Source: Bacteroidota bacterium (GTDB lineage: Bacteria > Bacteroidota > Bacteroidia > Chitinophagales > Chitinophagaceae). From it: a stretch of DNA of 64,000 nt. Both the position numbers and the translations under genes were made by a program. The notes under the pieces are model-generated. The model did not search any database. It was not told the DNA's origin and worked only from the letters and a program-made list of their open reading frames with translations. The stretch is from assembly GCA_018268015.1 (NCBI GenBank), contig JAFDXJ010000050.1:248001-312000 (forward strand). Reading direction: 5' to 3'. Each line of letters opens with the position of its first letter. The stretch's first letter is position 1. Positions 1 to 64,000 of the stretch are shown here, piece after piece.

Positions 1-36
1 CAGACTCAATATATTGAATGAAAAGAAGGGCTGATC

Positions 37-975
37 TCAGGATGATATGATGCCCTGAAATTTGAGTTCTGTAATAATTTTCTCAAATAATATTTCATCA
101 CTATTTGTTTCCGGATTGAATGTCTTACCTATTAAAGTTTCATACAATTCAATATATCTTTTTGAAATTGCATTGACCCATTCATCGCTCATTTCAGGTA
201 CCTGTTGGCCGGGATGTCCCATAAAATTATTTTCGATGAGCCATTCCCTGACAAATTCTTTACTCAATTGTTTTTGTCTTTCACCATTTTGTTGCTTTAG
301 ATCAAAATCTTTTGCATAAAAGTATCTGGAAGAATCCGGTGTATGGATTTCATCCATCAGAAATATTTCTTCGCCGATTTTTCCAAACTCATATTTTGTA
401 TCAGCCAGGATCAGGCCGCGCGATGCAGCCAATTTTTTTCCTCTCTCAAACAATGCCAATGCAGTCTGGCTTAATTTTTCCCATTCCTCTTTTGTGGCCA
501 GTCCCTGTTTAATGATTTCTTCTTTTGAAATATCCTCATCATGTCCTTCGGCGGCCTTTGTTGATGGTGTAATGATTGGGCTGGGGAAAAAATCATTTTC
601 TTTCATATTTTCCGCCATTTCCGCTCCACATAATATTCTCTTGCCCTGTTGATAAGTTCTCCAGGCATGCCCGGTAAGATTCCCACGAACGACCATTTCT
701 ATTTTAAAAGGAAGGCATTTTTTACCTAAGGAAACATTTGGAGCCGGAGCAGATACAAACCAGTTTTTGCAAATATCTTTTGTAGCTTCAAGCATATAGG
801 CTGCTACCTGGTTGAGCGCCTGGCCTTTAAATGGTATGGTCCTTGGCAAAATAACATCAAAGGCAGAGATGCGGTCACTGGCAATCATTAATAACCAGTT
901 TTGCTGGATGGTATAAACATCTCGAACTTTTCCTTTATAAAATCCAGTTTGCCCGGGGAATTCAAAATTTTTCAT
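37..975 (-). CDS. purC: Phosphoribosylaminoimidazole-succinocarboxamide synthase
   Basis: This cytosolic enzyme of de novo purine synthesis joins CAIR to aspartate with ATP to give SAICAR. The 312-residue protein carries the family landmarks GKVRDVY near residue 15, VVRGNLTGHAW near 95, TPSTKAAEGHD near 137, ILADTKYEFG near 190 and MDEIHTPDSSRY near 208. At about 310 residues it is the longer, yeast-like form rather than the roughly 240-residue E. coli form. The ATG start lies only a few bases after a full consensus promoter on the same strand (980-1009). No other pur gene is adjacent, so it appears to be transcribed alone. Confidence 0.97.
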   Translation of the reverse strand: MKNFEFPGQTGFYKGKVRDVYTIQQNWLLMIASDRISAFDVILPRTIPFKGQALNQVAAYMLEATKDICKNWFVSAPAPNVSLGKKCLPFKIEMVVRGNLTGHAWRTYQQGKRILCGAEMAENMKENDFFPSPIITPSTKAAEGHDEDISKEEIIKQGLATKEEWEKLSQTALALFERGKKLAASRGLILADTKYEFGKIGEEIFLMDEIHTPDSSRYFYAKDFDLKQQNGERQKQLSKEFVREWLIENNFMGHPGQQVPEMSDEWVNAISKRYIELYETLIGKTFNPETNSDEILFEKIITELKFQGIISS

Positions 976-979
976 TTTT

Positions 980-1009
980 CAAACCTACATGAAATTTTTC
1001 ATTCCCAAA
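980..1009 (-). promoter_or_regulatory. Consensus Bacteroidota promoter of purC
   Basis: Read on the minus strand there is TTTG (1009-1006), an 18-base spacer and TAGGTTTG (987-980). This matches the known Bacteroidota primary-sigma consensus TTTG-N17..19-TAnnTTTG. Transcription should begin within a base or two of the purC start codon (975), implying a leaderless or nearly leaderless message. Confidence 0.75.
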
Positions 1010-1155
1010 ACCCTTCAGAAAAATGGTAAATTACCGCTTGTTAATAAGTAAAAATCATTAGGGAAAAAACGTATTAAAAATGCACCATGTCAGAGAGAAT
1101 GAAAATGAATAGCAATAATTAATCAACATTTTTTGTACATATTTTTTTTAAATTT

Positions 1156-1184
1156 TTTGGTTAAAAATTATTTAGTTACTATTG
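1156..1184 (+). promoter_or_regulatory. Probable promoter of the TonB-dependent receptor
   Basis: TTTG (1156-1159), a 17-base spacer and TACTATTG (1177-1184, one mismatch to TAnnTTTG) precede the ATG at 1211 by about 26 bases. The element lies downstream of the alternative in-frame ATG at 1133, so it favours 1211 as the real start. Confidence 0.5.
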
Positions 1185-1210
1185 TTAAAATTTATAAAAA
1201 ACAATCCCTT

Positions 1211-4099
1211 ATGAGAAAAACTATTTTTACTAAAATGCTATTACTTTTTGGTAGCATGTTGTTTTTTTGCATGACGACTTATGCACAGACAACATCCGTA
1301 TCGGGAACAATAAAAAACAGTGAAACAAAAGAGACCCTGTCCGCTGTATCTGTTTTAATAAAGGGAACTTCGGTTGGAGCCTATACGGATGACCGGGGTG
1401 CATTCAAATTCACTACCAATCAAAAACCGCCATTCACTTTGGTCGTAAGTTCGATTGGGTATGTTGCAAAAGAAGTTCAATATACCGGTGGTGATTTAAG
1501 TATCGATTTAGAACCCTCTTATGCTCTTGGACAGGAGATTGTAATAGCCGCATCCCGTTTACCGGAGAGAATTCTGGAATCACCCGTTTCTATTGAAAGG
1601 GTTAATGCAACAACAATTCGTAATGCTCCAGGCGCGAATTATTATGATGCCTTAAAATATTTGAAAGGGGTCGATGTAACAACATCAAGTTATACATTTA
1701 AGACGATAAGTACAAGGGGTTTTAACGGAAGTGGAAACTTGCGTTTTAATCAATTAGTTGATGGAATGGATAATGGAGCACCTGCATTAAACTTTTCTGT
1801 GGGAAATGTAATTGGTATCACAGAACTGGATTTAGATAATATGGAATTACTATCTGGCGCTTCGTCTGCATTGTATGGCTCCGGCGGGATGAATGGTACT
1901 TTATTAATTACAAGTAAAGATCCATTTAAATATCAGGGTCTGAGTATATTATTGAAACAAGGTGCTATGCATTTTAATGATTATCGCCATGCAACTTCTC
2001 CTTTTTATGACTGGAGCATGCGTTGGGGTAAAAAGGTGTCTGATAAATTTGCTTTTAAAATCGGTGCATCCTATTCCAAGACAGATGACTGGCAAGCAAA
2101 TGATACCACCGACTTACTACGTAATAATGTGTTAAGCCAAATCAAACCGGGCGACAGGCAATCTGATCCAAATTATGATGGTGTGAATGTGTATGGTGAT
2201 GAGGCGAGCGCCAGCATGCAGGATATTGCATTAGCCGGTATATTTAATACGGCAACAAACCCCACTTTGAGTATGGTAATAGCAACACTTACGGCATCGC
2301 TTGGGAGGCCTCCGACCCAACAGGAAATCATTGGATATTACGCTGTTCATCCAGAATATGGCGTATTAAATATTTTTGGCGCTGGCCTTGCGAATAATGT
2401 TTTCGGCGGTCAATTAGTAAGTCGTACCGGCTATGCAGAAAAAGACCTGGTAGATTATAATTCTTTCAATTTTAAATTATCCGGAGGTCTTTACTATAAA
2501 ATTTCTTCAAATACTGAAGTTTCACTTACAGGGAACTGGGGTTTGGGAAATTCTGTTTATACAGGATCAGACAGATACACCTTAAAAAATTTCAGGATTG
2601 GCCAATATAAGTTAGAATTTAAATCAACAAACTGGTTTTTACGTGCTTATACAACACAGGAAAACTCAGGTGATTCATACGCTAGTACATTAGCCTCTTT
2701 ATATATCAATAATTCATGGAAAGATAATGGTAGTTGGTTTGGAGAATATACTGCTAATTATGCCGGCGCAGTATTACAAGGAGCATCACCGGCTGAAGCA
2801 CACGGGATAGCCAGAGGAGAAGCGGATTTGGGACGTTATTTGCCCGGCACACCGGAATATATTGCTGCATTTAATAAGGCCATAACTACTTCCATAAATG
2901 ATGGTGGCGCACAGTTTGCAGACAAATCAGATTTATACCAGGTGGAGGGCCAATGGAACTTGTCACAATATGTAAAATTTGTAGATGTACTCGTTGGTAC
3001 AAGTTACAAAATGTTTAATCTTAATTCCAAAGGAACCATTTTTGTTGATACCACCGGAGCCATCAAAATCAATGAATTTGGTGCATACTTGCAGTTACAA
3101 AAAGAATTATTTAATGATGTCCTGAAATTATCTGCTTCCGGTCGCTTTGATAAACAAGATAATTATAAAGGCAATTTTACTCCAAGGGTTACAGCCTCTA
3201 TTAAAGCAGCCAAGGATAATTTTTTCAGGCTTTCATACCAGCAAGCTTATCGTTTTCCATCTAACCAGGATCAATATATTAATTTGAAAACGCCCGGCAC
3301 TCAACTCATTGGTGGTCTTCCACAATTTAGTACCTTCTATAATTTTAATACCAACCCTGTATATACGGCACAAAGTGTTGTGGCATTCAGAGGCTCTGTA
3401 GCTGCAGGTTTACCTAACCCAGGTTTACTGGAGAAAGAAGATTTTGTACCGGTACAGCCAGAAACAATGGAGTCTTATGAAATTGGATATCGTGGTATTA
3501 TCAGTAAAAAACTATTGATAGATGCCTACTATTATTTCAGCAAGTATAATAATTTCATCATGCGCACAGCCGTTGCAAGAGGAATTTCTAATGATCCAAA
3601 CACTTCAATATCTGAATTAAGCAGCCCTTTTACTACACAAAACTTTTCTTTTGTTACAAACAGTAAATCGGATGTAAAAACAAATGGTTGGGGATTGAGT
3701 TTAGAATACCAGGTAGGTAGTAAAGGTTATCGAATTATGGGTAATGTATATGGAGATAACATAAATGGCGTACCGGATAATGGTGTAGCATTCTTCAACA
3801 CACCAAAGACTCGTTTTAATCTAGGTCTTTCCAATGATGACGCTTATAAAGGATTAGGTTTTAATGTGATCTACAAATGGCAGGATAAGGTTAATTGGGA
3901 AGGCACATTTGGCACTGGTGAAATCCCTTCCTTTGGTACATTGGATGCACAAGTAAGTTACAAATTGAATATTGGCAATTCCAAAAATCAAATCAAATTA
4001 GGTGCTACTAATCTGCTTAATAAATATTATCGAAACGCATTTGGTAACCCTTACGTAGGTGGATTATATTACATCAGTTTTGGTTACAATGTATTTTAA
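1211..4099 (+). CDS. TonB-dependent outer-membrane receptor
   Basis: This is a 22-strand-type outer-membrane receptor that would import a ligand using TonB energy. The 962-residue protein has a signal peptide (residues 1-26, ending TTYAQ), a carboxypeptidase-regulatory-like beta-sandwich (about 30-105), a plug domain (about 115-230, with VDGMDNG and the SGASSALYGSGGMNG motif) and a long barrel ending in aromatic residues (YNVF). An in-frame ATG at 1133 would add 26 residues that spoil the signal peptide and lies upstream of the promoter, so 1211 is preferred. No SusD-like lipoprotein is adjacent, so it is not a typical polysaccharide-locus SusC; the substrate cannot be told. A strong terminator follows. 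Confidence 0.93.
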   Translation: MRKTIFTKMLLLFGSMLFFCMTTYAQTTSVSGTIKNSETKETLSAVSVLIKGTSVGAYTDDRGAFKFTTNQKPPFTLVVSSIGYVAKEVQYTGGDLSIDLEPSYALGQEIVIAASRLPERILESPVSIERVNATTIRNAPGANYYDALKYLKGVDVTTSSYTFKTISTRGFNGSGNLRFNQLVDGMDNGAPALNFSVGNVIGITELDLDNMELLSGASSALYGSGGMNGTLLITSKDPFKYQGLSILLKQGAMHFNDYRHATSPFYDWSMRWGKKVSDKFAFKIGASYSKTDDWQANDTTDLLRNNVLSQIKPGDRQSDPNYDGVNVYGDEASASMQDIALAGIFNTATNPTLSMVIATLTASLGRPPTQQEIIGYYAVHPEYGVLNIFGAGLANNVFGGQLVSRTGYAEKDLVDYNSFNFKLSGGLYYKISSNTEVSLTGNWGLGNSVYTGSDRYTLKNFRIGQYKLEFKSTNWFLRAYTTQENSGDSYASTLASLYINNSWKDNGSWFGEYTANYAGAVLQGASPAEAHGIARGEADLGRYLPGTPEYIAAFNKAITTSINDGGAQFADKSDLYQVEGQWNLSQYVKFVDVLVGTSYKMFNLNSKGTIFVDTTGAIKINEFGAYLQLQKELFNDVLKLSASGRFDKQDNYKGNFTPRVTASIKAAKDNFFRLSYQQAYRFPSNQDQYINLKTPGTQLIGGLPQFSTFYNFNTNPVYTAQSVVAFRGSVAAGLPNPGLLEKEDFVPVQPETMESYEIGYRGIISKKLLIDAYYYFSKYNNFIMRTAVARGISNDPNTSISELSSPFTTQNFSFVTNSKSDVKTNGWGLSLEYQVGSKGYRIMGNVYGDNINGVPDNGVAFFNTPKTRFNLGLSNDDAYKGLGFNVIYKWQDKVNWEGTFGTGEIPSFGTLDAQVSYKLNIGNSKNQIKLGATNLLNKYYRNAFGNPYVGGLYYISFGYNVF

Positions 4100-4122
4100 T
4101 GATTCATTATTTTGATCATTTC

Positions 4123-4151
4123 TGGCCGGCCTTTATGCCGGCCATTTTTTT
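4123..4151 (+). terminator. Rho-independent terminator after the TonB receptor
   Basis: TGGCCGGC (4123-4130), a six-base loop CTTTAT and GCCGGCCA (4137-4144) form a perfect 8-bp GC-rich stem followed by seven T. It separates the receptor from the L,D-transpeptidase gene. Confidence 0.92.
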
Positions 4152-4213
4152 GGTATGTTTGTTTGTTGAATACAAACTTGCTTAAAAATATTTACTTTTA
4201 AATAAATTGAAAA

Positions 4214-5836
4214 ATGCCTCATTTGAAACGATTTTCTGTGATATTATGGATGAATACTTTGTTGATCATTATATTTTCTGCATGTAACAACAATACTTCA
4301 CAGAATAAAAAGAATGATACCGTTCCAGTTGTGTCCTTAAAAGATAAAACCATCCAGGGAAGTTTTAATAGTAAATTAGATGTATTTTTTGATAGCAGCA
4401 GGCTAACCCAATTTTTAGAAGCTTACCCCAAACTTGAGCCCTATAAAAAAGACCTTGATTCCTTTTATTATAAAAGGAAGTTTGCATTTGCCTGGTATGA
4501 TAAAAATGGTTTGATAGAACCCGCGGCAAATTTATTTAACCGCATTCAAAATATCAGTGATGAAGGCTTGCAGGATACTTTCCCCTATATTCATGAATTC
4601 ATTTACCTCATGAAAAATAATGGGATGGATAGTTTGAATAAACCTTCACCCTTTACGGATTTTATGCTCACGAGCCAGTATTTTATTTATGCTCGAAATG
4701 TTTGGCAGGGGATTGATGAAAAGCAATCCATTTCCCTGGATTGGTTACTGCCCAGGAAAAAAGTATCCTATAATGAATTGTTGGATTCCCTGGTTTCAGG
4801 AAAAGATATTTTAGATAATGCCCCGGTGTACATTCAATATGGAAGATTAAGAAGTTTCTTGAAAAAGTATAAAGATATTCAGGCAAAAGGAGGTTGGCCT
4901 CAAATTATCCCCGAGAAAAAAGTATATAAATTAGGTGATTCTTCTGCAACTGTAACCGCTTTGCGAAATCATTTATCAATTACAGAAGATCTCCTTGAAA
5001 ATAATAACAGCTCAATTTTTGATTCTGCCTTATTCAAAGGGTTAGTACATTACCAGGAAAGGTTGGGTTTAACAATGGATGGCGCTGCAGGCCCTGCTGT
5101 TTTCCGGGAAATGAATATTCCTGTTGAAAAAAGGATTGAACAAATTATCGTCAATATGGAACGAAGCAGATGGGTGCCTGTGAATCTCCAATCCAATTAT
5201 ATTATTGTAAATATTCCCGAATATAAATTACATGTCTATGAAAACAATAAACATGTTTGGGATATGAATGTTGTGGTAGGCCAGCCGGCACATAAAACAG
5301 TTATTTTCAATGGTGAAATTAAATATGTAGTTTTTAGTCCCTATTGGAATGTACCTCCGGGTATTATGCGCAATGAAGTAATGCCAGGTATCCAAAAGAA
5401 TAGCAATTATCTTGCAAACCACAATATGGAGTGGAATGGTGGAAATGTCCGTCAAAAGCCCGGCCCTAATAATTCATTGGGATTAGTAAAGTTTTTATTC
5501 CCGAATAGCTTTGATATTTATTTGCATGATACACCTGCAAAATCATTATTTGGTGAATCATCCCGTGCATTTAGTCATGGATGCATTCGCTTGTCTGATG
5601 CCGAAAAAATGGCTGATTATCTTCTAAGGAATGATACGACATGGAGCAAAAAATCTATTTATACAGCCATGCATTCAGGCAAAGAAAAATTTGTTACCCT
5701 TAAAAATCCGGAGCCTGTTTTTATTGCTTATTTTACTGCATGGGTTACTGCAGATGGCATTCTCAATTTCAGGAATGATGTGTATAAAAGAGACACAAGA
5801 TTAGCCTCAACAATCCTCAAAAGCCCACAGAAATAA
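4214..5836 (+). CDS. L,D-transpeptidase of the YcbB type (lipoprotein)
   Basis: It would make 3-3 cross-links in peptidoglycan or attach proteins to it, acting in the periplasm. The 540-residue protein starts with a lipoprotein signal (FSAC, Cys24), followed by an N-terminal scaffold domain (about 60-240), a peptidoglycan-binding domain (about 240-300, with DGAAGPAVFREMN) and a C-terminal YkuD catalytic domain. The active-site signature HDTPAKSLF...SHGCIRL is intact with catalytic Cys457. This order matches E. coli LdtD/YcbB. It lies between a terminator and an unrelated oxidoreductase, so it is probably transcribed by itself. Confidence 0.92.
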   Translation: MPHLKRFSVILWMNTLLIIIFSACNNNTSQNKKNDTVPVVSLKDKTIQGSFNSKLDVFFDSSRLTQFLEAYPKLEPYKKDLDSFYYKRKFAFAWYDKNGLIEPAANLFNRIQNISDEGLQDTFPYIHEFIYLMKNNGMDSLNKPSPFTDFMLTSQYFIYARNVWQGIDEKQSISLDWLLPRKKVSYNELLDSLVSGKDILDNAPVYIQYGRLRSFLKKYKDIQAKGGWPQIIPEKKVYKLGDSSATVTALRNHLSITEDLLENNNSSIFDSALFKGLVHYQERLGLTMDGAAGPAVFREMNIPVEKRIEQIIVNMERSRWVPVNLQSNYIIVNIPEYKLHVYENNKHVWDMNVVVGQPAHKTVIFNGEIKYVVFSPYWNVPPGIMRNEVMPGIQKNSNYLANHNMEWNGGNVRQKPGPNNSLGLVKFLFPNSFDIYLHDTPAKSLFGESSRAFSHGCIRLSDAEKMADYLLRNDTTWSKKSIYTAMHSGKEKFVTLKNPEPVFIAYFTAWVTADGILNFRNDVYKRDTRLASTILKSPQK

Positions 5837-5862
5837 AAAAGTTTTAGTTTAGATATACTGCG

Positions 5863-6849
5863 ATGAATAAAAATAAAATTCGATGGGGCATATTAGGTTG
5901 CGGGCGAATAGCCCGGAAATTTGCAGCTGACCTTTCCCTGGTAAATGGAGCAGAATTATATGCGATTGCTTCACATCGAAAAGAAAATGCTTTGGAGTTT
6001 GCTTCTGCTTACCATGTACCCTTTGTGTATGATGACTATGAAGATATGTTGAAAAACGAAAATATAGATGTTGTGTATATTGCCACAACACATAATTTTC
6101 ATTATGAAAATACCCTGTTAAGCCTTCATTATGGTAAAGCGGTATTGTGTGAAAAAGCATTTGCTGAAAATGCAGACCAGGCCATTGAAATGATTCAGTT
6201 TGCACGTTCCAAAAAGTTATTCCTGATGGAGGCACTATGGACGCGTTTTTTACCCCATTTTATCACCATGCAGGAATTGATTGCATCTGGAATAATTGGA
6301 GAAGTTAAAACGATGATGAATGCATTTGGTTACATTCCTGCACCGGATGCGCCGGCCAGATTAATGAAAAAAGAATTAGCGGGTGGAAGTTTATTGGATA
6401 TTGGTGTCTATACAATTTTTATGGCCTTACAGGTTTTGGGGAAACCGGATCATATTCAGTCTCAAATGACCATGAGCCCGACTGAAGTAGATTTGCAAAC
6501 GGCCATGATCTTTTCCTATAACAATGGCGCTGTAGCTCAAAACATTTGCACCTATCAGGCAAATTTAGCGGTGGAATCGTTTATTAGTGGAACAAAAGGA
6601 TTTATCAAATTGCCTCATCGCTTTCATGCACCTTTGGAATTTATTGAACTCGGCACTCATGGTATTTTAAACAAAAAAACAATACCTGTAAAATATACCG
6701 GAGGCTTTGGATTACACTTTGAAATCACACATGTAATGGATTGCTTATATGCCGGTAAAACGGAAAGCAACATGATGAGCCATGCGGATTCCCTTTTACT
6801 CATGCAAACTATGGATGAAGTAAAAAAACAGGCCCGGGTAAATTTTTAA
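5863..6849 (+). CDS. Gfo/Idh/MocA family oxidoreductase
   Basis: This is an NAD(P)-dependent dehydrogenase acting on a sugar, inositol or related substrate, which is not determinable here. The 328-residue protein begins with a Rossmann fold (WGILGCGRIARKFA, residues 7-20) and contains the family motif VLCEKAFAEN near residue 95, where the lysine contributes to catalysis. The C-terminal alpha/beta domain includes GGSLLDIGVYTI near 170. The best general match is the dihydrodiol/xylose dehydrogenase-like branch. It follows the L,D-transpeptidase by 26 bases and may share its transcript. Confidence 0.9.
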   Translation: MNKNKIRWGILGCGRIARKFAADLSLVNGAELYAIASHRKENALEFASAYHVPFVYDDYEDMLKNENIDVVYIATTHNFHYENTLLSLHYGKAVLCEKAFAENADQAIEMIQFARSKKLFLMEALWTRFLPHFITMQELIASGIIGEVKTMMNAFGYIPAPDAPARLMKKELAGGSLLDIGVYTIFMALQVLGKPDHIQSQMTMSPTEVDLQTAMIFSYNNGAVAQNICTYQANLAVESFISGTKGFIKLPHRFHAPLEFIELGTHGILNKKTIPVKYTGGFGLHFEITHVMDCLYAGKTESNMMSHADSLLLMQTMDEVKKQARVNF

Positions 6850-6909
6850 TATTTATTTTAGAAGCCGAATTGTTTAAAACCATAATTTTAGTCCAAAATA
6901 AAAACGAGT

Positions 6910-7380
6910 ATGTCTAATTTTTTGAATAAAAATAAAATGCCGGTTGTCCTTTTTATTATTACGGCTATAACATGTATTGGTTCCGCATTTACAACCACCC
7001 AATCAAAGCCATATACAGGAGGGCATAAAAATTTACAGGTACTGCCTAAAGATATCAGTGATGATAGCCTCGATATGATAATGGATGGCTTTAAGGCAGC
7101 ATTGAATGTAAAATGTAGTTTTTGTCATGTACGCAATGAAGCGGAACAAAAAATGGATTTTGCGAGCGATGAAAAACCTGAAAAAGAAATTGCACGTCAT
7201 ATGCTACGCATGACGATGGATATAAATGCCAGATATTTCAACTTTGATAGTTCTACGAGGGCAGATACTATAAGTGTTGTTACATGCGCTACATGTCATC
7301 GTGGCACACAACATCCGGATCCGGAATCGGTTGCTTCTGATATGCAGGCTAAACAAGCCGCCTGGAAAAAGCAAAATTAA
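6910..7380 (+). CDS. Di-haem c-type cytochrome, reaction-centre-cytochrome-like
   Basis: This is a periplasmic or membrane-tethered electron carrier. The 156-residue protein has an N-terminal hydrophobic segment (about 11-29) and two CXXCH haem sites, CSFCH (about 70-74) and CATCH (about 122-126). Each is preceded by a methionine-containing helix ([10 protein letters not shown] and [11 protein letters not shown]). A Met helix followed by CXXCH is the arrangement of the photosynthetic reaction-centre cytochrome subunit family, here reduced from four haems to two. Nothing else photosynthetic is present. Its stop codon overlaps that of the convergent MFS gene. Confidence 0.85.
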
Positions 7381-8606
7381 GAAGAATGTAAATCATGCTT
7401 AGCTTTTAGATTCCTATAAGCAAATACCGCACTTAAGATAGTAAAAATTGCTCCCATTAAAAAAGGTGCACCAGGAAAATTAAAAATAGCATCTTTTTTT
7501 GTAAAGTAAGCAAATAAACCGGTCATCAGTAAAGGGCCAATGATCGCTGTAGCGCTCATCATACTCGTTAAGGCACCTTGCAATTCGCCTTGTTCATTTG
7601 CCGGTACTTCATTCGAAATAATACCTTGTATTGAAGGTCCGGCAATTCCCCCCAATGCAAAGGGAATAATAAAAACAAACATCATCCAGCCTTTGGTAGC
7701 AAAAGCAAATAAAAGGTATCCTATGCTATATAAAACCAATCCGAAATATACACCTTTATGTGGGCCAATTTTTGGTAAAATTTTTCTTATAAGCCCTCCC
7801 TGAACAAGAGCAATCATTAAGCCCACAAAGCCTAAGGAATAACCAACCATCTTTTCATCCCAATGAAATTTTTCCATATTGTAATAGGTCCAGGTAGTTT
7901 GCACTGCATGCGCTGATAAGTACACCAATACAAGAGAAGTAATTAAGCCTGAAAATGCAGGATACTTTTTGAGTTGCATCAATGAGCCTAAAGGATTTGC
8001 CCGCTTCCACTGAAAAGCTCTACGATGTTCTTTGCTCAATGACTCTGGTAATATAAAATATCCATATAACCAATTTACTAAACTGAGAATTGCAGCCGCA
8101 TAAAAAGGAACACGTGATCCGTAATGCCCCAGTACACCACCTATAACCGGTCCAATAATAAAACCAAGTCCAAAAGCAGCGCCAATCAATCCAAAATTTT
8201 GAGCTCTTTTTTCAGGCGTACTGATATCAGCAATATATGCTGTGGCCGTAGTAAAACTCGCGCCTGTAATACCGGCAATAGCCCTCCCTAAAAAAAGCCA
8301 ACCGATAGTTGGCGCAAATGCCAGAAATAAATAATCTATTCCAAAACCAAAAAGAGAAAATAATAAAACCGGGCGCCTGCCAAATTGATCACTTAGATTT
8401 CCTAAAACAGGAGAAAATAAAAACTGCATAAATGCATAGGCGAAGGTGAGCCATCCTCCATACTCTGCTGCCTGGCTCAGATTTCCATGAATGAGTTCTT
8501 CTATAAGCCTCGGCAAAACCGGAATAATAATTCCAAGCCCTATCACATCTATTAATAAAGTCACAAAGATAAATCCAAGTGCTGCTCCCTTGTCTTTAAG
8601 TGGCAT
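7377..8606 (-). CDS. MFS efflux transporter of the TCR/Tet type
   Basis: This is an inner-membrane proton-driven exporter of unknown substrate. The 409-residue protein has about 12 hydrophobic segments and the motif-A loop [14 protein letters not shown] near residue 70. It also has the [11 protein letters not shown] and AYIADIS motifs shared with TetA-type drug:H+ antiporters. The start at 8606 (MPLKDKG) is preferred to an in-frame ATG at 8627 because a near-consensus promoter box GAAATTTG (minus strand, 8632-8625) covers the latter. It ends overlapping the stop of the cytochrome gene. Family resemblance alone does not show drug resistance. Confidence 0.88.
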
Positions 8607-8744
8607 GAAGAAAATTTTGAAACGCAAATTTCAGCAAATCATTTTTATAATCAGGAATAAATTATTTAAAGAAATATTGAATTAAATAATTGAATGTATT
8701 GGTGAGCTGATTATTTTTACGAGGTTTCAATAAAAGATAAAATC

Positions 8745-11447
8745 ATGCCCATTGCAAAAAATATGCTCGAATGTATTTTTAAAATATCCTACCCAACTCA
8801 ATTTGGCGAATCTCTTCATTTGATTATAAAACAAAAATCAGAAACGAAAATTTATCCGCTACACTATGTTGAAAATAATCTTTGGCAAACCTGTATTGAA
8901 TTTAATAAAATAGATCTTGCGCATCCTGACTTTTCATATGGCTATTGTCTTGAAAAAAAATCCGGAGCAAAAAAATATGAAGGTGGTTCGTGGAGAACAT
9001 TCAATTTGATCAATTCAAAAAATAAAAAATGGATTATCCACGATCAGTGGAATGATGCTGCAAACCCTTTTAACCTCTTTAATTCTCCCTTTTTTCTAAA
9101 GACTGTAAACTCAAAAGAAAAGAAACCCGGACCCCTTAAAATAAAAGAAGAAACCAATCATATTTTTAGTATTCAAATGCTCGCTATTTCAAAAAATTTT
9201 AAAGTAGCTATTACAGGAAATAATTCCAAGACCGGTTTATGGAGTGTATTGGACAGTTGTATAATGACCTCGAAAGGAAGTAATGACTATTCCTTACAAC
9301 TAACCTTTACCAAAGACGATTTCCCATTTGAGTATAAATATGTTTTATATGATACAGAAAAGAAACAAATTCACCAGTATGAATTTGGGAGCAATCGTTT
9401 ACTCAGTGCAATGGAAGAGGATGCCTCATTTTTAATTCATGATGGATTTCCGCGTTTTCATTTCGAAGAGAAAAAAGGCGCTGGTGTTTCCATTCCTGTA
9501 TTCAGTTTACGAAGCAGAAACAGTGGGGGAGTAGGAGAATTTAATGACTTGCAATTCTTAGGAGATTGGTGCGAAAAGATCGGCATTCAGCTTATCCAGG
9601 TGCTACCAATTAATGATACCACGGTAGATCATAGTTGGCATGACAGCTATCCTTATTCTGCTATTTCTGCATTTGCGCTTCACCCCATGTATTTAAATAT
9701 TCAACAAATTGCGGGGAAAAAATATCATTCCATTTCTGAAAAATATTTAGACCAATTAAAACCATTGAATCAATTAGCGGAAGTTAATTACCCGGAGGTA
9801 AACCGGATTAAGTGGGATTTTTTTAGAGAAATATTTCCTTTGCAACATAAACCGCTTTTTGCTCTAAAAAGTTACCAGGATTTTTTTGAACAAAATAAAT
9901 TTTGGCTGGAGCCTTATGCTGCATTTTGTTTTTTAAAGACGAAATATAAAACTGCAGATTTTTCTCATTGGCCGGCATTTCAGAAATATCATCCTGCCCA
10001 TATCAAAAGATTACTAAAAACAAATGAAACTGAAATTTCTTTATATTATTTTATTCAATTTCATTTATATCAGCAACTCATCAAGGCTGTAAACTATTTA
10101 AAAAAGAAAAATATTTTTTTAAAAGCAGACCTGCCTATTGGAATTAAAAGAGAAAGCGTTGATTTCTGGCAATACCCTGAACTTTTTATAGATCATTTAA
10201 GAGCCGGTGCACCGCCGGATGCTTTTGCTGAAGATGGACAAAATTGGGGCTTCCCGGTTTATCAGTGGGAGGCCATTCAAAAAAGTCATTATGCCTGGTG
10301 GATTGCTAAATTTAAAAACTATGGCATGTATGCTACTGCCATCCGGCTGGATCATGTACTTGGATTTTTTAGGATATGGAGTATCCCCAAAGAAAATGTA
10401 CAAGGCACATTGGGATATTTTAAGCCATCAAATGCTTTGTCAGAAAAAGATTTCCACGAACACCAAATCTCTTTTAACGAACATAGATTCTGCCAGCCCC
10501 TTATTACGAAAGAACTTTTATCCAATCTATTTGCAAAGGATATTGATGAAATAAGTGCATTTTATTTTACAGAAATAGGCTTTAACCTTTTTGCATTTAA
10601 AGAAAAATTTCAAACTCAAAGAAAATTATGGGATTATTTGATGAAGCATAAAGTGAATAAAGAAAACCCCCATTTATTTAAAAATCTTTTATATCTGCAT
10701 ACAGAAAAAATTTTGTTGAAAGAAGAGGGTTATGGCTATCATTTTCGTGTAAATATGCAACAAACTTTTTCCTTTGCAACACTGGATGAGACCACTAAAA
10801 ATCGGCTGAATGAATTATATCACTTGTATTTTTTCAACAGACAAAATGATTTGTGGCTTCAAAATGGCGATGAAATATTATCGTCCTTGCATAAAGCATC
10901 CGATATGCTTTACTGTGGAGAAGATTTAGGCTGGGTGCCGGATTTCGTGCCCGGTGTTTTAAGAGAAAATGGCATTCTAAGCCTTGAGGTGCAAAGAATG
11001 CCTAAAAATAATCACGAAGTATTTACGGATATTTCAGCTATTCCTTATTTAAGTATCGCCACTCCGGGCACACATGACATGCCTGTTTTACGTCATTGGT
11101 GGGAAATGGATGAAGAAAAAACGCAATTATTTTATTACAGTATTTTGAAATTACCTGGTAAAGCACCACAAAAGATCAATGAAACGATTATCAGAAAAAT
11201 CGTTGAACAGTTTTTACTTTCACCGGCCATGTGGAGCATCTTTCCATGGCAGGATATGATGGCTATTGATGATAAATTTGTTTTTGAGGATGCGCGCAAA
11301 GAACGTATCAATGATCCTGCAAATGCAGATAATAAATGGAATTACCGAATGCATATTTTCCTGGAAGAATTATGCACTTATGAGGAATTTAATAAACAAT
11401 GGAATGAATTTATTTCAAGAACAAACAGGAATAAATTCATTCCATAA
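8745..11447 (+). CDS. malQ: 4-alpha-glucanotransferase, DPE2-like (GH77 with two starch-binding domains)
   Basis: It transfers alpha-1,4-glucan segments between maltose or maltodextrins and longer glucans in the cytosol. The 900-residue protein has two tandem CBM20-like starch-binding domains (about 8-110 and 130-235) and a GH77 barrel. Family motifs include YPYSAISAFALHP near 303, ADLPIGI near 463, RLDHVLGFFRIW near 532, CGEDLGWVP near 724 and TPGTHDMPVLRHWWE near 775. The size and paired CBM20 domains match plant and Bacteroidota DPE2-type enzymes, not the 500-690-residue MalQ types. A weak promoter (ATTG-N19-TATTTTTA, ending 8719) precedes it. No other glycogen or maltose gene is adjacent. 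Confidence 0.93.
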   Translation: MPIAKNMLECIFKISYPTQFGESLHLIIKQKSETKIYPLHYVENNLWQTCIEFNKIDLAHPDFSYGYCLEKKSGAKKYEGGSWRTFNLINSKNKKWIIHDQWNDAANPFNLFNSPFFLKTVNSKEKKPGPLKIKEETNHIFSIQMLAISKNFKVAITGNNSKTGLWSVLDSCIMTSKGSNDYSLQLTFTKDDFPFEYKYVLYDTEKKQIHQYEFGSNRLLSAMEEDASFLIHDGFPRFHFEEKKGAGVSIPVFSLRSRNSGGVGEFNDLQFLGDWCEKIGIQLIQVLPINDTTVDHSWHDSYPYSAISAFALHPMYLNIQQIAGKKYHSISEKYLDQLKPLNQLAEVNYPEVNRIKWDFFREIFPLQHKPLFALKSYQDFFEQNKFWLEPYAAFCFLKTKYKTADFSHWPAFQKYHPAHIKRLLKTNETEISLYYFIQFHLYQQLIKAVNYLKKKNIFLKADLPIGIKRESVDFWQYPELFIDHLRAGAPPDAFAEDGQNWGFPVYQWEAIQKSHYAWWIAKFKNYGMYATAIRLDHVLGFFRIWSIPKENVQGTLGYFKPSNALSEKDFHEHQISFNEHRFCQPLITKELLSNLFAKDIDEISAFYFTEIGFNLFAFKEKFQTQRKLWDYLMKHKVNKENPHLFKNLLYLHTEKILLKEEGYGYHFRVNMQQTFSFATLDETTKNRLNELYHLYFFNRQNDLWLQNGDEILSSLHKASDMLYCGEDLGWVPDFVPGVLRENGILSLEVQRMPKNNHEVFTDISAIPYLSIATPGTHDMPVLRHWWEMDEEKTQLFYYSILKLPGKAPQKINETIIRKIVEQFLLSPAMWSIFPWQDMMAIDDKFVFEDARKERINDPANADNKWNYRMHIFLEELCTYEEFNKQWNEFISRTNRNKFIP

Positions 11448-11502
11448 TGACCCTAAAAAAAGGAAAATTTTTATTGAAAATTTGCTTCCTAACGAATCAT
11501 AT

Positions 11503-11814
11503 CTATTTTCCGCCATGTAGAATGCTGTCATACTTTGCAGCATTGGCCTGAAAAATTTGTTTTTGTTGATCATCCAGGAACGTAACAATTTCTTGTAATA
11601 CTTTTTCTCTGGCCTCTCGTATTTGAGCATGGTCGCCCCCTTCAGCTTTTAATTCTTTCCTCTCACCACGAAATTCTTTTACAGCTTGATGAATCTTATT
11701 AACTTGGTCATCTGTAAGGTTGAGGTCTGTTTTCCATGCTTCCATAAGTTGGGCAAGTTTGCCGCCCTGATTTCCATCGTTGTTTTTTCCAAACATGTTT
11801 TCAAATAGTCCCAT
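11503..11814 (-). CDS. Small helical protein with Spy/CpxP-like repeat pattern
   Basis: I do not recognise a named family with certainty. The 103-residue protein is predicted to be almost all helical and charged, with LNLTDDQVNKIHQAVKEF and FLDDQQKQIFQ segments that resemble the LTxxQ motifs of Spy/CpxP-type proteins. No signal peptide is visible, so it would stay in the cytosol, unlike Spy. An exact TAnnTTTG box at 11829-11836 on the same strand gives it its own promoter about 15 bases upstream of the ATG. It is convergent with the glucanotransferase gene. Confidence 0.7.
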   Translation of the reverse strand: MGLFENMFGKNNDGNQGGKLAQLMEAWKTDLNLTDDQVNKIHQAVKEFRGERKELKAEGGDHAQIREAREKVLQEIVTFLDDQQKQIFQANAAKYDSILHGGK

Positions 11815-11828
11815 AATTTTTATTTTTC

Positions 11829-11836
11829 CAAATTTA
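11829..11836 (-). promoter_or_regulatory. -7 promoter element of the Spy-like gene
   Basis: The minus strand reads TAAATTTG, an exact TAnnTTTG, 15 bases before the ATG at 11814. No convincing -33 TTTG is seen at the expected distance. Confidence 0.45.
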
Positions 11837-11847
11837 TGAAATAATAA

Positions 11848-13224
11848 TTATTTGCCCGGTGGCAAATACCGAATAACTACTTTAGCATTTTGTTTTTCAT
11901 CTGCCGACATAAACACTTCATAACGTTTACCCCCTGAAGAAACAATCATTAAGGCAGTATTGGGTGGAATACTACCCAGATTATTTGCTACCATTACAAA
12001 CTCATGTACCGGAACATATTCAGATGCTTTTACATACAAAGTGATGGGCTTGTTTGATAAACCCTGACGATAAGCGATGACCTGGTTATTATCATAAACT
12101 GTAATCGTGTCGCCATCAATTTCTCCATTATCAAATAATTCAATTTTAATATCAGGAGATGAAGTTGTTAATGTCTCTATCAAATGATTACTTCTTTCTT
12201 TTAAATCTTTGGGTACAGGTAATTTAGAAGGTACAGATTTTTGCGGTACCGGATTTTCAAATGGCTCTTTAGGTAAGACTTTTTCAACAATTGCCGGGTT
12301 TTCTGTTTTCTTGACCACCGGAAGATTGGTATTTGGATTATCCGTTTTACGTATCCTGGCTATTAAATCGTTGATCATTTGATCGTCATGAATATTGATT
12401 TTTCCGGAAAAATCGGGCAATTTCTTTTTGAGCAAATTCATGGTTTCATTCCCAAGGATTCCATCCGGTGTTGCACCCAGCACTTGTTGCAATTTTACTA
12501 CATTCTCATTCTTTTCAGGTTTTTTAATATCGCTTGTTTTATTTTTATTTATTTGAGAAATAAGGTTATTCATCTGAGCATTATCATTTATATCGGGCAT
12601 GCCATTGAAAGAAGGTACCTGTTTTTTCAAAACATTTAAAGTATTTTGACCAATGATTCCATCCGGAGTTACCCCTAAAGCTTTTTGCAAACGAATGGCA
12701 TTCTCATTGGTGGAGATCTCTTTTTTGGGGGGAGTCTTTTTAATCAAAAAATCTTCCTTTTTAAAATCTGACTCAGGCACTTTTTCCAAATAGACAGAAC
12801 CCGTTCCACAGTCTCCTCCATTACTTACAAAGACGCTACTGAAAGTGCCGGATAATACTTCTTTGCTTCCTATTTTTTGGTAATCCAAATAGCAGGTCAT
12901 CAAACAGGCTTCACTATTTTGAGCCATTCGAACTTCCACCAATTTAGTCTCCTTAATCGTAATACTTTTACTTCTTTTATCAAACATACCCTTAAGTGTG
13001 GCTTTGCCATAAAAAGCTGTAGTACGATATGAATAGGTAACGCCCATCACTGCGTTTTGCAAAGCATTTTCATTTAGATCTTTGATTTGAACTTCATATT
13101 TATACTGTTGTTTAAAATAACCATATCCGGAATAGAAGGAACCACGCCAGATACCTGTTAAATCCTGACTAAAAAGCGTCAGAGAAAGTATATAAAAAAA
13201 GAGGGTAAGGGCAATTTTATACAT
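11848..13224 (-). CDS. Secreted protein with two peptidoglycan-binding-like repeats
   Basis: The function is unknown. The 458-residue protein has a signal peptide (residues 1-20, ending LTLFSQ) and an N-terminal beta-rich domain (about 20-155). Two tandem copies of a peptidoglycan-binding-1-like motif follow (LQKALGVTPDGIIGQNTLN near 180 and LQQVLGATPDGILGNETMN near 247). A proline-rich linker (about 300-340) leads to a C-terminal beta domain (about 345-458) containing a DGDTITVYDNNQ segment and SIPPNTALM. It is probably a periplasmic or surface protein that may touch the cell wall. The C-terminal domain occurs in other Bacteroidota exported proteins. Its promoter box almost touches the ATG. 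Confidence 0.8.
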   Translation of the reverse strand: MYKIALTLFFYILSLTLFSQDLTGIWRGSFYSGYGYFKQQYKYEVQIKDLNENALQNAVMGVTYSYRTTAFYGKATLKGMFDKRSKSITIKETKLVEVRMAQNSEACLMTCYLDYQKIGSKEVLSGTFSSVFVSNGGDCGTGSVYLEKVPESDFKKEDFLIKKTPPKKEISTNENAIRLQKALGVTPDGIIGQNTLNVLKKQVPSFNGMPDINDNAQMNNLISQINKNKTSDIKKPEKNENVVKLQQVLGATPDGILGNETMNLLKKKLPDFSGKINIHDDQMINDLIARIRKTDNPNTNLPVVKKTENPAIVEKVLPKEPFENPVPQKSVPSKLPVPKDLKERSNHLIETLTTSSPDIKIELFDNGEIDGDTITVYDNNQVIAYRQGLSNKPITLYVKASEYVPVHEFVMVANNLGSIPPNTALMIVSSGGKRYEVFMSADEKQNAKVVIRYLPPGK

Positions 13225-13228
13225 GTCA

Positions 13229-13236
13229 CAAATCTA
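13229..13236 (-). promoter_or_regulatory. -7 promoter element of the secreted repeat protein
   Basis: The minus strand reads TAGATTTG (exact TAnnTTTG), ending five bases before the ATG at 13224. If used, transcription starts at or beside the start codon. Confidence 0.45.
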
Positions 13237-13326
13237 CTTTTGCAATATTGGAAAAAGCCCTAAAAAACAGTTAACATTTAGAATTAAGAATCTTTTCGAA
13301 GTACTTCAATTCTGCAAAGGATTCAT

Positions 13327-13334
13327 TACTTTTG
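13327..13334 (+). promoter_or_regulatory. -7 promoter element of thrS
   Basis: TACTTTTG (exact TAnnTTTG) is followed by CGCAC and lies 10 bases before the first ATG of thrS at 13345. No good -33 TTTG is visible. Confidence 0.5.
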
Positions 13335-13344
13335 CGCACGAAAA

Positions 13345-15294
13345 ATGGCTCTTATGAAGATAAATATTTCTTTCCCGGATGGCGCAGTAAAACAATTTGA
13401 AAAGGGTGTGAATGCTATGGAAATTGCAACTTCTATCAGTGAAGGTCTGGCAAGGAAAGTAATAGCAGCCTCTGTAAATGGAGAAACCTGGGACTTATCC
13501 AGACCCATCAATATGGATGCGGCTATACAACTTCTCACCTGGAATGATGCCTCCGGAAAATCTACCTTTTGGCATTCATCTGCCCATTTACTTGCTGAAG
13601 CTGTGGAGGAAGTTTTTCCGGGTGTAAAATTTTGGGTAGGCCCTCCCATTGAGAATGGATTTTATTATGACATGGATTTAGGGGATAGGAAAATAACGGA
13701 AGAAGACCTGGTAAAGTTGGAAGGAATAATGCTGGAACATGCCAAAAAAAATGAAGAATTTATCCGAAAAGAAATTTCCAAACAAGAAGCCATTACGTAT
13801 TTCTCCAATAAAGGAGATGAGTATAAATTAGATTTGCTAAACAACTTGGAAGATGGGCATATTACTTTTTATACTCAGGGCAACTTTACAGATTTGTGTC
13901 GTGGGCCACATATACCACATACGGGTCTGATTAAAGCTTTGAAACTTACAAATATTGCGGGAGCATACTGGAAAGGGGATGAAAAAAATAAACAACTCAC
14001 CCGTATTTATGGTATTTCATTTCCACAGCAAAAAGAACTGGATGCATACCTTCTCATGCTGGAAGAAGCGAAGAAAAGAGACCATCGAAAACTGGGTAAA
14101 GAACTCGGTATATTTACGATGGATGATGATGTTGGACCTGGTTTACCATTATGGCTTCCCAATGGCGCAATTATTATTGAAGAATTAGAAAGACTGGGAA
14201 AAGAAACGGAATTAAAAGGTGGTTACAAAAGAGTAGTCACTCCACATATTGCCAAAGAAAATTTATACCTAACCAGTGGTCATTTGCCCTATTATGCTGA
14301 TAGTATGTACCCACCCATGGAAATGGATGGTACAAAATATTATTTAAGGGCAATGAATTGCCCCCATCATCATAAAGTGTTTGATGCAGAGCCAAAGAGT
14401 TATAAAGACCTCCCATACAGGCTTGCAGAATATGGTACCTGCTACAGATATGAACAAAGTGGGGAATTGTTTGGCCTGATGCGTGTTCGTTGTTTGCACA
14501 TGAATGATGCCCATATTTATTGTACAAAAGAACAGTTTGCTGATGAATTTAAAGCAGTAAATGAGATGTATCTGAGGTATTTCAAAATTTTTGGAATAGA
14601 GAAATATGTGATGCGTCTAAGTTTACATGACCCGTCTAAACTAGGACAGAAGTATGTAAATGAGCCGCAACTTTGGCTCGAAACGGAGAAACTGGTTCGT
14701 GATGTTTTAATTGAAACCAAAACGCCATTTATTGAAGTGCAGGATGAAGCCGCTTTTTATGGGCCTAAAATTGATGTTCAGATTTGGAGTATTATAGGTA
14801 AAGAATTTACACTTGCCACCAACCAGGTTGATTTTTCCCAGGGGAAAAGTTTTAACCTGCAATACACCAATGCAGATAACACCACCTCAACACCTTTAAT
14901 TATTCATCGCGCACCACTCGGTACACATGAAAGATTTATTGGATTCTTACTGGAGCATTATGCCGGTAAATTTCCGGTATGGCTATCCCCAAAACAAGTG
15001 GAAATACTACCTATTAATGATCAATGCTTATCCTTTGCTAAAACCGTACATGCTGAACTCCTGGAAAACGGTATTCGCGCCAGCCTGGATGACCGTAATG
15101 AAAAAATCGGGAAAAAGATAAGAGATGCAGAAGTAGCCAAAACTCCTTACATGCTCATTATTGGAGAAAAGGAAGTGAAGGAAAATAGGGTTTCCTTACG
15201 TGTTCGCGGAAAAGGAGATGCAGGGCCATTTAACCCCAATGATTTCATGAAAAAAATTAAAGCTGAAATTGCTGATCGAAAATCAGGCGAATAA
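13345..15294 (+). CDS. thrS: Threonine-tRNA ligase
   Basis: It charges tRNA-Thr with threonine. The 649-residue protein has the full architecture: a TGS domain (1-62), the editing domain with HSSAH (about 74-78) and the TDLCRGPHIPHTG metal-site motif (about 180), the class II catalytic core with zinc-binding MNCPHHH (about 340), and a C-terminal anticodon-binding domain (about 550-645). HRAPLGTHERFIGFLLEHYAG (about 525) is class II motif 3. A second ATG at 13354 could be the start if transcription begins near 13341. It leads into infC after 53 bases. Confidence 0.98.
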   Translation: MALMKINISFPDGAVKQFEKGVNAMEIATSISEGLARKVIAASVNGETWDLSRPINMDAAIQLLTWNDASGKSTFWHSSAHLLAEAVEEVFPGVKFWVGPPIENGFYYDMDLGDRKITEEDLVKLEGIMLEHAKKNEEFIRKEISKQEAITYFSNKGDEYKLDLLNNLEDGHITFYTQGNFTDLCRGPHIPHTGLIKALKLTNIAGAYWKGDEKNKQLTRIYGISFPQQKELDAYLLMLEEAKKRDHRKLGKELGIFTMDDDVGPGLPLWLPNGAIIIEELERLGKETELKGGYKRVVTPHIAKENLYLTSGHLPYYADSMYPPMEMDGTKYYLRAMNCPHHHKVFDAEPKSYKDLPYRLAEYGTCYRYEQSGELFGLMRVRCLHMNDAHIYCTKEQFADEFKAVNEMYLRYFKIFGIEKYVMRLSLHDPSKLGQKYVNEPQLWLETEKLVRDVLIETKTPFIEVQDEAAFYGPKIDVQIWSIIGKEFTLATNQVDFSQGKSFNLQYTNADNTTSTPLIIHRAPLGTHERFIGFLLEHYAGKFPVWLSPKQVEILPINDQCLSFAKTVHAELLENGIRASLDDRNEKIGKKIRDAEVAKTPYMLIIGEKEVKENRVSLRVRGKGDAGPFNPNDFMKKIKAEIADRKSGE

Positions 15295-15297
15295 TAT

Positions 15298-15305
15298 TAG
15301 TTTTG
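15298..15305 (+). promoter_or_regulatory. -7 element of a possible infC promoter
   Basis: TAGTTTTG (exact TAnnTTTG) starts four bases after the thrS stop codon and 50 bases before infC. It suggests infC can be transcribed independently of thrS. No -33 match is seen at the usual spacing. Confidence 0.4.
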
Positions 15306-15347
15306 CAAAAAAAAATTAGCAACCAATTATTCATTTAAAAACTTTTA

Positions 15348-15932
15348 ATGGCAGTACCTTACAGAGGCCAACGTTTTAATCCCAGGTATAACAAACAGCA
15401 GGAACCTGAACATAGAATTAATGAAAAGATACGCGTACCCATGGTGCGGTTAGTCGGAGATAATGTGGAAGTGGGTGTATATCCTATTGATGAAGCCAAA
15501 AAAATCGCCAGGCAGCTCGAAATGGACCTGGTAGAGATATCACCTAATGCGGACCCTCCGGTTTGCAAAGTCATTGACTATAAAAAATTCCTTTACGAAA
15601 AGAAGCGGAAGGAAAAAGACATGAAAGCCAATGCAAAGCAAAGCGAGGTAAAAGAAATTCGTTTTACACCCAGTACAGATGACCATGATTTTGATTTTAA
15701 AGCTAAACATGCTGAAAAATTTTTAAAAGATGGTAATAAGGTAAAAGCTTATGTACAATTTAAAGGTCGGGCTATCATGTTTAAAGAACGTGGTGAGCTG
15801 GTACTTTTAAAATTTGCCGAAAGACTTGCTGAATTTGGTCAACCAGAATCTTTACCAAAATTGGAAGGAAAGAGGATGTTATTGATGCTTACACCCAAGT
15901 CCGGAAAGAAGAAAAAAGAGGTTGTGGAATAG
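15348..15932 (+). CDS. infC: Translation initiation factor IF-3
   Basis: It binds the 30S subunit, prevents premature 50S joining and checks the start codon and initiator tRNA. The 194-residue protein has the N domain (about 20-90, with RVPMVRLVGDNVEVGV and LDLVEISPNADPPVCKVIDY-like signature near 60-78) and the C domain (about 95-185, with KEIRFTP and HDFDFKAKHAEKFL). The start is an ordinary ATG rather than the rare AUU used for autoregulation in E. coli. The ribosomal protein genes rpmI and rplT, which usually follow infC in bacteria, are absent here; pdhA comes next. Confidence 0.97.
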   Translation: MAVPYRGQRFNPRYNKQQEPEHRINEKIRVPMVRLVGDNVEVGVYPIDEAKKIARQLEMDLVEISPNADPPVCKVIDYKKFLYEKKRKEKDMKANAKQSEVKEIRFTPSTDDHDFDFKAKHAEKFLKDGNKVKAYVQFKGRAIMFKERGELVLLKFAERLAEFGQPESLPKLEGKRMLLMLTPKSGKKKKEVVE

Positions 15933-16075
15933 ATATTTCTCATTTTTTCTTCCATTTTAGAAGAACAACTTTCTTTTACAACCGGCCTTAAAACTCACTA
16001 TAAAAGGTTGTTTTTGATCTATTTTTAAAACAGTGATGATTATACTTCATTTAGATCAATCTTCATGGAAACCCA

Positions 16076-16106
16076 TTTCCACATAATTTCATAATACTTA
16101 TCTTTG
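16076..16106 (+). promoter_or_regulatory. Probable promoter of pdhA
   Basis: TTTC (16076-16079, one mismatch to TTTG), a 19-base spacer and TATCTTTG (16099-16106, exact TAnnTTTG) precede the GTG start of pdhA at 16126. Confidence 0.55.
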
Positions 16107-16125
16107 CTACCTAAATTATCATCCA

Positions 16126-17121
16126 GTGCCGACAAAATTTTCTAAAGAAACATATATATACTGGTATAGCCTGATGCAATTGATTCGCCAGTTTGAGCTA
16201 AAAGCTGAGGAAATGTATAAAATGGCCGGTAAAATCCGGGGCTTTTTTCATGCGTATATTGGCCAGGAAGCCATCGCCGCAGGTTGTATGACGGCTACAA
16301 GACAAGAAGACCCATTTATTACAGCATATCGTGATCATGGGCTTGCTTTAGCCAAAGGGGTAACGCCCAATGCAGCTATGGCAGAATTATATGGAAAAGC
16401 GACCGGATGCGCAAAAGGAAAAGGAGGCAGCATGCACTTTTTTGATAAGAAGAATTATTTCTTTGGTGGGCATGGAATTGTAGGGGCACAAATTGGTACA
16501 GGGGCAGGCTTGGCCTTTGCTGAGAAATACCGGAATACAGATAATGTGGTTTTGTGTTTCTTTGGTGATGGAGCAGCCAGACAGGGTATTTTACATGAAG
16601 TGTTTAATATGGCCATGTTATGGAAATTGCCGGTCATATTTATTTGCGAAAATAATAATTATGCAATGGGAACTTCTGTAGAGCGTACATCCAATGTGAT
16701 TGATATTTACACCCTCGCAGATGCGTATGAAATGCCGGCAGATAATGCAGATGGTATGAATGTAGAGGCAGTACATGAGGCTATTTCCAGAGCCGTAAAA
16801 AGAGCCCGTGAAGGGGATGGCCCAACCTTACTGGAATTGAAAACATACCGGTATAAAGGTCACTCCATTTCGGATCCCCAGAAATACAGGACAAAAGAGG
16901 AAGTAGAAGAATATAAATCGAAAGATCCAATTGCTATGATACGGTCAATTATTTTAGAAAATAAGTTCGCTACGGAAGAAGAATTAGATGCAATAGATAA
17001 AAACGTCAATGAAAAGGTAGAAGAAAGTGTGCAATTTGCAGAAGAAAGCCCTTATCCTGATATCAGTGAATTGACAAAGGATATTTATGTGGATAAGGAA
17101 TATCCCTTTATTACCGATTAA
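16126..17121 (+). CDS. pdhA: Pyruvate dehydrogenase E1 component, alpha subunit
   Basis: With E1 beta it decarboxylates pyruvate using thiamine diphosphate and passes the acetyl group to the E2 lipoyl domain. The 331-residue protein has AYIGQEAIAAG near residue 45, the YRDHG...AELYGKATGCAKGKGGSMH region near 68-105 and the TPP/Mg motif GDGAARQG...NNNYAMGTS near 147-185. The start codon is GTG; no in-frame ATG lies before the conserved N terminus. E1 beta (pdhB) and E2 are not adjacent. The nearest downstream gene is an unrelated TPR protein. Confidence 0.95.
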   Translation: MPTKFSKETYIYWYSLMQLIRQFELKAEEMYKMAGKIRGFFHAYIGQEAIAAGCMTATRQEDPFITAYRDHGLALAKGVTPNAAMAELYGKATGCAKGKGGSMHFFDKKNYFFGGHGIVGAQIGTGAGLAFAEKYRNTDNVVLCFFGDGAARQGILHEVFNMAMLWKLPVIFICENNNYAMGTSVERTSNVIDIYTLADAYEMPADNADGMNVEAVHEAISRAVKRAREGDGPTLLELKTYRYKGHSISDPQKYRTKEEVEEYKSKDPIAMIRSIILENKFATEEELDAIDKNVNEKVEESVQFAEESPYPDISELTKDIYVDKEYPFITD

Positions 17122-17222
17122 TAATTACCCTCATTAACGATTTTTTCGAAAAAAAATTAGACATTTTAAATATGAAAATGCACCTTTGCCGACAATTTTA
17201 AAAGTTAATTATAATTTCAGAT

Positions 17223-17918
17223 ATGTCTCAACATACTCCTAAACACCCAAAACAAAATGAAGACTCCCTAATGCGCCTTCAGGGAATTTGGATGAAATAT
17301 CAGAAACCTTTACTGATAGCCCTTGTAGCGATTGTAGTCCTTGTTGGAGGATGGTATTTCTATGAAACACAGGTCGTACAACCCAAAGAAGAGCAAGCTA
17401 CAAATGCCATTTTTAAAGCAGAGGAAAACTTTGCTATGGATTCTATTAATGCCGCATTAAATGGCAATGGTACGGACAAAGGATTTTTATATATCATCAA
17501 TAATTATGGTAGTACCAAACCCGGAAAACTTGCCAAATATTATGCAGGTATCTGTTATTTAAAACAATCTAATTTTAATAAGGCCGTAGAATACTTGTCC
17601 GGGTATCAAACCGATGCCCCACAAATCCAAATGATGGCCTATGGCAGCCTGGCTGATGCTTATAGCGAATTAGGAAAAAATGATGAGGCCATATCTTATT
17701 ATCAAAAAGCCGCATCTACTTTCCCCTCTGATGAATTAAACTCTTCCGAGTACCTTTTTCGTGCCGGTTTAAAATTGGAAACATTAGGAAAATCTAAGGA
17801 AGCACTGGATATTTATAAAGAAATTAAAGAAAAATTCCCAAAAACAAATCGTGCTTACGAAGTAGATAAATATATTTATCGGCTAAGTATAGAACCCAAT
17901 GATTTTAGTACCAAATAA
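17223..17918 (+). CDS. Membrane-anchored tetratricopeptide repeat protein
   Basis: The 231-residue protein has a basic cytosolic N terminus, one transmembrane segment (about 31-49, LLIALVAIVVLVGGWYF) and an extracytoplasmic TPR region (about 60-225, including LADAYSELGKNDEAISYYQKA). The layout resembles YfgM-type TPR proteins that help secreted-protein folding in other bacteria, but orthology is not shown. Its stop codon overlaps the start of ribH (TAATG), so translation is likely coupled. A near-consensus -7 box CACCTTTG (17181-17188) lies upstream. Confidence 0.85.
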   Translation: MSQHTPKHPKQNEDSLMRLQGIWMKYQKPLLIALVAIVVLVGGWYFYETQVVQPKEEQATNAIFKAEENFAMDSINAALNGNGTDKGFLYIINNYGSTKPGKLAKYYAGICYLKQSNFNKAVEYLSGYQTDAPQIQMMAYGSLADAYSELGKNDEAISYYQKAASTFPSDELNSSEYLFRAGLKLETLGKSKEALDIYKEIKEKFPKTNRAYEVDKYIYRLSIEPNDFSTK

Positions 17919-18418
17919 TGGGCGGAGAAGGAAATAAAATATTACATAAAGGCATCCCGGTTTTAGGGGATGCCTTTGTCATTATTGTGAAAACGGAATG
18001 GAATGATATTATTACAGGCAAGCTGGAAGAAGGCGCTATCCGGATTTTAAAAGAAAATAATATTCAGTACCATACCATTATTGTCCCCGGTGCAATTGAA
18101 ATTCCCTTTGCCATTCGCGCTTATACCTTATCCCGGCAAAAACAACCGGATGCTTTTATTGCTTTTGGCGCTGTTATCCGGGGTGGAACACCTCACTTTG
18201 AATATGTTTGTAAATCTGTTACAGAAGGAATTTCTACTTTAAACCTAACTCTTGAAATACCCACAATCTTTGGAGTATTAACACTGGAAAATGAGGCACA
18301 AGCCATTGAAAGAACCGGCGGGCCGGAAGGTCATAAAGGAGAGGAAGCTGCTTATACCGCTTTAAAGATGATTCATTTAAAAAGACAATTAGCCCAAGCT
18401 GATTTTTTGACTTTATAA
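17918..18418 (+). CDS. ribH: 6,7-dimethyl-8-ribityllumazine synthase
   Basis: It condenses 5-amino-6-ribitylamino-uracil with dihydroxybutanone phosphate, the penultimate step of riboflavin synthesis, usually as a 60-subunit shell. The 166-residue protein contains VPGAIEIPFAI near 61, IAFGAVIRGGTPHFEYVC near 85 (the histidine is the catalytic one) and IPTIFGVLTLENEAQA near 118. These are the family signatures. The gene is joined on both sides by one-base TAATG overlaps, to the TPR gene before and the LutA-like gene after. No other rib gene is near. Confidence 0.97.
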   Translation: MGGEGNKILHKGIPVLGDAFVIIVKTEWNDIITGKLEEGAIRILKENNIQYHTIIVPGAIEIPFAIRAYTLSRQKQPDAFIAFGAVIRGGTPHFEYVCKSVTEGISTLNLTLEIPTIFGVLTLENEAQAIERTGGPEGHKGEEAAYTALKMIHLKRQLAQADFLTL

Positions 18419-19137
18419 TGAAAGTACAAATTTTTATACCTTGTTTTATTGACCAGCTCTATCCCTCTGTCGGTTTTAATATGGTGAAAGTTCTGGAAAA
18501 AGCAGGTTGTGAAATCCTTTACAACCCGAATCAAACCTGCTGTGGGCAACCGGCATTTAATGCAGGTTTTTGGAATGATGCCAAATCTGTTTGTAAAAAA
18601 TTTATCAGTGATTTTGAAAAAGATATTCCAGTAGTCATCCCATCCGCCAGTTGTACCGGCTTTATCAGAAATAATTATGCTCAATTATTTAAAGGTTCTG
18701 AATCACTATCAAAGATTGTAGCACTCCAGGAAAGAACTTTTGAATTCTCAGAATTTTTATTAAACTATTTAAAGAAGGATGATTTCGGTGCTTGCCTGGA
18801 AGGCATCGCTACTTATCATGATAGCTGCGCTGCACTTCGTGAATGTCATATCAAAAATGGCCCAAGACAATTATTAAAAAATGTAAAAGGCCTGCAATTG
18901 GTAGAAATGGAAGATGTAGAAACCTGTTGTGGTTTTGGCGGGTCATTTGCGGTAAAATATGAGGCAATAAGTAATGCGATGGGTGAGCAAAAGGTGAATC
19001 ACGCCCTTGACACCAAGGCTGAAATATTAATTAGTACCGATATGAGTTGCCTCATGCACCTGGATGGTTATATTCAAAAAAATAAACGCTCTCTGAAAGT
19101 AATGCATCTTGCAGATGTGCTTGCATCCGGTTGGTAA
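18418..19137 (+). CDS. LutA/YkgE-type (Fe-S)-binding CCG-domain protein
   Basis: Members of this family are subunits of lactate- or glycolate-oxidising complexes and bind Fe-S clusters or disulfides through CCG domains. The 239-residue protein has two such domains: FIPCF...TCCGQPAFNAG with SASCTG (about 5-80) and YHDSCAALREC...ETCCGFGGSF (about 138-182). Length and motifs match LutA/YkgE. The usual partners LutB and LutC are not in the window, so it is either a dispersed Lut system or has another role. The ATG overlaps the ribH stop. Confidence 0.9.
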   Translation: MKVQIFIPCFIDQLYPSVGFNMVKVLEKAGCEILYNPNQTCCGQPAFNAGFWNDAKSVCKKFISDFEKDIPVVIPSASCTGFIRNNYAQLFKGSESLSKIVALQERTFEFSEFLLNYLKKDDFGACLEGIATYHDSCAALRECHIKNGPRQLLKNVKGLQLVEMEDVETCCGFGGSFAVKYEAISNAMGEQKVNHALDTKAEILISTDMSCLMHLDGYIQKNKRSLKVMHLADVLASGW

Positions 19138-19139
19138 TT

Positions 19140-19976
19140 TTATGATTGAGGCCCCTTATAAGCTTCCACTAGCCGAATAGCTTCCACAGCTTCCCTGACA
19201 TCATGCACTCGTAAAATATTTGCCCCATTTATTAAAGCCAATGTATTTAAAACGGTAGTACCATTCAAGGCCTCATTCGAAGTAATGCCCAATGTTTTAT
19301 AGATGGTGGATTTGCGTGACAATCCAGCAACAATGGGCATCTTGAACATCTTAAAAATTTGAAGATTACGTAATAACTCAAAATTTTGTTCAATATTTTT
19401 CCCAAATCCAAAACCCGGATCGATAAGTATATCGTGTACGCCGGCACTTTTGCATGTATCTATTTTCTTCGAAAAAAAATCCACTATATCTTCCAATAGA
19501 TGATTGTAGTTTGTATTCAGATGCATATTTTCAGGTCTGCCTTTCATATGCATACAAACAAAAGGAGCTGAATAGGCCGCCACAGTTTCAATCATTTTTT
19601 CATCCATCTCACCGGCACTGATATCATTGACCATTGAAGCGCCATTTTCCAGGGCTTTAATGGCCACGGAGGAATGATACGTATCCACAGAAACAATGAT
19701 TTCTGGCAATTCCTCGTGAATCTTGCGGATAAAGGGAATGACTCTTTCCTTTTCTTCTGAAGCACTAAGGCGAAAGCTGCCCGGCCTGGTGCTTTGACCG
19801 CCTACATCTATGATATGAGCCCCATCATCTTTCATCTTTTTTGCAAGGTGAAATGCTGCATCAATATCTAATAACCGACTACCCGGATAAAATGAATCTG
19901 GCGTAGCATTGATAATGCCCATGACCACCGGCTTTGAAAGGCTTAACAATTTTCCTTTACAATTAAGGGTTAACAT
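19140..19976 (-). CDS. folP: Dihydropteroate synthase
   Basis: It joins p-aminobenzoate to dihydropterin pyrophosphate in folate synthesis and is the target of sulfonamides. The 278-residue protein contains VMGIINATPDSFYPGSR near residue 18-34, DGAHIIDVGGQSTRPGS near 52, DTYHS near 97, NDIS near 117, DILIDPGFGFGKN near 187 and GLSRKS near 219. It faces away from the divergent DUF1599 gene, an arrangement I believe is common in Bacteroidota. Confidence 0.97.
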   Translation of the reverse strand: MLTLNCKGKLLSLSKPVVMGIINATPDSFYPGSRLLDIDAAFHLAKKMKDDGAHIIDVGGQSTRPGSFRLSASEEKERVIPFIRKIHEELPEIIVSVDTYHSSVAIKALENGASMVNDISAGEMDEKMIETVAAYSAPFVCMHMKGRPENMHLNTNYNHLLEDIVDFFSKKIDTCKSAGVHDILIDPGFGFGKNIEQNFELLRNLQIFKMFKMPIVAGLSRKSTIYKTLGITSNEALNGTTVLNTLALINGANILRVHDVREAVEAIRLVEAYKGPQS

Positions 19977-20040
19977 TGTGTGCTTTACTTTATTTTTGAT
20001 TGTAATAATAAAAACATTTTGACATTATTACAAAAATGAT

Positions 20041-20574
20041 ATGACTGAAACCAATCAACATTATGACCGGGAGATTGAAGCCTGCAAAGAAATTTTCTTA
20101 AAAAAAGCGATGGACTATGGCACTTCCTGGCGGGTTTTACGCACCATTTCTGTGGTGGACCAGATTTTTATCAAAGCCTTGCGTATCCGTACCATCCAGG
20201 AGAAGAAAACACAGAAAGTGGCGGATGATATTAACGGAGAATTCAGGGGAATCATTAATTATGCAGTGATTGGATTAATACAATTAAAATTAGACTCACC
20301 GGAAGTACAAGAAGTCCCTTCAGATACTGTCAGCGAATGGTTTGATCAGGAAATTCATTTTGCCAAAAAAGTCATGCAGGATAAAAACCATGATTATGGA
20401 GAAGCATGGCGCAGTATGAGCCGGGAAAGCTTTACAGATTTAATCCTGGTAAAACTTTTACGTATCAAACAAATACTCAACAATGATGGAAAAACAATAG
20501 TGAGTGAAGGAATTGACGCGAATTATGTAGATATTATCAACTATGCCGTATTTGCTCTTATTCTGCCATCCTGA
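20041..20574 (+). CDS. DUF1599 protein made of two repeated domains
   Basis: The function is unknown; DUF1599 has been discussed as a nucleotide-modification-associated domain, so a nucleotide or nucleic-acid ligand is possible. The 177-residue protein is an internal duplication. DYG occurs at 25-27 and 118-120, KALRI/KLLRI at 45-49 and 138-142, and IINYAV at 71-76 and 165-170, an offset of 93-94 residues. It is divergent from folP and is followed after 14 bases by the DoxX-like gene, so the two are likely co-transcribed. Confidence 0.88.
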   Translation: MTETNQHYDREIEACKEIFLKKAMDYGTSWRVLRTISVVDQIFIKALRIRTIQEKKTQKVADDINGEFRGIINYAVIGLIQLKLDSPEVQEVPSDTVSEWFDQEIHFAKKVMQDKNHDYGEAWRSMSRESFTDLILVKLLRIKQILNNDGKTIVSEGIDANYVDIINYAVFALILPS

Positions 20575-20588
20575 AAATTGATGAAAAT

Positions 20589-21716
20589 ATGCCCAAGATT
20601 TTAATGAAAATAATTCAGTGGGTCGTTGGCTTGTTATTTATATTTTCCGGTCTTGTAAAGGCTAATGACCCTTTGGGGCTAAGCTATAAAATGCAGGAAT
20701 TTTTTTCTGCATGGCATATACAATCATTAAATGACTATACTTTAATGCTGGCATATGCTATGAATATTTTTGAGGTACTGGCCGGTGTCGCCGTGATCCT
20801 GGGATGGAGGATGAAACTGTTTAGCTGGTTATTGCTTTTACTCATTTTATTTTTTAGTTTTTTAACCGGTTATGCGGCCTATTCAGGGAAAATAAAAACT
20901 TGTGGTTGTTTTGGAGATTGCCTGCCACTAACACCGGTTGCATCCTTCCTGAAAGATGTGGCTTTGTTATTATTAATTATTCTATTATTTAAATACAGAA
21001 GTAAAATTAAATCATCTATAACCAGGCCCGCTCCATGGATTATCTTGATGCTGGTTGTAATGGGTACTTCCTTATTGCAATCTTTTGTTTTAAAACATTT
21101 GCCTATTGTAGATTGCCTGCCTTACAAAAAAGGGAATAATTTAGCAGAACAAATGAAACCTCCGCCGGGCTCTGTTCCGGATAGTATCTCCATTACTTTT
21201 CAATATAAAAGAAATGGCCAGATGATAGAATTTGATGCAGATCATTTTCCTGCTGATTTTGATTCCACTTACGAATATGTAAATCGTTTTGATAAAGTGA
21301 TCCGCAAAGGAAATGCCATACCACCAATCGTTGATTTTTCTTTACATGATACATCAGGAACAGATGTTACCCAACAAACCATTTCTCAAAACGGTTATAC
21401 CATGTGGCTCTTTGCTAAAGATTTTTCAAATCGTCAAATCCTTGATGACAGTGATTTTATTACCATCTTGAACCGTTTAAAAGAAAAGCATATTCCCTTC
21501 TATATCATTACAGCTGATATGCAAACAGCGCTTAAGATTTTTGGCCATCTTCCTTTTGCCACTATCCTGCAATGTGATGGAACAGTTATCAAAACCGCTG
21601 CAAGGGTAAATCCGACTTTTTTCCTGATGAATGATTCAATTATAAAAGCAAAGATCGGTGGCCATGATTTAGATAAAGTCTTATTAAAAATAACGACCTT
21701 ACCAATTCAAAATTAA
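20589..21716 (+). CDS. DoxX/MauE-like membrane protein (BT_3928 family)
   Basis: The 375-residue protein has four N-terminal membrane segments (about 8-145) including LLFIFSGLVKANDPLG and the cysteine motif TCGCFGDC near 109. A fifth membrane segment lies around 150-170, and the periplasmic part (about 190-375) may adopt a thioredoxin-like fold. MauE/DoxX-type proteins commonly work in disulfide or redox chemistry, and the CGCFGDC motif would suit that; this is inference. It sits between DUF1599 and an ABC permease in a close-packed operon. Confidence 0.82.
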   Translation: MPKILMKIIQWVVGLLFIFSGLVKANDPLGLSYKMQEFFSAWHIQSLNDYTLMLAYAMNIFEVLAGVAVILGWRMKLFSWLLLLLILFFSFLTGYAAYSGKIKTCGCFGDCLPLTPVASFLKDVALLLLIILLFKYRSKIKSSITRPAPWIILMLVVMGTSLLQSFVLKHLPIVDCLPYKKGNNLAEQMKPPPGSVPDSISITFQYKRNGQMIEFDADHFPADFDSTYEYVNRFDKVIRKGNAIPPIVDFSLHDTSGTDVTQQTISQNGYTMWLFAKDFSNRQILDDSDFITILNRLKEKHIPFYIITADMQTALKIFGHLPFATILQCDGTVIKTAARVNPTFFLMNDSIIKAKIGGHDLDKVLLKITTLPIQN

Positions 21717-21721
21717 AAAGA

Positions 21722-22768
21722 ATGGCCCGGTTGATTTTCTCCAAATTTTTATATGGTTTTGCTGTTTTAGCCGGGGTTGCTATTCTTGTATTTTTTCTTT
21801 TCCAGGGGTTCGGAGATCCGGCAAGATTAGTCCTGGGGCAAAGTGGAAATGCAGAAACTTTAAAGAATATCCGTAAAGATCTGGCGCTGGATCAGCCTAA
21901 ATGGAAGCAATTTATTTTATACATGAATGATCTTTCGCCCATTAGCATCTATTCAAAAGAAGAAATAAAAGAAAAAAATATTCATGGCCTGTTTTTAGGA
22001 AATGACACTAAAATCGGTTTAAAATTTCCCTATTTACGTCGTTCTTATCAATCCAAGAAAAGCGTTTCTGAAATATTGATGGATGCCTTGCCGGCTACAC
22101 TAATGCTTGCCTTTGCAGCCATGTTTATTGCTACTATTTTTGGGATCGCATTAGGAGTCCTGGCAGCTGTAAAAAAAGGAACTTGGATGGACACGACAGC
22201 TATCTTTACCAGCGTTCTTGGTATTTCCGTCCCATCATTTTTCATGGGTATCGTACTCGCTTTTCTTTTTGGTTTTTTATTACAGTCCTACACGCACCTT
22301 CACATGACCGGAAGTTTATATGATTACATTCCATTTGCCGGCAGGCATTTACAACTTCAAAACCTGGTATTACCTGCCATTACTTTGGGTATCAGGCCCA
22401 TGGCAATCATTGCACAACTTACCCGTAGTTCCATGTTGGATGTGTTGCACCAAAACTATATCCGCACAGCTTATGCAAAAGGCCTTTCAAAGAAAAGGAT
22501 TATTTGGAATCATGTATTGAGAAATGCTTTAAACCCGGTAATGACGGCCATTACAGGCTGGTTTGCGGAACTACTGGCCGGTGCATTTTTTGTTGAATAT
22601 ATTTTTGGTTGGAATGGGGTTGGTAAAGTAACGGTTGATGCTTTAGAAAAATTAGATTTCCCTGTAGTCATGGGAAGTGTTCTTTTAACGGCCACTTTTT
22701 TTGTACTGGTAAATATGTTAGCCGATATAATGTATGGGATATTAAATCCAAGAGTGAGGGTGCATTAA
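21722..22768 (+). CDS. ABC transporter permease, DppB/OppB type
   Basis: This is an inner-membrane permease of the peptide/nickel ABC transporter class. The 348-residue protein has about six membrane segments, an N-terminal FQGFGDPARLVLGQSG region typical of DppB/OppB (about 26-42) and the EAA loop around 240-262 (YAKGLSKKRIIWNHVLRNAL). No partner permease (DppC), ATPase or binding protein is in the window. It begins five bases after the DoxX-like gene and ends one base before the convergent DciA-like gene. Confidence 0.9.
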   Translation: MARLIFSKFLYGFAVLAGVAILVFFLFQGFGDPARLVLGQSGNAETLKNIRKDLALDQPKWKQFILYMNDLSPISIYSKEEIKEKNIHGLFLGNDTKIGLKFPYLRRSYQSKKSVSEILMDALPATLMLAFAAMFIATIFGIALGVLAAVKKGTWMDTTAIFTSVLGISVPSFFMGIVLAFLFGFLLQSYTHLHMTGSLYDYIPFAGRHLQLQNLVLPAITLGIRPMAIIAQLTRSSMLDVLHQNYIRTAYAKGLSKKRIIWNHVLRNALNPVMTAITGWFAELLAGAFFVEYIFGWNGVGKVTVDALEKLDFPVVMGSVLLTATFFVLVNMLADIMYGILNPRVRVH

Positions 22769-23050
22769 TTATTTAATCACTACATCGTGGATCACCTGTT
22801 CCTGAAATGCTTCATTGATACGGACCATTATTTTTTCCTTTTGAAAGACGAGTTCCTGTTTCAAAGGGCCCATATTTGTATGGATAAAAAGGGTGTGATT
22901 AATAATGGAAATTTTCTCAGTGTATTTTGCAATAGTCTTCCCCATCATTTGCTCCCAAATTGTTTCAATTTGCACTGCCCGAATACCATTCTTCAAAGAA
23001 GATGTTTTAAGAAAACTTCTAATAGCATCGCCTATGTGTCCTTCGCTCAT
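22769..23050 (-). CDS. DUF721 protein, DciA-like
   Basis: DciA proteins load the replicative helicase DnaB in bacteria lacking DnaC/DnaI. The 93-residue protein matches the short DUF721 type: IGDAIRSFLKTSSLKNGI at the N terminus, IWEQMMGKTIAKYTEKI near 30-46, a hydrophobic strand LFIHTNMG and ELVFQKEKIMVRINEAF near 66-82. The helicase role is inferred from the family and not shown for this short version. Confidence 0.8.
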   Translation of the reverse strand: MSEGHIGDAIRSFLKTSSLKNGIRAVQIETIWEQMMGKTIAKYTEKISIINHTLFIHTNMGPLKQELVFQKEKIMVRINEAFQEQVIHDVVIK

Positions 23051-23089
23051 GTGTCAAAAATACAGCAGTGCTTTTAAGTAGCAAAATGT

Positions 23090-23764
23090 TTAATGTTCAC
23101 TGGCAATGCCTGTATTCGCAGGTTTCAATTTATCCTTAAATACTTGTTCAAATTTTTCCAATTTTGGCTGAATAACATAACGGCAATACATTTGATTCCC
23201 GTTTTTATTATAATAATTCTGGTGATAAGCCTCTGCCGGGAAAAATATTTTGTAAGGTTCAATTGTAGTTACAATGGGTGCATCATAAGCATGGCTTGAA
23301 TCGAGTTTTTTCAAATAATATTCTGCTTTTGCTTTCTGCTCAGCATTATGATAAAATATGGCGCTTCTGTATTGGGTGCCGATATCATTCCCCTGGCGGT
23401 TTAATGTTGTAGGGTCATGTGTTTTCCAAAAAACAGAAAGCAGTTCATCATAACTAATCACATCCGGATTATAAAGGATCTGGCAGGCTTCTGCATGGCC
23501 GGTTGTACCTTTACATACTTCCTCATAAGTGGGGTTATTCACAAATCCCCCGGTGTAACCGCTCACTACTTTTTCCACACCTTTAAGCCGTTGGAAAATA
23601 GCCTCAGTACACCAAAAACAACCGGTTCCAAATGTGGCTGTATCGTAGCCGGATTCAGTGCTTGCGTAATTTGCTTCTATCATATTTGTAGTCGTTTGAT
23701 TTTTATGTTCAGCACAAGAGATCATTGTACATGCGCCTAAAAGACACCATAAATAATTCAACAT
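23090..23764 (-). CDS. msrA: Peptide-methionine (S)-S-oxide reductase, exported
   Basis: It reduces S-epimers of methionine sulfoxide in oxidised proteins. The 224-residue protein has a probable lipoprotein signal peptide (Cys12 or Cys17 as lipidation site, MISC) and the active-site motif GTGCFWC with nucleophile Cys49. GYTGG and CKGTTGHAE follow, with GNDIGTQYRS around 122. Export implies repair of envelope proteins. There is no fused MsrB domain and no msrB neighbour. Confidence 0.95.
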   Translation of the reverse strand: MLNYLWCLLGACTMISCAEHKNQTTTNMIEANYASTESGYDTATFGTGCFWCTEAIFQRLKGVEKVVSGYTGGFVNNPTYEEVCKGTTGHAEACQILYNPDVISYDELLSVFWKTHDPTTLNRQGNDIGTQYRSAIFYHNAEQKAKAEYYLKKLDSSHAYDAPIVTTIEPYKIFFPAEAYHQNYYNKNGNQMYCRYVIQPKLEKFEQVFKDKLKPANTGIASEH

Positions 23765-23907
23765 TTTATTAAGTTTAAAAAGATGTACGCAATTACCGTT
23801 TTTTGGGTTGTGGAAACAAGTTAATTAACATTTTATGTTTGCAGGTTGATTTCCTTTAACATTGCATTTAATAGTTTACTTTTTATCTATAAAAATCAAT
23901 ACCATCT

Positions 23908-23915
23908 TAACTTTG
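23908..23915 (+). promoter_or_regulatory. -7 promoter element of the MutS2-like gene
   Basis: TAACTTTG (exact TAnnTTTG) lies 27 bases before the ATG at 23942, giving a leader of about 20 bases. Confidence 0.5.
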
Positions 23916-23941
23916 TCACTAATATCTAAGGTAATCATTCC

Positions 23942-26035
23942 ATGACTTTCTATCCTGATTCAGCATTACATCAATTGGAATTTACAACTATTAAAGAGTT
24001 GTTGAAAAACTATTGCCAAACAGAAACAGGGAAAAAAAGTGCTGTAAATATTCGCATCCATACAAGGCGGGATATCATAGAATTATTGCTGAAGCAAACT
24101 TATGAATATAAACTATTATTGGAGCAGTCGGTATCTATGCCCAATTATACTTTACAATTAAATTCCATATTAAAATTATTAAGTATTGAAGGGAGTACTT
24201 TAACCGGTGAAGATTTTATCGCTATTCATACTTTATGCGAAAATATGAAGCAGATCTTCCGTTGGTTTGATACAGACCGGAAACTCGTGTACAATGCGCT
24301 TTATAAAGTTATCGAAGAGATTCATTTTGAAAAAAAAATCAATCAAACTATTGAAGAAGTTTTAGATGAAACAGGAATTGTAAAAGACAATGCCAGTATA
24401 CATTTGCAAAAAATAAGATCCAGTCTATCCAGTCGTCGCCAGGAATTGAACCGCCAGTTTGATAAGGTCATTGCCCGGCTCAGAAAATCCGGGTACCTGG
24501 CAGATATTGATGAAAGTTTTAGTAATGGCAGAAGGGTAGTAGCTGTGTTATCGGAATATAAGAGAATGGTGAAGGGTATCTTACATGGCGAAAGCGATAC
24601 CCGCAGAACTACATTTATAGAACCGGAAGAGACTATAGAAATAAACAATGCCATTTATTTACTGGAACAAGAGGAAAGAAAAGAGACCTTACGCATTCTT
24701 CGCACACTGACCCATAACCTGAGTGTGTTTGCTCCGTTACTTCAAATGTATAATAATGCCATTGGCAATTTTGATTTTATCAGAGCAAAGGCATTACTCG
24801 CCCTTGATATGAATGCTCATTCCCCGCATGTTCAAGATAAAGGCTGTATTCACCTTATAGAAGCCTATCATCCTTTATTGTATTTGTATAATAAGAAAGC
24901 CAATAAACCAACCATTCCTGTTTCCATCTCTTTAAATGAAAAGAAAAGAATACTCATTATCAGCGGACCTAATGCAGGCGGCAAAACTGTGGCCATGAAA
25001 ACAATCGGTCTCAACCAGGTGATGATGCAAAGTGGTTTACTGGTACCCGTTCAACCGGGATCTGAAATGGGTATTTTCAAAAAACTATTTATTCAAATTG
25101 GAGATACGCAAAGCTTACAATTCGAATTAAGTACTTATTCGGCTCATTTGACTCACATGAAATATTTTATAGAAAATGCCGGAGGCAAAACATTGTTTTT
25201 TATAGATGAATTAGGAAGTGGGAGCGACCCGAATTTAGGTGGATCATTTGCGGAAGTTATCCTGGAAGAACTGGCACACAAACAGGCCATTGGAGTGGTC
25301 ACTACGCATTATTTGAATTTAAAAATTATGGCCAATAAGACCGAAGGATTGGTCAATGGCGCGATGGCTTTTGATGAACAGAACCTGTTGCCATTGTATA
25401 AGCTGGCCATCGGTAAGCCCGGAAGCTCTTATACATTTGCCATTGCAGAACGAATTGGCCTGCCTCAAAAGTTAATCAAAAGAGCAAGAACGCTTGTGGA
25501 TGAAAATCATTTCCGTTTGGATAAACTATTAAATCAAACCGAGCAGGGACTTCTCTCTATCGCTTATGAGAAAAAGAAACTGGAAAGCGCTATAGGCGAA
25601 AATATCGCACTTAAAAAGAAAATGGAAATTATTTTAAATAAAGAACAACATAAGCAAAAAGTAGATTTACTCGTTCAACAAAATAAAATAAGCAGTGAAA
25701 AAATAGCTTATTTAAAAGATATGGAACTGCGTTTGAAACAAATTGTTTTGGAATGGAAAAAAACGGAGCATAAAGAAGAAGTGATCCGGCAAATCAAAAA
25801 CCTGTTATTTAAAAAGAAAGAAACCACACAAAATAAAAAGGCGGTACAAAAAACTTTGTCTGGATATCAGGAAATGCAGGGTGAAATTATCCTTGGCGCC
25901 ACGGTGAAAATGAAGAAAAATCATCAGGTAGGTAAAGTCATTGAATTGAGAAACAAGCGCGCTATAATTCAGGTTGGCGCTTTACCCATCAATGTGCTCT
26001 TGAATGACCTGATTTTAGTTGAAAAAAAAGCATGA
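23942..26035 (+). CDS. MutS2-like ATPase without an Smr nuclease domain
   Basis: MutS2 proteins act in recombination control or, in some bacteria, in rescue of collided ribosomes. The 697-residue protein has the core/lever region (about 1-290), Walker A GPNAGGKT (342-349), Walker B FFIDELGSGSDPN (about 419-431), a coiled-coil region (about 505-610) and a KOW-like end (about 645-697). It stops where full-length MutS2 (about 780 residues) would continue into the Smr endonuclease domain, so that domain is missing. It is not the mismatch-repair MutS because the N-terminal mismatch-binding domain is absent. Confidence 0.88.
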   Translation: MTFYPDSALHQLEFTTIKELLKNYCQTETGKKSAVNIRIHTRRDIIELLLKQTYEYKLLLEQSVSMPNYTLQLNSILKLLSIEGSTLTGEDFIAIHTLCENMKQIFRWFDTDRKLVYNALYKVIEEIHFEKKINQTIEEVLDETGIVKDNASIHLQKIRSSLSSRRQELNRQFDKVIARLRKSGYLADIDESFSNGRRVVAVLSEYKRMVKGILHGESDTRRTTFIEPEETIEINNAIYLLEQEERKETLRILRTLTHNLSVFAPLLQMYNNAIGNFDFIRAKALLALDMNAHSPHVQDKGCIHLIEAYHPLLYLYNKKANKPTIPVSISLNEKKRILIISGPNAGGKTVAMKTIGLNQVMMQSGLLVPVQPGSEMGIFKKLFIQIGDTQSLQFELSTYSAHLTHMKYFIENAGGKTLFFIDELGSGSDPNLGGSFAEVILEELAHKQAIGVVTTHYLNLKIMANKTEGLVNGAMAFDEQNLLPLYKLAIGKPGSSYTFAIAERIGLPQKLIKRARTLVDENHFRLDKLLNQTEQGLLSIAYEKKKLESAIGENIALKKKMEIILNKEQHKQKVDLLVQQNKISSEKIAYLKDMELRLKQIVLEWKKTEHKEEVIRQIKNLLFKKKETTQNKKAVQKTLSGYQEMQGEIILGATVKMKKNHQVGKVIELRNKRAIIQVGALPINVLLNDLILVEKKA

Positions 26036-26036
26036 C

Positions 26037-26067
26037 TTTGTCATTTCCTATGAAATCTTTACTTTTG
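26037..26067 (+). promoter_or_regulatory. Consensus promoter of the response regulator, overlapping the end of the MutS2-like gene
   Basis: TTTG (26037-26040), a 19-base spacer and TACTTTTG (26060-26067) match TTTG-N17..19-TAnnTTTG exactly. The element starts two bases after the MutS2-like stop codon, so transcription would begin near 26074 and the start codon is most likely the ATG at 26110, not 26032. Confidence 0.65.
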
Positions 26068-26109
26068 AGCTCAGGCATACAACCCCCCATCCCAAAATTA
26101 ATAAACGAT

Positions 26110-26484
26110 ATGCCTGTATATCAATATGCAATGATCATTGATGATGACGACATTGCCTTATTACTAGCTGAACGACTTATATGTATGGCAGATTTTGCCC
26201 GGCAATCACATTGTTTTCAAAAAGCAGAAACAGCCCTGAAATGGATCGAAGATAGCATGAATCAGATATCTTTAAAGCCGGACATCATATTGGTTGACCT
26301 TCACATGAAGGGAATGGATGGATATACTTTTCTGAAAAAAATGGATGATTTTTTTGAACCCGGGAATGCCCCTAATGTTTATGTCCTTTCTTCAACGATT
26401 TATTCTGATGATAGGCGAAGATTAAAAAAATTCTCCTTTGTCAAAAAGATTATTATGAAACCATTAAAAATAGAAGATCTGTAA
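26110..26484 (+). CDS. Single-domain response regulator
   Basis: This is a receiver domain without an output domain. From the ATG at 26110 it has 124 residues. The acidic cluster IIDDDDIA (9-16) and LVDLHMKGMDGY with phospho-acceptor Asp63 are present, followed by SSTI near 94 and the conserved Lys in IMKPLK near 117. An upstream in-frame ATG at 26032 overlaps the MutS2-like stop (ATGA) but would add 26 non-family residues and lies upstream of a consensus promoter. The cognate histidine kinase is not in the window. Confidence 0.85.
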   Translation: MPVYQYAMIIDDDDIALLLAERLICMADFARQSHCFQKAETALKWIEDSMNQISLKPDIILVDLHMKGMDGYTFLKKMDDFFEPGNAPNVYVLSSTIYSDDRRRLKKFSFVKKIIMKPLKIEDL

Positions 26485-26496
26485 TATCTTTTTTCC

Positions 26497-27444
26497 TCAG
26501 CTCATCATGAGGATATTGATACTTCTTTGTAAAATATTAAATGCAATTTCTGCCATAAGATTTTCTTTATCCAAAGTAGGGTTTACTTCAGTGATTTCAA
26601 AGCAACAAACTTTCCTGTTCTGCATAAATTTACTGATGAGATCTTCAGCTTCTCTTTCTCGTAAGCCATTGTTCACGGGTGTTCCAGTACCTTTTGAAAT
26701 AGAACTGTCCAGGCTATCTACATCAAAACTTAAGAAAATATCCGTGCATTCGCTTAAATGTCGAATGACCGCCCTCACCACATTTTCCGGACCTTTTCTT
26801 CGCACTTCTGCGGTAGAAATCACTTTGCAGCCATATTTTTCTATCAGGCTTTTTTCTTCTTTTTCATAATCCCTTAATGAAATAAACACGATATCTTCTC
26901 CTAATACTTTAGGAGAAATTTTACCAATCCCCTTTAAATAATCCCACTGTTTTTTAGTTTCATTATCAAGATCATGTACTTTGTTTTCCAGGTTATCTTC
27001 ATTGATGGCCGTAGCTAAAGGCATGCCATGCATATTGCCGGATGGTGTGGTATAAGGAGTATGTAAATCCGCATGCGCATCTACCCAAATCACACCCAGC
27101 CTACTTTTGGGCTTTGCCATTTTTATTCCGGCAATAATGGCACCTGCACTACTATGATCCCCCGTTAATACTACCGGAAAAAAATTATTCTTCATCGTAT
27201 CACTAATAGATTGGGTGATTTTTTCATACATCGCTACTAATCCCTTGATGCGTTTTGCATATGGAGAAACAATGGGTTCATAGAGAATTTTATTTTCAGT
27301 AGGAATACTTTCTGAGGGGAAATGAACAAAGAAATTACTCATAAAATCCAATGCAGCAATTTTTATGGCTTCAATGCCCAGGCTGGCTCCACGTGTTCCT
27401 GCACCAATCTCCGATGGTATTTCAATGAGTTTAATATTTTTCAT
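26497..27444 (-). CDS. Arginase-family ureohydrolase
   Basis: It probably hydrolyses arginine to ornithine and urea. The 315-residue protein has all manganese ligands of the family: LTGDHSSAG near 93, WVDAHADLHT near 120 and SFDVDSLDSS near 225, followed by KGTGTPVNNGL. Agmatinase or formiminoglutamase activity cannot be excluded from sequence alone. The ATG at 27444 is chosen because an exact promoter box lies at 27469-27476; an in-frame ATG at 27495 is upstream of that box. Confidence 0.9.
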   Translation of the reverse strand: MKNIKLIEIPSEIGAGTRGASLGIEAIKIAALDFMSNFFVHFPSESIPTENKILYEPIVSPYAKRIKGLVAMYEKITQSISDTMKNNFFPVVLTGDHSSAGAIIAGIKMAKPKSRLGVIWVDAHADLHTPYTTPSGNMHGMPLATAINEDNLENKVHDLDNETKKQWDYLKGIGKISPKVLGEDIVFISLRDYEKEEKSLIEKYGCKVISTAEVRRKGPENVVRAVIRHLSECTDIFLSFDVDSLDSSISKGTGTPVNNGLREREAEDLISKFMQNRKVCCFEITEVNPTLDKENLMAEIAFNILQRSINILMMS

Positions 27445-27468
27445 AAAATGCTTGATAAATTTGTCTTG

Positions 27469-27476
27469 CAAATATA
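27469..27476 (-). promoter_or_regulatory. -7 promoter element of the arginase gene
   Basis: The minus strand reads TATATTTG (exact TAnnTTTG) 25 bases before the ATG at 27444. Confidence 0.5.
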
Positions 27477-27513
27477 AGCCTTCTGAAATTGACACGATTC
27501 AAACCGCGGCTCC

Positions 27514-28155
27514 TTAATGAATGATATAAATGATGGCACATAAAACCATGGACACAATCAAAATAATCCACCATTCATTGCTTTTCCATATCCATTCAAA
27601 CTTCTTTTGACGTAATATTTTTTGTACCCGCTGTAGTGTCTTTGGGTCTTCATTGGATAACAGAAGCAATTTTTGACCAATTGATTCCGAACTCTTAAAA
27701 TCGAGGTAATTGATACATTGAAGTAAAATTGATTTCATTTCATTGACTTCTTTTTCATTGTCAGTCTTCAATAAATACAAAATTTCTGTCTCGGTTAAAA
27801 TTTTCGCAGCAAGATGAGCAAATACACGGGAGTTTACCCTATATGGGTCTGCATATTGCAAGTTTTGAAGAAATATTTTACAATTTTTCAATATAGTCTC
27901 TGCAGTAATGGTTGTATTACCTGAATCCTCGTAATCATAAAAATATCTATCATGGTATTTTCTTCTTTCTACAGGATTTATTAATATTTCATAGGCTTTT
28001 GCAATTTCCAAAAAATGTGCATGGTTTGCTTCACCCGGATTTTTATCCGGATGGTATTTCATGACTAAAATCCGATAAGCAGATTTGATATCCTTCAGGG
28101 ATGCATTGGGATGAATACCAAGAATAGCATAATAATCAGGAAAGTTACTTTTCAA
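27514..28155 (-). CDS. Membrane-anchored J-domain (DnaJ-like) co-chaperone
   Basis: J domains stimulate DnaK ATPase. The J domain (about 5-70 of the form starting at 28155) contains DYYAILGIHP, the essential HPD in KYHPDKNPGE and AKAYEILINPVERRKYHDRY. The rest lacks the Gly/Phe and zinc-finger parts of DnaJ and ends in a C-terminal membrane segment (WWIILIVSMVLCAIIYII), so it is a tail-anchored type III J-protein. I favour the TTG at 28155 (213 residues) because an exact promoter box sits at 28174-28181. The ATG at 28224 would give 236 residues with an unusual N-terminal extension. Confidence 0.85.
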   Translation of the reverse strand: MKSNFPDYYAILGIHPNASLKDIKSAYRILVMKYHPDKNPGEANHAHFLEIAKAYEILINPVERRKYHDRYFYDYEDSGNTTITAETILKNCKIFLQNLQYADPYRVNSRVFAHLAAKILTETEILYLLKTDNEKEVNEMKSILLQCINYLDFKSSESIGQKLLLLSNEDPKTLQRVQKILRQKKFEWIWKSNEWWIILIVSMVLCAIIYIIH

Positions 28156-28173
28156 CCAGGAAATATTTAAAGT

Positions 28174-28181
28174 CAAATGTA
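28174..28181 (-). promoter_or_regulatory. -7 promoter element of the J-domain gene
   Basis: The minus strand reads TACATTTG (exact TAnnTTTG) 18 bases before the TTG proposed as start at 28155, and downstream of the alternative ATG at 28224. Confidence 0.4.
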
Positions 28182-28348
28182 ATTGAAAAAAAAGATGCCA
28201 CTTTTGATTAGAAATCATCTTCAATCAATCCTTATATTTTTCTTTGCACCAATTTTCCACAAGAAATAAATTGCCTTTTCCTGTTTTAAGCTTTTCCGTT
28301 AAGTTCGCATGAATAAGAGATTTACCTGAAGGGGAATAAATTAACTGT

Positions 28349-31300
28349 ATGCGTCTCAAACAATTAGAAATAAAAGGATTTAAAAGTTTTGCTGATAAAA
28401 CAATTATCAATTTTGATGAGGGTATTACGGGTATCATTGGGCCAAATGGCTGCGGAAAAAGTAATATTATTGATAGCATCCGCTGGGTGATCGGTGAACA
28501 AAAGATTTCATCCTTGCGCAGTGAAAACCTGGAAGCGCTTGTTTTCAATGGCTCTAAGACCCGCAGTGGAAGCGGCCTTGCTGAAGTGAGTCTCACTTTT
28601 GAAAATACAAAAAATTTACTGCCTACTGAGTTCTCAACAGTAACCGTTACCCGGCGTTATTATAAAAATGGAGAAAGTGAATACCGGCTGAATAATGTAG
28701 CATGCCGGCTGAAGGATATTCATAATTTGTTTATGGACACCGGGATCAGCAATGACAGTTATGCTATTATTGAACTGGCGATGGTGGATGATATCATTAA
28801 AGATAAAGATAATAGCCGCCGTAGAATGCTCGAGCAGGCAGCCGGTATTACTATTTATAAAACAAGGAAAAAAGAGGCCACCTTAAAGTTGGATGCAACA
28901 GAGATGGATCTTAACCGGATAGAAGATTTGTTATTTGAAATCAATAATCAGGTTAAAACGCTTGAGAGCCAGGCCCGTAAGGCAGAGAAATATTATGAAA
29001 TAAAAAAAGACTATCGCGAATCTTCCATAGAATTGGCTAAAGCTTCGCTTGAAGGCTATAATGAGACCTACCAGGATTTAACTGCAAAACTGGATATTTC
29101 CCTGGATGAAAAAACACAACTGGACGCTCGCATTGCTACCGAAGAGGCCGCATTGGAAAATGAAAAATTGAAATTTACAGAAGCTGAAAAATCATTGCAT
29201 GAAAATCAACAGCGTTTCAATGCCCTGATGCAAAGCCTGAAGAATAAAGAAAATGACCGGAATCTTGCCGCACAAAAATTATCTTACTTGTTGGAAAGCG
29301 AAAAAAACCTACAAGAATTTTTGCAAAATGCGGAAGGGCAATTAAATACGATCCAGGATTCTATTCGCTTCTCAGAATTACAGGTCAATGAAGAAACCAA
29401 AAGCTTATCTGTACAAAATGAAAAACTAATAACTGCCCGGGAAGATGCCGAAAACGCAAGGTCTGTATTTGATGCTAAAAGAAAAGTACTTGATGTTTCC
29501 CGGGAAGGTCTTCAACAAATTCAACGATCTCAATTTGAGGCAGAAAAAAAAGTGGCCGTTGCCGATACACTTATTCAAAATCTGCAACGAACAAGAGACC
29601 TGACAAAACAGGAACAGGAAAATAAAGCAACACAACTGGAAAAAGAACATACCAGTCTTGGTCAATTGGAAGTCACTCTTGCAGAAAAAAAATCATCCCT
29701 GGAAACGCTGATCAGGGAACATGAGGATGCCAAAAATAAAATCCTGGCAACACAGGAAGCCTTAGAAGTTTTGCGTAATGAACTCATGGATGCCAACCGG
29801 AAATTGGATGCAAAACGCAATGAATTCAACTTATTGAAAAGCCTGGTAGATTCTATGGAAGGCTATCCTGAAAGTGTAAAATTTTTACATGGCAATAAAG
29901 AGTGGAATACACAGGCTCCTTTGCTTTCTGATATTTTATATGTTCAGGAAGAATATCGTACATCAATTGAAAATCTCCTGGAGCCCTTTTTAAACTATTA
30001 TGTAGTTCAAACAATGGAAGAAGGATTTCGGGCAGTACATTTATTAACAGATCATAAAAAAGGGAAAGCCAATTTCTTTATTCTTGATAAAATTGCTACT
30101 CAATCCTTTTCATCAACAAAACCGGCGAACTGTATTTCTGCATTGGATATTGTGGAAGTAGATGATGCTTATTTTTCAGTGGCCAAATATTTACTTGCAA
30201 ATGTATTTATTGCAGAAAATGATGACGTTTTGATGGAGGATTTACAGGATGTGATCCTAATAGATAAAAATGGCCGTCTTGTCAAAGGTCCTTATTCTTT
30301 AAGAGGTGGCAGTACCGGTTTATTTGAAGGGCAAAAAATAGGGCGTGCCAAAAATCTTGAAAAGATGCAGGATGAAATCATTTTGCAGGATGCTGTGGTG
30401 AATGCGCTGAAAAGTGAAATGAAACAAAAACAGGATGACATTGCCCTTTATTCCGCATCCTTAAAAGAACAACAAGTAAAGGCTTCTGAGTTGGAAATAC
30501 AACAAATGAATAATGAATTATTCAGGGTTAAAAATAAAATTGAAACTACAGAACAAGCCATCTCTTCCGGTAATTTGAAATTGGAAGAAATCATTCAAAA
30601 ACTGGAAGCAGAACAAAAAAATATAGAAGACACAAGAACGGAGTTATCGGCATTAAACAATCAATTAGCCAATATTTCAGATGAATTGAAAACCCGTGAA
30701 TTGGATTTTCATCATGCGGAGGATTCCTATAATAAATCCTCCTCTATTTATAATGAAAGTAATTTACAGGTCACCCGTCAGCAAAATAAAATTTCAGGCT
30801 TGCAGCAGGAGCTGAAATTCAAAACAAGTCAATTGACAGAATTGCATGAACGTATTAATCATAATACCATTCAATTTAAGAAGGTGCAACAAGATATCGT
30901 TGAGAGTAAAGTACTCCTGGATGAATCTGAAAAAGCTTTAGTGGAATTTTTACAAACCAAAGAAGTAGAAGAGAAAAAATTAAATACTGCAGACCAGTCT
31001 TTTTATAATTTTCGAAATGAATTACAACAAAAAGAATCGGCGCTTCGTAACCGGCTAAAAGAAAAAGAACATAAAGAACTCCACACGGGTGAATTGAAAG
31101 ACCGGATGAATGAACTGAAATTGCAACTGGCCGGGATGAAGGAAAGATTGCAGGTAGAATTTAATATTTTGCTTGAAGACATTCTTTCAGAAAATCGGGC
31201 AACCACCTTATCCGTGGATGATTTACAAGAAAATTGCCAGCGGATGAAGAAAAGACTGGATAATATGGGAGAGATTAATTCAATGGCCATAGAAGCTTTT

Positions 31301-31870
31301 ACAGAAATGAAAAAGCGTTATGATTTTATTATTGAACAAAAGCAAGACCTGGTATCGGCTAAAGAAAGTTTATTACAAACGATCCGTGAAGTTGGCGCTA
31401 CAGCAAATCATCAATTCCTGGAAACTTTCAATAAAGTACGGGATCATTTTCAGCAGGTGTTTAAAGCGCTTTTTACAGAAGAAGATACAGCTGATTTGAT
31501 TTTAGATAATCCTGAAAACCTTGCGGAGACAGGCATTGAAATCATTGCCAAGCCAAAAGGCAAAAGACCTTCGTCCATTACCCAATTAAGTGGTGGTGAA
31601 AAAACTTTAACTGCAACAGCCTTATTATTTTCTATTTACCTAATCAAACCTGCCCCATTTTGTATTCTTGATGAAGTGGATGCTCCATTGGATGATGTCA
31701 ATGTGAATAAATTCACCCAAATGATCCAGCAATTCAGTACAAATTCCCAATTTATTATTATCACCCATAATAAAATGACGATGAGTGCCGTGGATGTTAT
31801 TTATGGAGTGACCATGCAGGAGGCCGGCGTAAGTAAACTTGTACCGGTTGATTTCCGAAGTTTGAAATAA
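28349..31870 (+). CDS. smc: Chromosome segregation protein SMC
   Basis: This is the ATPase of the condensin-like SMC-ScpAB complex that compacts and aligns chromosome arms. The 1173-residue protein has the N-terminal head with Walker A GPNGCGKS (31-38) and long coiled coils (about 170-500 and 675-1010). A hinge lies around 505-665, with RGGSTGLFEGQ at its end. The C-terminal head has the ABC signature LSGGEKTLTATALL (about 1080) and Walker B CILDEVDAPLDDVN. The protein is full length. scpA and scpB are not nearby. A small membrane-protein gene follows after six bases. Confidence 0.98.
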   Translation: MRLKQLEIKGFKSFADKTIINFDEGITGIIGPNGCGKSNIIDSIRWVIGEQKISSLRSENLEALVFNGSKTRSGSGLAEVSLTFENTKNLLPTEFSTVTVTRRYYKNGESEYRLNNVACRLKDIHNLFMDTGISNDSYAIIELAMVDDIIKDKDNSRRRMLEQAAGITIYKTRKKEATLKLDATEMDLNRIEDLLFEINNQVKTLESQARKAEKYYEIKKDYRESSIELAKASLEGYNETYQDLTAKLDISLDEKTQLDARIATEEAALENEKLKFTEAEKSLHENQQRFNALMQSLKNKENDRNLAAQKLSYLLESEKNLQEFLQNAEGQLNTIQDSIRFSELQVNEETKSLSVQNEKLITAREDAENARSVFDAKRKVLDVSREGLQQIQRSQFEAEKKVAVADTLIQNLQRTRDLTKQEQENKATQLEKEHTSLGQLEVTLAEKKSSLETLIREHEDAKNKILATQEALEVLRNELMDANRKLDAKRNEFNLLKSLVDSMEGYPESVKFLHGNKEWNTQAPLLSDILYVQEEYRTSIENLLEPFLNYYVVQTMEEGFRAVHLLTDHKKGKANFFILDKIATQSFSSTKPANCISALDIVEVDDAYFSVAKYLLANVFIAENDDVLMEDLQDVILIDKNGRLVKGPYSLRGGSTGLFEGQKIGRAKNLEKMQDEIILQDAVVNALKSEMKQKQDDIALYSASLKEQQVKASELEIQQMNNELFRVKNKIETTEQAISSGNLKLEEIIQKLEAEQKNIEDTRTELSALNNQLANISDELKTRELDFHHAEDSYNKSSSIYNESNLQVTRQQNKISGLQQELKFKTSQLTELHERINHNTIQFKKVQQDIVESKVLLDESEKALVEFLQTKEVEEKKLNTADQSFYNFRNELQQKESALRNRLKEKEHKELHTGELKDRMNELKLQLAGMKERLQVEFNILLEDILSENRATTLSVDDLQENCQRMKKRLDNMGEINSMAIEAFTEMKKRYDFIIEQKQDLVSAKESLLQTIREVGATANHQFLETFNKVRDHFQQVFKALFTEEDTADLILDNPENLAETGIEIIAKPKGKRPSSITQLSGGEKTLTATALLFSIYLIKPAPFCILDEVDAPLDDVNVNKFTQMIQQFSTNSQFIIITHNKMTMSAVDVIYGVTMQEAGVSKLVPVDFRSLK

Positions 31871-31876
31871 TATTCA

Positions 31877-32314
31877 TTGTATAAGATCGCCGCTATCATA
31901 TTTATTGCATGCTATGCATTATTTGCACTCTTCACAAGAAGGCCTGATTATTTTGACGGTAAAATTATTCCGGCAAAAATTCATTTTAAAAAAGATGCAG
32001 CTTTAGGGAATAAAACGCCACAGGCACAATATGTAGTGGATCAGAAAACCTACCTGACTCCGGCTACCTATTTATTTAAAACCTTTAAAGAAAACCAGGA
32101 GATCAGAATTATCTATGAAGCCGCTACGCCATCACAAGGTGCCATCTATAGCTGGTGGGGCTATTGGATACGCTGGGAAGAATTAATACCGGCTATTGTT
32201 ATATATACCGTATTATTTTTAGGATCCCTTTCTATAACAAATAATCAAACAGAAAAATCAAAGATGGATCAGGAAAATTATTTACCGGCAAAAAAGAAAA
32301 AGTACTCAGACTAA
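31877..32314 (+). CDS. Small membrane protein of unknown function
   Basis: I do not recognise the family. The 145-residue protein would start with TTG six bases after the smc stop. It has an N-terminal membrane segment (about 2-19), an extracytoplasmic stretch of about 80 residues with ATYLFKTFKENQEIRIIYEAA, a second membrane segment (about 105-123) and a lysine-rich tail KKKKYSD. The close spacing suggests co-transcription with smc. The start codon is uncertain. Confidence 0.7.
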   Translation: MYKIAAIIFIACYALFALFTRRPDYFDGKIIPAKIHFKKDAALGNKTPQAQYVVDQKTYLTPATYLFKTFKENQEIRIIYEAATPSQGAIYSWWGYWIRWEELIPAIVIYTVLFLGSLSITNNQTEKSKMDQENYLPAKKKKYSD

Positions 32315-32407
32315 ATGAATCCAATCACGCTTTGATTGCAAATTTGCGATAATTTAAATCACCCTGAAAAGTCCAACTCGCTATTTTCAATCAAGATGAA
32401 TTTTCAA

Positions 32408-33412
32408 TTATTCCCAAAATATCAGTTTGGTAATTCTTCCTTTAGTTCCTGCTAAGAAAACAGCCTTCCCACTTTTAGAAATCTGGCAAACATGATAACT
32501 TAAAGTGGAGATTGATTCCCAGGTTAAGCCGCCATCCGTTGAAATATCCACACCACTGGTACCACAAGCAAGCAATTTATTTGCGGTTAAATAAATGACG
32601 CAACTTCTGTATCCATGAGGGTTTTGATTAGGTCTTTGCCATGTCAAACCGCCATCTTTGGTAAAGCAAGCATTGCCTGTTGAAATTGTATCATTCGAAA
32701 AATCTCCACCTACCACGTACATATTTTTATTATCCCATATAGCTATGGAATTGGCGCCGGAAGATTCCGTTCCTTGCATTAAAGGTAAAGAAAGCGATAC
32801 ATCATGATGATGAAAACGGGATGCCATACCACCCGTTACAGATACAAATTCATCCGTACCCGGAATGAATTGAATATTCGTACCACTTGCTGCAAAAAAT
32901 GCTTCTCCTTTTAAAAGAGACTGATTGGTTTTTAATTTTTTAAAATCTGATTGATGTTCATTTTTATAAACCATATAAGTTTTAAGATCCGCCAAAGGAT
33001 CCCCGACAACAATCGCATCACCTTTTTGATTAAATGCCATAGCATCCAGAAAAACGCCTTTCATAGTGTCCACATAAACTTTAGTCCATGAGTTCCCTGC
33101 ATCTGTAGTTTTTAAAATTAATCCCGGGCTATCCACCGCCATGATATAAGCAACATTTTCATCCAATGCCTCAATATCACGAAAATCACTTTGTTCGAAA
33201 CCTTTTACGGTTAACCATTCAAACGTTTTGCCGCCATCTATGGAGCGAACAACAGTACCGTTCGTTCCACTGGCCCAAAGCACTTGCTCATTAACCACGC
33301 TTAACCCGCGAAAGGAAATATTTTTACCACTGGTTAAAATTTCCAATGACTGTGCATGCAGAAAATGGGTTGCATAAATAAATAAAACAAAAAGCATGAT
33401 TTTAATTCTCAT
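32408..33412 (-). CDS. Exported Ycf48-like beta-propeller protein
   Basis: The 334-residue protein has a signal peptide (residues 1-20, ending THFLHAQ) and repeated propeller blades with the BNR/Ycf48 pattern (VRSIDGGKTFEWL, LKTTDAGNSWTKV, FTKDGGLTWQR, STDGGLTWESI). Such proteins are usually exported scaffolds or unassigned glycosidase-like propellers; there is no sialidase active site. It begins 11 bases after the membrane transglutaminase-like gene on the same strand, so they form a two-gene operon. Confidence 0.83.
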   Translation of the reverse strand: MRIKIMLFVLFIYATHFLHAQSLEILTSGKNISFRGLSVVNEQVLWASGTNGTVVRSIDGGKTFEWLTVKGFEQSDFRDIEALDENVAYIMAVDSPGLILKTTDAGNSWTKVYVDTMKGVFLDAMAFNQKGDAIVVGDPLADLKTYMVYKNEHQSDFKKLKTNQSLLKGEAFFAASGTNIQFIPGTDEFVSVTGGMASRFHHHDVSLSLPLMQGTESSGANSIAIWDNKNMYVVGGDFSNDTISTGNACFTKDGGLTWQRPNQNPHGYRSCVIYLTANKLLACGTSGVDISTDGGLTWESISTLSYHVCQISKSGKAVFLAGTKGRITKLIFWE

Positions 33413-33423
33413 AAATTTTCAAT

Positions 33424-34332
33424 TTAAGGTTCAATAACCAGTTTAACATGATCATTCATATAGGGGCCACCCGGATAATGCGCCGTATAATCCAGGTTTA
33501 TCCAGTAATCACCATTTGATTCATGGTAATATAATCGATTAATTTTTTGATCTGAAAAGAGTTGGATAATTGCTTGCTGCAAAATTTCAAAATTTTCTTT
33601 ATTACCCACATACAACTCCGGGTACATGTGGTTTTCAACAATAACCAACCGGCATTGTGCACCGATACTCATCAGGCAACTTGCCATCAAAATGCTGTGA
33701 TCATCACAATCTCCTCCAAGCCCATTGAGGATGGTTTCGCGGGGAGAAGCATAATATTCATCACGTTGCGAATCTGGTACATAATTGAAATGATTATTGA
33801 TATATTTAAATAAGGATAGATACCGGGTAAGCATGGAATATTTTGATTCATACTCTTTGAAGTAATCTAATGAATGTTGTACTGAAAAATTTCGAGTAAC
33901 AGAATCATTGTACTGAATTTTACTTTTCACTAACCGGGATACTTTGTCTGCTTCATTTTCAAATAAATTTGAATGAGCTTCTAAAATATCATTTTGCTTA
34001 TGTTCCCGTACTGTCCAGTTTGTATAAGTCAGTGTTTTATAATCATTGAAAATATTGGTGAATCCATAATGACCACTAAATTGGTTAAAGCCCAAAATAC
34101 CTAAAAAAACAAGGAGTATGGGAAGCACCAATGGCTTTACCAAAGCCATTAATATCCGTACTATTAATATGGAGATAAGGATAGAAAGTATGAGATCAAT
34201 ATTAAAACCACTGATCATCACCGGGGGGATGTATCTGCAAATAAATGGTGCAAGAGGAATAATAATCAGTAATCCTGCAACCTGTGCAATAATGCTTTTT
34301 GTAATATCATATTTTTCTTTTTGCTGGGGCAT
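33424..34332 (-). CDS. Membrane protein with transglutaminase-like domain
   Basis: The 302-residue protein has an N-terminal membrane region with two or three segments (about 12-90). An extracytoplasmic transglutaminase-like domain follows, with GGDCDDHSILMASCL near 210 (candidate nucleophile Cys) and a late YHESNGDYWINLDYTAHYPG segment that could supply His and Asp. It could be a protease or peptide-cleaving enzyme; the activity is unproven. It precedes the Ycf48-like gene in the same operon and diverges from parE. Confidence 0.8.
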   Translation of the reverse strand: MPQQKEKYDITKSIIAQVAGLLIIIPLAPFICRYIPPVMISGFNIDLILSILISILIVRILMALVKPLVLPILLVFLGILGFNQFSGHYGFTNIFNDYKTLTYTNWTVREHKQNDILEAHSNLFENEADKVSRLVKSKIQYNDSVTRNFSVQHSLDYFKEYESKYSMLTRYLSLFKYINNHFNYVPDSQRDEYYASPRETILNGLGGDCDDHSILMASCLMSIGAQCRLVIVENHMYPELYVGNKENFEILQQAIIQLFSDQKINRLYYHESNGDYWINLDYTAHYPGGPYMNDHVKLVIEP

Positions 34333-34447
34333 TACATAGATTAAAAAATAAACCTTTAAGACAATCTTTCATTTTATATCCGTGCAAAATAATTAGAAGT
34401 CCTTGATTTATCCACAATATTAAAGGATTTGTAGAAAACTTATCATC

Positions 34448-34474
34448 TTGCAGCGCAAAGCAATTTTAAATTTG
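34448..34474 (+). promoter_or_regulatory. Probable promoter of the parE operon
   Basis: TTG (34448-34450), a 16-base spacer and TAAATTTG (34467-34474, exact TAnnTTTG) lie 71 bases before the parE ATG, giving a leader of about 65 bases, longer than at most genes here. Confidence 0.45.
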
Positions 34475-34544
34475 TATGCAATTGAAAAAAAGTTATTTTT
34501 CATAAAATGCTTATAAATTTTTTATACCTAATTTAAAATCATTG

Positions 34545-36458
34545 ATGGCAGATAAAAACAAGATTGGAGATTATACGGAAGAAAGTATTAAAAGCCTTGA
34601 CTGGCGTGAACATATCCGCTTGCGGCCCGGTATGTATATCGGGAAATTAGGCGATGGATCTTCGCCGGATGATGGTATTTATGTATTGGTAAAAGAAGTG
34701 CTTGATAACTCTATTGATGAACATACCATGGGATATGGCAAACAAATTGAAATCCTAATTGAACAAAAAATAATATCTATAAGAGATTTTGGCCGTGGAA
34801 TACCCTTGGGAAAAGTGGTGGATGTGGTAAGCAAAATTAATACAGGAGCAAAATATGACAGTAAAGCATTTCAGAAAAGTGTGGGATTGAATGGGGTGGG
34901 CGTGAAGGCTGTGAATGCGTTATCAGGTTTTTTCAAAGTGGAAAGTTTCCGCGATGGAAAAATGAAAGCCGCAGAATTTGAAAAAGGTATTTTAAAGAAT
35001 GAGCATAAAGAAACAAAAACCACTGAGCCGGACGGCACATCCATTTCATTTATGCCTGATGAAACCGTTTTTCGCAATTATCATTTTCTTCATGAATACC
35101 TGGATAATCAATTATGGAATTATTGTTATCTCAATGCAGGCTTAAACATTTCTCTCAATGGCAAAAAATATGTTAGTAAAAATGGGCTGCTTGATTTATT
35201 AATTCGTAAAACCAATGAAGATGAACTTTGTTATCCGATCATTCATCTCAAAGGGGAGGATATAGAAATCGCCGTATCGCACAATAATGATTATGGAGAA
35301 GATATCTTTTCTTTTGTCAATGGCCAGTATACCACTCAGGGCGGCACACATCAACAGGCATTTCGGGAAGTATATGTAAAAACCATACGTGATTTTTTTA
35401 AAAAAGATTACGATGCTTCAGATATCAGACAGAGTATAGTGGCTGCTGTTTCCATCAGAGTACAGGAGCCAATTTTTGAATCGCAAACCAAAACAAAATT
35501 AGGTTCGCAATATATTTTTGAAAAGGGACCAAGCGTTAAAACCTTCATCAATGATTTTATATCAAAAGAATTAGATAATTATTTACATCGGAATTCGGCT
35601 GTTGCTGAGGCATTAAAAAAGAGAATTGAAAGAAGTGAAAAGGAACGAAAAGAATTGAGCGGGATTCGAAAACTTGCTAATGAACGTGCTAAAAAAGCGA
35701 ATCTGCATAATAAAAAATTACGCGATTGCAGGTTTCATTATAATGAAGATGCAACAGGAAAAGACCGGGCAGCCATCGCAGAAAAACAAAAAGCCAGTTC
35801 CATTTTTATTACGGAAGGAGATAGCGCCAGTGGGTCTATAACGAAAGCCAGAGATGTTGAAACACAGGCCGTATTTAGCTTAAGAGGAAAACCTTTGAAC
35901 AGTTTCGGAATGAGCAAAAAGGTCGTTTATGAAAATGAAGAATTCAATTTATTGCAACATGCATTGAATATAGAAGAAGGCCTGGAAGGCTTACGGTATA
36001 ATAATATTATTATTGCTACAGATGCCGATGTAGATGGCTTACATATCAGGTTATTGCTGATGACTTTTTTCCTTCAGTTTTTTCCTGATCTTGTTAAACA
36101 AAATCATGTCTTTGTTTTAGAAACACCCTTATTTCGGGTTCGACATTTAAATGGCCGGCAATCCATAAAACAAGAAACAATTTATTGTTATAATGAAGAA
36201 GAGAAAAACAGAGCCATTCATCAATTGGGTGGAAAGCCTGAGATAACCAGATTCAAAGGCCTGGGTGAAATTTCTCCCGGAGAATTTGAACGATTCATCA
36301 GTGATGAAATTCGATTGCAACCGGTCATCTTAGAAAAAGGTGAACACATTCAAAATTTATTGTCTTATTATATGGGCAAGAATACACCTCAAAGACAAGA
36401 ATTCATCATTGACAATTTGCGAATTGAAATGGATAAAGCAGAAATGGCAAACATTTAA
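34545..36458 (+). CDS. parE: DNA topoisomerase IV subunit B
   Basis: This is the ATPase subunit of topoisomerase IV, which separates linked daughter chromosomes. The 637-residue protein has the GHKL ATPase ([11 protein letters not shown] near 24, VLDNSIDEH near 56, DFGRGIPLG near 85, [14 protein letters not shown] near 116) and the transducer domain. The TOPRIM domain has [10 protein letters not shown] near 425 and [11 protein letters not shown] near 492. The ATG at 34545 is preferred to the TTG three bases upstream. The pairing with a ParC-type subunit two genes later supports topoisomerase IV over gyrase. Confidence 0.95.
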
Positions 36459-36485
36459 CCAATAGCATAGAAATATTTTTAAAAT

Positions 36486-37316
36486 ATGACACATATCGTT
36501 TTTCAGGAAGCAGACATAGCCACATTAAAACAAGCCCTTGAAATGGATGAATCCTTATCCGGCAATGTATGGCTGGTGAGAGATGATTTTGCTGTGGGTC
36601 CACTCCTTCATTTGGAGGTTGAAGAGGGTATGAATATCCGGAAAGATTGGTGGAGAAAAATTTTGAAATATGCTCCACACATTCATGCCGACCTGGAAAC
36701 AGATGACCGGAAAACGGTGAATGATCTAATCAGTTTGGTTAAATCTGATGCGTCACAAGAAATATGGATTTGGGTTGCTCCTAATGTACATGATCGTTGT
36801 GGATACTATTGGCTTGTTTGTCAATTAGAAAATATCTTAACAAATATTCGAATTGTCAATTTGGGTAATCTTCCCTTTATCAATGAAAAAGGAAGCCTGT
36901 TTTATCCGTCCAATTTGTTTGACATTCGCCCTATTGAATTATGGAAAGCACGGAAGCTTGCCGTTCCTCTTAGCATTCATTCTTTTGAGGCAATCCGGGA
37001 TGAATGGAGCAAACTTTCTTCAAATGAAAGTTGTATACGTATTTTGGAAGATGAAAAAACAATTGTAGCAAAACCGATTGATTATTTTGATAAAAATATT
37101 CTTTCAGGTATCAGTACGACACCACAAACCCTTCAAAAAATTTTGTTTCATTTATTGGGTAAATTAAAAATAAAAACGGGCGATGCCTTTTTAGCCTGGA
37201 GGATAAGTGAACTCTGCCAAGAAGGAAAATTATCTGCAATAGGAAATTGGGAAAATGGCTGGAAAGAAATAACCATTCAATTGACGGAGAAAGAAGGTAT
37301 GAGCGAAAGTAATTGA
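36486..37316 (+). CDS. DUF1835/DUF3658 protein between parE and parC
   Basis: The function is unknown. The 276-residue protein has an N-terminal DUF1835 domain (about 1-125), with HIVFQEADIATLKQAL at the start and LVRDDFAVGPL near 30-40. The C-terminal DUF3658-like part (about 160-270) contains LGKLKIKTGDAFLAWRI and IGNWENGWKEI. No signal or membrane segment is seen, so it is cytosolic. It sits 27 bases after parE and 18 bases before parC, so it should be co-transcribed with topoisomerase IV. Confidence 0.85.
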   Translation: MTHIVFQEADIATLKQALEMDESLSGNVWLVRDDFAVGPLLHLEVEEGMNIRKDWWRKILKYAPHIHADLETDDRKTVNDLISLVKSDASQEIWIWVAPNVHDRCGYYWLVCQLENILTNIRIVNLGNLPFINEKGSLFYPSNLFDIRPIELWKARKLAVPLSIHSFEAIRDEWSKLSSNESCIRILEDEKTIVAKPIDYFDKNILSGISTTPQTLQKILFHLLGKLKIKTGDAFLAWRISELCQEGKLSAIGNWENGWKEITIQLTEKEGMSESN

Positions 37317-37334
37317 TCAATGAATTAAAAACAT

Positions 37335-39842
37335 ATGGAAAAAGATTTGGAAGAAAAAAATCCTGACAGTAAAATAGGTATTGAAGGTCAGTACAAGAGT
37401 TGGTTCCTCGATTATGCATCTTATGTGATTTTAGAAAGAGCCGTACCGGCTGTGGAAGATGGCCTGAAACCCGTACAGCGACGCATTTTACATGCGATGA
37501 AGGAAATGGATGATGGCCGATTCAATAAAGCTGCCAATATCATCGGGCAGAGTATGCAGTATCATCCTCATGGAGATGCCTCTATTGGTGATGCTTTGGT
37601 CAATATGGGGCAAAAGGATTTGTTGATTGAAACACAGGGAAACTGGGGAGATATTCGTACCGGGGATGATGCTGCAGCACCAAGGTATATAGAAGCCCGG
37701 CTTTCAAAACTTGCACTGGACATTGCTTTTAATGCTAAAACCACAGAGTGGCAATTAAGTTATGATGGGCGTAAGCAGGAACCGATTAACCTGCCAATGA
37801 AATTTCCGCTCCTGATTGCCCAGGGAGCTGAAGGAATTGCTGTGGGCCTTTCAACCAAAATTCTTCCACACAATTTTTGTGAGATTTGTGAATCCGCAAT
37901 ACAATATTTGAAAGGAAAATCTTTTAAACTCATTCCAGATTTTCAAACCGGTGGTTTGATTGATGCTGAAAATTATCAACAGGGGAAAAGAGGAGGGAAA
38001 ATTCGTGTACGGGCAAAAATAGAAGAGGCTGATAAAAAAACATTGCTCATAAAAAGTGTTCCTTATGGTGTGACCACTTCATCATTGGCGGACAGTATAA
38101 CCAAAGCAAATGATCAGGGAAAAATCAAAATAAAAAAAGTAACGGATATTACAGCCAAAGAAGTAGAGCTTCAGATTGAGCTCGCAACGGGCATTTCCGC
38201 AGATATAACTATTGATGCTTTATATGCATTTACTGATTGCGAAATCAGTATTTCACCCAATGCTTGTGTGATCTCTGATCAAAAACCACAATTCCTCAGT
38301 GTAAATGATTTATTAAAGTCATCCGTAGATTATACAAAAGGATTGCTGCAAAAAGAATTGCAAATCCGTTTGTCGGAGTTACAGGAAAAGTGGCATTTCA
38401 CATCACTGGAGAAAATATTTTTTGAAGAAAAAATTTATAAGGAATTAGAGCAAAAATATGCCAGTTGGGAAATTGTTTTGGAAGCCATAGAAAATGCATT
38501 TAAACCTTACAGGAAAAAACTTAAAAGAGATATTACCCGGGAAGATATATTAAAACTTACGGAAAAACCGGTACGACGGATCTATAAACTGGATATTGAA
38601 GATTTAAATAACCAGGTAAAAAATATTGAATCAGAAATTGAACAAGTAAATCATCATCTTGCCAACCTGGTCCAATTTACAATTGCACATTTTGAAAATC
38701 TATTAAATAAATATGGGAAGGGGAGGGAAAGAAAAACAATTATTAAAGCATTTGACAATATTGAAGCGAAACAAGTTGCCATAGCCAATACAAAGCTGTA
38801 TATCAACAGGGATGAAGGTTTTATAGGCACTTCATTAAAAAAAGATGAGTTTCTGGTAGAATGTTCGGATCTGGATGACATTATTGTTTTTACCAAACGA
38901 GGTATCCTGAAAGTAGTGAAAGTAAGTGACAAGGTTTTTATTGGCAAGGATATTATTCATGCAGCAGTATTTGTGAAAACGGACGATCGCATTACATACA
39001 ATATGATCTATGTTGATGGCCAATCATCTATCAGTTATGCAAAACGTTTCCATGTTACGGGTATTACACGAGACAAAGAATACGATTTAACAAAAGGCAG
39101 TGAGCGATCCAAAGTGTTATACTTTTCTGTAAATCCAAATGGTGAAGCAGAAACAGTGAAAGTCCTACTCACACCGGGTTCTAAAGCCCGTATTAAAGAA
39201 TTTGATTTTTATTTTGAATCTTTAGAAATTAAAGGGCGTAGCAGTATTGGCAACCAGGTGACAAAATATGCGGTACGATCCATCAAATTAAAAGAAAAGG
39301 GGAAATCAACACTGGAAGGAAAAAGACTTTGGCTCGATACAAAATTCGGCAAACTGAATACAGATGAAAAAGGGATTTACCTGGGCAGTTTTGAAAATGA
39401 AAATTTGCTCCTGTTATATCGAAATGGCAGTTATGAAATTATGGATACTGAATTGACACATCGCCTGAATGCTGAAGATATTATTCTCATCGAAAAATAT
39501 GATCCTGAAAATATTGTTTCGGCAATCTATTTAGATTCAGAAAAAAAACAATATATGGTAAAACGGTTTCGGATAGAAACAACCACATTGCATACAGCTT
39601 TTCAATTTATTAAAGAAGGAAAGGACAATAGGCTTGTAGCCGCAAGCACTTTACCTGAGCCGGTTTTAGCCATGCAGGTTGGAAAAGGAAATGCTATCAG
39701 GAAAGGGAAAATAAAAATAGCTAAAGTGGTTGAAGTAATGGGGTGGAAAGCAGTGGGTTCTAAATTGATGGATTTTAGTAAAAATATCCAAATGGAATGG
39801 GTGAAAGATTTTCCGGATACAACGGTACAGGAATTATTTTAA
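37335..39842 (+). CDS. parC: DNA topoisomerase IV subunit A
   Basis: This is the DNA-breaking subunit of topoisomerase IV. The 835-residue protein has the winged-helix and tower domains with VQRRILHAMKEM near 46, HPHGDASIGDALV near 76 and the catalytic tyrosine Tyr118 in AAPRYIEARL. A coiled-coil arm (about 420-460) and a degenerate C-terminal beta-pinwheel (about 490-810) follow. The gyrase-specific GyrA-box is not seen, which fits ParC. It ends convergent with the TPR gene. Confidence 0.95.
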   Translation: MEKDLEEKNPDSKIGIEGQYKSWFLDYASYVILERAVPAVEDGLKPVQRRILHAMKEMDDGRFNKAANIIGQSMQYHPHGDASIGDALVNMGQKDLLIETQGNWGDIRTGDDAAAPRYIEARLSKLALDIAFNAKTTEWQLSYDGRKQEPINLPMKFPLLIAQGAEGIAVGLSTKILPHNFCEICESAIQYLKGKSFKLIPDFQTGGLIDAENYQQGKRGGKIRVRAKIEEADKKTLLIKSVPYGVTTSSLADSITKANDQGKIKIKKVTDITAKEVELQIELATGISADITIDALYAFTDCEISISPNACVISDQKPQFLSVNDLLKSSVDYTKGLLQKELQIRLSELQEKWHFTSLEKIFFEEKIYKELEQKYASWEIVLEAIENAFKPYRKKLKRDITREDILKLTEKPVRRIYKLDIEDLNNQVKNIESEIEQVNHHLANLVQFTIAHFENLLNKYGKGRERKTIIKAFDNIEAKQVAIANTKLYINRDEGFIGTSLKKDEFLVECSDLDDIIVFTKRGILKVVKVSDKVFIGKDIIHAAVFVKTDDRITYNMIYVDGQSSISYAKRFHVTGITRDKEYDLTKGSERSKVLYFSVNPNGEAETVKVLLTPGSKARIKEFDFYFESLEIKGRSSIGNQVTKYAVRSIKLKEKGKSTLEGKRLWLDTKFGKLNTDEKGIYLGSFENENLLLLYRNGSYEIMDTELTHRLNAEDIILIEKYDPENIVSAIYLDSEKKQYMVKRFRIETTTLHTAFQFIKEGKDNRLVAASTLPEPVLAMQVGKGNAIRKGKIKIAKVVEVMGWKAVGSKLMDFSKNIQMEWVKDFPDTTVQELF

Positions 39843-39868
39843 ACAACCAGAACTGTATTTGAAATGAT

Positions 39869-41875
39869 TTATAATACAGCAGAACCACCACAACCAAATA
39901 ACCGGCGTGCTATTTCATAGCCTGCATTGCCCGCTTCTTTGAAAAGAAAAGTTTGATTTTCTACAATCGTTTTTCCTTTTGATGAAATCACATGAATATT
40001 TACCTGGTAAACCGCTCCTTTTTTTACAAATAAAATATCTGCATTCCCATCAGCAGTAGCTGAAGAATTTACAAAATCAATATTACAGGATTTTAATTGC
40101 TTCACTACCTGGCTAGTAACAGCATCTGATATCCCGGAAGTAGTTAAATAAATCTTTGCGGTAATCCCGGAAAAAGGAATTAAAGGAGCATATTCATTCA
40201 TTAATTGCGCTCTCGCTCCGTTCTCTTCAGATTTATAATCCAAAGCATGATAGCCATTATACAAATTTTCATATAATCTCCCTATAAATAATTTTTCATT
40301 TGCAGTATCCAAAAGAATTTCATTCTCCATATTTTCCATATGGGTCACTGCATCTTTGTAATCTTTATTTTGCAATTGAAAAGACGCCACAAACAAACTG
40401 AAATATCGTTGTATTTCTTTTCGAGGATCGGTGGTAGTATAATTTTCATATTTATCCAGGAAAAATTTAGGACTAAAATCTTTCATCACATACATGGCTT
40501 CATCATAAGAAGTTGTAGATTCTGCACAGAATAGGTCATAGATTAATCGGGTTCTGTCTGGATTAAAAATCATTTCATTGACCACAACATATTCAACCAT
40601 AAATTTTTGCAATTGGCAGGAAGCCAATTCATATAAAACGGATGGAGAATACCACCAATTCTTATGTTGGAATTTTAATAAAAATATTTTTCTGTCATAA
40701 AGTTGTACCTGTAATAAATGAATGGTGAAATCATACTGTGTTTGTGTAAGTGTAGTACCTATATGCAACTCTTTAAAATTAGCCGCTTTATCTAAGTACA
40801 ATGCACAACTGTCTAATTGGCCATCGTATAAAAAACTACGTGCCAGCCCAATGGCATACCAACCAAATCCGGGAGAGGAAGCGCTTTCCGTAATAGCCTG
40901 ACGGCCCATGGCAATAGCATCTTTAGTTCTACCGGCAAAGACATATAATTCAGGTACATAATAATAAGCCTCCCGCAACATGCCATTCATGAAACTCAGG
41001 TCTTCATCCCTTGAAAAGTATTCCCGTGCGTTTGCAAAATGTCCTATTTCTCCTTGCATACCTCCGTAGTTATTCCATGAAACTGCTCCACCACTGATCA
41101 ATTGCTTATAATAATATTCACTGCTATCGTAATTTTTGTTATAGCAATGAAGCAAAGCCAGATAATGATAGATGGCAAGATATTCTGCAACACTTTGACC
41201 TTGTCCAAATAGTGCATCATCTTCCTCTTTATTTTTTTGGATGAAGGCCAACCCCCGATAACACCATTCAAAAGCCATTTGTTCATTTTCCTGCACGGAA
41301 TTTTTGAGAAATGGATATTTGCCGGAAGTAAAAAAGCGATTGCGATGATATGTCCATGCACGATGATAAAACATGCCAAAACCATAATCTTTTTTAAACC
41401 CATATTGAGAAATTTTTTCAATCAAAGACATTACAGAATCAGGCATTTCAAGGTTATCATAGCTTTCTAGTAAAGCATCATAAATTTGATATAAATCCTG
41501 GTAACGGGAGATATATTGAATAAGATTTTCCGGTGAATCATAAAGAGTGTAAAATATTTTTCCAAAATCCTTGTCAATCAATAAAAATGCTTTTCTTAAA
41601 GGGATCAGGGCATTTTGATAACCCAGATAATCCGCGCTGTGGTCAAATTTATAGATACCTTCATACATCCATCCAACATAATAAGTGCTGTCTAACCGAA
41701 GAAATTCCCGGCTTCGTGGTAATGCATCTTTCTCCGTAGGAGATACATCTATTCTCTTTGCATCTATTTCATAACGTGCTGCAGATTGCGGTTGACATAG
41801 TGCATCATGGTTCAACAAAACAAAGGCGAAACAAAAAAATAGTGTGCTAATATGTATAAAAATATTTTTCTTCAT
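39869..41875 (-). CDS. Exported TPR-type protein of the MoxR operon
   Basis: The 668-residue protein has a signal peptide (about 1-27, ending HDALCQ) and a long helical region with TPR-like repeats (about 60-560). A C-terminal alpha/beta domain (about 580-668) contains NADILFVKKGAVYQVNIHV and ends GCGGSAVL. I do not recognise a catalytic domain. It is the last gene of the DUF58/TgpA/MoxR operon, five bases after MoxR, so it may act with them in the envelope. Confidence 0.75.
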   Translation of the reverse strand: MKKNIFIHISTLFFCFAFVLLNHDALCQPQSAARYEIDAKRIDVSPTEKDALPRSREFLRLDSTYYVGWMYEGIYKFDHSADYLGYQNALIPLRKAFLLIDKDFGKIFYTLYDSPENLIQYISRYQDLYQIYDALLESYDNLEMPDSVMSLIEKISQYGFKKDYGFGMFYHRAWTYHRNRFFTSGKYPFLKNSVQENEQMAFEWCYRGLAFIQKNKEEDDALFGQGQSVAEYLAIYHYLALLHCYNKNYDSSEYYYKQLISGGAVSWNNYGGMQGEIGHFANAREYFSRDEDLSFMNGMLREAYYYVPELYVFAGRTKDAIAMGRQAITESASSPGFGWYAIGLARSFLYDGQLDSCALYLDKAANFKELHIGTTLTQTQYDFTIHLLQVQLYDRKIFLLKFQHKNWWYSPSVLYELASCQLQKFMVEYVVVNEMIFNPDRTRLIYDLFCAESTTSYDEAMYVMKDFSPKFFLDKYENYTTTDPRKEIQRYFSLFVASFQLQNKDYKDAVTHMENMENEILLDTANEKLFIGRLYENLYNGYHALDYKSEENGARAQLMNEYAPLIPFSGITAKIYLTTSGISDAVTSQVVKQLKSCNIDFVNSSATADGNADILFVKKGAVYQVNIHVISSKGKTIVENQTFLFKEAGNAGYEIARRLFGCGGSAVL

Positions 41876-41880
41876 TTTCT

Positions 41881-42873
41881 TTAAGCAGGTTCTGCCTGAA
41901 TAGCTAACTTATTCAAACGGTTTAATTCTGCATCGAGCAGCATTTCCAATAATTTGTCTTTTGCATCTTTTGTGCGGAAAATGAGCCGATGATGCAAAAC
42001 AGGCCTGGCAAGGGTTTTGAAGTCATTCTCTGTTACATATTGACGCCCTTTAACGAGTGCAAAAGCTTTTAAACATTTCAAAAAGGTAATGCCGCTTCTA
42101 GTGGAAGCCGGCAAGGAAATATCAGGGTTTACCCGGGTGGAAATCACCAAATTACGAACGGCGGTAATTAATTCCGGGTGGATATAGACAGCTTCTGCCT
42201 GATTTTGTAAAAACAAAATATCTTCCAAGCTTAAAACTTGCTGGATATGGTCAAGATGATGTTGTATGTCCAGGTAATTTTTATAGATGGCTAGTTCCGT
42301 AGCATCATCCGCATAGCCAAAATGAATTTTCAAAAAAAAGCGGTCAAGTTGTGCAGCAGGCAGGGGATAAGTGCCTTCCATTTCTATCGGATTTTGTGTA
42401 GCTATCGCAAAAAATAAATTCTCCAGTTTATAGGTTGTTTCACCCATAGTGATTTGATTCTCTGCCATACATTCCAATAACGCCGATTGCACTTTGGGGG
42501 ATGCCCGGTTAATTTCATCCGCCAATAATACATTGCAAAACAAGGGGCCTTTTTTGAATATGAATTCCTTTTTTATATCATCAAAAATATTTGTGCCCAA
42601 TAAATCCATCGGCAGTAGGTCAGGAGTAAATTGAATGCGTTTAAAAACTGTACCTCCTTTTTCTGCATTTCCCGATATAGAACTGGCAAGGGTTTTAGCC
42701 ATAACTGTTTTCCCTGTACCGGGATTATCCTCCATTAAAATATGACCTTTAGCCAATAAAGCGGTGATTACAAATTCGGCCTGCGGTTGCTTTCCCTTAA
42801 TCACCGTACCCATATTTTCAACAAGTGCCTGGATCTTTTCCATAGCCTCCTGCAAATGATTATCATTATTCAT
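41881..42873 (-). CDS. MoxR-type AAA+ ATPase
   Basis: MoxR ATPases are thought to act as chaperones that activate partner complexes. The 330-residue protein has Walker A in ILMEDNPGTGKTVMAKTL (about 51-68), Walker B in VLLADEINRASPKVQSALLE (about 119-138), sensor-1 FFAIATQNP and the arginine-finger region around 175, plus the C-terminal lid. It overlaps the end of the transglutaminase-like gene by eight bases and is followed closely by the TPR gene. Confidence 0.94.
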   Translation of the reverse strand: MNNDNHLQEAMEKIQALVENMGTVIKGKQPQAEFVITALLAKGHILMEDNPGTGKTVMAKTLASSISGNAEKGGTVFKRIQFTPDLLPMDLLGTNIFDDIKKEFIFKKGPLFCNVLLADEINRASPKVQSALLECMAENQITMGETTYKLENLFFAIATQNPIEMEGTYPLPAAQLDRFFLKIHFGYADDATELAIYKNYLDIQHHLDHIQQVLSLEDILFLQNQAEAVYIHPELITAVRNLVISTRVNPDISLPASTRSGITFLKCLKAFALVKGRQYVTENDFKTLARPVLHHRLIFRTKDAKDKLLEMLLDAELNRLNKLAIQAEPA

Positions 42874-45505
42874 AATGAATTGTTTTGATGTTTTTGAAAA
42901 ACAGGAATGTCCTGTTAAGTTTTAAAAATGCATTTATTCTTTTGGATAAAGAAAACTTTTCTTTCATTATTTTTTTGGTGCTTTCATAAAAGGGCCTAAG
43001 CCATTCGTTCTCTTCTAAAGTAGATTCCTGGTTACTATATTTCATTTTTTGATACAAATCACTGAAGGTTATGATTTTTGTTCCAAATTGCCGGTCTATT
43101 GAAAGGGCGAATTCATAAGGACTCATGCCTCTTCTTGAATATCCGAATTGGTTAAAGTAAAAATGCAGAGAGCGGTTAATCAAAAATGCTTTTCTGTTTC
43201 CCGGTGGAGCAGTCCTGGCTTGCATATCAAAGAAAAACCAAATGATGAATGGAAAGAATAAGATCAATAGAACCAAAAGCAAAGCCAACACGCCTAAAAT
43301 TTTTATGAGCTGTCTTTTATTGAAACTTTTTTCTTCTTGATTGGATTGTTGCTTCTGATTTTTTTGCATCACGTCGTCTATAATCTTGATTTCATCCACA
43401 GGAACAGGTTGGATTATTTTTTTTATCACAGAAGCCATGCTGTCACCTTTCTGAGCTAGTATATTTTTCAGGGATTCTGCATAAGACGCTGCGGTAATGT
43501 GCATATTTTCTTTTAATGATTGAATGGTTACAATACCGGTATCTCTGCTAATGGAAGCAAGCGCAATATTCAATTTTACATTTACCGGAATGGATGAAGT
43601 AAAATTCTCATCATGAAACAATAGTTTGTTGACAGCTAAATTTATCATTTTATGTAAAGTATCAACGCTGATTATTTTTCCATCTGCTACAAAATAAGGT
43701 TGTTGCAAATTGAGTGGTGGCGTGCCATCCGGCTGGGGCGACTGTATGGTATTAACATCCGGAATGGTCGTATCAAAATCCAGCCATCCATATCCCGGAA
43801 AAAAAACCTGCACCCAAGCATGAGCCTGATCTTCATAAAACCAATACCAACCCGGGTTTTTATTGCTCCTGTTGATGGTTATAAAACCTGCAGACACGCG
43901 TGAAGGAATACCTAATGCACGTAACATAAATAATGTGGCTCCGGCATAATAAGCACAATACCCTTTATGGCTTGAAAATAGAAAATAGTTAAGCTTAGAT
44001 GCACTGGGTAAGCCCGGTATTCCGGCATTATCAGCATAAGCAAACAAGGGCTGGCCAAATTCGTCTTTACTTAAAAAATAATCTCGTATAGCAATTATTT
44101 TATCAATAGGGGATTGGGCATGAGCCGTAATTTCTCTGGCCAATATTCTAATGCTGTCATAGTCGCTATTACTGGGCATCGAAGTATAATAACTCAGAAA
44201 ATTTTTATCTATATGATTATAGTTGGTAATACTACGTAATTGCTGAAATCGTTCCTCCTGGAAATCTTCCAGAGCCTGGTTTCCGGCAGGATTATAAATA
44301 AAGTAGGCGCTATTTAAACGACTCACCCACATTTTTGCTCTATAGGCACTTTTATATTGTTCTTTAAATTCTGGTGGCACGCCTATTGGTTGGCAAAAGA
44401 AAGCAGTAGCAGGAGCGATGAAAACATCAGGAGATAGTAATACTTTATACACTTCCGCATTTACCACTTGTCTATCCAAACTTGCCATGGAATGCGTGAT
44501 TACCGATGTATCCGTTTTTGCAAAATACAATGGAATCTTTGAAGGATTTGGTTTAAACAAATCATTATCCGGCATGAGGGAATCTATTTCAAATGCTTGA
44601 ATAGCGGTATCAAATTTGGTATAATAATCACTCGTGAAATATAAAGGATTGGGAGTTATACTGTCCGGGAAAAAATTATCTAAGTGAGCTACGAAAACAA
44701 GTTTTTTATTTTTCCCCAATGTCCCACCCAATGACATACTGTTATTATTACTTACGGATCCGTCTTCATTTTCATGTGTCATACTTTGTTGCTTGCTACT
44801 GCCGCCACCCTTTTCCCCTTCATTGCTTTGACCTCCTCCCCATTCTTTCTCAATCGCTTTGAACTCCGGTTGAAAAAGATAAAATAAAGCAATGAATAAT
44901 AATAGCAGCAAACTGAAAAAGCCGGTTATTCTTTTGGAGAAATACCATGTTAATCCATGAATCGAATCCTGGGCATTTCGTATCAGTGCGGATGCATATA
45001 TTATATAAAAGGTATAAAAGAGTACCGGGATAAATGCTGTAATAATCGCAGTAGCTTTAATATCGCTTGTCTTACTAACCAGTATCATTTGACAAGCACA
45101 TAAAAAAAGAGTCCAAAAAATCGTGTATATTTTTGAACGGGAAAACCCATAACCGGTGATCCACCCAATCAGAAATAAAATTGAAAAAATAAGAAAATGT
45201 ACAGATGCAAAAAAAGCATCAAATTCACCCGTAGCAATATTTTTAATACCTGCATAAATACTGCTTAATAACAAAGCCAAAACAATCGTTGTAGTAACAA
45301 ACCTAAATTTATAAGCATAAAAAATAAATGCACCCATTAAACCAACAGAGAAATAAATGGTTTGGCTGATAAAATTATTTTCCAGGATAGAATAATAATT
45401 ATTTCCTGTATAAATGAACCAACCTACTAAAGCCATCGTTGGTAAGCCCAATAAGATCGACTGGGCAATCACTTTATTGACTTTATGTATTCTGCCTATT
45501 TTCAA
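42866..45505 (-). CDS. TgpA-like membrane transglutaminase
   Basis: The 879-residue protein has several N-terminal membrane segments (about 12-210) and an extracytoplasmic domain (about 225-690). That domain holds an intact transglutaminase core with HKGYCAYYAGA (Cys517), DQAHAWVQVF and GYGWLDFDTT, followed by another membrane segment (about 725-750) and a cytosolic DUF4129-like tail. This is the TgpA architecture seen beside MoxR and DUF58 genes in many bacteria. The substrate is unknown; a role in envelope protein or peptidoglycan-linked processing is inference. It starts three bases after the DUF58 gene. Confidence 0.9.
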   Translation of the reverse strand: MKIGRIHKVNKVIAQSILLGLPTMALVGWFIYTGNNYYSILENNFISQTIYFSVGLMGAFIFYAYKFRFVTTTIVLALLLSSIYAGIKNIATGEFDAFFASVHFLIFSILFLIGWITGYGFSRSKIYTIFWTLFLCACQMILVSKTSDIKATAIITAFIPVLFYTFYIIYASALIRNAQDSIHGLTWYFSKRITGFFSLLLLLFIALFYLFQPEFKAIEKEWGGGQSNEGEKGGGSSKQQSMTHENEDGSVSNNNSMSLGGTLGKNKKLVFVAHLDNFFPDSITPNPLYFTSDYYTKFDTAIQAFEIDSLMPDNDLFKPNPSKIPLYFAKTDTSVITHSMASLDRQVVNAEVYKVLLSPDVFIAPATAFFCQPIGVPPEFKEQYKSAYRAKMWVSRLNSAYFIYNPAGNQALEDFQEERFQQLRSITNYNHIDKNFLSYYTSMPSNSDYDSIRILAREITAHAQSPIDKIIAIRDYFLSKDEFGQPLFAYADNAGIPGLPSASKLNYFLFSSHKGYCAYYAGATLFMLRALGIPSRVSAGFITINRSNKNPGWYWFYEDQAHAWVQVFFPGYGWLDFDTTIPDVNTIQSPQPDGTPPLNLQQPYFVADGKIISVDTLHKMINLAVNKLLFHDENFTSSIPVNVKLNIALASISRDTGIVTIQSLKENMHITAASYAESLKNILAQKGDSMASVIKKIIQPVPVDEIKIIDDVMQKNQKQQSNQEEKSFNKRQLIKILGVLALLLVLLILFFPFIIWFFFDMQARTAPPGNRKAFLINRSLHFYFNQFGYSRRGMSPYEFALSIDRQFGTKIITFSDLYQKMKYSNQESTLEENEWLRPFYESTKKIMKEKFSLSKRINAFLKLNRTFLFFKNIKTIHYE

Positions 45506-45508
45506 AAT

Positions 45509-46876
45509 TTATAGAATAATGGTTTTAGTGTGTTCATTAAAAAGAGCAATCAGCTTTTTTTCATTTTCCAATATTGAAAATCGTAATGTGGATAACTGCC
45601 AACCGGCGCGGTATTTTTCTGCTTCATTTTTTTCCTGTTGTATAAAAAGCCAGCTCATGAAATGGAGTATCCCTGCTTTTTGAATGGCCGTACTCAATTT
45701 CACAAGGATACAGAGCGTATTTTCATTTCGCTGATACAATAATTCCTTGATTTCATCTGCCGGGCACAATGAAGAAATGATGATTGCAGCCGCGTTATTT
45801 AATTGAACAAAAGCTTTAGGTGTCATTTCATTTTGCCATTCAAGGGCAGCAATACGCTCCTTAAATTGAGATTCTTCATTGACAAGCTCCGGCTGATCTT
45901 TTGAATCTGGTATCAAATGAATTTGAAATCCTTTGAGTTGTATATCCCGAATAATATTCCAAATAAAAGTTTTATAATAGTTTAAAAATAAGATTTGAAC
46001 AGAAGGCATATTCTCTGCATGAAACCCGCAAAAAAAAGATGGATATATGTAAACCTGAGATGCATATATATCAAGCGTTTCAGGTATACGCACGACCAGT
46101 TCCCTGCTTCGTGCATATACAGGCCAGGCAATTCTTCTTACATCATCCTGGCCTTCAAAATGCTTGTAGTTTAAATATTCACCTTCTGTTCTTCTTAACT
46201 CATCAATACGTTCATTTTCATCTTCTGTTTTCCTGGGTTGAATAGATAGTGGTTGAATTTGGCGGTCCGGTGGTTGATTACAAAAATGGTCATGAATGGG
46301 AAATGGCACTACAATGGAAAAAAATTGAAACAGGTCTTCAAAATAAATCCAGGCAGTATCTGCCTCGTATAATGTAATTTCAGGCAATTCCCATGGAAAG
46401 GTAGCTGTATATTTTCCGGTGAGAAAATGCATTTTGCTTTCTATTGCCGGTTTGAATTTAGCCGAGTACATTTTCTCATTATATTGTATACGAAATTTTA
46501 AGAACCCAAAAATAGGTTTCATTATAGGCGAAAGTCCGATTTGTATATCTGGCGACTGATCCTGATCGTTTATAGGATTCAACACGCTGAAATGTATTTC
46601 CAGCTTGTGTCTTTTTTTGGCAACAATAAAAATAATCCAGGATAAGAAAACAGTGAAAAAGCAAAATGCCAAAAAGACAAGGATAGAAAATAATAAAATT
46701 TTCAAGAGAAGAGATAAAATTGCGGTATAAGAATTTCCGGGTATGGCAGTATTTAAGCTAATATATTTCCATAAGAAAAATGTTGCAATACTAAAAAGTA
46801 TAAAGTAAAACGTAAATGGAATGTAAAAAACGAATGGCTTTGATTTAATGGATAATGGTTTCAATGAAAAGGACAT
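45509..46876 (-). CDS. DUF58 protein
   Basis: DUF58 proteins have a degenerate von Willebrand A-like domain and accompany MoxR ATPases. The 455-residue protein has two N-terminal membrane segments (about 15-40 and 50-85), a beta domain (about 95-200) and the DUF58 signature with EGEYLNYKHFEGQDDVRRIAW-type sequence near 230-250 and RSRELVVRIPET near 255. It is the first gene of the operon. A near-consensus promoter box TAACTTTC on the minus strand (46889-46882) almost touches the ATG. Confidence 0.87.
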   Translation of the reverse strand: MSFSLKPLSIKSKPFVFYIPFTFYFILFSIATFFLWKYISLNTAIPGNSYTAILSLLLKILLFSILVFLAFCFFTVFLSWIIFIVAKKRHKLEIHFSVLNPINDQDQSPDIQIGLSPIMKPIFGFLKFRIQYNEKMYSAKFKPAIESKMHFLTGKYTATFPWELPEITLYEADTAWIYFEDLFQFFSIVVPFPIHDHFCNQPPDRQIQPLSIQPRKTEDENERIDELRRTEGEYLNYKHFEGQDDVRRIAWPVYARSRELVVRIPETLDIYASQVYIYPSFFCGFHAENMPSVQILFLNYYKTFIWNIIRDIQLKGFQIHLIPDSKDQPELVNEESQFKERIAALEWQNEMTPKAFVQLNNAAAIIISSLCPADEIKELLYQRNENTLCILVKLSTAIQKAGILHFMSWLFIQQEKNEAEKYRAGWQLSTLRFSILENEKKLIALFNEHTKTIIL

Positions 46877-46969
46877 AATGGAAAGTTACGGCATGAACGG
46901 GTTTATTTTTTATAAATATACTGAGTAAAGATATTTTTTGTATTATAAACTTTATTTACTTTGTAAGTA

Positions 46970-47878
46970 GTGAAAAATACCATTACCTATACAACTTGTC
47001 CTGTATGCGATAGTGCATCCATCAAATTTTATGATCATATCAAAGACTTTAGTGTTAGCGGCGAAGCTTTTGATATTATGGAGTGTAAAATATGTACACT
47101 TCGTTTTACGCAAGGTGTTCCGTCAGCAGAAGCAATGGCGCCTTATTACAAGTCCGAGGATTATATTTCGCATACAGATTCCAAAAAAGGTCTGATTAAC
47201 CGTACTTATCATTGGGTAAGAAATTATACCATTAAATCAAAGCGAAAATTGATTGAAAAAACGAGTAAGAAAAGCGCCGGGGCATTACTTGATATTGGTG
47301 CGGGTACAGGCACTTTTGTGTCAGAAATGCAGGCAGCAGGTTGGCAGGTACTCGGAATGGAGCCGGATGACACCGCACGTAAAATAGCTTTGGAGAAATA
47401 TCAAATAACGCTTCAGCATCCTACCTTTTTGTTTGAACTGGAAGACAAACGTTTTGATGTTATTACACTTTGGCATGTACTGGAGCATATTCATAAATTA
47501 CAGGATTATATTCAAGTCTTTCATCGGACATTGAAAGATGACGGGTATCTAATAGTAGCTGTTCCTAATTATACAAGCAATGATGCCGAACATTACAAAG
47601 AACACTGGGCGGCTTATGATGTACCGAGGCACTTATATCATTTTTCGCCGAAGAGTATGCAAAAATTAATGTACCTGAATGGCTTTGAGGTAATTTCTGT
47701 AAAACCAATGTGGTTTGACAGTTTTTATGTAAGTCTTCTAAGTGAAAAATTTACTAAAGGAAAAGATGACTTGATTTCAGGTTTTGTGCGGGGAATGGCA
47801 TCCAATATGCAAACTTTAAAGAATATTCAAAACTGCAGTTCCATAATTTATATTATAAAAAAAAGAAAGGCTAATTAA
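46970..47878 (+). CDS. Class I SAM-dependent methyltransferase with N-terminal zinc-binding motif
   Basis: The 302-residue protein starts with GTG. It has a four-cysteine motif CPVCDS...CKIC (about 9-40) that probably binds zinc, a Rossmann methyltransferase core with LLDIGAGTGTFVSEM (about 105-119) and WHVLEHI near 165, and a C-terminal helical part with PRHLYHFSPKSM near 222. This is the Methyltransf_23-type architecture often tied to sugar or lipid methylation. The substrate is unknown. Its end overlaps the convergent glutaminyl cyclase gene by eight bases. Confidence 0.88.
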   Translation: MKNTITYTTCPVCDSASIKFYDHIKDFSVSGEAFDIMECKICTLRFTQGVPSAEAMAPYYKSEDYISHTDSKKGLINRTYHWVRNYTIKSKRKLIEKTSKKSAGALLDIGAGTGTFVSEMQAAGWQVLGMEPDDTARKIALEKYQITLQHPTFLFELEDKRFDVITLWHVLEHIHKLQDYIQVFHRTLKDDGYLIVAVPNYTSNDAEHYKEHWAAYDVPRHLYHFSPKSMQKLMYLNGFEVISVKPMWFDSFYVSLLSEKFTKGKDDLISGFVRGMASNMQTLKNIQNCSSIIYIIKKRKAN

Positions 47879-48683
47879 TTTTTAATTCAAAAAGAGCCGG
47901 CCATAATTTCCCTGTAATAAGTAATGTATTTTTTGTAGAATCATACGCTATACCATTAAGTACCCCACCTTGCTCTTCAAGGTATGCTGCATTGTAGCGA
48001 ACACCATTATTATTCATGAGTCCTGTGAGGTCCAATTTACCAAGTACTTTACCCGTTTCAGGGTCAATTTTAATAATATAATTGGTTTCATATACATTGG
48101 CGAATATGGATCCCTGAATATATTCCAATTCATTGAGGTTCCCCACCGGTCCTAAATTATCCGTTACCCCGACAATTTTTTTCACTTTAAAAGTAACCGG
48201 ATCCACAAAATATAAGTTACTGCTGCCGGTACTTACAATAAGTTCATTTTCATTATGCGTAATACCCCATCCCTGGAATGGCCAGTCAAAGTCGCGTATT
48301 TTTTGAAAAGTGCCTGCATCATACTCATGAACACGATTATTTTGCCAGGTAAGTTGGTAAATTTTATTATTAAAAATAGTGATACCTTCTCCAAATTCAT
48401 TAGCCGGCAGGTTAATTTCTTTATCTGCAGTGCCCTTATCTATATGAATAATGCGTAGTTTGCTTTTTCCAGTAAGCCCGGTACCCTCATATAATTTTCC
48501 ATTTTGCCAGATCAAGCCCTGTGTGTAGGAAGCCGTATCATGAGGATAAATCTTCACTACCTGGTAACTAATGGCAGGTGGAGCCGGGTTGTCTTTATCC
48601 ACAACTGATCCTTCACCAGGATTATCCGTATTGTTGCATGAAACAAAAGCAAATACCAGTAAGATCGCCAAAAATTTTTTCAT
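47871..48683 (-). CDS. Glutaminyl-peptide cyclotransferase, beta-propeller type (lipoprotein)
   Basis: It would convert N-terminal glutamine of exported proteins to pyroglutamate. The 270-residue protein has a lipoprotein signal (FVSCNN, Cys16) and matches the plant/bacterial glutamine-cyclotransferase propeller: YPHDTASYTQGL near 47, GKLYEGTGLTGKSKL near 63, LTWQNNRVHEYD near 112, GWGITHN near 141 and NVYETNYI near 194. Pyroglutamate ends are common on signal-peptidase II-independent exported proteins of Bacteroidota. An exact promoter box lies at 48699-48706. Confidence 0.9.
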   Translation of the reverse strand: MKKFLAILLVFAFVSCNNTDNPGEGSVVDKDNPAPPAISYQVVKIYPHDTASYTQGLIWQNGKLYEGTGLTGKSKLRIIHIDKGTADKEINLPANEFGEGITIFNNKIYQLTWQNNRVHEYDAGTFQKIRDFDWPFQGWGITHNENELIVSTGSSNLYFVDPVTFKVKKIVGVTDNLGPVGNLNELEYIQGSIFANVYETNYIIKIDPETGKVLGKLDLTGLMNNNGVRYNAAYLEEQGGVLNGIAYDSTKNTLLITGKLWPALFELKIN

Positions 48684-48698
48684 ATTTTATAAAAACGC

Positions 48699-48706
48699 AA
48701 ATGTAT
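48699..48706 (-). promoter_or_regulatory. -7 promoter element of the glutaminyl cyclase gene
   Basis: The minus strand reads TACATTTG (exact TAnnTTTG) 16 bases before the ATG at 48683. The rest of the 48684-48902 gap (219 bases) shows no other feature that I can name. Confidence 0.45.
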
Positions 48707-48902
48707 TGATCAAATTTGAAGGAAAAGGAAAACGAAAAGATAAAACCTGCTTATATCGTTAAATTTTGTTAAGTGATACAATTTTCCAAAAAATTCTCCG
48801 GTCGGAAAAGAAGAAGTTACCTACGGATATCTTGAATTAAAGGTTACCTGGATTATAAAACATTGGGGATTTGATTGCCAAAAGCAATTACTATAAATGA
48901 CC

Positions 48903-49265
48903 TTATTTCAATGGCGGCAATACATCAGGATCCGGCTTTTTCTTAATATAAATAAGGATTTCCTTTTTTATAGCCGGATTAGCCCTTAAAGTGGCGGTAA
49001 CTTTTATTGCTTCACCCTGGAAATTCCGGTCAATAATCAAATCATTCCCTTCCCATGACCCGGCATCACTCCAAAAAATAATTTGTCTTTGATCTAGTGG
49101 AAAAAAACGGCCATTCTCCATTTTTCCATCTACATTTATGTAATTATGAACCCCCTTTTTAAGGCTATCGGTATATAAATGGAAATAAATACTGTCAATT
49201 TTTTGTGCCAAAATATGAATAGAAGGCAGTGATAGGGCTAAAAACAAAACAATAAGTTTTCTCAT
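48903..49265 (-). CDS. Small exported protein of unknown function
   Basis: The 120-residue protein has a signal peptide (residues 1-20, ending IHILAQ) and a predicted beta-rich domain with HNYINVDGKMENGRFFPLD and WEGNDLIID, ending in a proline-rich tail. I do not recognise a family. It diverges from the ECF sigma factor gene, with 158 bases between them. It could be a regulatory target of that sigma factor, but nothing in the sequence proves it. Confidence 0.7.
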   Translation of the reverse strand: MRKLIVLFLALSLPSIHILAQKIDSIYFHLYTDSLKKGVHNYINVDGKMENGRFFPLDQRQIIFWSDAGSWEGNDLIIDRNFQGEAIKVTATLRANPAIKKEILIYIKKKPDPDVLPPLK

Positions 49266-49354
49266 GATATCTATTTTAAAAGTATTCTATCCAAAATAAT
49301 ACCATAATCAGCATTGAATAAATTTTTGGTTTTTAACGTTTTGTAAAAAAAAAG

Positions 49355-49362
49355 TAAATTTG
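49355..49362 (+). promoter_or_regulatory. -7 promoter element upstream of the ECF sigma gene
   Basis: TAAATTTG (exact TAnnTTTG) lies 61 bases before the TTG start at 49423. A TTTTG occurs 11 bases upstream, too close for a standard -33 element. Confidence 0.35.
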
Positions 49363-49422
49363 TAAAGGGGCAACCAGGCGTCATTTTCTACGTATTTTTT
49401 ATTCATCCTTCATTAAAAAAGA

Positions 49423-49989
49423 TTGGACAGACTGCATGAAATAATTGAGCATTGTAAACAAAATGATCATCATAGCCAAAAACTAATTTACGAAAAGTTC
49501 TATGGTTATGGGTTAAAGGTGGCTTTCAGGTATGTATTCGATTATGAATTAGCGTCAGATATTACCAATGATGGATTTGTAAAAGTTTTTAATAGTATCA
49601 GCAAATTTAAATGCCCCGATGAAAGCCAGGCGGAGCATATGCTTTTAGGTTGGATAAAAAAAATAATAGCCAATACGGCTATTGATGAGTTGAGAAAAAG
49701 TAAAAATAGACCGGCTTACATTGAAATTCCGGATTATGTGTGGGAATCTAAAGAAACTGGAGTATCGTCAGACATGAATGTCTTATATAAAGAATTGATC
49801 GGATATATCAAAAAGTTGCCCCCCTCATATAGAACTGTTTTTAATCTATATGTGATTGATGGATTCTCACACCAGGAAATTTCACGGAAACTGGGAATTT
49901 CAGTAGGCACTTCTAAATCAAGTTTATCAAAAGCCAGGAATTCTTTACAAAAGTTTTTACATAAAGATTTTAGTGAAATAGAAAAATAA
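49423..49989 (+). CDS. ECF-type RNA polymerase sigma factor
   Basis: This is an alternative sigma-70-family factor that would redirect RNA polymerase. The 188-residue protein starts with TTG. Region 2 (about 20-95) includes YELASDITNDGFVKVF and WIKKIIANTAIDELRK; region 4 (about 128-180) includes LPPSYRTVFNLYVIDGFSHQEISRKLGISVGTSKSSL. There is no region 1 or 3, typical of ECF factors. The barrel-domain partner gene begins one base after its stop, which marks it as the likely regulator. Confidence 0.93.
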   Translation: MDRLHEIIEHCKQNDHHSQKLIYEKFYGYGLKVAFRYVFDYELASDITNDGFVKVFNSISKFKCPDESQAEHMLLGWIKKIIANTAIDELRKSKNRPAYIEIPDYVWESKETGVSSDMNVLYKELIGYIKKLPPSYRTVFNLYVIDGFSHQEISRKLGISVGTSKSSLSKARNSLQKFLHKDFSEIEK

Positions 49990-49990
49990 A

Positions 49991-51280
49991 ATGGAAGAGA
50001 ACAAAATATATCATGATGACCTTTTTAAAGATGCCGGGGAAAATTATCCGCTCAATACAGGAAATTCCAACTGGCATCAGGTTTTAAACAGAATCAATCC
50101 AACTTCGGAAAAGGCTCCTGTACCATCAGGTCAATCTCAAAAATGGCGCTTTGCCTGGCTATTATTATTATTATTACCTGCAGGTTATCAGTTCATAAAT
50201 AATTTTCAAAATAAAGAAAAGAGTAAGCTGCCAGTGAACCATCAGGCCTTACAAATACCAAAGGGGAATTTGGAGAACTCAAATCCTGACCAACTTACTC
50301 CCTTAGATAAAAATCAAAATGAAAGTAGAGATAATGGTCCATTAAATTCTGCAGGACTCAGACAAAATCCATTTAATGAACAATCAAATAACAAACAATC
50401 AAATATTTCATCTAAACAAATCGTTGACAATGGATTCAAATTTTTAGATGATCAACAAAATAATAACCCATCTCAACAATATAATCCTTTAATTCAAGAG
50501 AATTCTCGTATTGCCGACTTTAATTTTCAAACCCATCTAAATGAAATCAATAAAAAATCTTTCCATGTTGAAAAGTTCCCTTTCAAACCTTATCCCTTAG
50601 AGCTTGCAAGTAGTGATTTAGAAAAAGAAAATAATGTCTTAGAGAATAAAAAATCTAAACTTAATGTCATCAAAATAAAGACCACTGATCGCTTTTATCT
50701 TGCTTTAACAGCCGGACCTTCATTTTCTTCCGTAAAGATGCAACCTATTCCTAAAGCCGGATATTCACTGGGCATGTTATTAGGGTATAACCTTACTAAA
50801 AATCTTGATTTGGAAACAGGGGTTTTGTTCGTCAAAAAATATTTCAATGCAGAAGGTAAAGATTTTAATGAAGAAGAGGTAAAACTACCTGAAGGAACAA
50901 ATATCATTAGCCTGAATGGGGCAGCCAAAATCACACAAGTACCGCTGAATGTAATTTATCATTTTAACTCTAAATCTTCAAACCGGTTTTTTGTTTCGGC
51001 AAATGTCATTACCAATGTTATTCATAGTGAAAGCTATAATTATAAGTTAAATGACAATGAAACTTACAATGAATTATCCAGGTCTTATAAAAGAGGATCA
51101 GACAAATTATTTTCAAACTTATCTATTGGCGCAGGTTATTCACAATATTTAGGGAATAATTGGAAGATGAATATAGAACCCTATTATCAATTTCCTTTAA
51201 GTGGGATTGGAATTGGAAATTTGAAGATACAGACTTTTGGCATTAACCTTAAAATTTCAAAAGGAGTTCAGTTAAAATAG
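49991..51280 (+). CDS. Anti-sigma-like membrane protein joined to an outer-membrane-barrel-like domain
   Basis: The 429-residue protein has a short cytosolic part (1-51, with NSNWHQVLNRI), one membrane segment (about 52-69, FAWLLLLLLPAGYQF), a low-complexity Asn/Gln-rich linker (about 75-210) and a C-terminal region (about 230-429) of alternating beta strands (RFYLALTAGPSFSS, YSLGMLLGYNLTKN, NRFFVSANVI). This region resembles PorT/OmpA-like outer-membrane barrels of Bacteroidota. It starts one base after the sigma gene stop. The position fits an anti-sigma factor. A strong terminator ends the operon. Confidence 0.8.
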   Translation: MEENKIYHDDLFKDAGENYPLNTGNSNWHQVLNRINPTSEKAPVPSGQSQKWRFAWLLLLLLPAGYQFINNFQNKEKSKLPVNHQALQIPKGNLENSNPDQLTPLDKNQNESRDNGPLNSAGLRQNPFNEQSNNKQSNISSKQIVDNGFKFLDDQQNNNPSQQYNPLIQENSRIADFNFQTHLNEINKKSFHVEKFPFKPYPLELASSDLEKENNVLENKKSKLNVIKIKTTDRFYLALTAGPSFSSVKMQPIPKAGYSLGMLLGYNLTKNLDLETGVLFVKKYFNAEGKDFNEEEVKLPEGTNIISLNGAAKITQVPLNVIYHFNSKSSNRFFVSANVITNVIHSESYNYKLNDNETYNELSRSYKRGSDKLFSNLSIGAGYSQYLGNNWKMNIEPYYQFPLSGIGIGNLKIQTFGINLKISKGVQLK

Positions 51281-51339
51281 TTGTTTTCCCGGTTTTTTTT
51301 GGCAACAATTCTTTTTGAGGGGATAGATGAGTTGTCAAC

Positions 51340-51367
51340 ACCAGGCAGATTTGCCTGGTTTTTTTTT
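51340..51367 (+). terminator. Rho-independent terminator of the sigma factor operon
   Basis: ACCAGGCA (51340-51347), a four-base loop and TGCCTGGT (51352-51359) form a perfect 8-bp stem followed by a run of T. Confidence 0.93.
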
Positions 51368-51429
51368 GCTCCTATATTACAAATTATTTTACCTTTCAAT
51401 TATTAAATAAAAATATATTTCGCAAAGAA

Positions 51430-52137
51430 ATGGGAAAAAGATTGGAAAAAAATCACCCTCATTTTCGCTTAAGAGGAAAAGAAGTGATGCGTGTGGAAGC
51501 TTTAAGTGATGCCGTTTTTGCTTTTGCGGTTACATTATTAATTGTTTCCCTGGAAGTGCCAAAAAGTTTTGATGAATTACTTGTGACCATGAGAGGCTTT
51601 TTTGCATTTGGCATCAGCTTTCTTTTATTAATGATTATATGGTATGAACAAAATATTTTTTTCAGGCAATATGGAATGCATGACCTGGTTTCGATTGCCT
51701 TAAATTGTACGTTGATATTTTTGGTTTTGTTTTATGTCTATCCATTAAAATTTCTATTTACACTCTTATTCAGCAATCAAATTTATGGGCCGGGAAAATC
51801 ACCATTTATCATGGAGCAAGGTGATATAAACAACCTGATGTTTATCTATGGGTTGGGTTATATGTCTATTTACTTTTTGTTTTTTTTAATGTATTTACAC
51901 GCCTATAGAAATAGAGCTTATTTAGATTTGAATGCCGTGGAATTATATGATACGAAAACGAAATTGTATAAAAATATCATCATGATCAGTATCGGTATGA
52001 TTTCAATTATACTGTCAAAAACTTTATCAGAAAACCTACTGGGACTATCCGGATATGCCTATTTTTTACTTGGCCCGGCATTATTCCTGTTTTATAGTTA
52101 TCGTGGGAAAAAGAAAAGAAATTTGAAATTAGATTAA
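51430..52137 (+). CDS. TMEM175-like (DUF1211) potassium channel protein
   Basis: The 235-residue protein has six predicted membrane segments. Its first helix carries RVEALSDAVFAFAVTLLIVSLEVP-type sequence (about 21-44), the family hallmark RxxxFSD with leucine in place of phenylalanine. Bacterial TMEM175 proteins form tetrameric K+ channels from one six-helix domain. It has no close operon partner; a near-consensus box TATATTTC (51414-51421) sits nine bases before the ATG. Confidence 0.88.
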   Translation: MGKRLEKNHPHFRLRGKEVMRVEALSDAVFAFAVTLLIVSLEVPKSFDELLVTMRGFFAFGISFLLLMIIWYEQNIFFRQYGMHDLVSIALNCTLIFLVLFYVYPLKFLFTLLFSNQIYGPGKSPFIMEQGDINNLMFIYGLGYMSIYFLFFLMYLHAYRNRAYLDLNAVELYDTKTKLYKNIIMISIGMISIILSKTLSENLLGLSGYAYFLLGPALFLFYSYRGKKKRNLKLD

Positions 52138-52179
52138 CCATAATGAATTATCTTTTCTATTTATAGATATTTGTCAATA

Positions 52180-53256
52180 ATGCCATTTCACCCTTTCATT
52201 AATCAGCGCGTTCAAAAGTATCTAGATCAAAAACGGCCATTCAAAGAAAGTGGCCCAACAAGAAAAATACGCTTGCATGCCAATGAAAATGGAATAGGTT
52301 CACCCTCTCTTCAATGGTACCATCGCTTTACCGAAGATGAAGATATGGAACAATTCAAATTAGCCATTGCCGGCATTAAAAATGTTCCAAAAGAAAATCT
52401 ATTCATCACAAACGGGAAATATTATTTTTTTGAATTGTGCATACGTATTTTCTGCGAAGCTGAAAAAGATAAAATTATTTTTTGCACACCGGTTCCCGAT
52501 GAATTAATGGATTTAGCCAAATTGAATGGAATTGATTATTTAAAAGTGCCTTTAACATCGGATCAGCAATTGGATATGATCCATTTAGAAAAAGTGGTCA
52601 ATGAAGAAACAAAATTAATATGGCTTTCTTCACCGAATCATTTTACCGGGAATAATATGCATCATGAAGATATTGAAACGATCCTCAATAATTTTTCCGG
52701 CCTTGTTATCCTGGATGAATCATACATTAATTTTTCAAAACACAGGTCTTTCCTCCCGGAATTGAAAGAATACCCTAATTTATGTATTTGTCAAAACTTT
52801 CATTATGCCTGGGGGATGGCGGGATTGGAAGTTGAAATTGCTTTTGCATCCGTTGATATTATTTCTATACTCAATCAACTTCCCTTTTCTAAACACCTCA
52901 ATAAACCTACAATGGAAATTATCAGGGATGCATTACAAAATATCCAGGATGTAAATTCAAATATTAAAACGATCGTAGCCATGAGGAATGCCATGGGAAG
53001 GGAGTTGGAACACTTTTCATTTATAGATAAGGTTTATTCATCTGATGCTAATTTCTTATTGATTAAATTCAATAACATACCACTTGTAAAAGAATACCTG
53101 AAAGTCAATCAAATTGAAATTCATGATCTTACTCAGGAAAAATTTTATGAGCATTGCCTTCGAATTTCTATTGGCTCGGAGAGAGAAATAAAATCACTTC
53201 TGGATGTTTTTGAAAACATAGAATTAAAATTGAGCGAAAATGTGCCGGATAAATAA
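52180..53256 (+). CDS. HisC-like aminotransferase homologue lacking the PLP lysine (probable pseudoenzyme)
   Basis: The 358-residue protein has the fold-type I aminotransferase framework of histidinol-phosphate aminotransferase: LHANEN near 27, SPNHFTG (Asn153), LDESYINFS (Asp179, Tyr182), AWGMAGL (210-216) and CLRISIG with substrate-type Arg328. Where HisC has SKA[FW]GLAGLR, this protein reads HYAWGMAGLE, so the Schiff-base lysine is Tyr209 and the phosphate-binding arginine is Glu217. The GSDE phosphate loop is GKYY (79-82) and the PLP-stacking tyrosine is lost in TPVPDEL (103-109). It should not bind PLP covalently. The ATG at 52180 is preferred to an upstream TTG that falls inside a promoter-like GATATTTG (52166-52173). 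Confidence 0.85.
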   Translation: MPFHPFINQRVQKYLDQKRPFKESGPTRKIRLHANENGIGSPSLQWYHRFTEDEDMEQFKLAIAGIKNVPKENLFITNGKYYFFELCIRIFCEAEKDKIIFCTPVPDELMDLAKLNGIDYLKVPLTSDQQLDMIHLEKVVNEETKLIWLSSPNHFTGNNMHHEDIETILNNFSGLVILDESYINFSKHRSFLPELKEYPNLCICQNFHYAWGMAGLEVEIAFASVDIISILNQLPFSKHLNKPTMEIIRDALQNIQDVNSNIKTIVAMRNAMGRELEHFSFIDKVYSSDANFLLIKFNNIPLVKEYLKVNQIEIHDLTQEKFYEHCLRISIGSEREIKSLLDVFENIELKLSENVPDK

Positions 53257-53394
53257 TTCATCTATTCGAGTATATGATCTATTGATTTCACGCTAATGAA
53301 AATTTTATTATCTTTATTCAAAGCTAAAAAGGCTAAGTATTTGCTGATATAAGTTCAGCTCATCGAAATTATTTATCAAAAAAATTCGATTTTA

Positions 53395-54684
53395 ATGCCT
53401 GTGATTCTTTATATCTTATTGCTGGCATCCATTTTCTCCTGCAATTCAGGAGACAGCCTCCATGAAACAGGAGATACCAGCACTTTTCCTAAAAGTAAAA
53501 TAGAAAAGAATAGTGGACTTTTATTACCTGAAGGATTTACCGCAACGATTATAGCAGATCACATCGGTCACGCACGCCATCTGGCTATTGCTCCAAATGG
53601 GAATATTTATATAAAGTTACTGACTCCAAAAGATGGGAATGGCATTATCTTTCTTCAAAAAACAGAAACTGAAAATGTATATGTAACAAAAGGCTTTGGA
53701 AATTATGGAGGCACCGGAATTGCCATTAAAGATGGGTATCTCTATGCTTCCTCGGATGAGGCTGTTTACAGGTACGCATTAAATAAAGATTTTGAAGTGG
53801 TGAATCCTGCTAAGCCTGAAAAAATTATTACCGGTCTCGAAAGCCGGAACCAACATTCATCTAAATCAATCACTTTAGATGATAGTGGACATATTTATGT
53901 AAATATTGGCGCTTATTCCAATGCTTGCCAGGAAGATGACCGAATGAAAGGCTCAAAGGGATTAAATCCTTGCCCTATACTGGAAAGAGCCGGTGGAATA
54001 TGGCAGTTTAAAGTGAATCAACTTAACCAATCTTATCAACAAGGTATTCGATATGCAACCGGATTGAGAAATGTAGTAGGCTTAGACTGGAATCATCATT
54101 TAAATAAACTTTTTGTCATGCAACATGGCCGTGATCAATTGCATGATCTTTTTCCTCAAATTTTTACCGAAAAACAAAGTGCTGAATTACCTGCGGAGTG
54201 CCTTTATACCATTACTCCAGGTGTTGATTGCGGATGGCCATACATGTACTATGATGGAGTAAATCATAAAAAAATGCTTAGCCCAGAATACGGCGGTGAT
54301 GGACAAAAAGAAGGCGGCAAATCAGCCATTGATCCAACTGCTTCTTATCCGGCACATATGGCTCCAAATGGATTATTATTTTATACCGGGAATCAATTCC
54401 CGGAAAAATATTTACAGGGTGCATTTATTGCCTTTCATGGATCATGGAACAGGGCTCCACTACCTCAAAAAGGTTTCCTGGTTGCCTTCCAGCCTTTTAA
54501 AGGAGAAAAGGCAATGCCCGCCTGGGAAATTTTTGCAGATCATTTTGCCGGGGAAAAAGAAGTTAAAAACTCCAATGATGCCCTACATCGCCCCTGTGGA
54601 CTAGCCCAGGGCCAGGATGGATCTTTATATGTGAGTGATGATGTACAAGGAACTATTTACAAGATTACTTATGCCAATAAATAA
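53395..54684 (+). CDS. L-sorbosone dehydrogenase/PQQ-dependent sugar dehydrogenase-like lipoprotein
   Basis: The 429-residue protein has a lipoprotein signal (IFSCNSG, Cys16) and a six-bladed propeller of the glucose/sorbosone dehydrogenase family: LPEGFTATIIADHIGHARHLA near 42-64, KSITLDDSGHIYVNIGA near 155, ATGLRNVVGLDW near 216, VMQHGRDQLHDLFP near 237, APNGLLFYTG near 322 and FHGSWNRAPLPQKG near 343. PQQ use and substrate are inferred from family only. It ends three bases before the convergent ndk. Confidence 0.87.
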   Translation: MPVILYILLLASIFSCNSGDSLHETGDTSTFPKSKIEKNSGLLLPEGFTATIIADHIGHARHLAIAPNGNIYIKLLTPKDGNGIIFLQKTETENVYVTKGFGNYGGTGIAIKDGYLYASSDEAVYRYALNKDFEVVNPAKPEKIITGLESRNQHSSKSITLDDSGHIYVNIGAYSNACQEDDRMKGSKGLNPCPILERAGGIWQFKVNQLNQSYQQGIRYATGLRNVVGLDWNHHLNKLFVMQHGRDQLHDLFPQIFTEKQSAELPAECLYTITPGVDCGWPYMYYDGVNHKKMLSPEYGGDGQKEGGKSAIDPTASYPAHMAPNGLLFYTGNQFPEKYLQGAFIAFHGSWNRAPLPQKGFLVAFQPFKGEKAMPAWEIFADHFAGEKEVKNSNDALHRPCGLAQGQDGSLYVSDDVQGTIYKITYANK

Positions 54685-54687
54685 GCT

Positions 54688-55113
54688 TTAAATTCCTGAA
54701 TGTCTTTCTATTTCACTGAAAAAAAAGTTGCTCTCTATAGCTGCATTTTCATCGCTATCACTTCCATGAACAGCATTTTCACCCATAGACGAAGCAAAGT
54801 CTTTACGAATGGTGCCTTCAGCCGCTTTTGCTGGATCCGTAGCGCCAATTAACTCTCTGAAAGAGGCTACCGCATTTTCTTTTTCTAAAATGGCCGCTAC
54901 AATAGGTCCACTACTCATAAAATCTACCAATTCACCATAAAAAGGCCTCTCTTTGTGCACTTCATAAAATTTACCTGCTTGCTCTTTTGAAAGTTTGGTC
55001 CATTTCATGGAAATAATAGAAAATCCATCTTTAATCATCCGATCTAATATAGCTCCAGTATAGCCTTTAGAAGTAGCATCCGGCTTAATCATGGTAAAAG
55101 TTCTGTTCGTCAT
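54688..55113 (-). CDS. ndk: Nucleoside diphosphate kinase
   Basis: It balances (d)NTP pools by phosphate transfer through a histidine. The 141-residue protein contains the active-site motif NAVHGSDS with catalytic His116, plus TMIKPDAT at the N terminus and [13 protein letters not shown] near 91. The ATG at 55113 gives the normal family length. An in-frame ATG at 55149 would add 12 residues and lies upstream of the promoter box. Confidence 0.97.
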
Positions 55114-55128
55114 TTTAAAAATTTTGCG

Positions 55129-55160
55129 CAAAACTAAGCGTATCTGCATTCACTTTCAAA
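55129..55160 (-). promoter_or_regulatory. Promoter of ndk
   Basis: The minus strand reads TTTG (55160-55157), a 20-base spacer and TAGTTTTG (55136-55129, exact TAnnTTTG), 16 bases before the ATG at 55113. Confidence 0.6.
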
Positions 55161-55220
55161 TAGATCTGAAGAAAGTTTAACAGGATAAAAAGAAATATTC
55201 ATTAAATAGTATTAAAATGA

Positions 55221-55252
55221 TTTGCATGTATGCGCTGAAAACAGCAATTTTG
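55221..55252 (+). promoter_or_regulatory. Probable promoter of the DHH phosphoesterase gene
   Basis: TTTG (55221-55224), a 20-base spacer and CAATTTTG (55245-55252, one mismatch) followed by CGCAC, 15 bases before the ATG at 55267. The same GCGCA-type context follows the box at thrS and ndk. Confidence 0.45.
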
Positions 55253-55266
55253 CGCACATTCTGACT

Positions 55267-56274
55267 ATGCAGCCTATACAAGGGATTTATCCATTCTTAA
55301 AGGACTCAAAAAATATTGTCATCACCGTTCATCAAAAACCGGATGGAGATGCTATGGGTTCATCTTTAGGCCTTTATCATTTTCTACAAACGCTGGGACA
55401 CCAGGTTACCGTTATATCACCCACTAATTGGGCTGGTTTTTTGAACTGGATGCCGGGCGTTCATGATGTTTTAAATTTTGAAACTGATAGAGAAAAGTCA
55501 CTTAAAATTTTAGACCAGGCTGATATCCTTTTTTGTTTGGATTTCAATATATTATATAGGACTAAAGGCATGGAGAAACCCTTAGCTGACTTATCTTGTA
55601 TCAAGGTTTTAATAGATCATCATCAGCAGCCTGAAGAATCACAATTTACATTTGGAGAAAGTAATGTATCGAAGAGTTCCACTTGTGAAATGGTTTATGA
55701 TTTCATCATGGCTTCTCCATTTGCAGAAGTTTTAGATAAGCAAATGGCGATATGTATTTATACCGGTTTATTGACGGATACCGGCTCATTTCGTTTTCCA
55801 TCTGCATCAGCACAAGTGCATCGGGTGGTAGCTCATCTTATTGACTTGGGAATCAATCATGCTGAAATTTTTGACAATTTATTTGACAATTTTTCAGAAA
55901 GCAGGTTACGGTTTATAGGGAATGCTTTGCTTTACCGGTTAGAGGTGATGTATGAATACAATACAGCCCTTATGGCAATACCGGGATCTGATGTAATGAA
56001 ATATAATATCAAGACAGGAGATACGGAAGGGCTTGTGAACTATTTATTGACAATGGAAGGCATCAAATTTGGCGCTTTACTTATTGATCGCAAGGATGAG
56101 CGAAAATGGAGCTTTAGAAGCAAAGGAAATTTTGATGTAAATCAATTTGCACGTGAACATTTTTATGGGGGAGGACACCGGAATGCCGCAGGTGGCCGAA
56201 GTGCGGATTCATTTCATCAAAATGTCAGTCACTTTAAAAAGATTTTGGGTAAATACCAGGAACAATTACAATAA
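55267..56274 (+). CDS. DHH-family phosphoesterase, NrnA-like
   Basis: NrnA-type enzymes degrade short oligoribonucleotides and 3'-phosphoadenosine-5'-phosphate. The 335-residue protein has the DHH-domain metal motifs HQKPDGDAMGSS (about 22-33), DILFCLDFN near 81, LIDHHQQP near 107 and TGLLTDTGSFRF near 158, and the DHHA1 substrate motif GGGHRNAAGG near 300. The start at 55267 is chosen over 55222 because the promoter overlaps the latter. The FKBP gene follows after 17 bases. Confidence 0.93.
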   Translation: MQPIQGIYPFLKDSKNIVITVHQKPDGDAMGSSLGLYHFLQTLGHQVTVISPTNWAGFLNWMPGVHDVLNFETDREKSLKILDQADILFCLDFNILYRTKGMEKPLADLSCIKVLIDHHQQPEESQFTFGESNVSKSSTCEMVYDFIMASPFAEVLDKQMAICIYTGLLTDTGSFRFPSASAQVHRVVAHLIDLGINHAEIFDNLFDNFSESRLRFIGNALLYRLEVMYEYNTALMAIPGSDVMKYNIKTGDTEGLVNYLLTMEGIKFGALLIDRKDERKWSFRSKGNFDVNQFAREHFYGGGHRNAAGGRSADSFHQNVSHFKKILGKYQEQLQ

Positions 56275-56291
56275 AAAATAAAAAAAATCAC

Positions 56292-57212
56292 ATGAAAAAA
56301 ATGATGCTTGCAGTTTCAGCTATTCTTTTAATGGCTTCCTGTAAAGTAAATTACGACAAAACCGAAACAGGGCTGGCCTATAAAATTTTCCCTTCAAAAG
56401 AAGGCGCCAAACTTGATCCGGGCAAATATGTAAAAGTCAATATTGAATTCAGTATTCCTGAATATCATGACACTATTTTAAATACTACCTGGGGAAAAAT
56501 TCCCGGTTTTATGAAAATAGATACCACGCAAGGAGCGGAATATTCTTTTATGGAAATATTACCCAAATGTAAAGTAGGAGATAGCGCAATCATTGTACTC
56601 AGTATTGATACCCTTGTAAAGCGCAAGGCCATTGAAAAATTTGATAGTGTATTTTCATCTAACAGAAATATTGTGTGCAAAATGAAAGTATTAGCTGCTT
56701 ATAACAGTGAAGCAGATGTGAAAGCTGACTATGATAAAGAACTGGAAATTGAAAGACAAAGAGAAATTAAAAGTGCAGAAGACTATGTGACCAAACAAGG
56801 TTGGAAAAATGTACAAAAAACAAAAAGTGGTGCATTTGTGTATATAGAAAATCCAGGTGATATAAATAATAAAGTTGATTCCGGTAAAACAGCCAGCATC
56901 AGATACAAAGGATCATTACAAAAAACAGGATTGGAATTTGATTCAAATACCGACCCGAAAAAAGATACTACTTTACTGGAAGTGAGTGTAGGCGGTGGTG
57001 GCCGCCCCATGATCGCAGGCATTGAAGAAGGAATCAGTTATTTTGGAAAAGGTGGTAAAGGCAAAATCATCATACCGGCTTTCTTGGGTTATGGAGAAAT
57101 GCCTTCCGGGCCAATCCCGGCATTTTCTAACCTGGTTTTTGATGTGGATGTGGTAGATGTAAAACCTACAATTTTTTCTAAGCCACCTGTTATGCCGGTA
57201 CCCGGTAAATAA
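56292..57212 (+). CDS. FKBP-type peptidyl-prolyl isomerase lipoprotein with two domains
   Basis: The 306-residue protein has a lipoprotein signal (MASCKV, Cys17). Its N-terminal FKBP-like domain (about 30-135) probably lacks the active pocket, a charged helical linker (about 140-170) follows, and the C-terminal FKBP domain is canonical (about 185-295, with SIRYKGSLQKTGLEFDSN, IAGIEEGISYFGKGGKGKIIIP and FLGYGEMPSG). It should help fold envelope proteins. It follows the DHH gene closely and is closed by a terminator. Confidence 0.92.
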   Translation: MKKMMLAVSAILLMASCKVNYDKTETGLAYKIFPSKEGAKLDPGKYVKVNIEFSIPEYHDTILNTTWGKIPGFMKIDTTQGAEYSFMEILPKCKVGDSAIIVLSIDTLVKRKAIEKFDSVFSSNRNIVCKMKVLAAYNSEADVKADYDKELEIERQREIKSAEDYVTKQGWKNVQKTKSGAFVYIENPGDINNKVDSGKTASIRYKGSLQKTGLEFDSNTDPKKDTTLLEVSVGGGGRPMIAGIEEGISYFGKGGKGKIIIPAFLGYGEMPSGPIPAFSNLVFDVDVVDVKPTIFSKPPVMPVPGK

Positions 57213-57235
57213 AGTTTTCCGTATTTGATTAAATG

Positions 57236-57264
57236 AAAATCCTGCTCTTTTGCAGGATTTTTTT
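57236..57264 (+). terminator. Rho-independent terminator after the FKBP gene
   Basis: AAAATCCTGC (57236-57245), a six-base loop and GCAGGATTTT (57252-57261) form a stem of ten pairs running into a T tract. Confidence 0.9.
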
Positions 57265-57329
57265 TATTTTTAATGAATCGTAGTTAAATCCTTTTTTTTC
57301 TTTTCATTGAAATACATGGAATCCATTCT

Positions 57330-57986
57330 ATGAAAATCTTCTATATTTCAGGTCTTGGAGCAGATGAAACCGTTTTCCAATTTTTGAGTATAAAAGATAC
57401 AATGCCGGTCTTTATTCCCTGGCTCAAACCCTTTCAGAATGAAAGTCTTGAAGATTATGCCATTCGCTTGAAAGAAAATTATATCCCTGATAAAGCAATA
57501 ATTATCGGTATGTCCTTTGGTGGAATGCTGGCTACTGAAATCGCTAAAAAATATCCAGGCATTTTATCCATCTTGATTTCTTCCGTAAAAACAAAAGATG
57601 AGTTTCCTCAAATTTATAATGTTGGGAAATATTTGCCTTTATATAAATATGTATCTCCTGGTATGCAAAAATGGATCATGCATCATTTAAGCGGATTTTT
57701 CGGAGCACACCAAAAACCTGCAAAAGAAATCTATCAAAAAATAATCATGCATAGTGATACAGCATTCAATTCATGGGCATTTGATTCGATCATTAAATGG
57801 AAGAATCATTTTGAACCGATAAACAGTATTAATATTCATGGTACGGCTGATAAAATCATTCCTCATAAAAAGGTTCATTGGGATTATGAGATAAAAGGTG
57901 GGTCACATTTAATGGTGATTAACCAGGCAGATGAAATCTCCGCATTAATTCATCAAATTATTTTTGACCATTATAAAGATGCCTGA
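57330..57986 (+). CDS. Alpha/beta-hydrolase
   Basis: The 218-residue protein has an oxyanion-loop SGLGADETVF at the start, the nucleophile elbow GMSFGG with Ser62, a late acid in IHGTADKIIP (about 170-179) and the catalytic histidine in GGSHLMVINQADEI (about 191-204). The substrate is unknown. It is a solitary gene, downstream of a terminator and convergent with the DUF4296 gene. Confidence 0.87.
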   Translation: MKIFYISGLGADETVFQFLSIKDTMPVFIPWLKPFQNESLEDYAIRLKENYIPDKAIIIGMSFGGMLATEIAKKYPGILSILISSVKTKDEFPQIYNVGKYLPLYKYVSPGMQKWIMHHLSGFFGAHQKPAKEIYQKIIMHSDTAFNSWAFDSIIKWKNHFEPINSINIHGTADKIIPHKKVHWDYEIKGGSHLMVINQADEISALIHQIIFDHYKDA

Positions 57987-57999
57987 TTTTCGCCATTGA

Positions 58000-58350
58000 T
58001 TATTTAACTTCCTGGTAAATCCTGATACGATGCCTTTCGCCATACTTTTGAATAGAGTCAAATAATATTTTATTTTCATCAGGATGTTGGGCATAATAAT
58101 CAAAACTTTTGAAGAACGTCTTTTTATCTAATCCATAGCCGGCTAAAATTTTTTCAAATAATATCATGGACTGAATATTAAAACTGTCCTTATAACCGGG
58201 ATATTCAATGGATGCCATTTCGCCTCCCTGGATCAAATCCCATACAATCACTTTCATACTATCTACCGGTAATAAATCGGCAGGTTTTGATTGTTGAGAC
58301 CGGCAGGAAATAAAGATGACCCCAATAAGGATGAAACTTAAAAATTTCAT
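58000..58350 (-). CDS. DUF4296 lipoprotein
   Basis: The 116-residue protein has a lipoprotein signal (VIFISCRS, Cys16) and the DUF4296 body with MKVIVWDLIQGGEMA near 32 and HPDENKILFDSI near 88, predicted helical. The function is unknown. Its ATG overlaps the stop of the PorD-like gene by one base, so the two are translationally linked. Confidence 0.85.
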   Translation of the reverse strand: MKFLSFILIGVIFISCRSQQSKPADLLPVDSMKVIVWDLIQGGEMASIEYPGYKDSFNIQSMILFEKILAGYGLDKKTFFKSFDYYAQHPDENKILFDSIQKYGERHRIRIYQEVK

Positions 58351-59270
58351 TACTTTAAACTGGTATTATATTTATCGCTATTTCCAATATCTAGTTGCAA
58401 AAGTAATTGTAATGCCGTTGCTTTTGTTTGTGGATCAGCTTTTGTAAATATGCCTATTAATTCATCTGATCTGTTTTGCATAAAAAAAGGCAGGATCATC
58501 GTGCCAGGGTTTTCTTTCCCAAAATTTTGCAATTTAGTCAGTGCATCTAAGATGTTTTCTCTTGCCAGTATTTCATTTGAATACAGGTTATCCATACCAG
58601 ACCGGTAATACCTGTAAAAGATATCATGAATGATATTATATTTTACATCATTTAAGTTGGAAGAAAGCCAATATCGGTTTCTGCTTCCATCAAAAGATTT
58701 CCAACCACTGATATTTCTAGAATCAGGAGCATTGGTTACAATATTTTGAGCTGATTGAAAGAATGTCAGACCTCCTTTAGGGGAAAATGAATCAAAATCC
58801 AGGCCTAAGATGGTATAAATATAAAATGCAAAAGTGGCTGTCAAATTTCCACTTAAAGGTTCTGTTCCCTGGACCCTGTTTTCATTGAATTCGATTGGCT
58901 GATATTCTATATATTTAAAAGTAACTTCGGCATCCTGATAATTAACCAGGGGAGATTGATAGGTTGCATTATATACAGGGCGGGCAGCTTGTACAGTAAG
59001 AGTCGCTTTATATACATTGTCTTCTACCACACTGGTTATATTCAGTAAAAAACTACATTGTATTTTTTCCTGAGCCTGAAAAGTAAACTTACTCCATCGC
59101 CTGTTATTAATTAAATCAGTCAATTGTGATTGCAGTGTTGTAAAGATCTTTGGATTGACAGAAGTACCTATTTGTTGAGCTAAAACACTCACACGCGCTT
59201 GCAATTCCTGAGCTTTTGATGGCTGGATGCTCAAACAAATAATAAAAAGACTGATAATTTTTTTAAGCAT
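58350..59270 (-). CDS. porD: PorD-like (DUF4835) type IX secretion-associated protein
   Basis: The 306-residue protein has a signal peptide (residues 1-20, ending QPSKAQ) and the DUF4835 domain over almost its whole length, with LNNRRWSKFTFQ-type sequence near 52-62, a Y-rich centre around residue 100 and LGLDFDSFSPKGG near 154. DUF4835 proteins have been annotated as PorD of the Bacteroidota type IX secretion system; the precise role is not well defined. It overlaps coaBC by eight bases upstream. Confidence 0.8.
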   Translation of the reverse strand: MLKKIISLFIICLSIQPSKAQELQARVSVLAQQIGTSVNPKIFTTLQSQLTDLINNRRWSKFTFQAQEKIQCSFLLNITSVVEDNVYKATLTVQAARPVYNATYQSPLVNYQDAEVTFKYIEYQPIEFNENRVQGTEPLSGNLTATFAFYIYTILGLDFDSFSPKGGLTFFQSAQNIVTNAPDSRNISGWKSFDGSRNRYWLSSNLNDVKYNIIHDIFYRYYRSGMDNLYSNEILARENILDALTKLQNFGKENPGTMILPFFMQNRSDELIGIFTKADPQTKATALQLLLQLDIGNSDKYNTSLK

Positions 59271-60459
59271 GTGCTTTTTGAATGATAATTTGAATAATCT
59301 TTTGAGCTATTTCTTTTTTCGTTTCCAGTGGGAGTGTGGTTTCATTTCCGCTTTTATCTAAAATGGTTACAGCATTTGTATCAGTTCCAAAACCGGCACC
59401 CTTATCGCGCAATGAATTTAAAACAATCATGTCTGCATTTTTTGAAACTAATTTTTGCAAAGCATTTTTATTCTCATTTTCAGTTTCCAAAGCAAACCCA
59501 ACCAGGAATTGATTAGGTTTCTTTAATGCCCCTAAAGATTTAAGGATGTCTTGAGTTTGAATCAATGTCAATTCAAGGCCTTGGTCTTTCTTCTTTAGTT
59601 TCTCCTTACTCACCGTTTCCGGCTGAAAATCTGCCACAGCAGCACACATCACAGCGATATCCATTTCTTCAAAAATATCCATACACGCATTGTACATTTC
59701 ATTGGCGGAATGTAGTGATATGAGTTGGATACCCCTATAAGATTTTCCCAGGTGCACCGGCCCGGAAACTAATGTTACCTCTGCCCCTTGTTCATAAAAC
59801 GCATCGGCCAGCGCAAATCCCATTTTCCCTGATGAATGATTCCCAATAAAACGAACAGGATCTATTGCCTCGTATGTGGGCCCTGCGGTAATGAGTACTT
59901 TTTTCCCCTGAAGTTGATTTCCCCGGAAAAAATTCTCTTTTAAATATAAAAGGATATTCTCCGGCTCTTCCATTCTACCTTCTCCTTGCAGTCCACTGGC
60001 AAGAAATCCCTTTTGTACAGTTAATATATGGTTGCCATAAGATTTTAAAGTTTCAATATTTTTCCTGGTGGCTGCATGATGCCACATGTCCTCATCCATA
60101 CCGGGCGCAACCAGTACAGGGCAGGTTGCAGATAAATATGTTGCTAATAAGAGATTATCACATTGTCCATTGGCCATTTTAGATAATGTATTTACACTGA
60201 GAGGCGCAATGATGAATACATCAGCCCAACGCCCAAGCATTACATGATTGGCCCACGTATTTTCACTAAAAAAGTCAATTGCAACCTTATCCTGAATGAG
60301 GGTAGATAATACCAGGGGCGACACAAATTGAGTAGCTGCAGGTGTCATGATTATTTTGATTTCTGCGTTTTCTTTCATAAGCATACGCACCAATAAAATA
60401 ATTTTATAAGCAGCTATACTCCCGGTTATTCCGAGTAAAATTTTTTTATTTTTCAGCAT
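59263..60459 (-). CDS. coaBC: Bifunctional phosphopantothenoylcysteine decarboxylase/phosphopantothenate-cysteine ligase
   Basis: It performs two steps of coenzyme A synthesis. The 398-residue protein has the FMN-dependent CoaC half (1-185: GSIAAYKIILLVR, the catalytic His in WANHVMLGRWAD, MANGQCDNLL, and APGMDEDMW where Asp replaces the common Asn). The CoaB half (about 188-398) has ITAGPTYEAIDPVRFIGNHSSGKMG, AAVADFQPE and VGFALETENE. It overlaps the PorD-like gene downstream, while a terminator separates it from rpoZ upstream. Confidence 0.96.
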   Translation of the reverse strand: MLKNKKILLGITGSIAAYKIILLVRMLMKENAEIKIIMTPAATQFVSPLVLSTLIQDKVAIDFFSENTWANHVMLGRWADVFIIAPLSVNTLSKMANGQCDNLLLATYLSATCPVLVAPGMDEDMWHHAATRKNIETLKSYGNHILTVQKGFLASGLQGEGRMEEPENILLYLKENFFRGNQLQGKKVLITAGPTYEAIDPVRFIGNHSSGKMGFALADAFYEQGAEVTLVSGPVHLGKSYRGIQLISLHSANEMYNACMDIFEEMDIAVMCAAVADFQPETVSKEKLKKKDQGLELTLIQTQDILKSLGALKKPNQFLVGFALETENENKNALQKLVSKNADMIVLNSLRDKGAGFGTDTNAVTILDKSGNETTLPLETKKEIAQKIIQIIIQKAHA

Positions 60460-60496
60460 CCAAAATAATCTTTAGTAAAAACAAGCTAAAAGTAAT

Positions 60497-60523
60497 AAAA
60501 AAACGACAGTAGGGCTGTCGTTT
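60497..60523 (-). terminator. Rho-independent terminator between rpoZ and coaBC
   Basis: On the minus strand AAACGACAG (60523-60515), a five-base loop and CTGTCGTTT (60509-60501) form a perfect 9-bp stem running into a T tract (TTTTTTT overall). Confidence 0.9.
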
Positions 60524-60546
60524 ATCATGTTTTAAAATGAAAATGA

Positions 60547-60888
60547 TTAGCGGAAAAGATCATCTTCATTTTTCCGATAATATACTTTATCTTCCATAAA
60601 TTCCTGAGTAGCTAAAATGGCCGGATTAGGCATTCTTTCATATGCTTTTGAAATCTCGATTTGTTCTTTGTTTTCATGTATTTCTTCCAGTGAATCCGTA
60701 TGGCTGGCAAATTCTTCCAGTTTATTATGTAATTCTTCTTTAATCGCAATATTGATCTGATTTGATCTCTTTGCAATGATATTTATAGACTCGTATAAGT
60801 TCCCGGTCTTTTTCTTTATTTCAGACAGGTTTTTGGCTTCAATAACACTTAATATATTACTGCTGGACTGCCGTCTTAGTTTGTTCAT
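60547..60888 (-). CDS. rpoZ: RNA polymerase omega subunit, Bacteroidota type
   Basis: Omega helps assemble RNA polymerase and can carry ppGpp signalling. The 113-residue protein has the Bacteroidota omega pattern TGNLYESINIIAKRSNQI near 28-45, IKEELHNKLEEFASHTD near 48 and NKEQIEISKAYERMPNPAILATQEFMEDKVYYR near 73-105 (shown here as a region, not a motif of one family site). Its start lies inside the end of bamD (32-base overlap in another frame). Confidence 0.88.
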   Translation of the reverse strand: MNKLRRQSSSNILSVIEAKNLSEIKKKTGNLYESINIIAKRSNQINIAIKEELHNKLEEFASHTDSLEEIHENKEQIEISKAYERMPNPAILATQEFMEDKVYYRKNEDDLFR

Positions 60889-61687
60889 TTTGTAATTTAT
60901 TTATTTTATTTTGAGATTGCGCTTTATAATCATCAGCAACAGTGATCAACTTACTTTCGGGAAACCGATCCTTAAATTCTGACGCTTCTGAAATAACCTT
61001 TTCAAAACGTTCTACTTGTTTGTTCTGATAGCTGTTTAATGCATATTGAAAATAGGATTTGATTACCTCTATTTCATATTGATCGCCAATTTTAGAATCC
61101 GGATAATTACTTAATAAAGTAGTAAATGAGATTGCGGCGGCTTTAAAATATCCAAGATTATAATACAAAATAGCGCTTTTATAATCTTTTAATTCCAACT
61201 TCTCATGGCACAATTCAATGATAGATGCTGCATCTTTTGAACGTGGCGACTGAGGATGAGTATTGATAAAAGCCTGCATGAGCGACATGGCTTTATAGGT
61301 ATCTGTTTGATCTAATTCTACTTTAGGTGATAATTTATAAAAGGCATAAGCCCGCATATATTCCATTTCTTCCAATCGGTTACTATTGGGGAAATTTTCC
61401 GTATAGGTTTTAAACAAATCGCTTGCATTCAAATAAAATCCCTGATCATAAATACTGTATGTGTATTTATAAAACATATCTTCATAACGTGTGTCTCCTT
61501 TAAATAAGGGAAGGATATCCTCATAAACCGTCTGTGCCTGGTAATATCTCTTTTGGGCATAATATTGTTCCGCCATTTTTAATTTATATTCTTTATCCTT
61601 GCTCTTTAATACTTTTCCCAATTTCGCAGAATTGGAACAGGAAGCCAGGAAAAAAACAGCCAAAAACAATTGAAAGAAAATTTTCAT
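60857..61687 (-). CDS. bamD: Outer-membrane assembly lipoprotein BamD
   Basis: BamD is the TPR lipoprotein of the BAM machine that inserts outer-membrane proteins. The 276-residue protein begins with a lipoprotein signal (FLASCSNS, Cys17) and contains TPR-like helices: EQYYAQKRYYQAQTVYEDI near 34, YNLGYFKAAAISFTTLLSNYPDS near 173. The ATG at 61687 is chosen because the signal peptide starts there and an exact promoter box lies at 61696-61703; an in-frame ATG at 61717 is upstream of it. It overlaps rpoZ by 32 bases. Confidence 0.93.
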   Translation of the reverse strand: MKIFFQLFLAVFFLASCSNSAKLGKVLKSKDKEYKLKMAEQYYAQKRYYQAQTVYEDILPLFKGDTRYEDMFYKYTYSIYDQGFYLNASDLFKTYTENFPNSNRLEEMEYMRAYAFYKLSPKVELDQTDTYKAMSLMQAFINTHPQSPRSKDAASIIELCHEKLELKDYKSAILYYNLGYFKAAAISFTTLLSNYPDSKIGDQYEIEVIKSYFQYALNSYQNKQVERFEKVISEASEFKDRFPESKLITVADDYKAQSQNKINKLQNEQTKTAVQQ

Positions 61688-61695
61688 AAAGTGTG

Positions 61696-61703
61696 CAAAA
61701 TTA
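61696..61703 (-). promoter_or_regulatory. -7 promoter element of the bamD-rpoZ operon
   Basis: The minus strand reads TAATTTTG (exact TAnnTTTG) nine bases before the ATG at 61687, so the message would have almost no leader. Confidence 0.5.
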
Positions 61704-61870
61704 AGATATTCGGGCAAATTAAACTGCTTTATTTTCTAATCTTATGAAAATCAGTTAATAATATTATAAAAACGCTCAATTTTAAATGAAATTTCTATTC
61801 AGGCAACAAAATTGAAGAAATCGGAATAAACCAAATCAGGAAATCCTTTTCTAATAGAAAATAAATACAG

Positions 61871-62512
61871 ATGATGAAAAAAATTTTAATGGGCACCTTC
61901 TTGATAACAGCAGTTACTTTTTGTAATTACAGTTTTGCACAAAATGATGCTAATGCCAAAAAAATATTGGATAAAGTAAGCGCCAATATAAAAACCATTC
62001 CCGCTTTAAAGGCCTCATTTACCTATATCACCCAGAATAAAAATAAAAGTGAAAAAAATACTGAGTCCGGGATCCTTTATATGAAAGGAAATAAATATTA
62101 TTTTAAAAGAGGCGTGAATGAAATTTTTTCCAATGGCATTAAAACCTGGAACTATAATGGAAATGATGAAGTAATAGTGGAAAATGTAGATGCGTCTGAT
62201 GAAGAGGCTTTTACACCGCAAAAATTCCTGTCTGATTTTTATGAAAAAGAATATACTTATCAATTGATTTCCTCATCTGGTGATTATTATACGATTCAAT
62301 TAACTCCTATAGATAAAAGAAAAAATTTTAAACAAGTTTATATTTATATCAATAAGTCCAAGAACCTGGTCACAAAAGCTAAAATTTGGGACAAAGCAGG
62401 TAATACCATTGATTTCACATTATCCAATATAGATACCAAAGCCTCTTTGCCGGATAGTAAATTTGTGTTTGATACCTCAACACATCCCGGTGTGGAAGTG
62501 ATTACGCAATAA
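61871..62512 (+). CDS. lolA: LolA-like lipoprotein carrier
   Basis: LolA ferries lipoproteins through the periplasm. The 213-residue protein has a signal peptide (about 1-23, ending YSFAQ) and the LolA-like beta-barrel: ALKASFTYITQNKNKS near 45, GILYMKGNKYYFKR near 67, ASDEEAFTPQKFLSDFYEKEY near 107 and LTPIDKRKNFKQVYIYINK near 140. An ATG three bases downstream is an equally possible start. It ends at a terminator shared with the following cmk gap. Confidence 0.85.
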   Translation: MMKKILMGTFLITAVTFCNYSFAQNDANAKKILDKVSANIKTIPALKASFTYITQNKNKSEKNTESGILYMKGNKYYFKRGVNEIFSNGIKTWNYNGNDEVIVENVDASDEEAFTPQKFLSDFYEKEYTYQLISSSGDYYTIQLTPIDKRKNFKQVYIYINKSKNLVTKAKIWDKAGNTIDFTLSNIDTKASLPDSKFVFDTSTHPGVEVITQ

Positions 62513-62530
62513 AATAGTTTCGATCCATAA

Positions 62531-62560
62531 AAAAATAGCCCTTTAAAAAGGGCCATTTTT
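62531..62560 (+). terminator. Terminator between lolA and cmk
   Basis: GCCCTTT (62538-62544), a two-base centre and AAAGGGC (62547-62553) form a 7-bp stem; A-rich upstream and T-rich downstream flanks could let it work in both directions. Confidence 0.8.
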
Positions 62561-62565
62561 TTAAG

Positions 62566-62573
62566 TATGTTTG
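62566..62573 (+). promoter_or_regulatory. -7 promoter element of cmk
   Basis: TATGTTTG (exact TAnnTTTG) lies 12 bases before the ATG at 62585, leaving a leader of about five bases. Confidence 0.5.
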
Positions 62574-62584
62574 CCTTTTAATCG

Positions 62585-63274
62585 ATGAAAGATAAAAAAA
62601 TCATTATTACTATAGATGGATATTCATCTTGTGGCAAAAGTACTCTGGCATTGCAACTTGCCCAGTCGCTTAACTACATTTTTATAGATAGTGGTGCAAT
62701 GTACAGAGCCATTACCCTTTATTTTCTTCAACATAACATGGATAGTCACAAAAGTGAGGATATTACCAGGGCACTAAATCAAATTCATTTGTCTTTTTTG
62801 AAAAACCCCGATTCAAAGAAAAGCGATATCCTTCTAAATGGTGAAAATGTAGAGAAATTGATCCGTGAAATGAAAGTAAGTGAACAAGTAAGTCAGGTGG
62901 CATCTATAGCTGAAGTCCGTGCATTTGCTGTATCACAGCAGAAAGAAATGGGCCTTCAAAAGGGAGTTGTTATGGAGGGGCGGGATATTGGTACCACAGT
63001 ATTCCCGAATGCAGAACTTAAAATTTTTCTTCTGGCTGATATGCATACACGCATCCTGCGCAGGTATGATGAATTGAAAAAAATTACACCGGGTATTTCC
63101 ATAGATGAGGTTAGGAAAAATATTGAACATAGAGATTACCTGGACAGTCACCGGGAAATAAGTCCCTTAAGAAAAGCAGATGATGCTAAAATTCTGGATA
63201 ATACCCATCTAACTCTGGAAGAAGAATTAGACATTGTTCTTGCCTGGGCAAATAAAATCATTCGTGATGAATAA
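62585..63274 (+). CDS. cmk: Cytidylate kinase
   Basis: It phosphorylates CMP and dCMP. The 229-residue protein has the P-loop GYSSCGKSTLA (12-22), the CMP-binding DSGAMYRAIT near 36, EGRDIGTTVFPNA near 137 and the lid DSHREISPLRKADDA near 184. It is a full-length protein. It converges with the oxoacid dehydrogenase gene, six bases apart. Confidence 0.97.
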   Translation: MKDKKIIITIDGYSSCGKSTLALQLAQSLNYIFIDSGAMYRAITLYFLQHNMDSHKSEDITRALNQIHLSFLKNPDSKKSDILLNGENVEKLIREMKVSEQVSQVASIAEVRAFAVSQQKEMGLQKGVVMEGRDIGTTVFPNAELKIFLLADMHTRILRRYDELKKITPGISIDEVRKNIEHRDYLDSHREISPLRKADDAKILDNTHLTLEEELDIVLAWANKIIRDE

Positions 63275-63280
63275 GCCTCT

Positions 63281-64000
63281 TTATTCTTTCATTAAATGAA
63301 GAATAGCTTCAGAAATAGTTTCTACATTGGGTTTACTGAAGTAATCTCCATCACTTCCATAAGCAGGCCTGTGCGCCTGTCCGGTAAGCGTTTTAGGGGC
63401 AGCATCTAACCATTTATATCCTCCTTGTATTTCCATGACCTGTTGAAACATAAATGCCGTTGCACCACCTGGAACATCCTCATCAATAAAAATGATCCGG
63501 CTGGTTTTTTTCAAGGATTCAAGTATCATGTGATTGATATCAAAAGGCAATAAAGTTTGAACATCAATTAATTCACAAGAAATATTTTTTAACGCAGGCT
63601 GAATCAAGGCTTCTTGAATTATTCGAAGTGTAGAGCCATAAGAAACGATGGTTACATCTTCTCCACTTTGTAAAATTTCAGGAATACCCAATGGAGTAGA
63701 AAATTCCAATAAATTGGCAGGCAACTTTTCTTTCAAACGATAGCCATTCAAACATTCAATAATTAAACCGGGATCATTACCTGCGAGCAAAGTATTGTAA
63801 AATCCTACTGCCTGAACCATATTCCTTGGCACACAAACCCGCATTCCTCTCAATGAATTCAATATCATACCCATCGGTGAACCGCTATGCCATATCCCTT
63901 CCAGTCGATGGCCTCTGGTGCGAACAATCAATGGGCAGGCCTGCCTGCCATTTGTACGGAATTGTAATGTGGAAACATCATCAGATAAAGGTTGCAATCC
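63281..64000 (-). CDS. 2-oxoacid dehydrogenase E1 component, C-terminal part (cut by the window edge)
   Basis: About 240 residues of the C-terminal region of a thiamine-dependent 2-oxoacid dehydrogenase E1 (beta-type) are visible. They include [16 protein letters not shown]-type [29 protein letters not shown] and [18 protein letters not shown], followed by [19 protein letters not shown] near the end. The reading frame runs through position 64000, so the N-terminal part is outside the window. It could be a fused alpha-beta E1 of the branched-chain type common in Bacteroidota, or a separate beta subunit. Confidence 0.88.

Follow-up and report, generated by a model that had tools for sequence, protein, structure and literature searches.

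Introduction

The window analysed here, a stretch of 64,000 nucleotides from a Bacteroidota bacterium of the Chitinophagaceae, lies on contig C45 of a 2.9 Mb genome (G000) that is 99.9% complete. It contains a gene for a HisC-like protein in which the residues that define the aminotransferase appear to be missing. The question raised by this locus is whether such a protein can still be the enzyme (EC 2.6.1.9) and, if it is not, why the gene has been kept. As argued below, we hold it somewhat better than an even chance that the product is a HisC-derived, catalytically dead pseudoenzyme, retained for a role other than catalysis that probably consists in binding another protein. No published report of a HisC pseudoenzyme was found in the open-access literature.

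Results and Discussion

The hisC-like Gene and Its Family

The frame opens with the ATG at 52180 and is coding from 52180 to 53253, followed by the stop codon; a TTG at 52171, 9 nt 5' of the ATG, is a possible alternative start. It is a single open frame across all 358 codons. The top family for its product was TIGR01141 (hisC), with 197 bits and an E value of 4e-58, and the nearest relative in the PDB was E. coli HisC (1fg3, E 5e-32). Judged from its sequence, the window protein is plainly a HisC homologue, as the preliminary description of this DNA had concluded for a 358-codon frame that it found intact, and both the family score and the HisC tree (see below) indicate descent from HisC. The score lies under the TIGR01141 equivalog cut-off of 276.55 bits, below what is demanded of the enzyme. 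In an alignment of 39 canonical relatives, 115 columns show an invariance of 95% or more, and the protein retains 60 of them. Most of the HisC relatives that it has in the GTDB collection belong to the Chitinophagaceae. The features of the locus are collected in Table 1.

Table 1. Features of the hisC-like locus, in window positions.
Feature	Position	Strand	Evidence
Upstream neighbour, bacterial TMEM175-type K+ channel	51430..52137	+	Pfam TMEM175 E 1.5e-14; PDB 6hd8 E 8e-47
Orphan HisC-derived probable pseudoenzyme, 358 aa + stop	52180..53256	+	ORF, family and structure-model evidence
N-terminal substrate lid, residues 17-26: canonical YSSARDEFxG to QKRPFKESGP	52228..52257	+	Family alignments; pLDDT
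Cofactor-phosphate loop, residues 79-82: GSDE to GKYY	52414..52425	+	Family alignments
Residues 106-109: YGMY (PLP-stacking Tyr110) to PDEL	52495..52506	+	E. coli and family alignments
His154 replacing Asn157	52639..52641	+	E. coli and family alignments
Residues 179-182, DESY; cofactor residues Asp179 and Tyr182 kept	52714..52725	+	Family alignment
Residues 208-217, HYAWGMAGLE against SKAWGLAGLR of the enzyme; Tyr209, Glu217	52801..52830	+	Alignments, codons
His315 replacing Arg322, one of three substrate-phosphate ligands	53122..53124	+	Alignments, PMC4703992
Arg328, equivalent of Arg335, kept	53161..53163	+	Alignments

Active-Site Residues

The window protein was aligned to E. coli HisC, whose numbering is used for the enzyme. 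The Schiff-base Lys214 was found replaced by Tyr209, and the PLP ligands Arg222 (which binds the cofactor phosphate), Ser213, Asn157 and Tyr110 by Glu217, His208, His154 and Pro106, respectively; Ser213, Lys214 and Arg222 are kept in all 39 canonical family members. In addition, Arg322 is replaced by His315, A84 by K80 and D85 by Y81. Asp184, Tyr187 and Arg335 are retained as Asp179, Tyr182 and Arg328, the last being the sole survivor among the substrate-phosphate ligands and lid of the enzyme. In the family alignments F50 of the window protein is aligned with Y55 of the neighbouring subunit.

The preliminary description had noted the loss of the lysine and the phosphate arginine, the GKYY loop, the missing stacking tyrosine and the three retained residues, and every one of these readings holds on the E. 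coli and family alignments. By the same alignments the erosion goes further than had been described, Arg322, Asn157 and the N-terminal lid being lost as well. That description had also named two grounds on which the loss of the lysine would fall, namely another lysine in the Schiff-base position and a sequencing error. No replacement lysine was found by alignment, and the window protein shares with its Lys-less relatives no lysine that is foreign to the family; Lys80 of the GKYY loop was considered and rejected, the corresponding residue being Thr/Ile in the relatives G011/G298. Sequencing error or chance was ruled out as far as the sequence allows by the Tyr209 codon, TAT, which is at least two changes away from AAA or AAG, by the many coordinated losses and by related losses in the closest relatives.

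Predicted Structure

An AlphaFold2 model of the window protein built from 26 sequences reached a pLDDT of 79 and a pTM of 0.78, with pLDDT below 50 at residues 20-43 and 45-49, that is, in the lid and the following loop. A canonical control modelled from the same rows gave a pLDDT of 85 and values below 50 only at residues 47-53. The best Foldseek matches in the PDB were HisC of E. coli and K. pneumoniae (E 7e-25 to 1fg3), with model-to-HisC TM values of about 0.76-0.82. The window protein is thus predicted to adopt the class-I aminotransferase fold, and the HisC fold assigned to it earlier is borne out at the level of prediction.

Histidine Pathway Genes in the Window Genome

HisG, HisD and the IGPD domain of HisB were each searched for in G000, and none of the three was present; the searches recovered these genes in 13 of 14 control genomes. 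The pathway in which a HisC enzyme would act is therefore missing by these three markers. Since G000 is devoid of HisG, HisD and HisB, the window protein is an orphan HisC, and synthesis of histidinol phosphate is not expected in the cell; the organism is predicted to be a histidine auxotroph. The earlier remark that the gene sits outside any his cluster was correct and understated the case, as the three genes are missing genome-wide.

The possibility of a paralogue next to a normal HisC was rejected, no second HisC being present in G000. Four other class-I aminotransferases were found. In this class active sites are formed across the dimer, and the window protein could be pictured as the inactive partner of one of the four. 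A precedent is LCB1/SPTLC1 of serine palmitoyltransferase, which has a PLP-enzyme fold, is devoid of the PLP lysine and is functionally required as the heterodimer partner of LCB2 (PMC3794620). LCB1, however, works beside an active homologous partner, whereas G000 has no close active paralogue: all four are remote from HisC, scoring 69-126 bits with the hisC model, his+ relatives hold comparable ones, and no aminotransferase gene is linked to the window gene. Such a partnership is considered quite unlikely.

The Substrate Site

M. tuberculosis HspAT binds the substrate phosphate through Arg337, Arg346 and Asn176, and its imidazole side through Tyr25 of the lid, Asn103 and Tyr127 (PMC4703992). 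The window protein has other residues in place of Arg337, Asn176 and Tyr127, and its lid can no longer be recognised; Arg346 alone still has its counterpart, Arg328, and even this is lost in the relative G331. The preliminary description had suggested, from Arg328, that a phosphohistidinol-like ligand site may survive and that the protein could be a sensor or binding protein for such a ligand. The substrate lid has gone, as have two of the three residues that bind the phosphate, and the surviving site is not supported. The sensor is hardly credible: apart from the retained Arg328, it would have lost its imidazole-side tyrosine too, and its ligand would not be expected where HisG, HisD and HisB are all missing. 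Since a single one of the three phosphate residues survives, and is itself replaced by Asn in G331, regulation or scaffolding is favoured over ligand sensing.

Relatives with an Orphan HisC

Seven genomes of one genus of the same family, g12 (G011, G135, G206, G298, G331, G382 and G403; 2.2-3.1 Mb), are likewise without HisD, IGPD and HisG and have kept a HisC with an eroded active site. In the same genus, G257 and G358 possess HisD, IGPD, HisG and a canonical HisC, and G420 possesses HisG and a canonical HisC. Retention is not universal, as two his-less genomes of the family (G012 and G081) have no close HisC.

The lid YSSARDEFxG and Arg322 are lost in all the his-less HisCs, and the GSDE and YGMY loops are altered. 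The lysine is lost in three of the seven g12 proteins, being Arg in G011 and G298 (the same AGG codon) and Ile in G382 (ATT); it is kept in G135, G206, G331 and G403, that is, in four of the eight his-less proteins when the window protein is counted. G011 and G298 also share His at the Asn157 position with the window protein. The G298 gene is split between the ends of two contigs, and its two parts were read separately. The search for comparable substitutions in related genomes, proposed in the preliminary description, thus had a positive outcome.

The gene order in G011 is ispH-hisC-pabA, and in G257 hisG-hisD-hisC-hisB is found between the same ispH and pabA flanks; hisC of G011 occupies the former his operon site. 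At each of the 43 canonical loci examined from the searched genomes hisD adjoins hisC, and it does so at none of the his-less loci. A scan of the genome contigs with the window protein alone recovered no relative. With the family alignment, 80 loci were obtained, of which 76 were fully canonical and three had small changes in the YGMY motif with the lysine kept; G011 was the only Lys-less one. The Lys-less proteins of G011 (303.6 bits) and G382 (292 bits) pass the TIGR01141 cut-off and would be annotated as the enzyme.

Two of these proteins may be described separately. In that of G382 (G382:C27:34143-35102; L054:6126-7235), which passes the NCBIfam hisC cut-off, the lysine is replaced by Ile and the phosphate arginine is kept. 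In that of G331 (G331:C67:7568-8572; L053:5554-6600) the lysine is kept and Asn is found at Arg335, a position occupied by Arg in 39 of 39 canonical relatives, which represents a different route of erosion.

In the lysine-keeping proteins some chemistry may persist, and a new or altered enzyme has to be weighed, working with non-covalently held PLP or PMP or with a remodelled His-rich pocket (His48, His154, His208 and His315) for another reaction. Chemistry may have persisted first in the four lysine-keepers, the Asp179 and Tyr182 equivalents are kept in eight of eight his-less proteins, and the four histidines stand at positions that are N, N, S and R in canonical HisC. Lys-less enzymes of the same fold are known, such as ColD, which has no PLP lysine and uses a histidine. 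Against this, the phosphate loop has been lost together with R222, N157, S213 and Y110, and the lid and the pocket positions 80, 108, 237 and 238 differ between G011 and G298, which is ill-suited to a conserved active site. We regard a new enzyme as rather unlikely.

Prephenate dehydratase (PF00800) was absent from G000, G011, G135, G206, G331 and G382, which are likely to be phenylalanine auxotrophs as well. This bears on a further explanation, that the protein was retained for aromatic aminotransferase activity in Phe/Tyr synthesis and that the lysine losses were later and secondary. The bifunctional HisC documented in B. subtilis and T. maritima (PMC9309667) resembles the present case in having a role beyond histidine, but that extra role is a catalytic one, for which the lysine is required. 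Such activity is not expected of the Lys-less members, and the dehydratase is missing in six of the eight his-less genomes, three lysine-keepers included, so that this explanation is very improbable; a role that does not depend on catalysis remains the preferred reading.

Selection on the Lys-less Genes

For the Lys-less pair G011/G298 the dN/dS of hisC was 0.21 (95% bootstrap interval 0.14-0.30), above nearly all of the neighbouring genes (0.03-0.20) and far under 1; it was 0.35 in the lid region and 0.17 elsewhere. The his-less pair with lysine, G206/G403, gave 0.10. The Lys-less hisC of G011/G298 is under purifying selection, and loss of the catalytic residue by the shared K to R replacement was thus followed by constraint. 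For the window gene itself, which has no close relative (dS of about 2.5 against G011), the evidence of maintenance is indirect. Random substitutions were introduced into a canonical hisC in 300 simulated runs until identity had fallen to 43%, and this neutral drift produced a mean of 15 stop codons (minimum 6), whereas the real frame has none. Because the frame is open where drift would leave about 15 stops, the window gene has very probably been maintained by selection, and the earlier judgement that it is a maintained frame and not a decaying one is supported by the simulation and by the value for G011/G298.

These data bear directly on the alternative of a relic in slow decay, i.e., the leftover hisC of a deleted operon, functionless and drifting, with its frame open by luck or recency. 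The very long branch of the window protein, the loss of formerly invariant residues in all his-less lineages, the reduced genomes and the absence of any hisC from some other his-less relatives would all suit a relic. Nevertheless, it is unlikely in view of the stops expected under drift, the constraint on the Lys-less pair and the sparing of the same single gene in eight genomes. Since the Lys-less form is still under selection in two relatives, the HisC-derived protein very probably has a second job.

Phylogenetic Trees

In the HisC tree all eight his-less proteins were placed together (99/99), and the window protein joined G011/G298 (100/99) on an extreme branch of 4.27 changes per column; the eight were still grouped after removal of 68 eroded columns (95/95). 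In the SMC tree, G011/G298 were found with the his+ G257/G358, the other five his-less g12 genomes with the his+ G420, and the window genome outside genus g12. With the SMC data the AU test rejected the grouping of all eight his-less genomes (p 0.0008) and, less strongly, that of the g12 seven (p 0.024), and the HisC data did not reject an SMC-like arrangement (p 0.10-0.32). Species relationships taken from SMC alone are thin evidence, and G000 is long-branched in both trees. Replacements shared by the window protein and G011/G298 amounted to 4 of 15 jointly changed columns and those shared with G331 to 4 of 17; without excess over G331, they do not decide between a single origin and parallel loss. 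Because the two trees disagree, the number of losses is uncertain: two or three independent losses of the pathway with parallel erosion are possible, as is gene transfer.

Neighbouring Genes

The TMEM175-type gene ends 42 nt before the hisC-like start, and the two genes may, from their arrangement, share a transcript; the linkage was not seen in the other his-less genomes. A defence-system context was discarded, as PADLOC gave no match for the window protein or its adjacent neighbours.

A conserved protein of 348 residues is encoded directly 3' of the orphan hisC in G206 (G206:C5; L064:5563-6609), G331, G382 and G403, followed by the gene for a LysE-type exporter. The G206 copy had no match in Pfam, and no such gene adjoins hisC in the window, in G011 or in G135. 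In G078 a second HisC-like domain (G078:C26:15285-16268; L097; 192 bits) was found in an open frame of 637 residues, perhaps a fusion.

A Proposed Role without Catalysis

In the scenario that we favour, the histidine pathway was lost in the lineage and hisC alone was spared. The protein would fold as a class-I aminotransferase dimer, would neither bind PLP through a Schiff base nor carry out Schiff-base chemistry; it would act through its surface, as a scaffold, regulatory subunit or partner protein. This interaction was probably a second role of HisC already during the enzyme stage, and an interaction that predates the catalytic loss would account for the sparing of hisC alone. The loss of the lid and Arg322 in eight of eight proteins, and of the lysine in two or three lineages, suits a second role that never needed catalysis.

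Among known systems, HisC itself (TIGR01141; PDB 1fg3, 1gew) shares with the window protein the fold, the framework motifs and the Asp184, Tyr187 and Arg335 equivalents, with descent shown by the tree; it differs in possessing Lys214, Arg222, Asn157, Ser213, Tyr110, Arg322 and the lid, and no pathway for it was found in the genome. PriA/SubHisA2/SubTrpF of the Actinomycetaceae is similarly a histidine-pathway protein kept amid his/trp loss, under relaxed selection and with a changed active site (PMC5404923). It is, however, an isomerase, and its retained forms keep one activity, whereas the catalytic residue of the window protein is gone. LCB1 and the retained PriA are the nearest precedents.

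Conclusions

A broader reading, offered tentatively and with rather less than even confidence, is that HisC of the Chitinophagaceae serves a conserved function other than catalysis, one that has repeatedly outlasted the pathway: hisC alone would have been spared in as many as three independent losses and, while under selection, would have been stripped of its substrate site before losing the lysine as well in two or three lineages. One practical consequence concerns annotation, as family models label the Lys-less proteins of G011 and G382 as active HisC, and auxotrophs would thereby be credited with a step of histidine synthesis. The locus amounts to a natural experiment in which HisC catalysis is separated from other roles, the pathway and the catalytic residue being gone and the gene kept. 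If confirmed, related genomes would offer a graded series of proteins (canonical, with the substrate site lost, with the lysine lost), and a textbook biosynthetic enzyme would turn out to have a second function that suffices by itself to maintain the gene.
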